Source of the DNA: a virus
DNA: 23,137 bases
Virus record (IMG/VR): IMGVR_UViG_3300035034_000074
Location: 1 to 23,137 of that record
Strand: one strand, 5' to 3'
Shown: positions 1 through 23,137 of the stretch, piece after piece
How positions within the stretch are numbered: position 1 is the stretch's first letter
Layout: the number at the start of each line of letters is the position of its first letter
Position numbers and translations under genes: made by a program
The notes under the pieces: model-generated
Databases searched by the model: none
Seen by the model: the letters and a program-made list of their open reading frames with translations, nothing else
What the model was told of the DNA's origin: nothing

Positions 1-1
1 G

Positions 2-352
2 AAAAACTTCATACGGGCTTCTGCTCAGCCCGATGTTGAGGCAAAATCATTTCCTGCGTTTGTTGTTAAGCGCATGTTATCATATCACCCTGAGTGTGTC
101 CTGCTGCTTAACGAGCTTAACGTTCGCGGTTTGGCTGGGCACAATCTGTCAAATAAAATGCAGTACGAGTTTCTCTTAGGCACTATGCCCAAAGGCGCTA
201 AGTTCTCAAAATTTGACAAATCTGCGATGGATTCTGATATTGATCTTATATGTTCCCATTTTAAATACTCGTATAAAGCTGCTAGAGATATAGTTGGGCT
301 TTTAAGCGATGCTGACCTGAAGACTTTACGGTCAATGGTTGGCGGGAATTGA
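2..352 (+). CDS. 62: Clamp loader small subunit gp62, partial (5' end outside window)
   Basis: The reading frame is open from base 2, so the gene begins upstream of the window; only about 116 C-terminal residues are present and an internal ATG at 74 is not the true start. The visible part matches the C-terminal region of the T4 gp62 family: an 'LSYHPECVLLLNELN' segment, then 'LSNKMQYEFLLGTMPKG', then a KFDK stretch and a final helix 'YSYKAARDIVGLLSDADL'. In T4, gp62 partners with the gp44 ATPase to load the gp45 sliding clamp. Its position immediately before regA and gp43 is the T4 core order and supports the call. It ends with TGA at 350-352, nine bases before the first ATG of the regA frame. 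Identification is from recalled family similarity and synteny. Confidence 0.8.
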   Translation, partial: KNFIRASAQPDVEAKSFPAFVVKRMLSYHPECVLLLNELNVRGLAGHNLSNKMQYEFLLGTMPKGAKFSKFDKSAMDSDIDLICSHFKYSYKAARDIVGLLSDADLKTLRSMVGGN

Positions 353-373
353 TTAGTATGCATGGAGAATATT

Positions 374-760
374 ATGATAGAGGACTTAGTTGAAATACGG
401 TTGAAGAGCCCCGAAGACTTTTTGAAGATTAAAGAGACGCTAACTAGAGTTGGTATTTCAGACTATACTGGTAAGACTTTATCTCAGTCGTGTCATATCT
501 TACATAAGCGCGGGAAGTACTACATTGTGCACTTTCTTCAAATGTTTATGATGGACGGAAAGCGAGATTCATTTCCTAACGAAGATAAAGCTCGGCTTAA
601 CTATATTGTTGACTTATTGGTAAAGTGGAACTTGGTCGAACTTGTAGACCCAACATCAATCCTAACACCGATTATAGTTGGCAAAGCAAACATAACTATC
701 GTACCGCACAAAGAAAAGTCGGAGTGGACGTTAGTTCAAAAATACACAATAGGCAAGTAA
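374..760 (+). CDS. regA: RegA translational repressor of early genes
   Basis: A 128-residue protein that lines up along its length with T4 RegA (122 residues): 'IRLKSPEDFLKIKETLTRVGI', 'LSQSCHILHKRGKYYIVHF', 'MDG', and the C-terminal 'KSEW.LV.KYTIGK'. RegA binds initiation regions of early phage mRNAs and blocks ribosome binding, including on its own message. I chose ATG 374 over the in-frame ATG 362: GGAG at 364-367 lies six bases before 374, and the protein then begins MIEDLVEIRL, close to T4's MIEITL. It follows gp62 by 21 bases and precedes the DUF4326-type gene by two. An AU-rich initiation region of its own would suit autoregulation, but that is inference. Confidence 0.95.
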   Translation: MIEDLVEIRLKSPEDFLKIKETLTRVGISDYTGKTLSQSCHILHKRGKYYIVHFLQMFMMDGKRDSFPNEDKARLNYIVDLLVKWNLVELVDPTSILTPIIVGKANITIVPHKEKSEWTLVQKYTIGK

Positions 761-762
761 GT

Positions 763-1074
763 ATGGCGGTGCTCAACAAAAATAAGGATATGATTCCAGC
801 CGATGCAGTTTATGTCGGCCGGGGGAGTGTGTGGGGTAATCACTTTCGCATAGGCCAAGACGGGAGTCGAGATGAAGTATGCGAAAAGTATGGACGATGG
901 CTTATATGGAAAATAGAACGCGGCGATATAACAAGAGCACAGTTATCTGAGCTACATGGCAAAGATTTAGTATGCTACTGTGCGCCACTACGGTGTCATG
1001 GACATACGCTTGAAGCTGTTGCTAATTGGGCAGTCTCTAAAAAATCAATTCAAGTCCGCACAGATTTGGATTGA
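763..1074 (+). CDS. DUF4326-type small protein
   Basis: A 103-residue protein starting at ATG 763, two bases after the regA stop. The frame stays open further upstream inside regA, but that part is a shadow. The sequence has the DUF4326 pattern as I remember it: 'VYVGRGSVWGNHF', 'SRDEVCEKYGRWL', then 'LHGKDLVCYCAPLRCHGHTL', with clustered Cys and His (CYCxPxxCHG) that could bind metal. The biochemical role of this family is not established; it is common in phages and their hosts. The ribosome binding site is weak (AGGCAAG). It is probably co-transcribed with regA and translationally coupled to it. Its last bases coincide with the -35 box (1071-1076) of the gp43A promoter. Confidence 0.8.
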   Translation: MAVLNKNKDMIPADAVYVGRGSVWGNHFRIGQDGSRDEVCEKYGRWLIWKIERGDITRAQLSELHGKDLVCYCAPLRCHGHTLEAVANWAVSKKSIQVRTDLD

Positions 1075-1099
1075 CATGACATCCTGTCTGTGATATAAT
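1071..1099 (+). promoter_or_regulatory. Consensus sigma70 (early) promoter for gp43A
   Basis: TTGACA at 1071-1076 and TATAAT at 1094-1099 are separated by exactly 17 bases, a perfect consensus host-type promoter. The -35 box overlaps the end of the DUF4326-type gene. Expected transcription start is near 1106, giving a leader of about 23 bases before the gp43A ATG at 1129, with GGAG at 1119-1122. Confidence 0.9.
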
Positions 1100-1128
1100 G
1101 GTTACATTATGATTATGTGGAGTGACTG

Positions 1129-2601
1129 ATGGATTTCTATACTAATTTTTACTCACGCGGTGATACTCTCTATTATCGTGGTTATAAAGACGGCATTCAG
1201 TGTATGGATACCGCTCAGATTGAGCCCACACTTTACACCACAAAGCGCACCGGCTCCAACGAAAGTACTCAAACTACAATCTTTGGCGAATCTCTTTATC
1301 CTGTCACATTTGAAAATCCTAAAGCCGCAAAAGACTTTATGAATTCTTACAAGTCTAGCGGTGTTAATGTCTATGGGTATCCTCGTTTTGACTATGCAAC
1401 TATTGACGAGTTGTTTCCTGGCGAAATTCAATTTGACATCAGTCTTATACGCATTATGGCAATCGACATCGAGACTACAGTTAACGACGGTTTTCCTGAC
1501 ATCTTCACGGCTAACGAAGCCATAACTCTAATCGCAGCAACATTTCGTGGGCATGTCTATCAGTTTGGTTATAAAGAAACAGCCTTTCGCGCAGATGACG
1601 TAACCTATGTTTGCTGTGAAAATGAAATGCAGATGCTAAAGGCTTTCTTGAAGTTCTATGCGGCTATAAAAGTTGACATCATTACCGGTTGGAATGTTAT
1701 CGGCTTTGACTTACCATACATGTATAATCGCATTATGCTATTGTTTTCTGAAACTGTAGCAAATAAGATGTCTCCGTATGGCCGGTGCCGCAAAACACTT
1801 ACTGAGTTTAAAGGCAAAGAAGGCATCGTTATTGAAATACCTGGCATCCAAGTTCTTGACTATCTTGAGCTGTATCGTAAGTTCGAGCTGTCGCCTCGTG
1901 AAAACTATAAGTTGAGCACTATTGCCCAAGTTGAGTTAGGCGATGACAAAGTAGAATTCGAAGGCACGTTCAAAGATTTCTATACGAACAATTGGGATTT
2001 GTTCTGTGACTATAACGCTCAAGACGCGCGGCTTATTGATCGCCTTGACAACAAACTCAAGTTCATTCAGATTGCATGCACTATGGCATTTGCCGCAAAG
2101 TCTAACTTTGTTGATGTCTACCGCGTTACTCGTATCTGGGATAATATCATTGCAAACTACTTGCGCACAAACAACATGCACTTCGAAAGCTCAACTATTA
2201 GTTTTGGCGAACCGTATGAAGGCGCGTTTGTTAAACCAACTATCCCGGGCCTGTATGAGTGGATCGCGTCCTTTGACGTAGCATCTCTGTATCCATCTCT
2301 AATCATGCAATATAATATTAGCCCAGATACTATTCTCAATCGTAATACATTCCCTAACTTGACAGCACAAGATGTTATCCAAAAAACCGAAATGTTTAAT
2401 TATGCTGTAGAATGTGCAAATGAATATAATGCAACTCTTTGTGCAAATGGCGCAATGTTCTCAAAAGAAAAGCAAGGCTTCTTACCTAAATTAGTTGAGT
2501 TGTTCTTCGCCAAGCGAGTTGCAGCAAAGGCAGAAATGAAAACATGGTCAATTGAAGCTGAGCGCGTCAAAGCTGAAATTTCGTCCCGGCATGCGTACTA
2601 A
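1129..2601 (+). CDS. 43A: DNA polymerase gp43, N-terminal half (exonuclease and palm motif A)
   Basis: A 490-residue protein that is the first half of a family B, T4-type replicative DNA polymerase. The proofreading exonuclease motifs are intact: Exo I D113-I-E115, Exo II N189...F-D194, Exo III Y295-N-A-Q-D299. Polymerase motif A is D383..SLYPS followed by YNISPDT. A 'KQGFLPKLVELFFAKR' segment corresponds to the start of the fingers. The ORF then ends (TAA) in the region that in T4 gp43 is the fingers, before motif B. Motifs B and C are in the next ORF, so neither half can be an active polymerase alone. ATG 1129 has GGAG six bases upstream and a perfect promoter. Bipartite gp43 genes split in the fingers are known in some T4-like Aeromonas phages, so this is probably a functional two-subunit enzyme and not a broken gene. 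Confidence 0.95.
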   Translation: MDFYTNFYSRGDTLYYRGYKDGIQCMDTAQIEPTLYTTKRTGSNESTQTTIFGESLYPVTFENPKAAKDFMNSYKSSGVNVYGYPRFDYATIDELFPGEIQFDISLIRIMAIDIETTVNDGFPDIFTANEAITLIAATFRGHVYQFGYKETAFRADDVTYVCCENEMQMLKAFLKFYAAIKVDIITGWNVIGFDLPYMYNRIMLLFSETVANKMSPYGRCRKTLTEFKGKEGIVIEIPGIQVLDYLELYRKFELSPRENYKLSTIAQVELGDDKVEFEGTFKDFYTNNWDLFCDYNAQDARLIDRLDNKLKFIQIACTMAFAAKSNFVDVYRVTRIWDNIIANYLRTNNMHFESSTISFGEPYEGAFVKPTIPGLYEWIASFDVASLYPSLIMQYNISPDTILNRNTFPNLTAQDVIQKTEMFNYAVECANEYNATLCANGAMFSKEKQGFLPKLVELFFAKRVAAKAEMKTWSIEAERVKAEISSRHAY

Positions 2602-2610
2602 AGAATATGA

Positions 2611-2639
2611 TTGACAATTATTCATACATGTTGTATAAT
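2611..2639 (+). promoter_or_regulatory. Consensus sigma70 promoter between the two halves of gp43
   Basis: TTGACA at 2611-2616 and TATAAT at 2634-2639 with a 17-base spacer: a perfect consensus, sitting in the 67-base gap between gp43A and gp43B. Expected start near 2646 gives a leader of about 23 bases to the GTG at 2669. The bases upstream of the -35 box are A-rich. Confidence 0.9.
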
Positions 2640-2668
2640 AGATCTATCATCAAGCAAGAGGCTGTACC

Positions 2669-3763
2669 GTGTCTAAAAATCTAACTGAGTTGTCTGATAT
2701 TGAATTATCAGCATATCTTACTGAATGTAATAACAATGTCTCTAAGTTTGATAAATCTCAACATAGTGTAAAGATTCTGCTTAACAGTCTTTACGGTGCA
2801 CTCGGGTCTCCATTCTTTCGCATGTATGACAAAGCGCAAGCTGAAGGTATTACTCTATCAGGCCAAGCGGTTGTTACACAATCATATATAGTGTTTAACG
2901 ATTATCTTAACACAATGTTAAAAACTAACACTGACTATGCTGTCGCATCAGATACGGATTCTGTGTATGTTAACTTAACCCCGTTAGTCGATGCGCTCTT
3001 TCCTAAAGATACTTCTCATGATCAGTTAGTTGATGGCATTGTTGGATTATGCGACGGGCACTTCTCTGATATGTTGTCAACGCGCTTTGCTGAATATGCC
3101 ATTGAGACTAATGCGTATACTAATGCCATTGATATGAAGCGAGAGGCTGTTGCTACTGCATGCTTTGTTGCCAAAAAGAATTACGTCATGCGTGTATACG
3201 ATAACGAAGGTACTCGATATGCAACTCCTAAGCTAAAGATTACCGGTCTTGAGGCTATAAAATCTTCTACACCAAAGTTCTTTCAGGATAAGCTAAAAGC
3301 CGGTTATTCGTTTGTTTTTGATAAAACAGAATCCGATGTACATTCTTTTGTTGATAGCGTGTACAAAGAATATGCAGCTCGTCCAATTGAAAGTATTGCC
3401 GCAACTATTTCAGTCACTGAACTTGAGAAATATATCGAAGGTGACGGCTTTAAATCTGGTACTCCGGGGCATGTTAAAGCTGCTGTTATTTACAACAACT
3501 GTATTGATTCGCATAATCTCGGCAATAAGTATCACAAGATTCGTGCAGGCGATAAGATTAAGATCATCTCGCTAAAAATGCCGAATCCATTAAAACAAAA
3601 GTACTTTGCGTATTTAGATAAGTTTCCGCACGAGTTTATTCCAGAAAAATATATTGACCGTGATTCTAACTACGAAAAGTACTTCGTAACCCCACTTAAT
3701 CGAGTTCTTGGTACAGTTAAGTGGAATCATGAATACACTAGTTCGTTGGAGGATTTCTTTTGA
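2669..3763 (+). CDS. 43B: DNA polymerase gp43, C-terminal half (fingers motif B, palm motif C, thumb)
   Basis: A 364-residue protein starting with GTG 2669, preceded by AGAGG (2657-2661) at a seven-base spacing. It begins in the second fingers helix (T4 'NELSNYTESVLNSL...' matches 'LTELSDIELSAYLTE'), then has motif B K35...N39-SLYG, motif C D95-T-D97-SVYV, a KKxY-type segment, and a thumb. The last residues 'SSLEDFF' resemble the clamp-binding tail of T4 gp43 (SLDFLF). Together the halves total 854 residues against 898 for T4, so little or nothing of the enzyme is missing; they are in different frames. The downstream gene starts with TTG overlapping this stop codon (TTGA). The two halves presumably assemble non-covalently; no intein motifs are present at the break. 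Confidence 0.95.
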   Translation: MSKNLTELSDIELSAYLTECNNNVSKFDKSQHSVKILLNSLYGALGSPFFRMYDKAQAEGITLSGQAVVTQSYIVFNDYLNTMLKTNTDYAVASDTDSVYVNLTPLVDALFPKDTSHDQLVDGIVGLCDGHFSDMLSTRFAEYAIETNAYTNAIDMKREAVATACFVAKKNYVMRVYDNEGTRYATPKLKITGLEAIKSSTPKFFQDKLKAGYSFVFDKTESDVHSFVDSVYKEYAARPIESIAATISVTELEKYIEGDGFKSGTPGHVKAAVIYNNCIDSHNLGNKYHKIRAGDKIKIISLKMPNPLKQKYFAYLDKFPHEFIPEKYIDRDSNYEKYFVTPLNRVLGTVKWNHEYTSSLEDFF

Positions 3764-4095
3764 GTATAGATAAATTAATGCACCGCACACTGGTATTTGA
3801 AGATTATCTTAGAGAGGCTCCGTATAACTTTCCAGACTTGATGTTCACTATTACCACAGACGCCGAAGATAAAGATGGTCTTCCTGAGTATAGTAATACT
3901 ATTACTCGCAATCTTTGGGAAGTGTATAACTTAGCTGAGCAGCACTACGCCGAAGTAGTAAAAACACTAACTGTTGCTGTTTTGGACTCTAAGTTAGATT
4001 ATGAGAAACTTAATGAGAAACTTAATAAGAAACTTAAAAAATGCAAGAAGCGCATCAAACGCATCAAGTCTGTGAGTTGTGTTTGTAATTTGTGA
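3760..4095 (+). CDS. Small unknown protein with basic, repeat-encoded C terminus
   Basis: A 111-residue protein of unknown function between gp43B and uvsX. The TTG at 3760 overlaps the gp43B stop (TTGA) and has GGAGG at 3748-3752, seven bases upstream; the next in-frame ATG (3778) has no such site, so TTG is preferred. The N-terminal 75 residues look globular and acidic. The C terminus is very basic and is built from three 12-base tandem repeats (4002-4037) that encode a KL-rich helix, followed by KCKKRIKRIK and a final Cys-containing tail. Translational coupling to gp43B suggests a replication-linked role, possibly nucleic acid binding through the basic tail, but that is inference. I do not recognise the family. 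Confidence 0.75.
   Translation: MSIDKLMHRTLVFEDYLREAPYNFPDLMFTITTDAEDKDGLPEYSNTITRNLWEVYNLAEQHYAEVVKTLTVAVLDSKLDYEKLNEKLNKKLKKCKKRIKRIKSVSCVCNL
4002..4037 (+). repeat. Three tandem 12-base repeats inside a coding region
   Basis: TGAGAAACTTAA occurs at 4002-4013 and 4014-4025, and a one-base variant TAAGAAACTTAA follows at 4026-4037. The unit is four codons long, so it adds four residues per copy to the basic C terminus of the gene at 3760 without shifting the frame. It is a likely site of copy-number variation. Confidence 0.85.
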
Positions 4096-4120
4096 TTGTT
4101 TCTAGTCTGTTACATTTACT

Positions 4121-4174
4121 TAAGGAGTGACGATGGAGTGATCTTTATATAATATAGTCGGATCGAGCCCCGAC
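4121..4174 (+). promoter_or_regulatory. uvsX leader: two-codon ORF, -10-like box and small hairpin
   Basis: The 119 bases between the small gene and uvsX hold no real gene. They contain TAAGGAG (4121-4127) followed after five bases by ATG GAG TGA (4133-4141), a start with only two codons. Next is TATAAT (4148-4153) without a good -35 box; the best is GTGACG at 4127-4132 with only 15 bases of spacing. Last is a five-base-pair hairpin GTCGG/CCGAC (4157-4161 with 4170-4174) that lacks a T-run. A weak or phage-factor-dependent promoter for uvsX is plausible but not shown. Confidence 0.4.
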
Positions 4175-4214
4175 GTTAACTAAAACACAGCTCTAAACTA
4201 TCTGAGGAAACAAA

Positions 4215-5126
4215 ATGTCTAAACTGCTAGAAAAATTGGCAAAAGCCAGTACCATCAAACACTCTGCTATATTAGGTGAGTCTAAGTTTTTTACAAGTAA
4301 AGATGAAACTGTTACTGATCTGCCAATTCTAAACTTGGCGTTCTCAGGTTCTCTTAAAGGTGGATTTGCGTCCGGTCTTACAATGATTGCGGGTCCGTCC
4401 CGCCACTTTAAATCTAATCTTGCGCTATTCTGCATCAAGTCTTATCTCACTAAACATAAAGATGCAGTCTGTCTGTTTTATGATTCTGAGTTTGGCGCAC
4501 CACCTCCGTATCTTGCTGCATTTGGTATTGATACTTCGCGCGTACTTCATACTCCAATTATCCACATTGAACAGCTAAAGTTCGATCTGATTGCACAACT
4601 TGAGAATATTGAGCGCGGAGATAAAGTCATTGTCTTTATTGACTCTGTTGGCAACTTGGCATCTAAGAAAGAAACTGATGATGCGTTAGAAGGTAAGTCT
4701 GTCGCAGATATGACTCGAGCCAAACAGCTAAAAAGTTTGTGGCGTATGGCTACACCACAGTTCACTGTAAAAGACATCCCATGTATTACAATCAACCACA
4801 GCTATGAAACTATGGAAATGTTTTCTAAAGCAATCATGTCTGGTGGATGTCTATTGCCGGGTCAGAAGATTAAAATGGCCGATGATACTTTACGCCCAAT
4901 TGAGCGTATTGCTGTTGGCGATATGGTAAAAACACTGCATGGTGATAAAGAAGTAACACATACTTGGAATCCTGAAACACTAGCAGTTGGTACTCCAGAA
5001 TGTTATCAGATTGTGTTTGAGAATGGTAGTTCTATTGAATGCTCAGCTGAACACAAGTTTCTTGTGGACGGAGAATGGGTCATGGCCAAAAATCTGAAAG
5101 ACGATGATGACTGCCAAGAACTTTAA
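4215..5126 (+). CDS. uvsX: UvsX recombinase N-extein fused to N-terminal split intein
   Basis: Residues 1-211 are the first part of a T4-type UvsX (RecA-like strand-exchange ATPase): Walker A GPSRHFKSN (60-68), 'AVCLFYDSEFG', Walker B VIVFID (138-143), 'SVGNLASKKETDDAL', and 'NHSYETMEMFSKAIMSGG'. The family then continues with TGPMYS, but here residue 212 is a Cys that opens a 92-residue N-intein ending in a stop at 5124-5126. The intein has block A (C-LLPGQKI..., GDMV) and block B (IECSAEHKFLV, with S-x-x-H in place of the usual T-x-x-H) and ends in an acidic tail (KDDDDCQEL). The C-terminal half is the separate gene at 5983. ATG 4215 is preceded by GAGGA at 4204-4208. The product should be inactive until spliced in trans. 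Confidence 0.95.
   Translation: MSKLLEKLAKASTIKHSAILGESKFFTSKDETVTDLPILNLAFSGSLKGGFASGLTMIAGPSRHFKSNLALFCIKSYLTKHKDAVCLFYDSEFGAPPPYLAAFGIDTSRVLHTPIIHIEQLKFDLIAQLENIERGDKVIVFIDSVGNLASKKETDDALEGKSVADMTRAKQLKSLWRMATPQFTVKDIPCITINHSYETMEMFSKAIMSGGCLLPGQKIKMADDTLRPIERIAVGDMVKTLHGDKEVTHTWNPETLAVGTPECYQIVFENGSSIECSAEHKFLVDGEWVMAKNLKDDDDCQEL
4848..5123 (+). other. N-intein (92 residues) of split intein in UvsX
   Basis: It starts at the Cys codon 4848-4850, directly after the conserved extein residues S-G-G. Visible motifs are catalytic Cys1, the block A glycine-aspartate turn (VGDMV), and block B with the buried His (SAEHKF). There is no in-frame endonuclease domain. The final 12 residues are strongly acidic, complementing the basic start of the C-intein, as in other natural split inteins where charge drives association. 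The length fits known N-fragments (about 90-105). Confidence 0.92.
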
Positions 5127-5142
5127 CTAAGAACGTGAAAGC

Positions 5143-5150
5143 TATAAATA
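5143..5150 (+). promoter_or_regulatory. T4-type late promoter (TATAAATA) for the homing endonuclease
   Basis: TATAAATA at 5143-5150 is an exact match to the T4 late promoter -10 consensus and is the only exact copy I found on the plus strand. Expected start is near 5156, with GGAGG at 5173-5177 and ATG at 5182. T4 homing endonucleases such as I-TevI are also driven by internal late promoters, so the placement is meaningful. Confidence 0.75.
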
Positions 5151-5181
5151 ACTCCAGTACCTAAATCATTCTGGAGGTTGT

Positions 5182-5964
5182 ATGCACTGTGTATATCTGT
5201 TGTCTTTTACGAATCGCTTGAAACAAAATACTCCACCTTACTATTATGTTGGTTCCAAATCGGACTTTAGTTTCACGGACGGTAGATTGTATGATAAAGC
5301 CGGTAAGCTATATGCTGGGTCCTCAAGATACAACGGTTGGAAGGATATTGTTAAAGATGAATACGAAGTAAGTATTCTATCAACTTGGGAAGAGTATAAA
5401 GACTGCATTGTCGCAGAGTATGACGAGCAGATTGCCAGAAATGCTGTTGCTTCACCTGAATACTTTAATCTTAGTTTTGCAGCATGTAATTCTTTCGCTA
5501 ATCCACTGTTTGCGTTGTTTAAACATTCGGTGACTGGCAAACGAGTTAGGTTAGAGATAGACCATGCGATGGTATTGAGCGGCGAATATGTTGGTATCAC
5601 GAAAGGCAACAAACTTAGTAAAGAACATCGTATGAAAATTTCTAATGGCCAATTGGGAGATAAAAATCAATTCTTTGGTCGTAAACATACTGATGAATCA
5701 TTACAGAAAATGTCTGCTGCTTTGTTGGGTAAACCGACAAGTGATCTCCAAAAACAATCCGTCTCTAAACGTCATAAGGGAGTTCCTAAAAGCAAAGAAC
5801 AGAGAGCAAAGATTGGGCGACCGGGTTTAGTAATGCTGAAGAATGTAATTACGTTAGAAGTAATTCGTGTGTCTAAAGAAGATCCGCGGTATTCAGATCC
5901 AGATTGGATGGCATTAACTCGTTACACTAGCATACAGAAAAAGCTTGCACTACTACAAATTTAA
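5182..5964 (+). CDS. Free-standing GIY-YIG homing endonuclease with NUMOD3 motifs
   Basis: A 260-residue protein lying between the two halves of uvsX. The N terminus is a GIY-YIG nuclease domain: VYLL (4-7) and YYVGS (21-25) replace GIY and YIG, a GSSR segment follows at 46-49, and E79 in 'VAEYDEQIA' is a good candidate for the catalytic glutamate. Residues of about 145-215 are a run of NUMOD3-type DNA-binding repeats ('LSKEHRMKIS', 'GRKHTDESLQKMSAALLGK', 'KGVPKSKEQRAKIG'), as in phage Seg and I-TevI-like enzymes. It likely cuts intein-free uvsX alleles near the SGG/TGG codons so that the element is copied by recombination. GGAGG (5173-5177) precedes ATG 5182, with a late promoter upstream. 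It is not fused to either intein half, which is the hallmark of a fractured-gene arrangement. Confidence 0.92.
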   Translation: MHCVYLLSFTNRLKQNTPPYYYVGSKSDFSFTDGRLYDKAGKLYAGSSRYNGWKDIVKDEYEVSILSTWEEYKDCIVAEYDEQIARNAVASPEYFNLSFAACNSFANPLFALFKHSVTGKRVRLEIDHAMVLSGEYVGITKGNKLSKEHRMKISNGQLGDKNQFFGRKHTDESLQKMSAALLGKPTSDLQKQSVSKRHKGVPKSKEQRAKIGRPGLVMLKNVITLEVIRVSKEDPRYSDPDWMALTRYTSIQKKLALLQI

Positions 5965-5982
5965 ACACAAGAGTGATAATTG

Positions 5983-6087
5983 ATGAAGATTAAAAAAATT
6001 AACAAGATGGGCAAGCGGGACGTATACGACATCTCCGTGAAAGACGCAGAACATTATGTTCTAGAGAATGGTGTAGTTACTCACAAT
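5983..6087 (+). other. C-intein (35 residues) of split intein in UvsX
   Basis: It encodes a 35-residue C-intein ending in the Asn codon 6085-6087, followed by the +1 Thr codon 6088-6090. The length and break position (between blocks B and F) match canonical natural split inteins. The N-terminal 12 residues are highly basic, opposite in charge to the tail of the N-intein. Confidence 0.92.
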
Positions 6088-6525
6088 ACAGGTGGCATGT
6101 ATTCTTCGTCTAACGTCTTTATGTTAGGACGTGCTCAAGACAAAGATGGTACTGAGCTGCAGGGATATAAGTTTACTATTAACATCGAAAAGTCTCGCCA
6201 GGTTCGAGAGAAATCTAAATTTCCATTACTCGTATCATTTGAGAAAGGTATCAGCAAATACTCTGGTCTTCTTGACTTAGCTATTGAGCTGGATTTTGTA
6301 GTTAAGCCGAAGATGGGTTGGTACTCTCGTGTATTAGTTGATGAAAAGACAGGAGAAATAGCAGAAGACAAAAACTGGCGAGCAAAAGATACACAATGCG
6401 AAGAGTTCTGGGGACCGTTACTTAACTCAGCTGCGTTTGAGAAAGCATGTAACGATCGGTACCAGTTGGGTAACACAAATTCAGAAGAAGACACAGTAGA
6501 CCTAGGAGAATTAAATGACGAATAA
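5983..6525 (+). CDS. uvsX: C-terminal split intein fused to UvsX C-extein
   Basis: The protein starts at ATG 5983, 18 bases after the endonuclease stop; a TTG at 5980 is in frame but less likely. Residues 1-35 are a C-intein: a basic start (MKIKKINKMGKR), block F (DVYDISVKDAEHYVL), and block G (VVTHN), ending in the required His-Asn. The next residue, Thr36, is the +1 nucleophile and native UvsX sequence (TGGMYSS, T4 TGPMYS). Residues 36-180 are the rest of UvsX: 'GTELQGYKFTINIEKSR', 'KSKFPLLVSFEKGI', 'YSGLLDLAIEL', 'VVKPKMGWYSR', 'WRAKDTQCEEFWGPLL'. Trans-splicing with the upstream product would give 211 + 145 = 356 residues, close to T4 UvsX. The end overlaps the next gene by 11 bases. Confidence 0.95.
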   Translation: MKIKKINKMGKRDVYDISVKDAEHYVLENGVVTHNTGGMYSSSNVFMLGRAQDKDGTELQGYKFTINIEKSRQVREKSKFPLLVSFEKGISKYSGLLDLAIELDFVVKPKMGWYSRVLVDEKTGEIAEDKNWRAKDTQCEEFWGPLLNSAAFEKACNDRYQLGNTNSEEDTVDLGELNDE

Positions 6526-6886
6526 TAATGAAGTAACACCAACCCACGCAGCGACGCATCCTGCATATTCCGTTTATTCCGGTGAGTGCGGTATTGATCC
6601 TGCGCCGTTTCGTATCGACGAAGGCAAGTTTGCCGGCACAGTTTTTAACTATGCGACGGTAAAAGTAAAAGACGATGATGGCGGCTCTATTGATTACAAA
6701 CTTGATTTTATGCAGATCGTTGAAGACGGTGGCTCTGTCACGAAATTTACAAGTGATGAGGTTAATGGAGAGTTTTTTGAAACAGTAGCATCTCCTATTC
6801 TACTTAATATGCTTGCACAGTTCGTAGAGCGAGAAGCCAGCGGCGCTGTCGCAGAACCCAAATTTGTTGAGGTTGACGAACTGTGA
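6515..6886 (+). CDS. Unknown small protein, first of a probable tandem paralog pair
   Basis: A 123-residue acidic protein of unknown function. ATG 6515 lies inside the end of uvsX and has AGGAG at 6504-6508. After a low-complexity N terminus ('PTHAATHPAYS') it reads DEGKFAGTVFNYATV, IDYKLDFMQIVEDG, then FFETVASPILLNMLAQFVE. The same three blocks occur in the next gene in order and at similar spacing, suggesting an old duplication. There is no signal peptide or membrane segment. Its location between uvsX and gp41 suggests a recombination or replication accessory, but nothing in the sequence states a function. Confidence 0.75.
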   Translation: MTNNNEVTPTHAATHPAYSVYSGECGIDPAPFRIDEGKFAGTVFNYATVKVKDDDGGSIDYKLDFMQIVEDGGSVTKFTSDEVNGEFFETVASPILLNMLAQFVEREASGAVAEPKFVEVDEL

Positions 6887-7224
6887 AAATAGAAGCGCCG
6901 GCGTATAGTCTTGCGGTCGATGCACAGAATAGAATTATCATTCGTGTTGATGATGGAAAATTCATGGACTCGCAATATGTCTATTTGACAGTTGAACCAC
7001 GGCCGTCTGGTATTGTTGAATATACGACCAAGATCAGTTCTATTGTAGTAAACGGGTTAATACGAGATGCGTTAGAAGTCGAGCATAAGTTCCCAGAAAC
7101 CGCAGAAGAGTTTAAGCGGTATGTCACAAATCCAGTGTTAGACGATCTAATCCAAACGATGCAAGATGGGTCAGAATCACTAGGCATAACCGAGGACACT
7201 GCTCCAAAAATTATTCTTAATTAG
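6883..7224 (+). CDS. Unknown small protein, second of a probable tandem paralog pair
   Basis: A 113-residue protein starting with GTG 6883, overlapping the previous stop as GTGA, so it is translationally coupled. Blocks DDGKFMDSQYVYLTV, VEYTTKISSIVVNG and EFKRYVTNPVLDDLIQTMQ parallel the upstream gene's DEGKF..., IDYKL... and FFETVASPIL... blocks. Family and function are not recognised. The stop at 7222-7224 is followed at once by an intrinsic terminator, so this is the last gene of the uvsX transcription unit. Confidence 0.75.
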   Translation: MKIEAPAYSLAVDAQNRIIIRVDDGKFMDSQYVYLTVEPRPSGIVEYTTKISSIVVNGLIRDALEVEHKFPETAEEFKRYVTNPVLDDLIQTMQDGSESLGITEDTAPKIILN

Positions 7225-7235
7225 GACGTGAAATG

Positions 7236-7266
7236 AAAATCCCGGTATACATTGCCGGGATTTTTT
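7236..7266 (+). terminator. Rho-independent terminator ending the uvsX unit
   Basis: A ten-base-pair perfect stem (AAAATCCCGG 7236-7245 with CCGGGATTTT 7255-7264) around a nine-base loop TATACATTG (7246-7254), with a T-run at 7261-7266. The -35 box of the next promoter lies in the loop. Confidence 0.9.
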
Positions 7267-7274
7267 GATATAAT
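7246..7274 (+). promoter_or_regulatory. Sigma70-type promoter for gp41, nested in the terminator
   Basis: TATACA (7246-7251) and TATAAT (7269-7274) with a 17-base spacer. The -35 box matches TTGACA at four of six bases and is the same TATACA found before the promoters at 21178 and 22023. Expected start is near 7281, 22 bases before ATG 7303. Confidence 0.7.
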
Positions 7275-7302
7275 AGACTATGTTTATCAAATAGGTAAGA
7301 CT

Positions 7303-8670
7303 ATGAACGAAATCGAATTATTGATTGCTGCCTCCCTTCTAACGAATCCGGACTTCAGATCAAAGGTGTATCCTCACCTAAAACCCCAATTCTTTATGTC
7401 TCGGTCAATTTCTACGATCGTGGCTACCCTCCAAGAATATCATAACACCTACGAATCATTTCCAGATCAAACCGCACTGCGTGTTGAATTAGAGAGCCGA
7501 AAGGGTTTAACAGAAGAAGTCTTTACATCAACTGTTGGCGATCTAACTACTCTATACTCAGACAAAGTTTGTGCCGCTATATCTACAGTCGATTACCCGT
7601 GGCTACTTAACAAGACCGAGAAGTACCTAAAGACTCAGAGTTGTCACTTGGCAGTTATGGAATCTCTTGGTATTCTGGAAGGCGAGAACAAGAATCTTAC
7701 ACCCGAAGCAATTCCAGATATTCTAAAAGAAGCTCTGTCTATTTCTTTTGATGTCAATGTTGGTCACGACTATCTCGAGGATGCTGATTCTCGTTATGAT
7801 TTCTATCATAAAGTAGAGCAAAAGATTCCGTTTAAGCTGTCTGCATTGAATGCTATTACGAACGGCGGAGCTCCAAGAAAATCACTCATTGTTCCAGTTG
7901 CACCCACCGGTGTTGGTAAGTCTTTGTTCCTTACTGACTGGGCATCGTTCTTAATAACACATGGCTTTAACGTGTTGTATATTACACTTGAGATGGCCGA
8001 AGAGCGTGTAGCAGAACGTATAGACGCGAATCTTATGGATATTACAATCCAAGACTTGCAGACGATTCCCAAGTCCACATTCGATTCAAAAATTAACACA
8101 CTTAAGCGCAACTCTCCAGGTATCATTAAAATTAAAGAATATCCGCCTGGCACATTTAATGCTAACCATTTGCGGTTTTTGTTACAAGACTTGAAGAATA
8201 AAACTGGCTTTGTTCCAGATGTTATTGCAGTTGACTATCTTAACCTGATGGCATCCTATCGTATGAAAGATGCCGGCAACACTTATACTTACATCAAGGC
8301 AGTAGCCGAAGAACTGCGCGGTATCGCCATGGAATTTGATAACATTGTGATAGCTCCAACTCAGACTAACCGGACGGCTAGCGGTGCTTCTGACTTTGAA
8401 CTGAATGAAGTTTCAGAATCATTCGGTATTGCTATGACGGCTGATTGTATGTTCGGTCTTATTAGTACTCCAGACATGGAAACGCTTGGACATCTGCGCA
8501 TCAAAATGCTAAAGAATCGGTGGGGTAGTATTGATCGGTCGTTCTTATCAGCGATCAATCGTGCAAAAATGCAGCTTAATGATCTTGATGTCATTACACC
8601 GCAAGCACCACGCCCTTCAAACAAACCTTCTTTAAATAACAAACCAGCTATAACAGGAATGAAATTCTAA
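7303..8670 (+). CDS. 41: Replicative DNA helicase gp41 (DnaB family)
   Basis: A 455-residue protein (T4 gp41: 475). ATG 7303 is preferred over the in-frame TTG 7252, which lies inside the terminator hairpin and upstream of the expected transcription start; AGGT at 7293-7296 precedes ATG, and the product then begins MNEIELLIAASLL, like the T4 protein. The N-terminal domain (about 1-130) is followed by the RecA-like core: Walker A APTGVGKS (200-207), 'NVLYITLEMAEERVAERIDANLMD', a 'VIAVDYLNLM' Walker B region, and 'IVIAPTQTNR'. It unwinds DNA at the fork as a hexamer with the gp61 primase encoded further down. The C-terminal tail is low in complexity (PRPSNKPSLNNKP). It overlaps the next start by one base (TAATG). 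No intein is present, unlike some relatives. Confidence 0.93.
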   Translation: MNEIELLIAASLLTNPDFRSKVYPHLKPQFFMSRSISTIVATLQEYHNTYESFPDQTALRVELESRKGLTEEVFTSTVGDLTTLYSDKVCAAISTVDYPWLLNKTEKYLKTQSCHLAVMESLGILEGENKNLTPEAIPDILKEALSISFDVNVGHDYLEDADSRYDFYHKVEQKIPFKLSALNAITNGGAPRKSLIVPVAPTGVGKSLFLTDWASFLITHGFNVLYITLEMAEERVAERIDANLMDITIQDLQTIPKSTFDSKINTLKRNSPGIIKIKEYPPGTFNANHLRFLLQDLKNKTGFVPDVIAVDYLNLMASYRMKDAGNTYTYIKAVAEELRGIAMEFDNIVIAPTQTNRTASGASDFELNEVSESFGIAMTADCMFGLISTPDMETLGHLRIKMLKNRWGSIDRSFLSAINRAKMQLNDLDVITPQAPRPSNKPSLNNKPAITGMKF

Positions 8671-9701
8671 TGGCCGTCTTATCATCTCAGACAACTGACA
8701 AACAGCTATCATTTACAAAATATGTAACCAATAACAAGCGTCTTAAAGATATAGACTTCGAGATTGATAAGGGTCTCGAGGCTGTCTTGTACACCAAATC
8801 GGGTATTACATACGCAGTGTCAGATGCACCAAATTTGAAGCCGGGGGAAAAGTTTAAGATAACAGACACCAAACTTTACGATCCGATGAAATTAAAATTA
8901 GCAAAAGTCGCGTACAAGAATCGCACATATTTTGCCCAAATTTCAAAAATTAGAAAACCTACTGGTGGAAACGGTACGCAATATGAAGACGAAGTTGTTG
9001 ATTCGCTGAATAGTTATATCAAAGACGCAGGCGGCGTTGTTACATTTGTACTTAAGGGAGATAATAGACTTTATCGTGATATGCGATACGCGGTTAAAGT
9101 GGATAGTCGAATTAAGTCAAGTGGTGGCGTAAAGGGAGACCCTAAAGCCGATATTATAATATGTGCTGATATTAAGAATCCGACGGCCAAAGGATCAATT
9201 TACATATCCCATAAGAAAGAAGGCGGCCCTGAAGCATTCCAGCAGTATGGCGGTTTAAGTAAGCAAGCAGGCGAACATATATTCAATCATCCGCTTACTC
9301 AGAAATTTTTGAAGGCTGCTGCCGGAAATATTACCGGTGATAAATTAACATCTCCGTTAATGATGACATTTGATGACAAAGAATTGTCTAACCTATCCAT
9401 ATATGGACCTGAGTATGGTAAAGCATTCTCTTTACAAAATACACAATTGATTGGGCAAGGTTCACCTAGGTACGATTACTCTGCATCTAAAGACATTACG
9501 ACATTGGACTTTTCGTCGCATATGAGTCTAAACGGCGATCTTAGTCACTTCGTGGGTGGGTATGAACCAGTATTTGGTGCAACATATCGCGCAGGACGAG
9601 GTTTTGATTTTGAAGGCAAACGTTATAGCGGCGCACGGGTTGCATTATACCCCAAAAATCTAATGCAGACGCGGTCTAAGTTAATTACATTTAAGGGTTA
9701 A
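8670..9701 (+). CDS. PD-(D/E)XK-like nuclease-fold protein, putative
   Basis: A 343-residue protein whose ATG overlaps the gp41 stop. The middle region suggests a restriction-endonuclease-like fold: a helix with acids (YEDEVVDSL, E106/E108), then GDPKADIII (D161), then a strand ending ISHKK (K182), then 'FQQYGGLSKQAG'. In the usual motif the residue two before the Lys is Asp or Glu; here it is Ser180, as in some divergent members. The N-terminal 100 residues form a separate, beta-rich part. Similar proteins near gp41 in T4-like marine phages are familiar to me but have no assigned role. Translational coupling to the helicase suggests DNA replication, repair or host-DNA breakdown. The fold is inferred from motif pattern only. 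Confidence 0.6.
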   Translation: MAVLSSQTTDKQLSFTKYVTNNKRLKDIDFEIDKGLEAVLYTKSGITYAVSDAPNLKPGEKFKITDTKLYDPMKLKLAKVAYKNRTYFAQISKIRKPTGGNGTQYEDEVVDSLNSYIKDAGGVVTFVLKGDNRLYRDMRYAVKVDSRIKSSGGVKGDPKADIIICADIKNPTAKGSIYISHKKEGGPEAFQQYGGLSKQAGEHIFNHPLTQKFLKAAAGNITGDKLTSPLMMTFDDKELSNLSIYGPEYGKAFSLQNTQLIGQGSPRYDYSASKDITTLDFSSHMSLNGDLSHFVGGYEPVFGATYRAGRGFDFEGKRYSGARVALYPKNLMQTRSKLITFKG

Positions 9702-9706
9702 TATCG

Positions 9707-11257
9707 ATGAAACTTTTTGAAGCAGGGAATGTCCGCCAAGGATTGCCGCACATTCATAGTATGACGTTAGATCAATTCAAAAATCTTACTCACGGTGGCA
9801 AAGTACATCTCCACGACTTGACTGAAAAGACTGACGGGCAGGCGCATGTATTTGGACATGATGAACATGGTTTTTATACACAATCATCGGGGTCAGGTTC
9901 TGACAAAATGCGCCACCCTGATGACTTTAAGCATCGCGCAATTGCTCGAGCTAAAGAGACGGGCAAAGAACCTAGTCTACACGCAGCAGAAGCATTTGGT
10001 CATATTCACAAGATCTTGCATGCCAATACTAAACTACAACAGCACCTTAAAGATCAGCATACAAAGACGGGTGCTGAAGTAAAAGTTCGCGGCGAATCTT
10101 TTTATCGCCCATGGGGTTCACCCGGGACGCATGAAGGCGAAACTAAGTTTGTTGGAACATCTTATGCAACTCATCATATGGGTTCTGTTGGAAAGTATGT
10201 AATTCATACTAAGCTGCCAGACAATCACGGTCACGACGTTGATCATTTTAAAAAGCATCTATCTGATTCCCATATCAATTTTGATGATGATAAAATCCAT
10301 CATGCAGCTAAATCCGTTGATGTATCAGATGAGCATAAAGCTCTACATAGCCTTAACCATGAATTGATTTCGTCCCGGACTACTAAGACTAACAAAGAAG
10401 CAAAATTGGCAGAAGTAGAAAAGATGTCCAAGCTACAACACTCTGTCTCGGCAAAAGTCGATCATCACGTTAAGAAGATGGGATTAACTCCAAAATGGGG
10501 TTCTGGGTCTGAAGGTATTGTTATTCATCCGTCATCATCAAACTCTACCGCCCCAAGGTTCAAAGTGACGAGTGACAACTTCCGTCAGTATAAAAAAGAA
10601 GCTGCACCATGGAAGGGTTCTGCTAAAACCGAGTCGGCTTATATAATGCCTTTTGGTGCCTTCTTAGCTGAAGCTGCTACGACCCATCACACGTCTGTTA
10701 TTCCGATGGTTGGCTTCTCCCCTATCTCCCACATGGGTCATGCCAAAGATCTTGGAGACGCGCTATCTAAACTCCCAGGTAAGAAACATATTGGAATCTC
10801 ATCTAAAGCTGACGTCTTTACGCCCAAAGAGCGCGGGGATATACTTCATAAGCAGTGGGGTCAAACGGATCTTAAGCACCATGAAGTAAAATCAGCCGGT
10901 GAAACTATTGCTAACGCGCATGCAGCTCTTCCTAAGAACGGCAAAAAAGTACTTCATATGCTCGTTGGCCATGATCGTAAAGACTTTGCACATGGTCTAA
11001 AGAAGTCTCTTGAAGCCGGGAAGATTAAAGAGATGGGAGAATCAAAGTGGGACGAGATTCACATTCACCATCCTGAAGATTCTGATCGCTCACATGGTAT
11101 GTCTGGTACTAATATGCGTGGTGCCGCAATGAACGACAACCACGAAGAATTCCATAGGCACCTAGGATCAATGTTTACTGGCCAAGAAGCAAAGAAAATA
11201 CACAAGCGGGTCAAAGAAGGTTTAGATACCGGGCAGATTAAGGTAAAGCGGAAATGA
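9707..11257 (+). CDS. Fusion of ligase-like nucleotidyltransferase and HxGH nucleotidylyltransferase domains
   Basis: A 516-residue protein with two catalytic signatures. Residues 1-300 resemble the covalent nucleotidyltransferase fold of DNA/RNA ligases: EKTDG (40-44; K41 as candidate nucleotide-accepting Lys of KxDG), 'VKVRGESF' (125-132), SEGIVIH (268-274; motif IV type), and RFKVTS (284-289; K286 as motif V Lys). Residues of about 330-490 resemble HIGH-family nucleotidylyltransferases (NMNAT/cytidylyltransferase type): 'MVGFSPISHMGHAKDL' with H342-M-G-H345, and 'MSGTNMRGAA' (465-474), equivalent to the ISSTxxR motif. Both sets of key residues are present, so both domains may be active. 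It contains 54 His in 516 residues. The next gene, another nucleotidyltransferase, overlaps it by four bases. The substrate cannot be told from the sequence. Confidence 0.7.
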   Translation: MKLFEAGNVRQGLPHIHSMTLDQFKNLTHGGKVHLHDLTEKTDGQAHVFGHDEHGFYTQSSGSGSDKMRHPDDFKHRAIARAKETGKEPSLHAAEAFGHIHKILHANTKLQQHLKDQHTKTGAEVKVRGESFYRPWGSPGTHEGETKFVGTSYATHHMGSVGKYVIHTKLPDNHGHDVDHFKKHLSDSHINFDDDKIHHAAKSVDVSDEHKALHSLNHELISSRTTKTNKEAKLAEVEKMSKLQHSVSAKVDHHVKKMGLTPKWGSGSEGIVIHPSSSNSTAPRFKVTSDNFRQYKKEAAPWKGSAKTESAYIMPFGAFLAEAATTHHTSVIPMVGFSPISHMGHAKDLGDALSKLPGKKHIGISSKADVFTPKERGDILHKQWGQTDLKHHEVKSAGETIANAHAALPKNGKKVLHMLVGHDRKDFAHGLKKSLEAGKIKEMGESKWDEIHIHHPEDSDRSHGMSGTNMRGAAMNDNHEEFHRHLGSMFTGQEAKKIHKRVKEGLDTGQIKVKRK

Positions 11258-12132
11258 AAACATTTGGTAGATTTAAACAGATTCTTAGTGAGGGCGGCAA
11301 CGTAAAGATTGGAGATGTTGCGGCCGGTCCACTGACAGTTACTGCTGCTAATAGAACTGAACACCAGCATGACGTTCATACAATGCTTAGCCATGTTCAC
11401 GACTCGATGCATGCAGAACATGGCGTTCATCTGTTTGGTAAAGACAAAAAGGCACTGCATTCACATAGTGCCTTTTCTGGTTCAACAAAACATCTAATGA
11501 ATAACGATATTAGCCACAGCGATTTCGCAAAACACAAATCGTCCGTAGGTGACCTTGATGTATCTGTTCCACATGAACACTACGACAAGTTACATGCGCA
11601 TCTGACCGCCGGAAAAAAGTTTGGCAAATATCATGTAGTTGGAACAAAGAAGTCTGGTAGCGAAACGCATGCTCTAATGAAACACGAAAATGGTCAAGTT
11701 CACCAAGTTGATTTTGAGAAGTCGACTTATCATAAAGATGAACCAAATGAGTTTACGCAGTTTGGGCACGGCTCGCATTGGGATGATACTAAAAGTGGTA
11801 TTAAAGGTGTTCATCACAAGTTGCTACTAAATGCAGCTGGTACTAATAAGCACAAGTTCTCTACTATGTATGGTGCAAAGTCTCGTACTGATGACAAAGA
11901 TTCATACGCAAGTACTAAGAAAGACATTACACATAAGATATTCGGTAAAGGTGCCGACCACGCTCACTTAGATTCATTTCATGGCGTCTCACATTTAATT
12001 AAGAACCACATTCCAAAAGAACATCACCAAGCCGTCTACGACAAGTTCAAATCATCAGTTGATGTAAAGAAAGGTATTGACCACGAACCCGCTCTTAAAC
12101 ATCTCCATAAAGCACTTGAACTTCACAAGTAA
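11254..12132 (+). CDS. Pol-beta-like nucleotidyltransferase, His-rich
   Basis: A 292-residue protein whose ATG overlaps the previous stop (ATGA). It carries a minimal Pol-beta superfamily signature: FSGS (74-77), then VGDLDVSV with D100 and D102 as the paired metal-binding acids, and QVDFE (151-155) with D153 as the third. The gap of 23 residues between GS and the first Asp is longer than in classic members. A C-terminal part of about 100 residues looks helical. It contains 39 His in 292 residues (13 percent), an unusual composition shared with the fusion protein upstream. Such enzymes transfer nucleotides to nucleic acids, proteins or small molecules; the target here is unknown. Coupled translation suggests it works with the upstream fusion protein. 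A ten-base-pair hairpin lies inside the gene at 11447-11476. Confidence 0.65.
   Translation: MKTFGRFKQILSEGGNVKIGDVAAGPLTVTAANRTEHQHDVHTMLSHVHDSMHAEHGVHLFGKDKKALHSHSAFSGSTKHLMNNDISHSDFAKHKSSVGDLDVSVPHEHYDKLHAHLTAGKKFGKYHVVGTKKSGSETHALMKHENGQVHQVDFEKSTYHKDEPNEFTQFGHGSHWDDTKSGIKGVHHKLLLNAAGTNKHKFSTMYGAKSRTDDKDSYASTKKDITHKIFGKGADHAHLDSFHGVSHLIKNHIPKEHHQAVYDKFKSSVDVKKGIDHEPALKHLHKALELHK
11447..11476. other. Terminator-like hairpin inside a coding region
   Basis: AAAAGGCACT (11447-11456) and AGTGCCTTTT (11467-11476) form a perfect ten-base-pair stem with a ten-base loop. It looks like the core of a bidirectional intrinsic terminator, but the T-run ends with the stem and the site is in the middle of the Pol-beta-like gene. 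Confidence 0.7.
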
Positions 12133-12160
12133 ATACAATTACGAATTGAGAGGAATAACC

Positions 12161-12541
12161 ATGTTGGACAAAAACAGTCGCGATAAGTTTAAACACAAAG
12201 AAATGAACTCAGGACTTCAGCGTGAAGTCAGGCCGCAATCTAAATCTGCGCCGAACTTTTCACAAAAGGCCGTTGGGATGCTTTATTCCAAACATGGCCC
12301 GAAGACAGATAGCAGCGGAAAGAAGTATGGTCTTCATTACGGATCAGAAGCCGAAGGGCATGCAGAAGCTAAAAGTGTAGGCGGTAATTACAAACACTTC
12401 ACAAAGAGCCTGCGTGAGTTTATTGAAGAAGCGGAAAAAGCAGTTAAAGCAAAGACAGATGTTAAGTTCAATCCGGAATTTGATGACTACGATAAAGAAG
12501 AAGAAGATAAACCTGCTACAGAATTAAAAGATAAATGCTAA
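12161..12541 (+). CDS. Unknown hydrophilic protein with acidic tail
   Basis: A 126-residue protein. The reading frame extends upstream to 12077, but ATG 12161 has a near-perfect ribosome binding site (GAGAGGA 12148-12154, six-base spacing) and avoids a large overlap with the nucleotidyltransferase. It is Lys-, Ser- and Gly-rich in the N-terminal half ('SAPNFSQKAVGMLYSKHGPK'), has a short helix 'TKSLREFIEEAEKAVKAK', and ends in an acidic stretch (DDYDKEEEDK). There is no membrane segment. The stop overlaps the next start (ATGCTAA). The composition suggests a small, partly disordered accessory or structural protein; I do not recognise the family. Confidence 0.7.
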   Translation: MLDKNSRDKFKHKEMNSGLQREVRPQSKSAPNFSQKAVGMLYSKHGPKTDSSGKKYGLHYGSEAEGHAEAKSVGGNYKHFTKSLREFIEEAEKAVKAKTDVKFNPEFDDYDKEEEDKPATELKDKC

Positions 12542-12879
12542 CAGAACAAACTTTACGAAGATTATATATTGCGTATGATCGCGGGTTCTTAGTCAATGTG
12601 GCTGAGTTTGAAGAAGACGCATCACGCATAGTATTAGTCACTCGGCTATTGTCAAAATGGTTAGAGACTAAAGACTGTAACTTTCGTTTAATGACAAATC
12701 ACGCGACTATCATTAATAACACATTTGGGGAAGACGGCATTTATGCACTGTTTGAATATGTTAGCCAGTTTCGTGAATGTGTTCTTCCTATGCTAGCTCT
12801 GTTATACTTTATTGGAATTATTGATAAGCCAGCGATGTTAGATGTTGAGTTGTTAGAAAAACTACAAGGGATGAAATAA
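12535..12879 (+). CDS. Conserved small phage protein, function unknown
   Basis: A 114-residue, mostly helical protein. The segment 'RLMTNHATIINNTFGEDG..ALFEY' recalls a family of about 100 residues that is common in T4-like marine phages and usually carries an 'NH-hhh-N-FG' core; that family has no assigned function that I know of. A hydrophobic stretch 'CVLPMLALLYFIGII' occurs late in the protein, but with an otherwise soluble profile it is more likely a buried helix than a membrane anchor. The start overlaps the previous stop. The stop at 12879 is one base before the next ATG (TAATATG), so the genes are tightly coupled. Confidence 0.7.
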   Translation: MLTEQTLRRLYIAYDRGFLVNVAEFEEDASRIVLVTRLLSKWLETKDCNFRLMTNHATIINNTFGEDGIYALFEYVSQFRECVLPMLALLYFIGIIDKPAMLDVELLEKLQGMK

Positions 12880-12880
12880 T

Positions 12881-13450
12881 ATGTTCTCTGAAGATCATAC
12901 ATTATACATAGCGCCAAACTTTGACCAAGCATTTATGATTCCCAGAGAACAGATGCCACAGATTGCGGGTAAAGATGTTAAACATTTTCTTGGCAAATGC
13001 GGCGTTAAGAATGAAACAACTACAGTCGCAACTCATTCTTTAAAGCCAACTCAGTCGCAATTCAATACGAGTAAGATAGATGCTATAGGCAAAACTGATA
13101 TGCCTATTTTGGTGTCTAACAACGGATATGTTCTTGATGGTCATCATCGCTGGTTGGCAAATCATTATAATAAGAATGACCAAGTGATCATCAAACTGCC
13201 ATGGGATGCACAGACATCTCTAATAAAAATGCAAGAGTACGAGAAAACATTTTCAAGTGCTATTCATGAAGAAGGTGTAGTAATGACTTCAGGTGGCGAT
13301 AGTGCCCCAGCTGTATCAATTGGGAATAAGGCTATGGATAATACCGTCGTCATTCCTAAAAAGAAAAAACAACCATTCGGAGTATGGAAACGTGAAAACT
13401 ACAAAAATGTCGGCACAAACAATCGCAAAGATGACTCACCAAGTAAATAA
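12881..13450 (+). CDS. ParB-like domain protein
   Basis: A 189-residue protein. The centre has a ParB/sulfiredoxin-fold signature: 'KPTQSQFNTSKIDAI' leading to 'MPILVSNNGYVLDGHHRWLA', with DGHHR at 86-90, where ParB-type CTPases and nucleases carry the GxxR/DGxHR loop. The N-terminal 50 residues and the C-terminal 60 (including KKKKQPFGVWKRENY) are outside the domain; the tail is basic. Phages carry many free-standing ParB-like domains; roles include DNA binding, nucleotide hydrolysis and modification, and none can be assigned here. The ribosome site is weak (AAGGGATG). The 3' end overlaps the RyR-domain gene by 20 bases. Confidence 0.75.
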   Translation: MFSEDHTLYIAPNFDQAFMIPREQMPQIAGKDVKHFLGKCGVKNETTTVATHSLKPTQSQFNTSKIDAIGKTDMPILVSNNGYVLDGHHRWLANHYNKNDQVIIKLPWDAQTSLIKMQEYEKTFSSAIHEEGVVMTSGGDSAPAVSIGNKAMDNTVVIPKKKKQPFGVWKRENYKNVGTNNRKDDSPSK

Positions 13451-13751
13451 AGTTTACTGCGAATCAACCGGCGATATGTCTCAGCCTGATTGGTACTCGG
13501 CACCGAAATGGCAAAGAGACTCAGCTATTGCGGGTGTTGAGTTTCACTTGGCAGAGCCGCGGACTCCAGAAGAATCCCATGAATCGTGGTTAGCCCACAA
13601 AGAAGCGGACGGCTGGGTATACGGAGACGTGAAAGACCCTGAGAAAAAAGAACATCCGTGTATGCGCCCATATTCTGAGCTGCCAGAAGAGCAACGTGCT
13701 AAAGATCATCTATTTGGCGGAATAGTAGAGCTTTGTAAAGGTATTTCATAA
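13431..13751 (+). CDS. RyR-domain protein
   Basis: A 106-residue protein that is essentially a single RyR domain (named for the ryanodine-receptor repeat): 'QRDSAIAGVEFHLAEPRTPEESHESWLAHKEADGWVYGDVKD', 'KKEHPCMRPYSELPEEQRAKD'. The W..K..dGW.yG..kd..K.HP...PY..L....R..D pattern is complete. The frame is open from 13293, but ATG 13431 is the start that gives the compact domain; it lies inside the end of the ParB-like gene. RyR domains occur singly in many bacteria and phages, sometimes in nucleotide- or stress-related loci, with no settled function. The stop overlaps the i-spanin start (TAATG). Confidence 0.8.
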   Translation: MTHQVNKVYCESTGDMSQPDWYSAPKWQRDSAIAGVEFHLAEPRTPEESHESWLAHKEADGWVYGDVKDPEKKEHPCMRPYSELPEEQRAKDHLFGGIVELCKGIS

Positions 13752-14275
13752 TGTTCAGTGCACTGAAGCTGCTGTTAAACAAATATGTCATAATCGGAAT
13801 TATTTGCATCTTAGCTATATCTAGTTTTGGGTATCTGTGTTATAATATTGGAATACAATCGAAACAAGCCGAGTATGATTTGATCGCGGATGCTCTGCGA
13901 GACGAGCAGATCAAAAAGGCTCGAGTAGAGACAGAGATCGTCGTTGAGACCGTCGTTGTCTACAAAGACAAAATCATAGAAATTGAAAAGAAGGTGCCGG
14001 TATATGTCAACAAGATTCGTGAAGTTTTCCGTTATAATGACAACATTGTTATTCCTGCTGATCTTGCAAGGGTGCACGACGCAGCCGTCTTTACAGCAGA
14101 TTTCGATGCCTACTCCACCGAAGGTCCTGATGGAGCCCCCGCAAGAGATGTCACCCTTGCTGAATTCTCAGAGCGAGTAGTTGAGAATTACGGTGTATGC
14201 CACGCCAATGCCGAGCAGCTACGCAGTTTGCAATCATGGACTTCTGAAATGGTTGCACTCTACCCAAGACTATAA
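13751..14275 (+). CDS. Rz: i-spanin (Rz-like inner-membrane lysis protein)
   Basis: A 174-residue protein with one N-terminal membrane segment ('YVIIGIICILAISSFGYLCY', about 12-31) followed by a long periplasmic part with coiled-coil character ('IADALRDEQIKKARVETEIV...IIEIEKKV'). This N-in/C-out layout with a nested lipoprotein gene in another frame (14004-14180) is the Rz/Rz1 two-component spanin arrangement. Spanins disrupt the outer membrane in the last step of lysis, implying a Gram-negative host. The ATG overlaps the RyR gene's stop. No endolysin or holin is visible beside it, so the lysis genes are not clustered. Identification rests on architecture, since i-spanins are too divergent for sequence recognition. 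Confidence 0.8.
   Translation: MFSALKLLLNKYVIIGIICILAISSFGYLCYNIGIQSKQAEYDLIADALRDEQIKKARVETEIVVETVVVYKDKIIEIEKKVPVYVNKIREVFRYNDNIVIPADLARVHDAAVFTADFDAYSTEGPDGAPARDVTLAEFSERVVENYGVCHANAEQLRSLQSWTSEMVALYPRL
14004..14180 (+). CDS. Rz1: o-spanin (Rz1-like outer-membrane lipoprotein), nested in Rz
   Basis: A 58-residue protein wholly inside the i-spanin gene in another frame. It has a short basic N terminus (MSTRFVKF), a hydrophobic signal (VIMTTLLFLLI) and a lipobox LQGC, so the mature lipoprotein starts at the Cys followed by TTQ. A proline-rich segment (PTPPKVLMEPP) is typical of Rz1. I prefer ATG 14004, with AAGG at 13991-13994 upstream, over the in-frame TTG 13983. Signal peptidase II processing and sorting to the outer membrane are expected. 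Confidence 0.85.
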   Translation: MSTRFVKFSVIMTTLLFLLILQGCTTQPSLQQISMPTPPKVLMEPPQEMSPLLNSQSE

Positions 14276-14293
14276 TTATGATGTGAGTGATAT

Positions 14294-15346
14294 ATGTCAG
14301 CAATGATTGAGATGAAGTACATAAATTTTATCTCTTCCTCGTTGGAGCGATTCAAGTGGGTCGTTCCGTCTAAGGTTGCACAATTCAGATGTAATGTATG
14401 TGGAGATTCTGATACTCACAAGAATAAGACTCGTGGATATCTCTATATTATTAGCAAGAACGATATGTTTGCGTTTAAGTGCCACAAGTGTAGCGCTTCT
14501 ATGTCGTTTCGTAATTACATTAAACTATACTTTCCTCATTATCACCAAGAACTCCGATTAGAATTATATAAAGACCGGGCTGGTGCTAGAAGTCTTTCTA
14601 AACCAATTGAAGCTCAACCTATAGTTGCAACTGTTTGCATAGCTGAAGTTAAGCCAGCGACATCTAATGTACTAATCTACCCACTCTCAGAACTTCACGA
14701 AGAACATCTAGCGGTAACTTATTGCAAACAACGAATGATTCCCGAATCACGGTTCGGCGATCTTTATTACACCCCGAATTATGCAGACTGGATTATGAGT
14801 GTTATTCCCGATCCAGAAATAAATGCAAAGAAGTTTCCAACTGATGCAAGATTGGTTATGATGATGAGAGACTTTAGCGGTGATATATTCGGTGCTCAGG
14901 GTAGAGCCTTAGGTAATCATTATGTTAGATACAGTACGATCAAGTTTGATGAGAATAAGCAGAAGATATTTGGTCTTGAGCGTGTAAACTTAGAACACCC
15001 AGTGCTCGTGCTCGAAGGTCCAATAGACAGTCTGTTTCTTCCAAATGCAATCGCGGTATGCGGAGGCGATATAGGTTCATCTGTAAGACAACTTGGAGTT
15101 GATCCTAAGAAGCTAATAGTAATGCTCGATAATGAGCCTCGCCATAAAGATACATTGCGTAGAATGAAAACCGCAATTGATGCTGGCTGTAATGTTTGCT
15201 TCTGGGATATTGACACTAAGTACAAAGACGTTAATGATATGATTAAGAACGGTATTACTAAAGCCAAAATTTTGGCAAACATTAAAGACAATGTATATAA
15301 GGGAAGCAAAGCAATGGCAAAATTAGCACAATGGGGCAAACTATGA
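14294..15346 (+). CDS. 61: DNA primase gp61
   Basis: A 350-residue protein (T4 gp61: 342). A zinc ribbon is formed by C33-x2-C36 and C63-x2-C66, with 'GYLYIISKNDMFAFKCHKC' between the pairs. The TOPRIM catalytic core is seen at 'PVLVLEGPIDSLF' (E241) and 'KLIVMLDNEPRHKD' (D279, E281). It makes RNA primers for lagging-strand synthesis in complex with the gp41 helicase encoded in this window. The start at ATG 14294 follows GTGAGTGA; a second ATG at codon 4 is possible. The C terminus overlaps nrdB as ATGA. It is about 5.6 kb from gp41, separated by the enzyme cassette and spanins, whereas in T4 the genes are much closer. Confidence 0.93.
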   Translation: MSAMIEMKYINFISSSLERFKWVVPSKVAQFRCNVCGDSDTHKNKTRGYLYIISKNDMFAFKCHKCSASMSFRNYIKLYFPHYHQELRLELYKDRAGARSLSKPIEAQPIVATVCIAEVKPATSNVLIYPLSELHEEHLAVTYCKQRMIPESRFGDLYYTPNYADWIMSVIPDPEINAKKFPTDARLVMMMRDFSGDIFGAQGRALGNHYVRYSTIKFDENKQKIFGLERVNLEHPVLVLEGPIDSLFLPNAIAVCGGDIGSSVRQLGVDPKKLIVMLDNEPRHKDTLRRMKTAIDAGCNVCFWDIDTKYKDVNDMIKNGITKAKILANIKDNVYKGSKAMAKLAQWGKL

Positions 15347-16347
15347 CAGAAACTAAACCCCATATTAGGCAGCCGGGTGGATTGGTTGCGGAATATCCGG
15401 TAATCCTTAAATTCATTGAAGATCAACTTTCTGTGTTTTGGACCCACGGTGAGGTTAGAGTAGAGAAAGATATTCAAGACATTCTAGTAAACATGACACA
15501 GCCCGAGAAGCATGGGGTAATTGAGTCGCTGCGACTGTTTACAAAGTATGAAGTGTTTGCTGGGCAGGAATATTGGAATGGCCGTTTTGCTAAGATTTAT
15601 CCTCGTATAGAATTCCAAGAAATGGCTGCTACATTTGGAATGATTGAGCTGGCAGTTCATAAGCGGTTCTATCAGCGTAGTAATGAACTATTGCATCTGC
15701 ATACTAATGAATTCTACGATTCGTTTGAAGATACTCCGATTCTAAAAGAACGTATTGATTTTCTAGACGCAATGGTCAATAGTGAAGATGATCTGCTGTC
15801 GGTTGCAGTATTCTCAATGTTAGAAGGCGCTGTACTTTATACCGCGTTTGCATATTTTAAGCACTTCCAGAGTAACGGCAAGAATAAGATCAAGGCGTTT
15901 GTTTCCGGTATTGACTTTTCTGTCCGTGATGAGAATTTGCACGCAGAAGCTGGTGCATATGTATTCCGTACCGATGTAGCTCAACAGAAACTGACTCCTG
16001 AAGCTCAGATGGCACTCTATGAACGCATTTATGAGGCCGCAGATCAACTTCGAGAGCATGAGCATGCAGTAGCTGATATTATTCTGCCATCTGGCCCAGG
16101 TAATAAAGTTGACGGAATTACTGCACATCAGCTAAAACAGTTCGCCGATTCGCGATTGGATTTGTGCTTAGAAAATCTTGGGTTGAGCGCTCGTTATAAG
16201 CCAGCAAGTAATCCTATTGCTGAGTGGTTTTACTTGAGCTTATCGTCTGCTAAGATTCATGACTTCTTTAATACACAGGGCAGTAGCTATAATCGGAATT
16301 GGTCCGAAGAAGAATTTGATTGGGACTATAATCCGGAGGCTGTTTAA
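15343..16347 (+). CDS. nrdB: Class I ribonucleotide reductase, small (beta) subunit
   Basis: A 334-residue R2-type protein. Likely dimetal ligands: E76 in 'AGQEYW', E102 and H106 in 'MIELAVHKRFY', E161 in 'SMLEGAV', and E197-x2-H200 in 'RDENLHAEAG'. Y110, four residues after H106, sits at the place of the radical tyrosine (H118/Y122 in E. coli R2). The first helix has E-x3-H where the textbook R2 motif is E-x2-H. The protein supplies the radical used by NrdA to convert ribonucleotides to deoxyribonucleotides for phage DNA synthesis. ATG 15343 overlaps the primase stop (ATGA) and is preferred to ATG 15331. The end overlaps nrdA by one base. Confidence 0.9.
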   Translation: MTETKPHIRQPGGLVAEYPVILKFIEDQLSVFWTHGEVRVEKDIQDILVNMTQPEKHGVIESLRLFTKYEVFAGQEYWNGRFAKIYPRIEFQEMAATFGMIELAVHKRFYQRSNELLHLHTNEFYDSFEDTPILKERIDFLDAMVNSEDDLLSVAVFSMLEGAVLYTAFAYFKHFQSNGKNKIKAFVSGIDFSVRDENLHAEAGAYVFRTDVAQQKLTPEAQMALYERIYEAADQLREHEHAVADIILPSGPGNKVDGITAHQLKQFADSRLDLCLENLGLSARYKPASNPIAEWFYLSLSSAKIHDFFNTQGSSYNRNWSEEEFDWDYNPEAV

Positions 16348-18047
16348 TGTCATTGCGAGATCAACTATCTGTAGAGCGTAAAGAGAAACAAGTAGCAGGA
16401 AGTCTTCCATCGTGGTATACTACAGGCGGATATTCACTATTCATGCAAAAGTATTACAATGAAGGCGAAGACTCGTTTCGTGGCAGGGCTGCATGTATTG
16501 CATCCACTGCCGCAAAGCATGCTCCTAAAGACAAAAGTGTTGAAGAATGGACTATCATATTCTTTAATCTAATCTGGAACGGTGATCTGTCTCCGTCTAG
16601 TCCTATCTTGTCTAACACGGGCACAGATAAAGGTTTGCCTGTTTCATGTTCCGGTCAAGTCATCGGTGACAGTATTACTAGCTTCTATACATCACTGCAC
16701 AATTCAGCAATGTTATCTAAGAATGGGTTTGGTACATCTGGTTATCTTGGTGACATTCGCCCACGCGGAACTAAAATTAGCAAAGGCGGTAAAGCACAAG
16801 GTGTTCTGCCAGTATTTGAAGACTTTGTTATGATGGCGGGTAAAGTATCACAGGGTGGTAATCGTCGAGGAGCTTGGGCGGGTTATCTTCCAATCATGCA
16901 CGGCGACTTTCAAGAAGTGTATGATTACGTAAAAGATAAGTCTGATGATGTCAATATTGGTTGGAACTGGTATGATAAAGACATTAAGAGTATACAGGAT
17001 AAAGACGTAGAAATTCGTCGCCGATTTAAAGCAATGATGAAACTACTTGCTGTATCCGGTAAAGGTTATATCTTTAAGCCAGATACAGCTAATCGCCATG
17101 CACCACAGATGTACAAAGACCTTGGCCTAGAAATTAAGGCAAGCAATCTCTGCACCGAGATATCCCTGTTCTCTGATATGACTCATGATTTTACATGTAT
17201 CATTGCTGCGGTTAACCTCGCTAATTACGACAAAGAGCGTTGGGAAAAAGAAAATGTAATCTTCAACGCAACGGTCTTTTTGGATTGCATTGCATCTGAG
17301 TTTATTGAGCGCGCAGAAGAAATTCCTGGATTGGAAAACGCTATTAGGTTTACTAAGAAGGGTCGAGCATTGGGTCTCGGAGTTTGTGGATTCCACACAT
17401 ATCTCCAACAAGAATCTATTCCATTTGAATCTCTTGACGCACAGTTCTTTAATAAGGCGTTCTTTAAGAACATGCAAGCCGAAACTAAACGGGCCAGTCA
17501 ATATATGGCAGAGACATTAGGCGAACCAGAATGGTGTAAGGGTTATGGTGTTCGTAACACGCATCTTATGACTATGATGCCTACGATGTCAACTGCTGCG
17601 CTGATGGGTGGGGTTTCTCAGACCACTGAACCAATGATTGGGTGCTGCTTTGTTCAATCGGCTGCAGGCGGCGAAGAAGTTCGAGTTAATCCAGTATTCC
17701 TTAAGCTTATGAAAGCTCGTGGAAAATATAACAAGAAACTTGTGAAGGAAATTGCAGATAATGCTGGGTCAGTACAAGACCAGGATTGGTTGACAGATCA
17801 CGAGAAGCTGGTGTTTAAAACAGCGTTCGAGATTGATCAGAAAGTGATTATTCGTTACGCAAGTCAGCGGCAGAGGCACATCGACCAAGCACAATCGTTA
17901 AATCTGTTTGTGTCGGCCGATGAAGATGAAGGAGTTATTGCGCATCTATATAAGCTGATCTTGGAAGATGAATGGTTGCAGTCTGCATATTATCTTCGAA
18001 GCCAGGCCGGGGTTGATGCTAGCAAAGGATGTGTTGCCTGTCAATGA
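16347..18047 (+). CDS. nrdA: Class I ribonucleotide reductase, large (alpha) subunit, without ATP cone
   Basis: A 566-residue protein, much shorter than E. coli NrdA (about 760): it begins directly at the catalytic core, so the N-terminal ATP-cone domain for overall activity control is absent. Active-site residues are present: C101 in 'PVSCSG', N267-L-C269-T-E271, C284 in 'FTCIIAAVNL', the radical-transfer tyrosine pair Y548-Y549, and C-terminal redox cysteines C562 and C565 (KGCVACQ). GGAGG at 16335-16339 precedes ATG 16347. It is the last gene of the primase-nrdB-nrdA unit; its stop codon lies inside the terminator hairpin. The paired beta subunit and C-terminal CxxC support class I over class II. 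The lack of the cone fits a phage enzyme not shut off by dATP. Confidence 0.92.
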   Translation: MSLRDQLSVERKEKQVAGSLPSWYTTGGYSLFMQKYYNEGEDSFRGRAACIASTAAKHAPKDKSVEEWTIIFFNLIWNGDLSPSSPILSNTGTDKGLPVSCSGQVIGDSITSFYTSLHNSAMLSKNGFGTSGYLGDIRPRGTKISKGGKAQGVLPVFEDFVMMAGKVSQGGNRRGAWAGYLPIMHGDFQEVYDYVKDKSDDVNIGWNWYDKDIKSIQDKDVEIRRRFKAMMKLLAVSGKGYIFKPDTANRHAPQMYKDLGLEIKASNLCTEISLFSDMTHDFTCIIAAVNLANYDKERWEKENVIFNATVFLDCIASEFIERAEEIPGLENAIRFTKKGRALGLGVCGFHTYLQQESIPFESLDAQFFNKAFFKNMQAETKRASQYMAETLGEPEWCKGYGVRNTHLMTMMPTMSTAALMGGVSQTTEPMIGCCFVQSAAGGEEVRVNPVFLKLMKARGKYNKKLVKEIADNAGSVQDQDWLTDHEKLVFKTAFEIDQKVIIRYASQRQRHIDQAQSLNLFVSADEDEGVIAHLYKLILEDEWLQSAYYLRSQAGVDASKGCVACQ

Positions 18048-18064
18048 CGGGCAACTTATTTCTT
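18033..18064 (+). terminator. Terminator between convergent genes, containing the nrdA stop codon
   Basis: Bases 18033-18055 form a ten-base-pair stem (GTTGCCTGTC paired with GACGGGCAAC, one G-T pair) with a three-base loop, followed by TTATTTCTTT. The nrdA stop (18045-18047) lies within it, and the minus-strand gene ends at 18056, one base beyond. It probably ends plus-strand transcription; on the minus strand no T-run follows. Confidence 0.8.
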
Positions 18065-18592
18065 TCTTGGGACTGCCTCGCGCAGTTCCTCGTATCGACG
18101 ATTGAGGGTGTTGATGTCGAAGACCATATCGTCTATCTTTTCTCTATTTCCTATCAATATCTCTGATCTACGATTACTTGTTAACTCAAGCTCTGATACT
18201 CTATAGCTTTGTGTTTTGGAGTAGTCTACAGCTTGAGATATCATCCATGCTGCAATCGCATATAAAAATCCCAATGCGACTATTGTTAACTTCCCAGTGG
18301 TGTTAACTTTAGTCATATGTTCTGCTACGCTATCATGTATTGGTACTGCCGACCGCTTAACTGTATCAAATTCAACACGTACATCTGTTAATTCTTTGTA
18401 GATTGCAATTACATCTTTCTGGATCATTGACTGATTATGATATACATCAGTTAATTTTTCCAATACTGCTTTCATGTCATCCAATGACTTTTCGATTCTG
18501 TAAATCTTAAACCCCGTGATTTTAGCTTCGGTTTTTAGTTCACTGACGTCCCCTTCCATTTTAACGAACGTGTCAAGATTGTGATCACTCAT
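18056..18592 (-). CDS. Coiled-coil protein with a central membrane segment, unknown
   Basis: A 178-residue protein on the minus strand. The N-terminal 90 residues are acidic and rich in heptad-like Leu/Val spacing ('DVSELKTEAKITGFKIYRIEKSLDDMKAVLEKL'), followed by one membrane segment ('LTIVALGFLYAIAAWMISQA', about 102-121) and a charged C-terminal coiled coil ending VPRKK. The ATG is preceded on its strand by GGAG at a five-base spacing (complement of 18598-18601). A T4-late-like GATAAATA lies 34 bases upstream, so it is probably expressed late. It could be a lysis-related or virion membrane protein, but I do not recognise the family. Confidence 0.7.
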   Translation of the reverse strand: MSDHNLDTFVKMEGDVSELKTEAKITGFKIYRIEKSLDDMKAVLEKLTDVYHNQSMIQKDVIAIYKELTDVRVEFDTVKRSAVPIHDSVAEHMTKVNTTGKLTIVALGFLYAIAAWMISQAVDYSKTQSYRVSELELTSNRRSEILIGNREKIDDMVFDINTLNRRYEELREAVPRKK

Positions 18593-18625
18593 AACTTCTC
18601 CAAAGGGTGTATAACATATCCATTT

Positions 18626-18633
18626 TATTTATC
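18626..18633 (-). promoter_or_regulatory. Late-promoter-like sequence (GATAAATA) on the minus strand
   Basis: The complement of TATTTATC at 18626-18633 is GATAAATA, seven of eight bases of the T4 late consensus TATAAATA, in the 47-base gap before the coiled-coil gene. Expected start is near 18619, a sensible leader to ATG 18592. Confidence 0.5.
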
Positions 18634-18639
18634 AACAAC

Positions 18640-19416
18640 TTAAACAGTTATGCATAGTGTTGGAAACGTGAAAGTCAGAAAACTAGATAGCGCGTTAGTA
18701 CAAAAAGACATAATAGCATCCATAGCCGCAGTTATGGCCATATTCATGTATATTCCAACGGCTTCTTGTAGTTCAAACTCAGGAATACTAATGTTTGGTA
18801 TAAGCGGAGAAGGAATACCCAGTTTTGTTTTTGCCAATGATAAAACTTCCGCGAATGTTGGTAGAGTTGGAAGCGCGATCATACCAGCTATATCCAAGTA
18901 ATCAGTTACACTACCTATTAAGTCCTCAACAAAACCGACTAGCATATTAAAGTAGTATCTAGTTAAATTAGACAAGACCTGAACTGCCTCAAAGTCAGGT
19001 ATAGACAACGTTAGGTAGAACGGAAACTCCACAAACGGTATATTAACTCGGTTCTTTATTGCGGTTCGTATAGTCTCCAGCAGTGCCGACGGGTTAGCTG
19101 ATAATAACTCTAACAAATTAATGTTTAAGACCGGCATCTTTGGAAGTATTGCATCTAAACTTAAGCTAAGTAAGTCAGCCATCGGTTGTATGAATGCCAG
19201 AAATGTCGTCATAAGTTGAAAGTTTTGCAATTCTCCTATTAGCTTTATTGCCTCTAAGTGTGGTATTGATATTTGAGATGGAAACATTGGAGACGGCAAT
19301 GTAGGCAGTGACGGGAAATTAAACAACAGCGTCGCCGGAAACTTCAAGTTACCAACAAAAGCCGCGTGCATATCATTAAACGAGGGTATCGGTGTGTTTG
19401 TGCAAATTTCTGGCAT
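18640..19416 (-). CDS. Hydrophobic protein with three degenerate internal repeats, unknown
   Basis: A 258-residue protein very rich in Leu, Ile, Pro and Phe. Three copies of a motif are visible: ISIPHLEAIKLI (49-60), LSIPDFEAVQVL (137-148) and ISIPEFELQEAV (209-220), each preceded by a Pro-rich strand (FPSLPTLPSP, IPFVEFPFYL, PSPLIPN) and followed by a hydrophobic helix (FLAFIQPMADLL, MLVGFVEDLIG, ITAAMDAIMSF). Spacing is about 88 and 72 residues. There is no clear signal peptide. Regular repeats plus a late-type upstream sequence suggest a virion or late membrane-associated protein, but that is inference. The ATG (complement 19414-19416) has GGAA upstream. It probably shares late control with the next minus-strand gene. 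Confidence 0.7.
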   Translation of the reverse strand: MPEICTNTPIPSFNDMHAAFVGNLKFPATLLFNFPSLPTLPSPMFPSQISIPHLEAIKLIGELQNFQLMTTFLAFIQPMADLLSLSLDAILPKMPVLNINLLELLSANPSALLETIRTAIKNRVNIPFVEFPFYLTLSIPDFEAVQVLSNLTRYYFNMLVGFVEDLIGSVTDYLDIAGMIALPTLPTFAEVLSLAKTKLGIPSPLIPNISIPEFELQEAVGIYMNMAITAAMDAIMSFCTNALSSFLTFTFPTLCITV

Positions 19417-19441
19417 GATAAAATTCCAATCTAAAAAAAAC

Positions 19442-19449
19442 TATTTACA
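19442..19449 (-). promoter_or_regulatory. Late-promoter-like sequence (TGTAAATA), overlapping an early -35 box
   Basis: The complement of TATTTACA (19442-19449) is TGTAAATA, seven of eight bases of the T4 late consensus. Expected start is near 19435, giving a leader of about 19 bases to the ATG of the repeat protein. The same bases include the -35 box TTTACA of the plus-strand helicase promoter. Confidence 0.45.
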
Positions 19450-19472
19450 ATGAGGCCTGACTGTTGTATAAT
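19444..19472 (+). promoter_or_regulatory. Sigma70-type promoter for the DinG-like helicase
   Basis: TTTACA (19444-19449) and TATAAT (19467-19472) are 17 bases apart, with an A-tract (19433-19440) just upstream like an UP element. Expected transcription start is about 19479, which rules out the ATG at 19475 as the translation start. Confidence 0.85.
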
Positions 19473-19510
19473 AGATGCAATCTAGTAAATTCATGGAAAA
19501 GGTGACTCGC

Positions 19511-21118
19511 GTGGACATTAAAGAAACAGCTCAGAAATATTTTCCATATGAGACATACAACCCAGGGCAAGAAGAAGCTATCATTGAGATTATTACAGCT
19601 CTCATGAGCGGAGCTAAACATGTCATCGCCGAAGTCCCGACCGGCGTAGGTAAGTCGGCTATCGCATTCACTGTTCATAAAGTAATCAGTCACTACAAGA
19701 AATTCTTCAGGACTACAATTACGACTGCGACGAAAGGTCTACAGGATCAATACACCGCAGAATTCGGCGAGATGTTTGACCTTAAAGGGGCAGCTAACTA
19801 TTCCTGCCCACATGGCGTTGGTCCATATAATTCCCCAAAATGCAGACAGCAGACGGCTGCAAGCAAATGCATACCGAAAAATGAATGTCCGTATCTTATG
19901 CAACGCACTGAGTGGTGTAATGATGCACAGCTGCGATTGACTAACACGTCTTTCCAGATTGTCGCTCCTCCACAGCTAGTAATGACCAATGACACAATTC
20001 CCGATTTGATTATCCTAGATGAGTGTCATGAATTACCAAACCAACTAATCTCACTGAAGACTCTAAAGCTGTCTCCGTCTGATTTTCATTACTGCAGACT
20101 GATGTTTGGAAAGCCATTCATTGAATGTATAATGCAGGCCATTAACTCCTTTGAAGATATTAATATCGGGGCAGCATTTAAACCCGACGAAGATCGTAAA
20201 AAGAAGATGCGTCATTTAGAGCATGCAATTGAAACGTCTTTAGCAAGCATGGAAGGTGGGCGATTTAAGTCGTCAGATATCAATTTACATGGCGCTATCG
20301 GAGAGCTGCATTTAATATCTGACATTGTGTCTATGTTCAACGGCACGCGCAACGGTGAATGGATTCTAACCGAGATCGAGCATAATGCGCTATTAGTGTT
20401 AAAGCCGGTTTATGCATGGCAGGTCTCTGAGTATGGGATGTTCAGAAAAGCCCCACAGTTTGTTCATATGTCTGCGACTGTCTGCGGCTTTGACGAATAC
20501 AAAGATGATCTTGGTCTAAAGCATGAAGACTGCGTAGATGTAAAAATTGACAACCCTATCCAAGTAGAAAATCGCCCAATTGTTTTGGTGTCAGCTCTAG
20601 CAGTTTCAGGGTCGTATTCTGCGTCCGCATTAACTAAACATGTAGATCAAATCATCAAAGATCACGGCCAAGAAAATGGAGTTATTCACACGGTCTCCTT
20701 TAAGCTAGCTAATGAAATTGTACAGAATTCAAAATACAAAAAGCGTATGATTGTTTCAAATAAGCGTGATGAAATAATGCGAGCGCTGTCGTCAGAAAAT
20801 TCCGGGACGATTATTTTGTCGCCGTCTATCGAAACGGGATATGACTTTAAAAATGACTTATGCCGTTGGCAGATTCTTGCTAAAGTTCCGTATGGATACA
20901 TCGGCGATCCGTTCATTAAACTGAACATGAACCGCAGCCCACGATGGTACGCCCGACAAACCATCTTACGAATGGTCCAAGCGTCTGGACGAGCCGTACG
21001 AGGTCTTGACGATTACGCTAAGACGTATATTCTTGACAGCAACGCTGTGCGCCTAATCAGCCAGAATTCTGACATATTTCCGGAATGGTACATTGACGCG
21101 CTAGAATTTGTGGAATAA
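19511..21118 (+). CDS. XPD/DinG-like Fe-S superfamily 2 helicase
   Basis: A 535-residue helicase starting at GTG 19511, which has AAGGTGA (19498-19504) at a six-base spacing; ATG 19475 would precede the expected mRNA start. Motif I VPTGVGKSA (42-50), then a Cys-rich insert with C99, C111, C120 and C126 as probable 4Fe-4S ligands, motif II DECH (170-173), 'VHMSATV' (motif III type) and 'QASGRAVRG' (motif VI). The Cys insert between motifs I and II is diagnostic of the XPD/DinG/Rad3 group, so it is not a UvsW or Dda orthologue. Such 5'-3' helicases resolve R-loops, D-loops or blocked forks. It stands alone behind its own early promoter, just upstream of the small early genes. Confidence 0.88.
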   Translation: MDIKETAQKYFPYETYNPGQEEAIIEIITALMSGAKHVIAEVPTGVGKSAIAFTVHKVISHYKKFFRTTITTATKGLQDQYTAEFGEMFDLKGAANYSCPHGVGPYNSPKCRQQTAASKCIPKNECPYLMQRTEWCNDAQLRLTNTSFQIVAPPQLVMTNDTIPDLIILDECHELPNQLISLKTLKLSPSDFHYCRLMFGKPFIECIMQAINSFEDINIGAAFKPDEDRKKKMRHLEHAIETSLASMEGGRFKSSDINLHGAIGELHLISDIVSMFNGTRNGEWILTEIEHNALLVLKPVYAWQVSEYGMFRKAPQFVHMSATVCGFDEYKDDLGLKHEDCVDVKIDNPIQVENRPIVLVSALAVSGSYSASALTKHVDQIIKDHGQENGVIHTVSFKLANEIVQNSKYKKRMIVSNKRDEIMRALSSENSGTIILSPSIETGYDFKNDLCRWQILAKVPYGYIGDPFIKLNMNRSPRWYARQTILRMVQASGRAVRGLDDYAKTYILDSNAVRLISQNSDIFPEWYIDALEFVE

Positions 21119-21177
21119 GAAATCATCTCTTTAGATCAATTCGTTCTAAAAAATTGTGTATTTTGTGAAAATAATGG
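21119..21177 (+). other. Intergenic region after the helicase
   Basis: AT-rich, with only a weak six-base-pair inverted repeat (TTTAGA 21130-21135 with TCTAAA 21145-21150) that could be a poor terminator. It ends in GTGAAAATAAT (21165-21175), which recurs before the promoter at 22925. Confidence 0.4.
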
Positions 21178-21206
21178 TATACAGCTGTGCTTTTAATTGA
21201 TATAAT
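21178..21206 (+). promoter_or_regulatory. Sigma70-type promoter of the small early gene cluster
   Basis: TATACA (21178-21183) and TATAAT (21201-21206), 17-base spacer, preceded by the A-rich GTGAAAATAAT starting 13 bases before the -35 box. Expected start is near 21213. Confidence 0.75.
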
Positions 21207-21239
21207 ACTTCTATCGAAACGAAATACCAAAATGAGAAA

Positions 21240-21557
21240 ATGAAAATGATTAATGCAAAAGTGATGGCAAATCTTACCTCTCTGATGAACGAAATGACTA
21301 CAGCAGATCTGCTGATCCTTAACAAGGAAGTTTGCTCAAGGATTAAGCGTGCTAACAGCGCAAAGCAACAAAACGCAGCTACTGCGTTTTATGTTGGTCA
21401 AACGGTATCCTTCGCGTCGAAGCAAGGGTTGATCATCGGCAAGATCACAAAAATCAACACCAAGACTATTAAGGTTTCTACTGGTAGCAATGCCGGCCAA
21501 TGGAGCGTTTCTCCAACGCTGTTGCGCGATGCTTGTGCTAGCCGTAAGTCTGCTTAA
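21240..21557 (+). CDS. Small protein with SH3/KOW-like domain
   Basis: A 105-residue basic protein. The N-terminal 45 residues are helical ('LMNEMTTADLLILNKEVCSRIKRA'); the C-terminal half 'YVGQTVSFASKQGLIIGKITKINTKTIKVS...WSVSPTLLRDA' has the strand pattern of a small SH3- or KOW-like barrel, a fold often used for nucleic acid or ribosome contact. Two starts are possible (ATG 21240 and ATG 21246); neither has a strong ribosome site, although a three-codon ORF (21232-21243) overlaps the first. It is the first gene after the promoter at 21178. The stop overlaps the next start (TAATG). Function unknown; a host-takeover role is plausible from its early position. Confidence 0.7.
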   Translation: MKMINAKVMANLTSLMNEMTTADLLILNKEVCSRIKRANSAKQQNAATAFYVGQTVSFASKQGLIIGKITKINTKTIKVSTGSNAGQWSVSPTLLRDACASRKSA

Positions 21558-21736
21558 TGGAGCTGATTGAAGCTCTTGATGAATTACGACGAATGCAGCG
21601 AATGATTTATGATATTCGCTGCGAAATGACCGGCGACTGTTCGGACGAAGACTGTTGCGGATTAGAACAGACGGTCATTGCTTTAGAGTTGCTAAAACTA
21701 AACCTGTGTTTAAAGATAGAGGCATTGCGCACATGA
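21557..21736 (+). CDS. 59-residue Cys-containing helical protein
   Basis: A short gene in the gap between two neighbours: ATG 21557 overlaps the previous stop (TAATG), and TGA 21734-21736 overlaps the next start (ATGA), which is strong support for translation. The protein starts MELIEALDELRRMQRMIYDI, has a Cys-rich middle (RCEMTGDCSDEDCC), and ends with a Leu-rich helix. The layout of two helices flanking a Cys cluster suggests a helical hairpin, perhaps with a metal site or disulfide. No family recognised. Confidence 0.7.
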   Translation: MELIEALDELRRMQRMIYDIRCEMTGDCSDEDCCGLEQTVIALELLKLNLCLKIEALRT

Positions 21737-21981
21737 AATTGAAACATCCGCATAGGTTAGAAATGAATACATTTAAAGAAATGATTAAGGATGCATTCTC
21801 GTATGGCTATACGCAGGTGAAGCAGACTATGCGAGACATATTTACTAGCATTAGATCTATCTTTATGTTGATGGCTATCATGGCTGTCGTCATCATTCTT
21901 CCACCAACATGGCTAGTAATATATGTCATTAGGCTATATAAACGCCGAAATGATGAATACTTGGACAAATTTATCAATTAA
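21733..21981 (+). CDS. Small membrane protein, unknown
   Basis: An 82-residue protein starting at ATG 21733 (ATGA overlap with the previous stop); the frame is open upstream but that part overlaps the 59-residue gene. About 45 N-terminal residues are amphipathic ('FKEMIKDAFSYGYTQVKQTMRDIF'), followed by one membrane segment ('IFMLMAIMAVVIILPPTWLVIYVI'), then a basic YKRRNDEYLDKF tail. Positive charges after the segment favour a cytoplasmic C terminus. It is third in the early cluster; a hairpin follows the stop. Function unknown. Confidence 0.65.
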   Translation: MKLKHPHRLEMNTFKEMIKDAFSYGYTQVKQTMRDIFTSIRSIFMLMAIMAVVIILPPTWLVIYVIRLYKRRNDEYLDKFIN

Positions 21982-21986
21982 TACAA

Positions 21987-22019
21987 TTTATCAGAATGCG
22001 GTTTCTGATAAAAATGTTT
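21987..22019 (+). terminator. AT-rich hairpin, possible terminator before the next promoter
   Basis: TTTATCAGAA (21987-21996) and TTCTGATAAA (22003-22012) form a perfect ten-base-pair stem with a six-base loop, six bases after the stop of the membrane protein gene. The following ATGTTTT is only a short T-run, so termination would be weak. The next promoter begins at 22023. Confidence 0.5.
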
Positions 22020-22022
22020 TCC

Positions 22023-22051
22023 TATACATGCATCATTTTCTTTGTTATAAT
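22023..22051 (+). promoter_or_regulatory. Sigma70-type promoter
   Basis: TATACA (22023-22028) and TATAAT (22046-22051), 17-base spacer; the third copy of the TATACA-N17-TATAAT type in the window. Expected start is near 22058, and ATG 22080 follows with GGAAG (22069-22073). Confidence 0.75.
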
Positions 22052-22079
22052 GGTTCTACAAACTGAATGGAAGAAAATT

Positions 22080-22325
22080 ATGACTATTATCGTGAAACTG
22101 AATGATATCGTCCGCTGCCACGATTTTCCAAGCAACCCTGACTGTTACATCATTGGTAAGGTTGTTGAAATTACCATGATGCTACGTTGTGAAATCATTA
22201 AGGTTGTTGAGGATGGTGAGATGGTTACTCACATCGCTGGCTCGACTTTTTTGACCGCTAAGCCGGGCGAAGGGTGGATGGATGACACGTTTGGAGATTG
22301 GGAACGCGTGCAGGTGCTTGGTTGA
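22080..22325 (+). CDS. Conserved small early protein, unknown
   Basis: An 81-residue protein. The frame is open from 21996, but that part lies upstream of the promoter's expected start; ATG 22080 has GGAAG six bases before it. The sequence 'VKLNDIVRCHDFPSNPDCYIIGKVVEI' is a pattern I recall from small proteins of T4-like marine phages (DxVR.yDFP...DCY..GkVv.I), of unknown function; the beta-rich profile suggests a small barrel. The end, 'GDWERVQVLG', is followed by TGA overlapping the next gene's TTG start. Confidence 0.75.
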   Translation: MTIIVKLNDIVRCHDFPSNPDCYIIGKVVEITMMLRCEIIKVVEDGEMVTHIAGSTFLTAKPGEGWMDDTFGDWERVQVLG

Positions 22326-22501
22326 TCTTTCTTACGATACTTTTCTTAACACTCATAACTGTGAGTTTTTTGCAGATTATGCTCTTTGGGTGTAAGCAGG
22401 TTGTGACTGGAGTATCTAAAGGCTTATGGGGTCAAACTGCATTCGGGATGGCTTTGGCTATTGTGGGTGCTATAGCATTTGTTTGGATGTGGACCATCTG
22501 A
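22322..22501 (+). CDS. Small two-segment membrane protein, unknown
   Basis: A 59-residue protein if it starts at TTG 22322, which overlaps the previous stop as TTGA and has AGGTG at 22312-22316. An upstream TTG (22298) and an internal ATG (22379) are alternatives. There are two membrane segments: 'IFLTILFLTLITVSFLQIML' and 'FGMALAIVGAIAFVWMW', joined by GCKQVVTGVSKGLWGQT. Small double-spanning early proteins of this type may act in superinfection exclusion or membrane remodelling, or even as holins; none can be assigned. Confidence 0.55.
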   Translation: MIFLTILFLTLITVSFLQIMLFGCKQVVTGVSKGLWGQTAFGMALAIVGAIAFVWMWTI

Positions 22502-22522
22502 AATGTTAATGAGGAACGAAGG

Positions 22523-22879
22523 ATGAATAAAATAGATATACACTCGTTACGGATGGCTGTGCATTATAATAATTATCACCGCACAACCACGTTCACCAGC
22601 ACAGTATTCTGCCCGACGTTTAACACACGCGTAAACGAAAATTCTATGCGGTCGAATATCTTTACACAGGATCAGGTCAAAGAAGAAATTACAGCAGAAC
22701 ATCTCTGTGCCCACACTGAACACTTCTACGGTACCCTTCGTCGTGAGCACAGCGAGATTATGGCAGAGTTCGCAGAAAGCATATATCTGCACCACAACAT
22801 GAGCACCGATAAAGTCAGCTTTCCTGTAGAAGTGATCAAGCAGTTTCAAGATCGTTTATACGCGCTTATGGATGAATAG
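22523..22879 (+). CDS. Unknown soluble early protein
   Basis: A 118-residue protein with ATG 22523 preceded by GAGGA and AAGG. The N-terminal half is polar and Thr/Asn-rich ('HYNNYHRTTTFTSTVFCPTF'); the second half is helical ('QVKEEITAEHLCAHTEHFYGTLRREHSEIMAEFAESIYL', 'VEVIKQFQDRLYALMDE'). No motif or family recognised. It is the last gene of the cluster driven from 22023; a 12-base palindrome follows its stop, then the next early promoter. Confidence 0.7.
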   Translation: MNKIDIHSLRMAVHYNNYHRTTTFTSTVFCPTFNTRVNENSMRSNIFTQDQVKEEITAEHLCAHTEHFYGTLRREHSEIMAEFAESIYLHHNMSTDKVSFPVEVIKQFQDRLYALMDE

Positions 22880-22924
22880 TGAGCTTGTTATAACAAAATG
22901 ATCTAAACAGAGTGAAAATAATTG

Positions 22925-22953
22925 TTTACCGATTAGCAAAATGATGGTATAAT
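22925..22953 (+). promoter_or_regulatory. Sigma70-type promoter of the last gene
   Basis: TTTACC (22925-22930) and TATAAT (22948-22953), 17-base spacer, with GTGAAAATAAT beginning 13 bases before the -35 box exactly as at 21178. Expected start is near 22960. Confidence 0.75.
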
Positions 22954-22983
22954 ACATCTATACCAAACTGAAAAGGAATATAA

Positions 22984-23137
22984 AATGCCTGCTTACTCTA
23001 TCGAAGCTCTTTCTGACCTTTACAAAGACACGCGCGGCTTTCGCCCTCAGAGTGATTTCATGGAAGGTTTTATGGCGTCGTCCGAAACTGTACGGCAAGC
23101 AATATGGGATTCGATGATTGAAGATCTTGAAGACCAA
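22984..23137 (+). CDS. Conserved small phage protein, partial (3' end outside window)
   Basis: 51 codons are visible, open to the window end. ATG 22984 has AAGGA at 22973-22977. The start 'YSIEALSDLYKDTRGFRPQSDF' recalls a short conserved protein in T4-like phages with the 'LYKD.xGFRPR' pattern, whose function is unknown to me. It is the first gene behind the promoter at 22925. Confidence 0.75.

What the first reader, a model, noticed from the sequence alone, without database searches (positions are those of the whole stretch)
4215..6525. Fractured uvsX: naturally split intein with a free-standing homing endonuclease between its halves
Seen: UvsX is interrupted exactly at SGG/TGG. The upstream ORF ends with a 92-residue N-intein (Cys1, block B SxxH, stop), and the downstream ORF begins with a 35-residue C-intein (block F, terminal His-Asn, Thr +1). 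A complete GIY-YIG gene lies between with its own start and stop. Known: split inteins in 'fractured genes' with an intervening endonuclease gene were described from metagenomic phage-like loci (for example gp41 helicase and ribonucleotide reductase). I am not aware of a well-studied UvsX case paired with a GIY-YIG/NUMOD3 enzyme. Inferred: active UvsX (356 residues) needs protein trans-splicing, giving a possible post-translational control point on phage recombination.
Basis: partly seen in the sequence, partly recalled or inferred. Interest (0 to 1): 0.95.

Follow-up and report, generated by a model that had tools for sequence, protein, structure and literature searches.

The report
Split-intein uvsX with resident homing nuclease
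A phage recombination gene is broken in two by a selfish DNA-cutting gene, and the two protein halves carry matching intein pieces that should stitch them back together; the same broken gene turns up in many T4-like phages in whole, split, decayed and apparently re-fused forms.

Summary
UvsX (211 + 145 aa) is interrupted at SGG|TGG; the first ORF ends in a 92-aa N-intein, a GIY-YIG/NUMOD3-type nuclease gene follows, and the next ORF starts with a 35-aa C-intein. The halves map to T4 UvsX 3io5 positions 186|187 without gap or overlap.

It is no artefact. 88 distinct intein-bearing uvsX loci, phage isolates included, keep Cys1, His-Asn and Thr/Ser+1 in 88 of 88, with intein dN/dS below 1 in 278 of 278 usable pairs. 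Coliphage HY03 against two intein-less relatives shows a clean 1,304-bp insertion. Trans-splicing is strongly inferred, not observed.

Known kind: fractured gene with split intein; a GIY-YIG precedent exists (AceL NrdHF). I found no paper naming a UvsX split intein in the open-licence library.

The family is the surprise: the same site holds contiguous, split-empty, and GIY-YIG-, HNH- or PD-(D/E)xK-like-nuclease versions; one contiguous intein keeps a fossil ribosome site and start codon, best read as re-fusion; GIY and HNH nucleases share a tail; nuclease leaders carry TATAAATA (T4 late promoter) in 18 of 36 dissimilar cases. Control of UvsX by splicing has no support.

The parts
4215..4847 (+). 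UvsX N-extein, 211 aa, ends SGG
   Evidence: phrog_97 UvsX E 1e-64 for the ORF; 3io5 T4 UvsX E 5e-72, chain 5-186
4848..5126 (+). N-intein, 92 aa (Cys1, SxxH block B), then stop
   Evidence: Pfam Intein_splicing profile 35-90, E 6e-5, below cut-off; Cys1 88 of 88, block-B Ser 88 of 88, His 87 of 88
5143..5150 (+). TATAAATA, T4-type late promoter sequence (consensus recalled), upstream of the nuclease gene
   Evidence: only copy in the window on either strand, though 1.83 expected by chance; exact copy in 18 of 36 dissimilar nuclease leaders against a dinucleotide-shuffled mean of 0.87
5152..5176 (+). possible hairpin (arms 5152-5157 and 5171-5176) overlapping the Shine-Dalgarno GGAGG 5173-5177
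   Evidence: fold, not more stable than shuffles (z -0.40); release by late transcription inconclusive
5182..5964 (+). free-standing GIY-YIG-type homing endonuclease gene, 260 aa
   Evidence: phrog_7504 homing endonuclease E 2.2e-18; Y5, R12, Y22, G24, E79 invariant in 14 aligned proteins, window included; best fold matches I-TevI catalytic domain, weak (E 0.3)
5605..5715 (+). NUMOD3 motif of the endonuclease (residues 142-178)
   Evidence: Pfam PF07460 E 2.6e-9, above cut-off
5809..5961 (+). C-terminal tail (from KIGRPG) shared with HNH-type nucleases at the same site; the zinc-finger-like end seen in many relatives is missing here
   Evidence: profile of 22 HNH tails finds the window protein at E 1.1e-10
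5983..6087 (+). C-intein, 35 aa, ends VVTHN
   Evidence: Pfam Intein_splicing profile 122-155 E 2.1e-5, below cut-off; His-Asn 88 of 88
6088..6525 (+). UvsX C-extein, 145 aa with stop, Thr+1
   Evidence: PF21134 T4_UVSX_C E 1.5e-27; 3io5 E 1.2e-47, chain 187-322

Best explanation
uvsX of this T4-like phage is a fractured gene. Two separate proteins, UvsX(1-211)-IntN and IntC-UvsX(212-356), are translated from two ORFs. The intein pieces associate, and a class 1 splicing reaction (Cys1 thioester, transfer to Thr+1, Asn cyclisation) joins the exteins into a 356-aa UvsX. The free-standing GIY-YIG/NUMOD3 endonuclease between them is the mobility agent: it should cut intein-less uvsX alleles at or near SGG|TGG, so that repair copies the whole 1,240-bp unit. 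It carries a T4-type late promoter, so it is probably made late, after UvsX. Shown: anatomy, conservation, purifying selection, a clean insertion in a related phage, and exchange, loss and replacement of intein and nuclease among relatives. Inferred: trans-splicing, cleavage of the empty site, and late timing.
For: Catalytic residues kept in 88 of 88 distinct loci (Cys1, His-Asn, Thr/Ser+1). The scan patterns did not select His-Asn in the 61 loci found through the N-intein nor Cys1 in the 20 found through the C half, and they are kept in 61 of 61 and 20 of 20. Intein dN/dS: 278 of 3,828 pairs had pS 0.1-0.6; median 0.28, maximum 0.50, none above 1; the eight pairs with least synonymous change 0.04-0.08. 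Seven contiguous relatives of the same intein; one of them models at pLDDT 94.1 and matches the gp41-1 intein structure best, E 1.2e-9. Empty site: HY03 against G2540 and NIC06P2, 1,304-bp insertion at GGT|ACA with no duplication, flanks 94-100% per 100 nt. Mobility: L070 and L077 have extein stretches 80% and 72% identical but the first 255 nt of the N-intein 255/255; L054 and L122 have extein stretches 99% identical but that N-intein stretch 60%. Late-promoter enrichment.
Against: No splicing or cleavage assay exists here. Each intein piece scores below Pfam's cut-off. The window's nuclease does not reach the Pfam GIY-YIG model and its fold match to I-TevI is weak. The hairpin in the window is not more stable than shuffles, and release of the ribosome site by late transcripts was not significant over the 15 leaders that could be scored (10 of 15, p 0.15). 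The nuclease lacks the zinc-finger-like end of many relatives, so it may be decaying. The 88 loci are related, not independent.
Confidence: 0.92

Rival explanations
1. The halves assemble non-covalently into a two-subunit UvsX, as split NrdA of Aeh1 and split gp43 of phage 25 do, and the intein pieces are relics.
For: Precedents for working split proteins without inteins (PMC2988022, passages); the DNA polymerase of this very window is split without inteins.
Against: Relic inteins would not keep Cys1, Ser/His of block B, His-Asn and Thr/Ser+1 in 87-88 of 88 loci under purifying selection, nor exist as contiguous inteins in uvsX. The split falls inside the recombinase, at 186|187 of 3io5.
Confidence: 0.05
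2. An RNA-level intron joins the halves before translation.
For: GIY-YIG and NUMOD3 nucleases often sit in group I introns (general knowledge).
Against: Rfam finds no match up to E 1 in 4200-6530; the flanking pieces are conserved intein coding sequence in frame with the exteins; contiguous forms read straight through.
Confidence: 0.01
3. Sequencing or assembly error created the stops.
For: The window is an IMG/VR contig of unnamed origin.
Against: Same structure in independently sequenced isolates HY03, Pm5461, TG1, Thanatos-1, VmeM-32 and EniLVp02 and in 81 distinct split loci, window included.
Confidence: 0.005
4. Splicing is a regulatory switch on phage recombination rather than a tolerated cost of a selfish element.
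For: Homing depends on RecA or UvsX (PMC2988022, passages), so a delay in splicing would matter.
Against: Contiguous, split, nuclease-bearing and intein-less forms interchange among close relatives, with no sign of a conserved need for the split.
Confidence: 0.08

Closest known systems
AceL NrdHF split intein (Hoffmann et al. 2020, PMC7891396; abstract and passages seen)
   Different: host gene nrdHF, class 3 intein without an N-terminal nucleophile; here UvsX and class 1 features (Cys1)
Fractured-gene split inteins of Dassa et al. 2009 (gp41-1, NrdJ-1, IMPDH-1)
   Same: two genes each with half an intein and a free-standing nuclease between (recalled; the paper is not held); gp41-1 is the nearest solved fold to the contiguous relative
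   Different: UvsX host; GIY-YIG-type nuclease here, whereas their new nuclease family is of another type (recalled)
mobE of Aeromonas phage Aeh1 and segB/I-TevI of T4 (PMC2988022, passages)
   Same: nuclease gene embedded among early or middle genes with a late promoter and a hairpin over the ribosome site
   Different: no intein there; Aeh1 NrdA works unspliced; the hairpin is not established here
T4 segA (PMC2988022, passages)
   Same: GIY-YIG nuclease that cuts uvsX
   Different: lies next to uvsX, not inside it; cut position not compared
HEG domain exchange in vibriophages (PMC10448857, passages)
   Same: nuclease and DNA-binding parts exchange between homing genes
   Different: the exchange shown in those passages is among T5orf172 genes; here GIY-YIG and HNH heads share one tail at one target site

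Membership tests
Class 1 intein | N-terminal Cys or Ser | tested here: met
   Cys1; 88 of 88 loci
Class 1 intein | block B T/SxxH | tested here: met
   SAEH; Ser 88 of 88, His 87 of 88
Class 1 intein | C-terminal His-Asn and Cys/Ser/Thr +1 | tested here: met
   HN 88 of 88; +1 Thr 85, Ser 3
Class 1 intein | Hint fold | tested here: met
   for the contiguous relative L067 (pLDDT 94.1), gp41-1 intein E 1.2e-9; the window's two-chain form was not modelled
Class 1 intein | Pfam Intein_splicing gathering score | tested here: not met
   23.3 bits (N-intein alone) and 24.8 bits (C half) against 35.8, each piece scored alone; a statistical threshold, not a defining biochemical feature
Class 1 intein | splicing activity | not testable with these tools
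   needs co-expression or mass spectrometry
Fractured-gene split intein | two separate ORFs, each extein half fused to an intein half, split at the usual breakpoint | tested here: met
   92 + 35 aa; unmatched Pfam profile positions 91-121 between the pieces
Fractured-gene split intein | free-standing homing endonuclease gene between | tested here: met
   ORF 5182-5964, phrog_7504 E 2.2e-18
Fractured-gene split intein | nuclease of the new family described in 2009 (not required: AceL NrdHF has a GIY-YIG) | tested here: not met
   window nuclease is GIY-YIG-type with NUMOD3; among 62 intervening ORFs 4 hit MTES_1575 and 2 DUF559; that family's signature is recalled, so this row is approximate
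GIY-YIG homing endonuclease | Tyr, Tyr-Ile-Gly, Arg and Glu of the catalytic site | tested here: met
   Y5, Y22, G24, R12, E79 invariant in 14 aligned proteins; roles by analogy, recalled
GIY-YIG homing endonuclease | GIY-YIG fold | tested here: inconclusive
   top two fold matches are I-TevI catalytic domain but E 0.3 and 1.0; Pfam GIY-YIG not reached by the window protein
UvsX recombinase | sequence match to T4 UvsX over both halves | tested here: met
   3io5 E 5e-72 and 1.2e-47
Group I or II intron | ribozyme core | tested here: not met
   no Rfam match up to E 1

The most novel reading that the evidence does not exclude
The uvsX intein site is a revolving door. Different nuclease families invade one intein at its endonuclease point and split it, then decay or are swapped. 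The intein can later re-fuse into a contiguous form by deletion. A late promoter delays the nuclease until spliced UvsX, the recombinase that homing needs, is already made, so the element depends on the very protein it interrupts.
Probability: 0.45. Interest if true: 0.75.

Novelty: new member of a known kind. Interest (0 to 1): 0.6.

Why it matters
How split inteins arise, and whether they can become whole again, has been hard to catch in the act. This one site holds whole, split, nuclease-bearing, decayed and apparently re-fused forms, some in phages whose uvsX extein stretches are 97-99% identical, so the steps can be read and tested. It includes isolates that grow on laboratory E. coli, supplies many new split inteins for protein engineering, and suggests that PHROG families 8337 and 18112 are halves of one fractured protein.

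Tried and rejected
RNA intron: rejected. Assembly error: rejected by recurrence. Non-covalent assembly: kept as a weak rival. Hairpin release of the ribosome site: tested and inconclusive. TATAAATA count in the window alone: not above chance (1 seen, 1.83 expected); only the family-wide position is informative. Promoter and terminator scan of 3700-6700: sigma-70-like sites no more than in shuffles (5 found, 7.8 expected), so no promoter of uvsX is claimed. Profile of seven N-inteins against solved structures: the two best hits (Tako8) are short-repeat matches; gp41-1 at E 1.2e-4 is the meaningful one. Tail specificity: 17 of 19 loci with 55 or more tail residues lie in uvsX inteins, but the query came from uvsX nucleases, so this is biased; of 61 loci with a weaker match, mostly to the zinc-finger-like end, only 7 do. 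The extein tree is a quick one with 26 open branches of 79, so change counts are rough.

Nuclease classes rest mainly on motifs that I chose: among the 62 intervening ORFs Pfam finds NUMOD3 in 49, HNH in 14, HNH_5 in 5, SegE GIY-YIG in 3 and GIY-YIG in 1. Eight of the 62 ORFs start inside, or within 20 bases of, the N gene, so some starts are uncertain. 'Distinct' means different DNA between Cys1 and the final Asn. Of 163 loci examined 102 were distinct; 13 lacked a mapped end and one stands for the intein-less controls L008 and L009, leaving 88. Leaders: 58 of 62 had a spacer of 1-130 bases; 55 of 62 entered the stricter test, 36 of them dissimilar; of the 18 with the promoter, 15 could be scored for the ribosome site.

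Literature: 'split intein' + 'UvsX' (0 papers); 'uvsX' + 'intein' (9 papers; passages seen in all nine: none reports a UvsX intein); 'uvsX' + 'homing endonuclease' + 'interrupted' (3; passages seen in two; PMC3037559 listing only); GIY-YIG + 'split intein' (7; passages in three); 'fractured genes' + 'split intein' + 'homing endonuclease' (28, of which 20 listed; passages in three); further listings. Only open-licence papers are held, so a report elsewhere cannot be excluded; Dassa 2009 is not held.
Full report
OBSERVATION. ORF 4215-5126 carries UvsX residues 1-211 and a 92-aa N-intein; ORF 5182-5964 encodes a 260-aa nuclease; the C-intein of 35 aa is best started at ATG 5983 and is followed by 145 aa of UvsX. 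The window is a whole 23,137-base IMG/VR virus record, much shorter than the T4-like genomes, so probably a fragment.

HOST PROTEIN AND SITE. The two extein halves match T4 UvsX 3io5 at chain positions 5-186 and 187-322 with no gap or overlap, so the element sits inside the recombinase. A RecA-family paper notes that two adjacent glycines (RecA 211 and 212) are the positions fully conserved out to Rad51, RadA and UvsX (PMC2663765, passages); the SGG before the intein may be that pair, but I did not align them. PHROG 8337 ('DNA repair protein') matches the N half plus part of the intein, and PHROG 18112 ('recombinase') matches the C-intein plus most of the UvsX C half: the public families look like halves of one fractured gene.

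HOW COMMON. In 50,697 phage records the N-intein matches 34: 25, database duplicates included, in uvsX of T4-like phages of Escherichia, Salmonella, Proteus, Klebsiella, Yersinia, Vibrio, Pseudomonas, Shewanella and others (the same 25 match over 94% or more of the UvsX-intein ORF), and 9 Prevotella Lak-phage records at 36-37.5% identity. None is labelled an intein in that table; one VmeM-32 note mentions HintC. Two IMG/VR scans gave 145 and 101 relatives, the best 80 kept each, so these are lower bounds. Of 163 loci examined, 102 were distinct and 88, window included, are intein-bearing with both ends mapped.

CATALYTIC RESIDUES AND SELECTION. Cys1 88 of 88, block B Ser 88 and His 87 of 88, block F Asp 88, terminal His-Asn 88, +1 Thr 85 or Ser 3. 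The scan patterns could have selected for His-Asn, so the fair counts are 61 of 61 for His-Asn in loci found through the N-intein and 20 of 20 for Cys1 in loci found through the C half. dN/dS is below 1 in 278 of 278 pairs with usable synonymous divergence (of 3,828 pairs), and 0.04-0.08 in the eight with least synonymous change; the pairs are not independent. A contiguous relative (L067) models as an intein (pLDDT 94.1) with gp41-1 as best solved match, E 1.2e-9, followed mainly by other inteins and Hint domains among the 50 rows shown.

EMPTY SITE AND MOVEMENT. Coliphage HY03 differs from G2540 and NIC06P2 by a 1,304-bp insertion exactly between GGT and ACA; flanks are 94-100% identical per 100 bases. 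L070 and L077 share the first 255 nt of the N-intein 255/255 although their uvsX extein stretches are 80% (500 nt) and 72% (276 nt) identical; L054 and L122 have 99% identical extein stretches but 60% identity over the same N-intein stretch. I read the first as recent transfer of the intein and the second as replacement of one allele by another.

STATES OF THE SITE. By my classes: HNH nuclease 33, split without an intervening ORF of 80 aa 19, GIY-YIG 15, contiguous 7, PD-(D/E)xK-like 6, SegE-like GIY-YIG 4, decayed 3, other GIY-YIG 1. On a quick extein tree the classes need 37 changes; contiguous against split needs 7 changes for 7 rows, nuclease against none among split loci 17. Of the 19 nuclease-free split loci, 9 keep a nuclease DNA remnant at E <= 1e-5, 2 more at about 1e-3, and 8 show none. 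In the series L070 (HNH nuclease), L077 (only the last about 50 bases of the nuclease left) and L067 (contiguous), the contiguous intein contains GAGGAAATTATG, in the split forms the ribosome site and start codon of the C half, here read as EEIM. The best reading is re-fusion by deletion: in the relatives the GAGGAAA bases also code the end of the nuclease (CKxRK), and L067 lies among HNH-bearing loci on the tree. The reverse order, a nuclease inserted just before an existing GAGGAAATTATG, is not formally excluded. L061 and L064 also have an internal MKI where split forms start; the other four contiguous inteins do not. The window's nearest relative, L090 (78% over extein columns), holds a PD-(D/E)xK-like nuclease instead of GIY-YIG.

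THE NUCLEASES. The window protein matches NUMOD3 (E 2.6e-9) and PHROG homing endonucleases; the GIY-YIG catalytic positions are invariant in 14 aligned proteins, but Pfam GIY-YIG is not reached and the fold match to I-TevI is weak. A profile from 22 HNH-type tails finds all 12 GIY-type proteins from which I had taken a tail (window E 1.1e-10), and the reverse profile finds HNH proteins with E-values as low as 1e-28; PD types are not found with confidence. Three of 15 GIY loci (L002, L004, L006) lack the tail. So two unrelated nuclease heads share one tail at one target, which I read as a target-specific DNA-binding part (inference; one search is consistent but biased, and the zinc-finger-like end alone is widespread elsewhere).

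TIMING. Exact TATAAATA lies in the leader of 37 of 58 nuclease genes (single-base shuffles mean 0.77) and in 18 of 36 dissimilar leaders; dinucleotide shuffles give a mean of 0.87, maximum 4, and control stretches 0 of 36 and 0 of 36. That this octamer is the T4 late promoter is recalled. T4 I-TevI, segB and Aeh1 mobE use late promoters with a hairpin over the ribosome site (PMC2988022, passages). In the window the octamer is at 5143-5150 and a possible hairpin at 5152-5176, but the hairpin is not unusually stable, and the predicted unmasking is not significant over 15 leaders (10 of 15, p 0.15). Late transcription is therefore likely, translational masking unproven.

MECHANISM. Most likely: two precursors, trans-splicing to 356-aa UvsX, and a late-made nuclease that converts intein-less alleles. 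Homing depends on RecA or UvsX (PMC2988022, passages), so the element may depend on the protein it interrupts. A regulatory role for splicing is not supported.

NOVELTY. Fractured genes with split inteins are known, and so is a GIY-YIG example (AceL NrdHF). UvsX as host was not found in print with the searches, in an open-licence library only. I file the locus as a new member of a known kind; the interchange of states at one site is its most interesting feature.

Noticed in passing
window 1129-3763: DNA polymerase B is also split (490 and 364 aa) with a 67-base gap and no intein; the gap holds a perfect TTGACA-17-TATAAT at 2611-2639. VmeM-32 (L006) also has its polymerase annotated in several pieces.
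   Followed up: partly
L243 3971-4450 (Prevotella phage Lak-B8): A contiguous intein in a GG|C...HN|SG context, similar to the uvsX site, in a short open frame that begins after a stop also under code 15; host gene not identified.
   Followed up: partly
L003 4411-5064 (Shewanella phage Thanatos-1): The nuclease in the uvsX intein is a different GIY-YIG gene that overlaps the N half.
   Followed up: partly
L005 4425-5435 (Yersinia phage TG1): The nuclease gene seems broken into an unannotated GIY-YIG frame and a tail ORF, with TATAAATA in a hairpin loop before it.
   Followed up: partly
L155 and L157: Extein stretches 92% and 99% identical but different nuclease types (SegE-like and window-like GIY-YIG) in the intein.
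   Followed up: yes
PHROG 8337 and PHROG 18112: Two public families that appear to be the two halves of the fractured uvsX, named as separate proteins.
   Followed up: no

Follow-up and report, generated by a model that had tools for sequence, protein, structure and literature searches.

The window analysed here is a stretch of viral DNA of 23,137 nucleotides, in which three consecutive genes (A, B and C) lie directly 3′ of a gene for a DnaB-type helicase of the gp41 type, as judged from domain and profile matches. The features of this locus are as follows (↓ marks a cleavage position).

7252–8670, + strand: gp41-type replicative helicase (DnaB_C, E=1e-17; phrog_19, E=9e-100)
8670–9701, + strand: gene A, candidate PD-(D/E)xK-type nuclease by motif (E106, D161, SHK 180–182, QQ 191–192; phrog_13937, E=9e-29)
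9707–9721, + strand: N-terminus of gene B, MKLFE↓A, a degenerate motif for targeting and cleavage (L-x-E), from sequence and family comparison
9707–10645, + strand: gene B ligase-like domain (motif I K41, codon 9827; EG, 10511; motif V K286, codon 10562)
10646–10672, + strand: gene B internal MPFGAFLAE↓A, capsid-targeting-like sequence with an L-x-E site between the ligase and HxGH domains
10673–11257, + strand: gene B HxGH nucleotidyltransferase domain (HMGH 10730–10741; SGTNMR 11102–11119)
11254–11292, + strand: propeptide of gene C, MKTFGRFKQILSE↓G, resembling the capsid targeting sequence of T4 IPI (F4 and F7 shared with T4 IPII/IPIII and IPI)
11254–12132, + strand: gene C, predicted Pol-beta-superfamily nucleotidyltransferase (GS 76–77, DxD 100/102, D153; AlphaFold model)
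12881–13450, + strand: gene F, ParB-like protein by profile matches, possible accessory

The initial annotation had described a three-gene cassette with minimal spacing behind gp41, and the gene boundaries agree: the ATG of gene A overlaps the gp41 stop, gene B (9707–11257) follows gene A after 5 nt, and genes B and C are joined by an ATGA overlap. An ORF at 14294–15346 occupies the place expected for gp61. Phages DLP6 and X1 encode a ParB-like domain resembling gene F, in DLP6 as the C-terminal part of the HxGH protein and in X1 downstream of the HxGH gene. No HAD phosphatase or kinase was recognised within the 23 kb window. The window shows no excess of late-promoter-like TATAAATA sites (26 observed vs 42 expected), so that late expression is unsupported from promoter sites.

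In an alignment with 18 relatives, the residues E106, K-A-D161, S180-H-K182 and QQ of gene A are invariant. The conserved E, D and (D/E/S)xK of PD-(D/E)xK nucleases are thereby represented by E106, D161 and SHK in 18 sequences, and gene A is, by motif alone, a probable nuclease of this type. The profile that it matches, phrog_13937, is annotated as of unknown function.

Gene B encodes a fusion protein in which an RNA-ligase-like domain precedes an HxGH nucleotidyltransferase. Motifs I (KxDG), III/IIIa, IV (EG) and V (K) of the covalent nucleotidyltransferase/RNA ligase superfamily are all present in 20 sequences, and EKTDG of motif I (K41), RGE (E130), EG (E269-G270) and RFK (K286) are invariant in 20 relatives. 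A Foldseek search with the AlphaFold model of the ligase domain (pLDDT 89; residues 1–11 disordered) placed ligases in the top rows with a best E-value of 0.1, weak alone, and we therefore claim the fold at superfamily level only. VIA Z scores were 9.4–8.1 for RNA ligases vs 6.7 or less for DNA ligases, the closest match being Naegleria RNA ligase (Z 9.4, rmsd 3.6 over 185 residues); a Z near 9 barely exceeds the level common between unrelated models. At that level, the model supports a ligase adenylation-domain fold, apparently without the C-terminal OB domain. No described RNA or DNA ligase family in Pfam or NCBIfam matches the domain, and none of 50,697 phage records gave a tblastn match to gene B; relatives of the window ligase were obtained solely from IMG/VR.

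The C-terminal domain of gene B carries the motifs GFSPxSHMGH and SGTxxR, nearly invariant among 17 sequences. It matches the PHROG "cytidyltransferase" families phrog_3041 (E=1e-10) and phrog_395 (E=4e-8), which include cyanophage proteins detected in virions. Models of the NMNAT families NadD, NadM and NadR gave no match for the window domain, and the HxGH protein of phage S-SM1 matched NCBIfam NadD weakly (E=0.006, under the cut-off). HxGH genes occur in more than 500 phage records, and the partners of the domain vary: it is fused to Pol-beta, to the ligase (as in the window), to both (relative L171, 906 aa), or is free.

For gene C, the GS motif, the DxD pair (D100, D102) and a third aspartate (D153) do not vary among 18 sequences, the most divergent at 25% identity, and S77 is nearly invariant. 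Its AlphaFold model (pLDDT 90) has a palm fold whose structural matches are Pol beta/lambda/mu and bacterial PolX; the best Foldseek E-value was 0.005, weak alone, and the match is biased because the PDB is rich in Pol beta entries. Motifs and predicted fold together place gene C in the Pol-beta superfamily of nucleotidyltransferases. No Pol-beta family in Pfam or NCBIfam matches gene C, nor did Pfam match its distant relatives. PDB sequence-profile searches across the analysis returned chance matches or none.

The signatures of cutting, sealing or activating, and nucleotide addition that had been read from these genes were thus recovered: active-site residues are invariant across 15–20 relatives, and the active sites are intact in the two folds that the AlphaFold models support, those of the ligase domain and gene C. 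The proposal that A, B and C form a nucleic-acid repair or modification set fared less evenly when neighbourhoods were compared. Its multi-enzyme character stood, as ligase and Pol-beta genes occur together with an HxGH domain in 18/18 testable relatives, whereas the three-gene unit did not, gene A being absent beside the ligase/Pol-beta family elsewhere (0/35 nucA loci, 0/30 ligase loci). The conserved unit is ligase, Pol-beta and HxGH, often plus a polynucleotide-kinase-type HAD phosphatase; HAD proteins matching phrog_415 (polynucleotide kinase) adjoin the unit in several relatives, some of them tagged with the N-terminal sequences described below.

Elsewhere, gene A belongs with DUF6267 (PF19782), another presumptive ligase, and never with the window ligase family: its homologues in other phages adjoin DUF6267 and an HxGH gene, and in several relatives other nuclease-like genes adjoin the ligase in its place. 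DUF6267, found in 466 phage records, fills the slot behind gp41 in most T4-like cyanophages and is likely the functional counterpart of the window ligase. Homology between the two was not established by hhalign (probability 6%), and a literature search for the term DUF6267 found no papers.

The initial annotation overlooked capsid targeting sequences, whose presence on these enzymes would change the time and place of their action. In the T4 tag, residues 4 and 7 act in targeting and residues 8 and 10 in processing, gp21 cuts after L/I-x-E, and foreign enzymes can be packaged by it (PMC9026906). We read the T4 sequences directly (IPII/IPIII, MKTYQEFIAE; IPI was also compared). Gene C begins with MKTFGRF, with aromatics at positions 4 and 7, followed by the cleavage site LSE↓G, and the disordered part of its model is exactly residues 1–13, i.e. 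the propeptide. The tag at the start of gene B is degenerate (F4 only, position 7 not aromatic; LFE↓A), and a further L-x-E site, LAE↓A, lies between its domains; relatives have similar prohead-protease sites. No N-terminal targeting sequence is present in gene A, and none of the 20 N-termini of its family carries a genuine one.

Across the ligase and Pol-beta families, the tag takes the form MKTFxxF...LxE↓A/G. Because a loose regular expression applied to whole genomes gave many chance matches, we instead set the N-termini of defined families against those of controls. The tag is present in 21/21 distinct N-termini of the ligase family (13 strict), just before a common IRQGLPHI block, and in 19/20 of the Pol-beta family (12 strict), vs 0/55 for gp41 and 0/35 for UvsX. 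It is kept in nearly all relatives although the remainder diverges to ~45% identity. Among DUF6267 N-termini, 66/92 carry a strict tag and some are untagged. HxGH genes carry the tag less consistently (loose in 18/53 distinct N-termini of the metagenomic set, 13 strict), yet the separate HxGH genes of relatives L162 and L185 have N-terminal targeting sequences of their own. A gp21-type protease and gp23 are present in the records of 4/6 relatives, and the gp23 of one (G001) carries LLGE↓A; the 23 kb window record does not extend to the corresponding region.

Published mass spectrometry places tagged HxGH relatives in the virions of three cyanophages (PMC3037559, PMC9602691, PMC10665884). The proteins of S-SM1 (MKKFSAFLNE↓A; PMC3037559) and S-SCSM1 (MKSFLQFLKE↓A; PMC9602691) fall in PHROGs matched by gene B. 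In S-CREM2, the exact T4 register occurs in 5/219 proteins (0.03 expected by shuffling), all five among the 52 virion proteins of PMC10665884 (P = 6.5e-4) and including the HxGH protein, MKNFSSFLTE↓A; the virion also contains gp156, a Pfam NTP_transf_2 protein. The authors of that study caution that enzymes may co-purify with virions (PMC10665884). These virion reports are limited to the HxGH family, and no mass-spectrometry record was found for the ligase family itself. The phiM12 "virion structural protein" gp157 was considered and rejected as an unrelated membrane-type protein. Taken together, we regard head packaging of the tagged cassette enzymes with good confidence.

We hypothesize that, at a late stage of infection, the ligase and Pol-beta proteins would be drawn into the prohead core by their N-terminal capsid targeting sequences. 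A gp21-type prohead protease would then cut after L-x-E, which would remove the tags and, at LAE↓A, split gene B into its ligase and HxGH domains. The mature basic enzymes would stay packaged and be delivered to the next host along with the DNA. There, the Pol-beta enzyme would add missing nucleotides, the ligase would seal and the HxGH enzyme would activate or transfer a nucleotide, so that broken ends are repaired. RNA may be the likelier target, for example tRNA cleaved by anticodon nucleases of the host; such cleavage stops translation, so that a repair kit would need to arrive ready-made. Active-site conservation, folds, co-occurrence and conserved tags are observed here, and virion detection is published for the HxGH family; targeting and cleavage in the window phage, injection, the substrate and what the HxGH enzyme does are inferred.

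On this basis, end repair of nucleic acids is the probable role of the cassette and, given that role, RNA is the better-supported substrate. That the phage delivers a preformed kit for DNA or RNA repair to the infected cell is probable; for the complete scheme of a head-packaged, protease-matured, co-injected end-repair kit, with RNA a likelier target than DNA, our preference is modest. The degenerate gene B tag, the untagged gene A and the HAD phosphatase or kinase unrecognised in the window count against it, and the solved folds nearest to gene C, being DNA polymerases, argue for DNA equally.

The same head-packaged kit could instead act on DNA, its nuclease, Pol-beta and ligase mending nicks, gaps or restriction cuts of the incoming genome by trimming, filling and sealing, or aiding its circularisation, much as a minimal base-excision or end-joining set would. 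The resemblance of the gene C model to Pol beta/lambda/mu and bacterial PolX, the nuclease-like genes beside the ligase in several relatives and the surrounding replication and recombination genes suit this reading, which we nevertheless consider rather unlikely: the ligase model is nearer to RNA than to DNA ligases and apparently lacks the OB domain, the accompanying HAD proteins match a polynucleotide kinase family typical of RNA repair, and the gene C match is biased by the many Pol beta entries in the PDB. It is improbable that the genes form a conventional repair or counter-defence module that is produced early in infection and works within the cell, and in which the N-terminal motifs have another role or were inherited by chance. 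Retention of the tags despite such divergence, their absence from neighbouring replication genes and their prediction of S-CREM2 virion proteins speak against it, even if the cassette lies in the replication gene block behind gp41 and gene A and some DUF6267 proteins are untagged. T4 Pnkp and Rnl1, too, are produced after infection.

NAD metabolism, which the initial annotation offered as its other possibility, would make the HxGH domain an NMN adenylyltransferase raising NAD+ early in infection, as proposed for cyanophages, with the ligase-like domain an accessory adenylyltransferase. Cyanophage relatives are indeed annotated as NMNAT and detected in virions, and the S-SM1 protein weakly matches NadD. 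Alone, however, this reading fails to account for the invariant ligase motifs and the adjacent Pol-beta enzyme (18/18 loci), and with no NadD/NadM/NadR match for the window domain we give it little credence. Genes B and C are basic (pI 9.2–9.4) and unusually rich in His and Lys (H 10–13%, K 12–13%), which would suit DNA-packed proteins; that they are head structural or DNA-condensing proteins with enzyme folds as relics is very improbable, since their catalytic residues, unlike those of relics, are invariant across large divergence.

If the end-repair kit is real, phages could pre-empt damage such as tRNA cleavage without first making repair enzymes. The reading suggests both a role and a means of delivery for near-ubiquitous, unexplained proteins of T4-like cyanophages (HxGH, DUF6267), and it supplies a simple sequence rule for predicting the enzymes that a marine T4-like phage brings into the cell. 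More speculatively, T4-like phages of a widespread class, many marine cyanophages among them, may carry in the head a pre-assembled, probably RNA, repair system of ligase, Pol-beta enzyme and HxGH nucleotidyltransferase, with tags and protease sites at the starts and joints of partly fused enzymes, matured by the prohead protease, injected and acting before phage protein synthesis, in which unrelated-looking ligases (the window family and DUF6267) share a role.

Several known systems resemble parts of this arrangement. T4 IPI, IPII, IPIII and Alt share with the window the N-terminal tag with aromatics at 4 and 7 and an L/I-x-E site. They are co-injected with the DNA, and Alt is a packaged enzyme, an ADP-ribosyltransferase; the presumed cargo in the window comprises a ligase together with Pol-beta and HxGH enzymes, and gene B differs from the T4 internal proteins in its second tag-like site between two domains. 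The T4 Pnkp/Rnl1 tRNA repair and RlaP (RNA ligase-associated Pol-beta) systems (PMC7824862) likewise combine a ligase with a Pol-beta nucleotidyltransferase and, as in relatives of the window, a polynucleotide-kinase-type HAD phosphatase, following a logic of end healing, nucleotide replacement and sealing. As in RlaP-type systems, the Pol-beta enzyme of the window family is genomically tied to a ligase (18/18 loci). The window set differs in having no Pfam match to known RNA ligase or Pol-beta families, in its tags and in including an HxGH nucleotidyltransferase.

The C-terminal domain of gene B shares PHROG families with the cytidyltransferase/NMNAT-like virion proteins of cyanophages (T4-GC190; S-SM1, S-SCSM1, S-CREM2), which bear an N-terminal tag of matching form and have been interpreted in terms of NAD metabolism; their HxGH gene, unlike that of the window, is usually separate, with DUF6267 or another protein as partner. 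DUF6267 resembles the window ligase in its slot behind gp41, its KxDG, EG and late K, its frequent tag and its frequent fusion to or position beside an HxGH domain (phrog_455; S-PM2). Finally, polyvalent proteins (PMC5512222) are, as proposed for the window set, head-delivered, being multi-domain enzymes that include Pol-beta and ParB-like domains, but they are single large polypeptides, whereas the window encodes separate or two-domain proteins with a T4-type tag.

Directly behind gp41, three genes are tightly packed in the window:

7252-8670, gp41, directly before gene A
8670-9701, + strand, gene A, putative nuclease
9707-11257, + strand, gene B, ligase domain plus HxGH nucleotidyltransferase domain
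11254-12132, + strand, gene C, Pol-beta-superfamily nucleotidyltransferase

Gene A, the ligase part of gene B and gene C had zero matches in Pfam and NCBIfam, and the C-terminal third of gene B matched PHROG cytidyltransferases (phrog_3041, E=1e-10; phrog_395, E=4e-8). The cassette is known from one 23-kb metagenomic record. The products of genes B and C (9707-12132) contain 10-13% His, abundant Lys and no Cys, and other window proteins differ. Elsewhere in the window, uvsX (4215-6525) is split: its N-terminal part continues into intein-like sequence, followed by a separate ORF (5182-5964), homing-endonuclease-like by eye, and a part carrying the C-terminal intein and uvsX sequence (5980-6525); the initial annotation refers to this arrangement as the split intein. 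The B-family DNA polymerase gp43 (1129-3763) comprises two ORFs (1129-2601 and 2669-3763), and the S-CREM2 polymerase is likewise annotated as two subunits.

The enzyme signatures noted in the initial annotation are borne out by intact active-site residues in both domains of gene B and in gene C. The ligase domain keeps K41 (EKTDG), E130 (RGE), E269-G270 and K286 (RFK) across 20 relatives, which by sequence is the motif set of covalent nucleotidyltransferases. Its model (pLDDT 89.3) retrieved T4 Rnl1 and Naegleria RNA ligase as top Foldseek rows with weak E-values (0.1), and structural alignment scored Naegleria RNA ligase at Z 9.4, Rnl1 at 8.5, REL1 at 8.2 and Rnl2 at 8.1, with DNA ligases at 6.7 or below. 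Conserved in the HxGH domain are GFSPxSHMGH and SGTxxR. Across 18 gene C sequences, including some with only 25% identity, the GS and DxD motifs and a third Asp are retained. The gene C model (pLDDT 90.3) is similar to Pol lambda, with a Foldseek probability of up to 0.99, and to Pol beta (Z 9.0), Pol mu and Thermus PolX. Gene A, which keeps E106, KAD161, SHK and QQ in 18 sequences, is a putative nuclease on the basis of its motif.

The proposal of a coupled three-gene cassette held in part. Among IMG/VR ligase relatives with enough flank, a Pol-beta gene lies 3' of the ligase with an HxGH domain nearby in 18/18 loci; gene A and the window ligase family did not occur together outside the window in any of 35 gene A loci or 30 ligase loci. 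Elsewhere, the gene A family is accompanied by gp41, an HxGH gene and DUF6267, a presumptive ligase that fills the slot behind gp41 in most T4-like cyanophages. The HxGH domain is mobile among partners: it is fused to Pol-beta in most relatives, stands alone in L162 and L185, belongs to a three-way fusion of 906 aa in L171, and within this ligase family is fused to the ligase only in the window record. DUF6267-HxGH fusions occur in S-PM2 and phrog_455, and Vibrio phage pv27 carries a third ligase-like/HxGH fusion. In several relatives, HAD proteins matching phrog_415 (polynucleotide kinase) are encoded next to the ligase or the Pol-beta gene, and Xanthomonas phage X1 clusters Pol-beta, nuclease-like, ligase-like, HxGH and ParB-like genes. 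A ParB-like protein in the window (12881-13450) may also belong to the set; it is related to a C-terminal domain of the HxGH protein in DLP6 and to the X1 gene after HxGH. In L163 (8150-9556), L166 (9407-10312) and L181 (9372-10520), the Pol-beta-HxGH gene is followed by a P-loop protein (GGPGSGKD) with a weak Zeta-toxin/kinase match, possibly a kinase acting on nucleic acids or nucleotides.

The conserved DUF6267 family, present in 466 phage records (most of them cyanophages), carries KWDG, EG and K motifs; sequence comparison did not demonstrate homology to the window ligase. In L172, a 67-aa ORF resembling a tagged DUF6267 N-terminus (3606-3809) immediately precedes the ligase gene, suggesting replacement of one ligase by the other at this position, the fragment being a possible fossil.

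Many of these proteins begin with a T4-type capsid targeting sequence. T4 IPII and IPIII start with MKTYQEFIAE↓A and IPI with MKTFKEFTSTTTPVSTITE↓A (arrow, prohead-protease cut, predicted for the non-T4 proteins below); the T4 tag directs packaging through residues 4 and 7 and processing through 8 and 10, gp21 cleaves after L/I-x-E, and the tag delivers foreign enzymes into the head and then the host (PMC9026906). Gene C starts with MKTFGRFKQILSE↓GG, and disorder in its model is confined to residues 1-13, the proposed tag; relatives include MKSFKQFITE↓GG for gene C and MKTFAQFVAE↓AS and MKKFSEFLNE↓AS for the ligase. Among distinct N-termini, the motif is present in 21/21 ligases, 19/20 Pol-beta proteins and, in strict form, 66/92 DUF6267 proteins, against 0/55 for gp41 and 0/35 for UvsX as controls; the gene A family has 0 genuine cases in 20. 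The N-terminus of gene B is a degenerate MKLFE↓A, and MPFGAFLAE↓A (10646-10672) falls exactly at the junction of its two domains, the position at which the HxGH gene of L162 and L185 stands alone with its own tag. Neither gp21 nor gp23 lies within the 23-kb record. In the genome of L001, two tagged proteins were seen by eye: a 2H-phosphoesterase-like protein (49435-49938; MKTFLEYVTE↓G) close 3' of gp23, and an ADP-ribosyltransferase-like protein (138502-138810; MIPFANFIAE↓S).

The published S-CREM2 virion proteome lists 52 proteins (PMC10665884). Of 219 S-CREM2 proteins, five match the exact T4 register M..[FYL]..F[LIVF].E (HxGH cytidylyltransferase, SAM hydrolase, kinase and two unknowns), 5/5 of them on the virion list (P = 6.5e-4; shuffling expectation 0.03 hits), a consistency check, as the strict register was composed after a looser pattern was seen on this proteome, with positions 4, 7, 8 and 10 taken from T4. 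The virion also includes the Pol-beta-family protein gp156 (NTP_transf_2); the proteomics authors noted possible co-purification (PMC10665884). Also detected in it are a Cas9-like nuclease and an APH-like kinase (L192, 7704-10313 and 10579-12846), the kinase tagged MKRFDAFLTE and the nuclease bearing a similar RFASFMAE↓A at about residue 18. Virions reportedly contain the S-SM1 citidylyltransferase T4-GC190 (PMC3037559; MKKFSAFLNE↓A) and the S-SCSM1 NMNAT (PMC9602691; MKSFLQFLKE↓A); the gene 5' of the latter is annotated as a virion protein and has a PD-(D/E)xK-like pattern by eye. The S-PM2 DUF6267-HxGH fusion is without a tag, and the S-PM2 cytidylyltransferase was undetected in its virion (PMC3037559).

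Our best reading, with moderate confidence, is that the ligase, Pol-beta and HxGH proteins would form a head-packaged, protease-matured end-repair kit. Packaging is probable from the conserved tags, the T4 precedent and the detection of the HxGH family in virions. End repair is suggested by a ligase and a nucleotide-adding enzyme together with a PNK-type phosphatase in relatives, a logic common to the T4 Pnkp/Rnl1 and RlaP systems (PMC7824862). Gene C and gene A would fit a kit acting on DNA, the less likely of the two substrates; the ligase model and the phosphatase of relatives favor RNA.

Follow-up and report, generated by a model that had tools for sequence, protein, structure and literature searches.

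The tRNA repair system of phage T4, Pnkp-Rnl1, is made after infection and is not packaged, and it includes neither a Pol-beta nor an HxGH enzyme. For proteins that do travel with the DNA, T4 provides the precedent of a capsid-targeting sequence, of its trimming by gp21 and of injection into the host (PMC9958956, PMC3012670). In cyanophages, two HxGH proteins have been detected in purified particles by mass spectrometry, namely gp154 of S-CREM2 (three peptides; PMC10665884) and ORF91 of S-SCSM1 (PMC9602691), and the authors of these studies pointed out that carry-over of abundant proteins is possible. The same studies proposed that such NMNAT-like virion proteins regulate NAD (PMC9602691, PMC10665884).

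The window, that is, the whole stretch of 23,137 nucleotides analysed here, comes from a T4-like virus of bacteria. It contains an intact reading frame whose product the first-pass annotation had recognised as a phage protein combining two distinct nucleotidyl-transfer domains. The features of this region are as follows (a slash marks a predicted cleavage point).

8670 to 9701, plus strand: upstream gene, 343 aa, phrog_13937; positional counterpart of the KxDG-adjacent gene in other lineages
9707 to 11257, plus strand: open reading frame of 516 aa, with a KxDG ligase-type domain, a disordered linker and an HxGH nucleotidylyltransferase domain
9734 to 10603, plus strand: KxDG domain (covalent nucleotidyltransferase, RNA-ligase-like), residues 10-299, from the AlphaFold2 model and structural alignment
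9827 to 9838, plus strand: KxDG motif, K41-T-D43-G44, preceded by E40; K41 is the predicted nucleotidylated lysine
10511 to 10525, plus strand: motif IV, E269-G-I-V-I; E and G invariant
10562 to 10564, plus strand: motif V lysine K286, in R284-F-K286; invariant
10604 to 10678, plus strand: disordered linker, residues 300-324 (pLDDT 28 at 300-323)
10646 to 10672, plus strand: internal peptide resembling a capsid-targeting sequence, M314-PFGAFLAE322; the prohead protease is predicted to cut after E322
10679 to 11254, plus strand: HxGH nucleotidylyltransferase domain, residues 325-516, PHROG 3041/395, PPAT/CoaD fold
10730 to 10741, plus strand: HMGH motif (S-H342-M-G-H345), residues 342-345; H, G and H invariant
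11102 to 11119, plus strand: SGTNMR motif, S466-G-T-N-M-R471, residues 466-471; S, G, T and R invariant
11254 to 12132, plus strand: next gene, 292 aa, Pol-beta-type nucleotidyltransferase, phrog_19290, with an ATGA overlap with the preceding frame
11254 to 11292, plus strand: capsid-targeting-like N-terminus of the Pol-beta-type protein, MKTFGRFKQILSE/GGN, disordered in the model

The explanation that we favour, at a confidence approaching but not reaching an even chance, is that the 516-aa protein belongs to a virion-delivered set of three enzymes that process nucleic-acid ends, partly made as cleavable fusions and perhaps directed at host RNA. The KxDG/EGIVI and HxGH/SGTNMR motifs are all present in the protein as first described, and the reading of two distinct nucleotidyl-transfer domains holds, as these motifs are invariant and both folds are predicted. 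In the first half, K41, D43, G44, E130, E269, G270, R284 and K286 are invariant in 29 non-redundant relatives; E130 belongs to an additional motif, R128-G-E130, and motif V has a single lysine, R284 replacing the other. The HxGH and SGTxxR residues of the second half are likewise invariant in 26 non-redundant relatives and, given this invariance, the motifs of both halves are not a chance occurrence.

Unlinked KxDG and HxGH rows were misaligned when combined in one alignment, and a reduced set of 25 rows was used for folding with AlphaFold2, which gave two confident domains separated by a disordered linker (pLDDT 86.8). The KxDG half resembles a Naegleria RNA ligase (6vt1; Z 10.4, 185 residues, 3.4 A in VIA-align), T4 Rnl1 is among its Foldseek matches, and its top structural matches include RNA ligases and no DNA ligases. 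The HxGH half resembles PPAT/CoaD (Z 10.8, 153 residues, 3.2 A in VIA-align), with PPAT, NadD and NMNAT as its Foldseek and VIA-align matches, and PHROG "cytidyltransferase" families match residues 322-508 at 9.5e-11 and 4.3e-8. On the predicted structure, the first half would be a member of the KxDG/RNA ligase superfamily (motifs I and IV, motif V lysine and fold) and the second of the cytidylyltransferase-like superfamily (motifs and a Rossmann-type fold). The 516-aa protein has no Pfam match to either family, PF01467 included, although PF01467 does match distant HxGH homologues in Va1, X1 and S-SSM4; no KxDG match was found in Pfam, NCBIfam or PDB sequence searches, and tblastn against isolate phages with the full protein and with the KxDG half gave no match. 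DUF6267 (PF19782) was expected to share sequence homology with the KxDG domain, but it has no Pfam match to the 516-aa protein and its comparison by hhalign was not significant.

The product of the next gene is predicted with high confidence (AlphaFold2 pLDDT 92.3). It is best matched by DNA polymerases of family X (Pol beta, mu and lambda), with Z 9.3 over 169 residues for DNA polymerase beta and Z 8.5 for a viral PolX; the GS, DxD and third D are all present and the catalytic carboxylates are invariant in 28 relatives. With its modelled palm fold and these residues, it would belong to the Pol-beta superfamily. The upstream gene has a possible PD-(D/E)xK-like motif and was considered as a fourth conserved member; the profile comparison between lineages was not significant, and it is thus kept as a motif-level lead.

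Several other observations concern the window itself. The set proteins encoded at 9707-12132 and their relatives are strikingly rich in His and Lys, as are many of their neighbours in the clade. At 4215-6525, a UvsX/RecA-like gene is interrupted by an intein-type N-part (GGCLLPGQKI...), followed by an ORF (5182-5964) resembling a GIY-YIG homing endonuclease and then by an intein C-part (...YVLENGVVTHN) and the rest of the gene, an arrangement that, from its sequence, is reminiscent of a gene fractured by a split intein. Additionally, two ORFs (1129-2601 and 2669-3763) within 1129-3763 each encode part of a split T4-like DNA polymerase.

Two alignment-based scans and one single-sequence scan of IMG/VR recovered more than 30 clade contigs, and the KxDG, Pol-beta-type and HxGH enzymes are all present in every contig of sufficient length. 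The functional unit is therefore best described as a set of three enzymes, including the Pol-beta-type enzyme of the next gene. Most clade contigs encode the KxDG protein followed by a fusion of the Pol-beta-type and HxGH enzymes; the three are separate genes in six (L015, L038, L040, L048, L051 and L054) and a single protein in three (L023, L053 and L063). One of these triple fusions (L053:4159-10767) is a protein of 2202 aa in which the three domains are accompanied by an HExxH peptidase-like segment, by a P-loop kinase and by further parts of low complexity; it looks like a virion polyprotein. All three enzymes are also found in Va1, CP220, X1 and Moby: Vibrio phage Va1 and 15 Campylobacter records have the KxDG and HxGH domains in one protein and a separate Pol-beta-type gene, while Stenotrophomonas phage Moby and Xanthomonas phage X1 encode the Pol-beta-type protein, another gene, the KxDG protein and the HxGH protein consecutively. 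In cyanophages, DUF6267 proteins (KIDG/KWDG, EGFV and K motifs) occur together with an HxGH protein, and the two are adjacent in S-SSM4. As side observations, PHROG 12709 spans both Moby gp049 (the upstream gene) and gp050 (KxDG) (L012:3300-5010), so their counterparts seem to be fused in other phages, and Va1 has a CCA-adding-type tRNA nucleotidyltransferase gene (L007:1734-3080) a few kb upstream of its Pol-beta-type and KxDG+HxGH genes.

The members of the set differ in how far they can be traced. The Pol-beta families are homologous across lineages at 1e-34 and the window's HxGH domain is homologous to the cyanophage one at 1.5e-13, both in profile comparisons, whereas the KxDG families of different lineages have no significant profile similarity; these are linked by motif, neighbourhood and fusion, and may be very divergent or separately recruited.

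Within the clade, only the window has the KxDG+HxGH fusion followed by the Pol-beta-type gene (order KxDG-HxGH-Pol-beta-type, against KxDG-Pol-beta-type-HxGH in all clade relatives), and no second IMG/VR contig has the same junction. Both facts are what would be expected if an assembly join had created the fusion and the true organisation were that of the relatives. We nevertheless consider such a join very improbable, because the junction is in frame and the fused gene overlaps the next one by ATGA; moreover, the internal signal peptide of the linker is intact and fusions of the same order are known in the Va1 and CP220 phages. In the window contig as assembled, the fusion is real.

In several lineages, the cassette adjoins replication genes such as that of a DnaB-like helicase. 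This location, together with the family X matches of the third enzyme, the viral PolX among them, would suit a packaged set that repairs the phage's own ejected DNA at nicks, gaps and ends, for instance after UV damage in surface water. Since the top structural matches of the KxDG domain are RNA ligases and not DNA ligases, we regard this own-DNA repair as unlikely, even though the models, with a ligase half resembling RNA ligases and a polymerase resembling family X DNA polymerases, would fit both RNA and DNA.

Healing enzymes accompany the set in some relatives. HAD-type phosphatases carrying the same N-terminal signal as the set directly follow the HxGH gene in four contigs (L028, L049, L051 and L054). 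Their match in PHROG is phrog_415, a "polynucleotide kinase" family (1.1e-5 in L028 and 2.9e-7 in L051), which is also matched by a similar gene in L005 (5e-13). A P-loop kinase is fused after the HxGH domain in L040 and L053, and HTVC008M gp129, whose gene lies between those of the DUF6267 and HxGH proteins, has matches to Zeta/AAA_33 and to a polynucleotide kinase family of PHROG. The combination of a ligase with a Pol-beta-type transferase and, in some phages, a kinase and a phosphatase points to nucleic-acid ends as the substrate. The NMP-onto-phosphate reaction type of the HxGH enzyme would fit 5'-end activation, although we are aware of no comparable HxGH enzyme with an established action on the ends of polynucleotides. 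From the two domains, the first-pass annotation had suggested end repair or capping; end repair is now the leading option, but that proposal was too narrow, as it did not take in the set of three or its healing neighbours.

The same annotation also mentioned NAD-type chemistry, according to which the HxGH enzyme would make NAD or another dinucleotide cofactor that the KxDG enzyme uses or recycles, for instance to counter NAD-depleting defences. The PPAT/NMNAT fold of the HxGH half, the annotation of cyanophage proteins as NMNAT and the virion role proposed for them (PMC9602691, PMC10665884) are all consistent with this chemistry. Nonetheless, Moby, X1 and two clade genomes (L001 and L035) each have a canonical NMNAT-Nudix enzyme apart from the set, for which reason simple NAD salvage is disfavoured; nor would one expect such salvage to be strictly coupled to a ligase and to an enzyme of the Pol-beta type. 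Overall, small-molecule chemistry appears quite unlikely.

A further alternative is that the set modifies or caps nucleic acids (a 5' cap or base hypermodification) instead of repairing them. KxDG enzymes do include mRNA guanylyltransferases, and queuosine-type genes in X1 and a radical-SAM gene in CP220 lie close to the set; however, among the window, the clade loci read and Moby, no modification gene is constant in the set and no cap methyltransferase adjoins it, which makes this alternative improbable.

Delivery with the virion is suggested by the ends of the proteins. Set proteins start with a short peptide, M-x-x-F-x-x-F-h-x-E, which resembles the T4 capsid-targeting sequence. The strict pattern is found in 58 of 71 set proteins and in 43 of 318 other ORFs of the same loci (p = 8e-29), many of the latter being neighbours within the same block, and a hydrophobic-x-Glu occurs at 26 of 27 fusion junctions where 13.0 would be expected after shuffling (the observed count was reached in 0 of 5000 shuffles), although these p-values overstate independence because the signal and junction sequences are related. 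Pol-beta homologues that lack the signal begin with MGGN, exactly at the predicted cleavage point of those that carry it. The N-terminus of the 516-aa protein itself (MKLFEAGN) does not match the strict pattern, but its linker (MPFGAFLAE/AATTHH) is the counterpart of the starts of stand-alone HxGH genes in relatives, so that the fusion looks like a captured HxGH gene that kept its signal. As a whole, the family would thus qualify as capsid-targeted, with a putative N-terminal targeting sequence and protease site.

The two HxGH proteins found in cyanophage particles bear the signal as well (MKNFSSFLTE/A in S-CREM2 gp154 and MKSFLQFLKE/A in S-SCSM1 ORF91), and the neighbours of ORF91 are likewise annotated as virion proteins. 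S-CREM2 gp156, also found in the particle (PMC10665884), has a Pol-beta-type motif (GGNANYNYTPYSDIDLH), with no significant profile similarity to the window's Pol-beta-type protein. Three of the four signal-bearing S-CREM2 genes are virion-detected, a link between signal and virion that goes in the expected direction (p = 0.13, a very small sample); the DUF6267 KxDG protein of this phage, encoded elsewhere (58914-59762), is absent from the published virion list (PMC10665884). Separately, the virion-detected SAM hydrolase gp6 of S-CREM2 (L080, OR473000 3837-5081, minus strand) begins with a capsid-targeting-like MKDFDSFLEE, which suggests an injected anti-restriction protein. The mass spectrometry covers cyanophage HxGH homologues rather than the clade of the window; packaging is well supported for the family and indirectly so for the window's phage.

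For the virion-delivered set, we propose the following model, whose steps of packaging in this phage and of cleavage are inferred, as are the activity of the enzymes and the nature of their substrate, RNA ends or DNA ends. The KxDG RNA-ligase-like enzyme, the HxGH adenylyl- or cytidylyltransferase and the Pol-beta-type nucleotidyltransferase would enter the prohead core by means of their T4-like capsid-targeting N-termini and be trimmed by the prohead protease at hydrophobic-x-Glu sites; the same protease would separate fused domains, in the window after E322. The trimmed enzymes would be enclosed in the head together with the DNA and would reach the host upon infection, where they would process the ends of broken nucleic acids and seal them again. 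With an NMP adduct on its lysine, the KxDG enzyme would activate a 5' phosphate, the Pol-beta enzyme would add nucleotides at 3' ends, the HxGH enzyme would transfer an NMP to a phosphate and, in those relatives where they are beside or fused to the set, the PNK-like P-loop kinase and the HAD phosphatase would heal the ends. As a first guess, the substrate would be host RNA damaged by anti-phage nucleases. In a broader form, which we hold more tentatively, the heads of T4-like phages from water and other habitats might contain a multi-enzyme nucleotidyl-transfer kit, made as polyproteins cleavable by the prohead protease, that is injected and mends nucleic acids before phage gene expression. 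Its composition, proposed with similar reserve, might be the ligase, the Pol-beta-type transferase and the HxGH transferase, in some phages with the kinase and the phosphatase.

If so, DUF6267, phrog_455, phrog_27149, phrog_19290 and the phage "cytidyltransferases" would become one testable system, and the "NMNAT-like" proteins that recur in cyanophage particles may belong to a repair kit for nucleic acids that is delivered with the virion. Since the set looks virion-packaged and proteolytically processed, the mature enzyme may no longer be what the word "fused" implies; a gene fusion in a T4-like phage can be misleading, as what it encodes may be cleaved into separate pieces inside the head.

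The folds are already known and the fusion is present, unannotated, in public families, but we know of no earlier description of the set, of its architecture of cleavable fusions or of its likely delivery by virions. Similarly, we know of no KxDG+HxGH fusion protein that has been characterised, as first noted, yet the pairing is not unique to the window, as it recurs in Va1-like and CP220-like phages (phrog_27149) and in phrog_455 (DUF6267 with HxGH). In phrog_27149 (Vibrio phage Va1_166 and CPT_0026 of Campylobacter phage CP220), as in the window, a KxDG domain (EHKTDG/EEKYDG and EEGVI/PEGYV) precedes an HxGH-type domain in one protein and a homologous Pol-beta-type gene lies elsewhere in the genome, but the KxDG halves, annotated as hypothetical and with a fold assigned from motifs only, have no detectable profile homology to that of the window. 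In the cyanophage DUF6267 plus cytidyltransferase pair, a KxDG-motif protein without significant sequence match to the window's domain is encoded next to an HxGH protein or fused with it; this HxGH protein is a homologue of that in the window and belongs to a family found in virions. The Naegleria gruberi RNA ligase and T4 RNA ligase 1 have the predicted fold and the KxDG, EGxV and K motifs in common with the window protein, but at about 10% identity and with extra domains not recognised in it; PPAT (CoaD) and NMNAT (NadM, NadD) have the fold, HxGH and S-x-T-x-x-R in common with its second half at about 12% identity, although, unlike them, the latter is fused or coupled to nucleic-acid-type enzymes. 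The T4 internal proteins (IPI-III and Alt) are not a ligase/polymerase/nucleotidyltransferase set, but they have a short N-terminal signal ending in hydrophobic-x-Glu and are delivered with the DNA, as predicted for the set. Finally, T4 Pnkp-Rnl1 resembles the set in joining a ligase with kinase and phosphatase healing enzymes.
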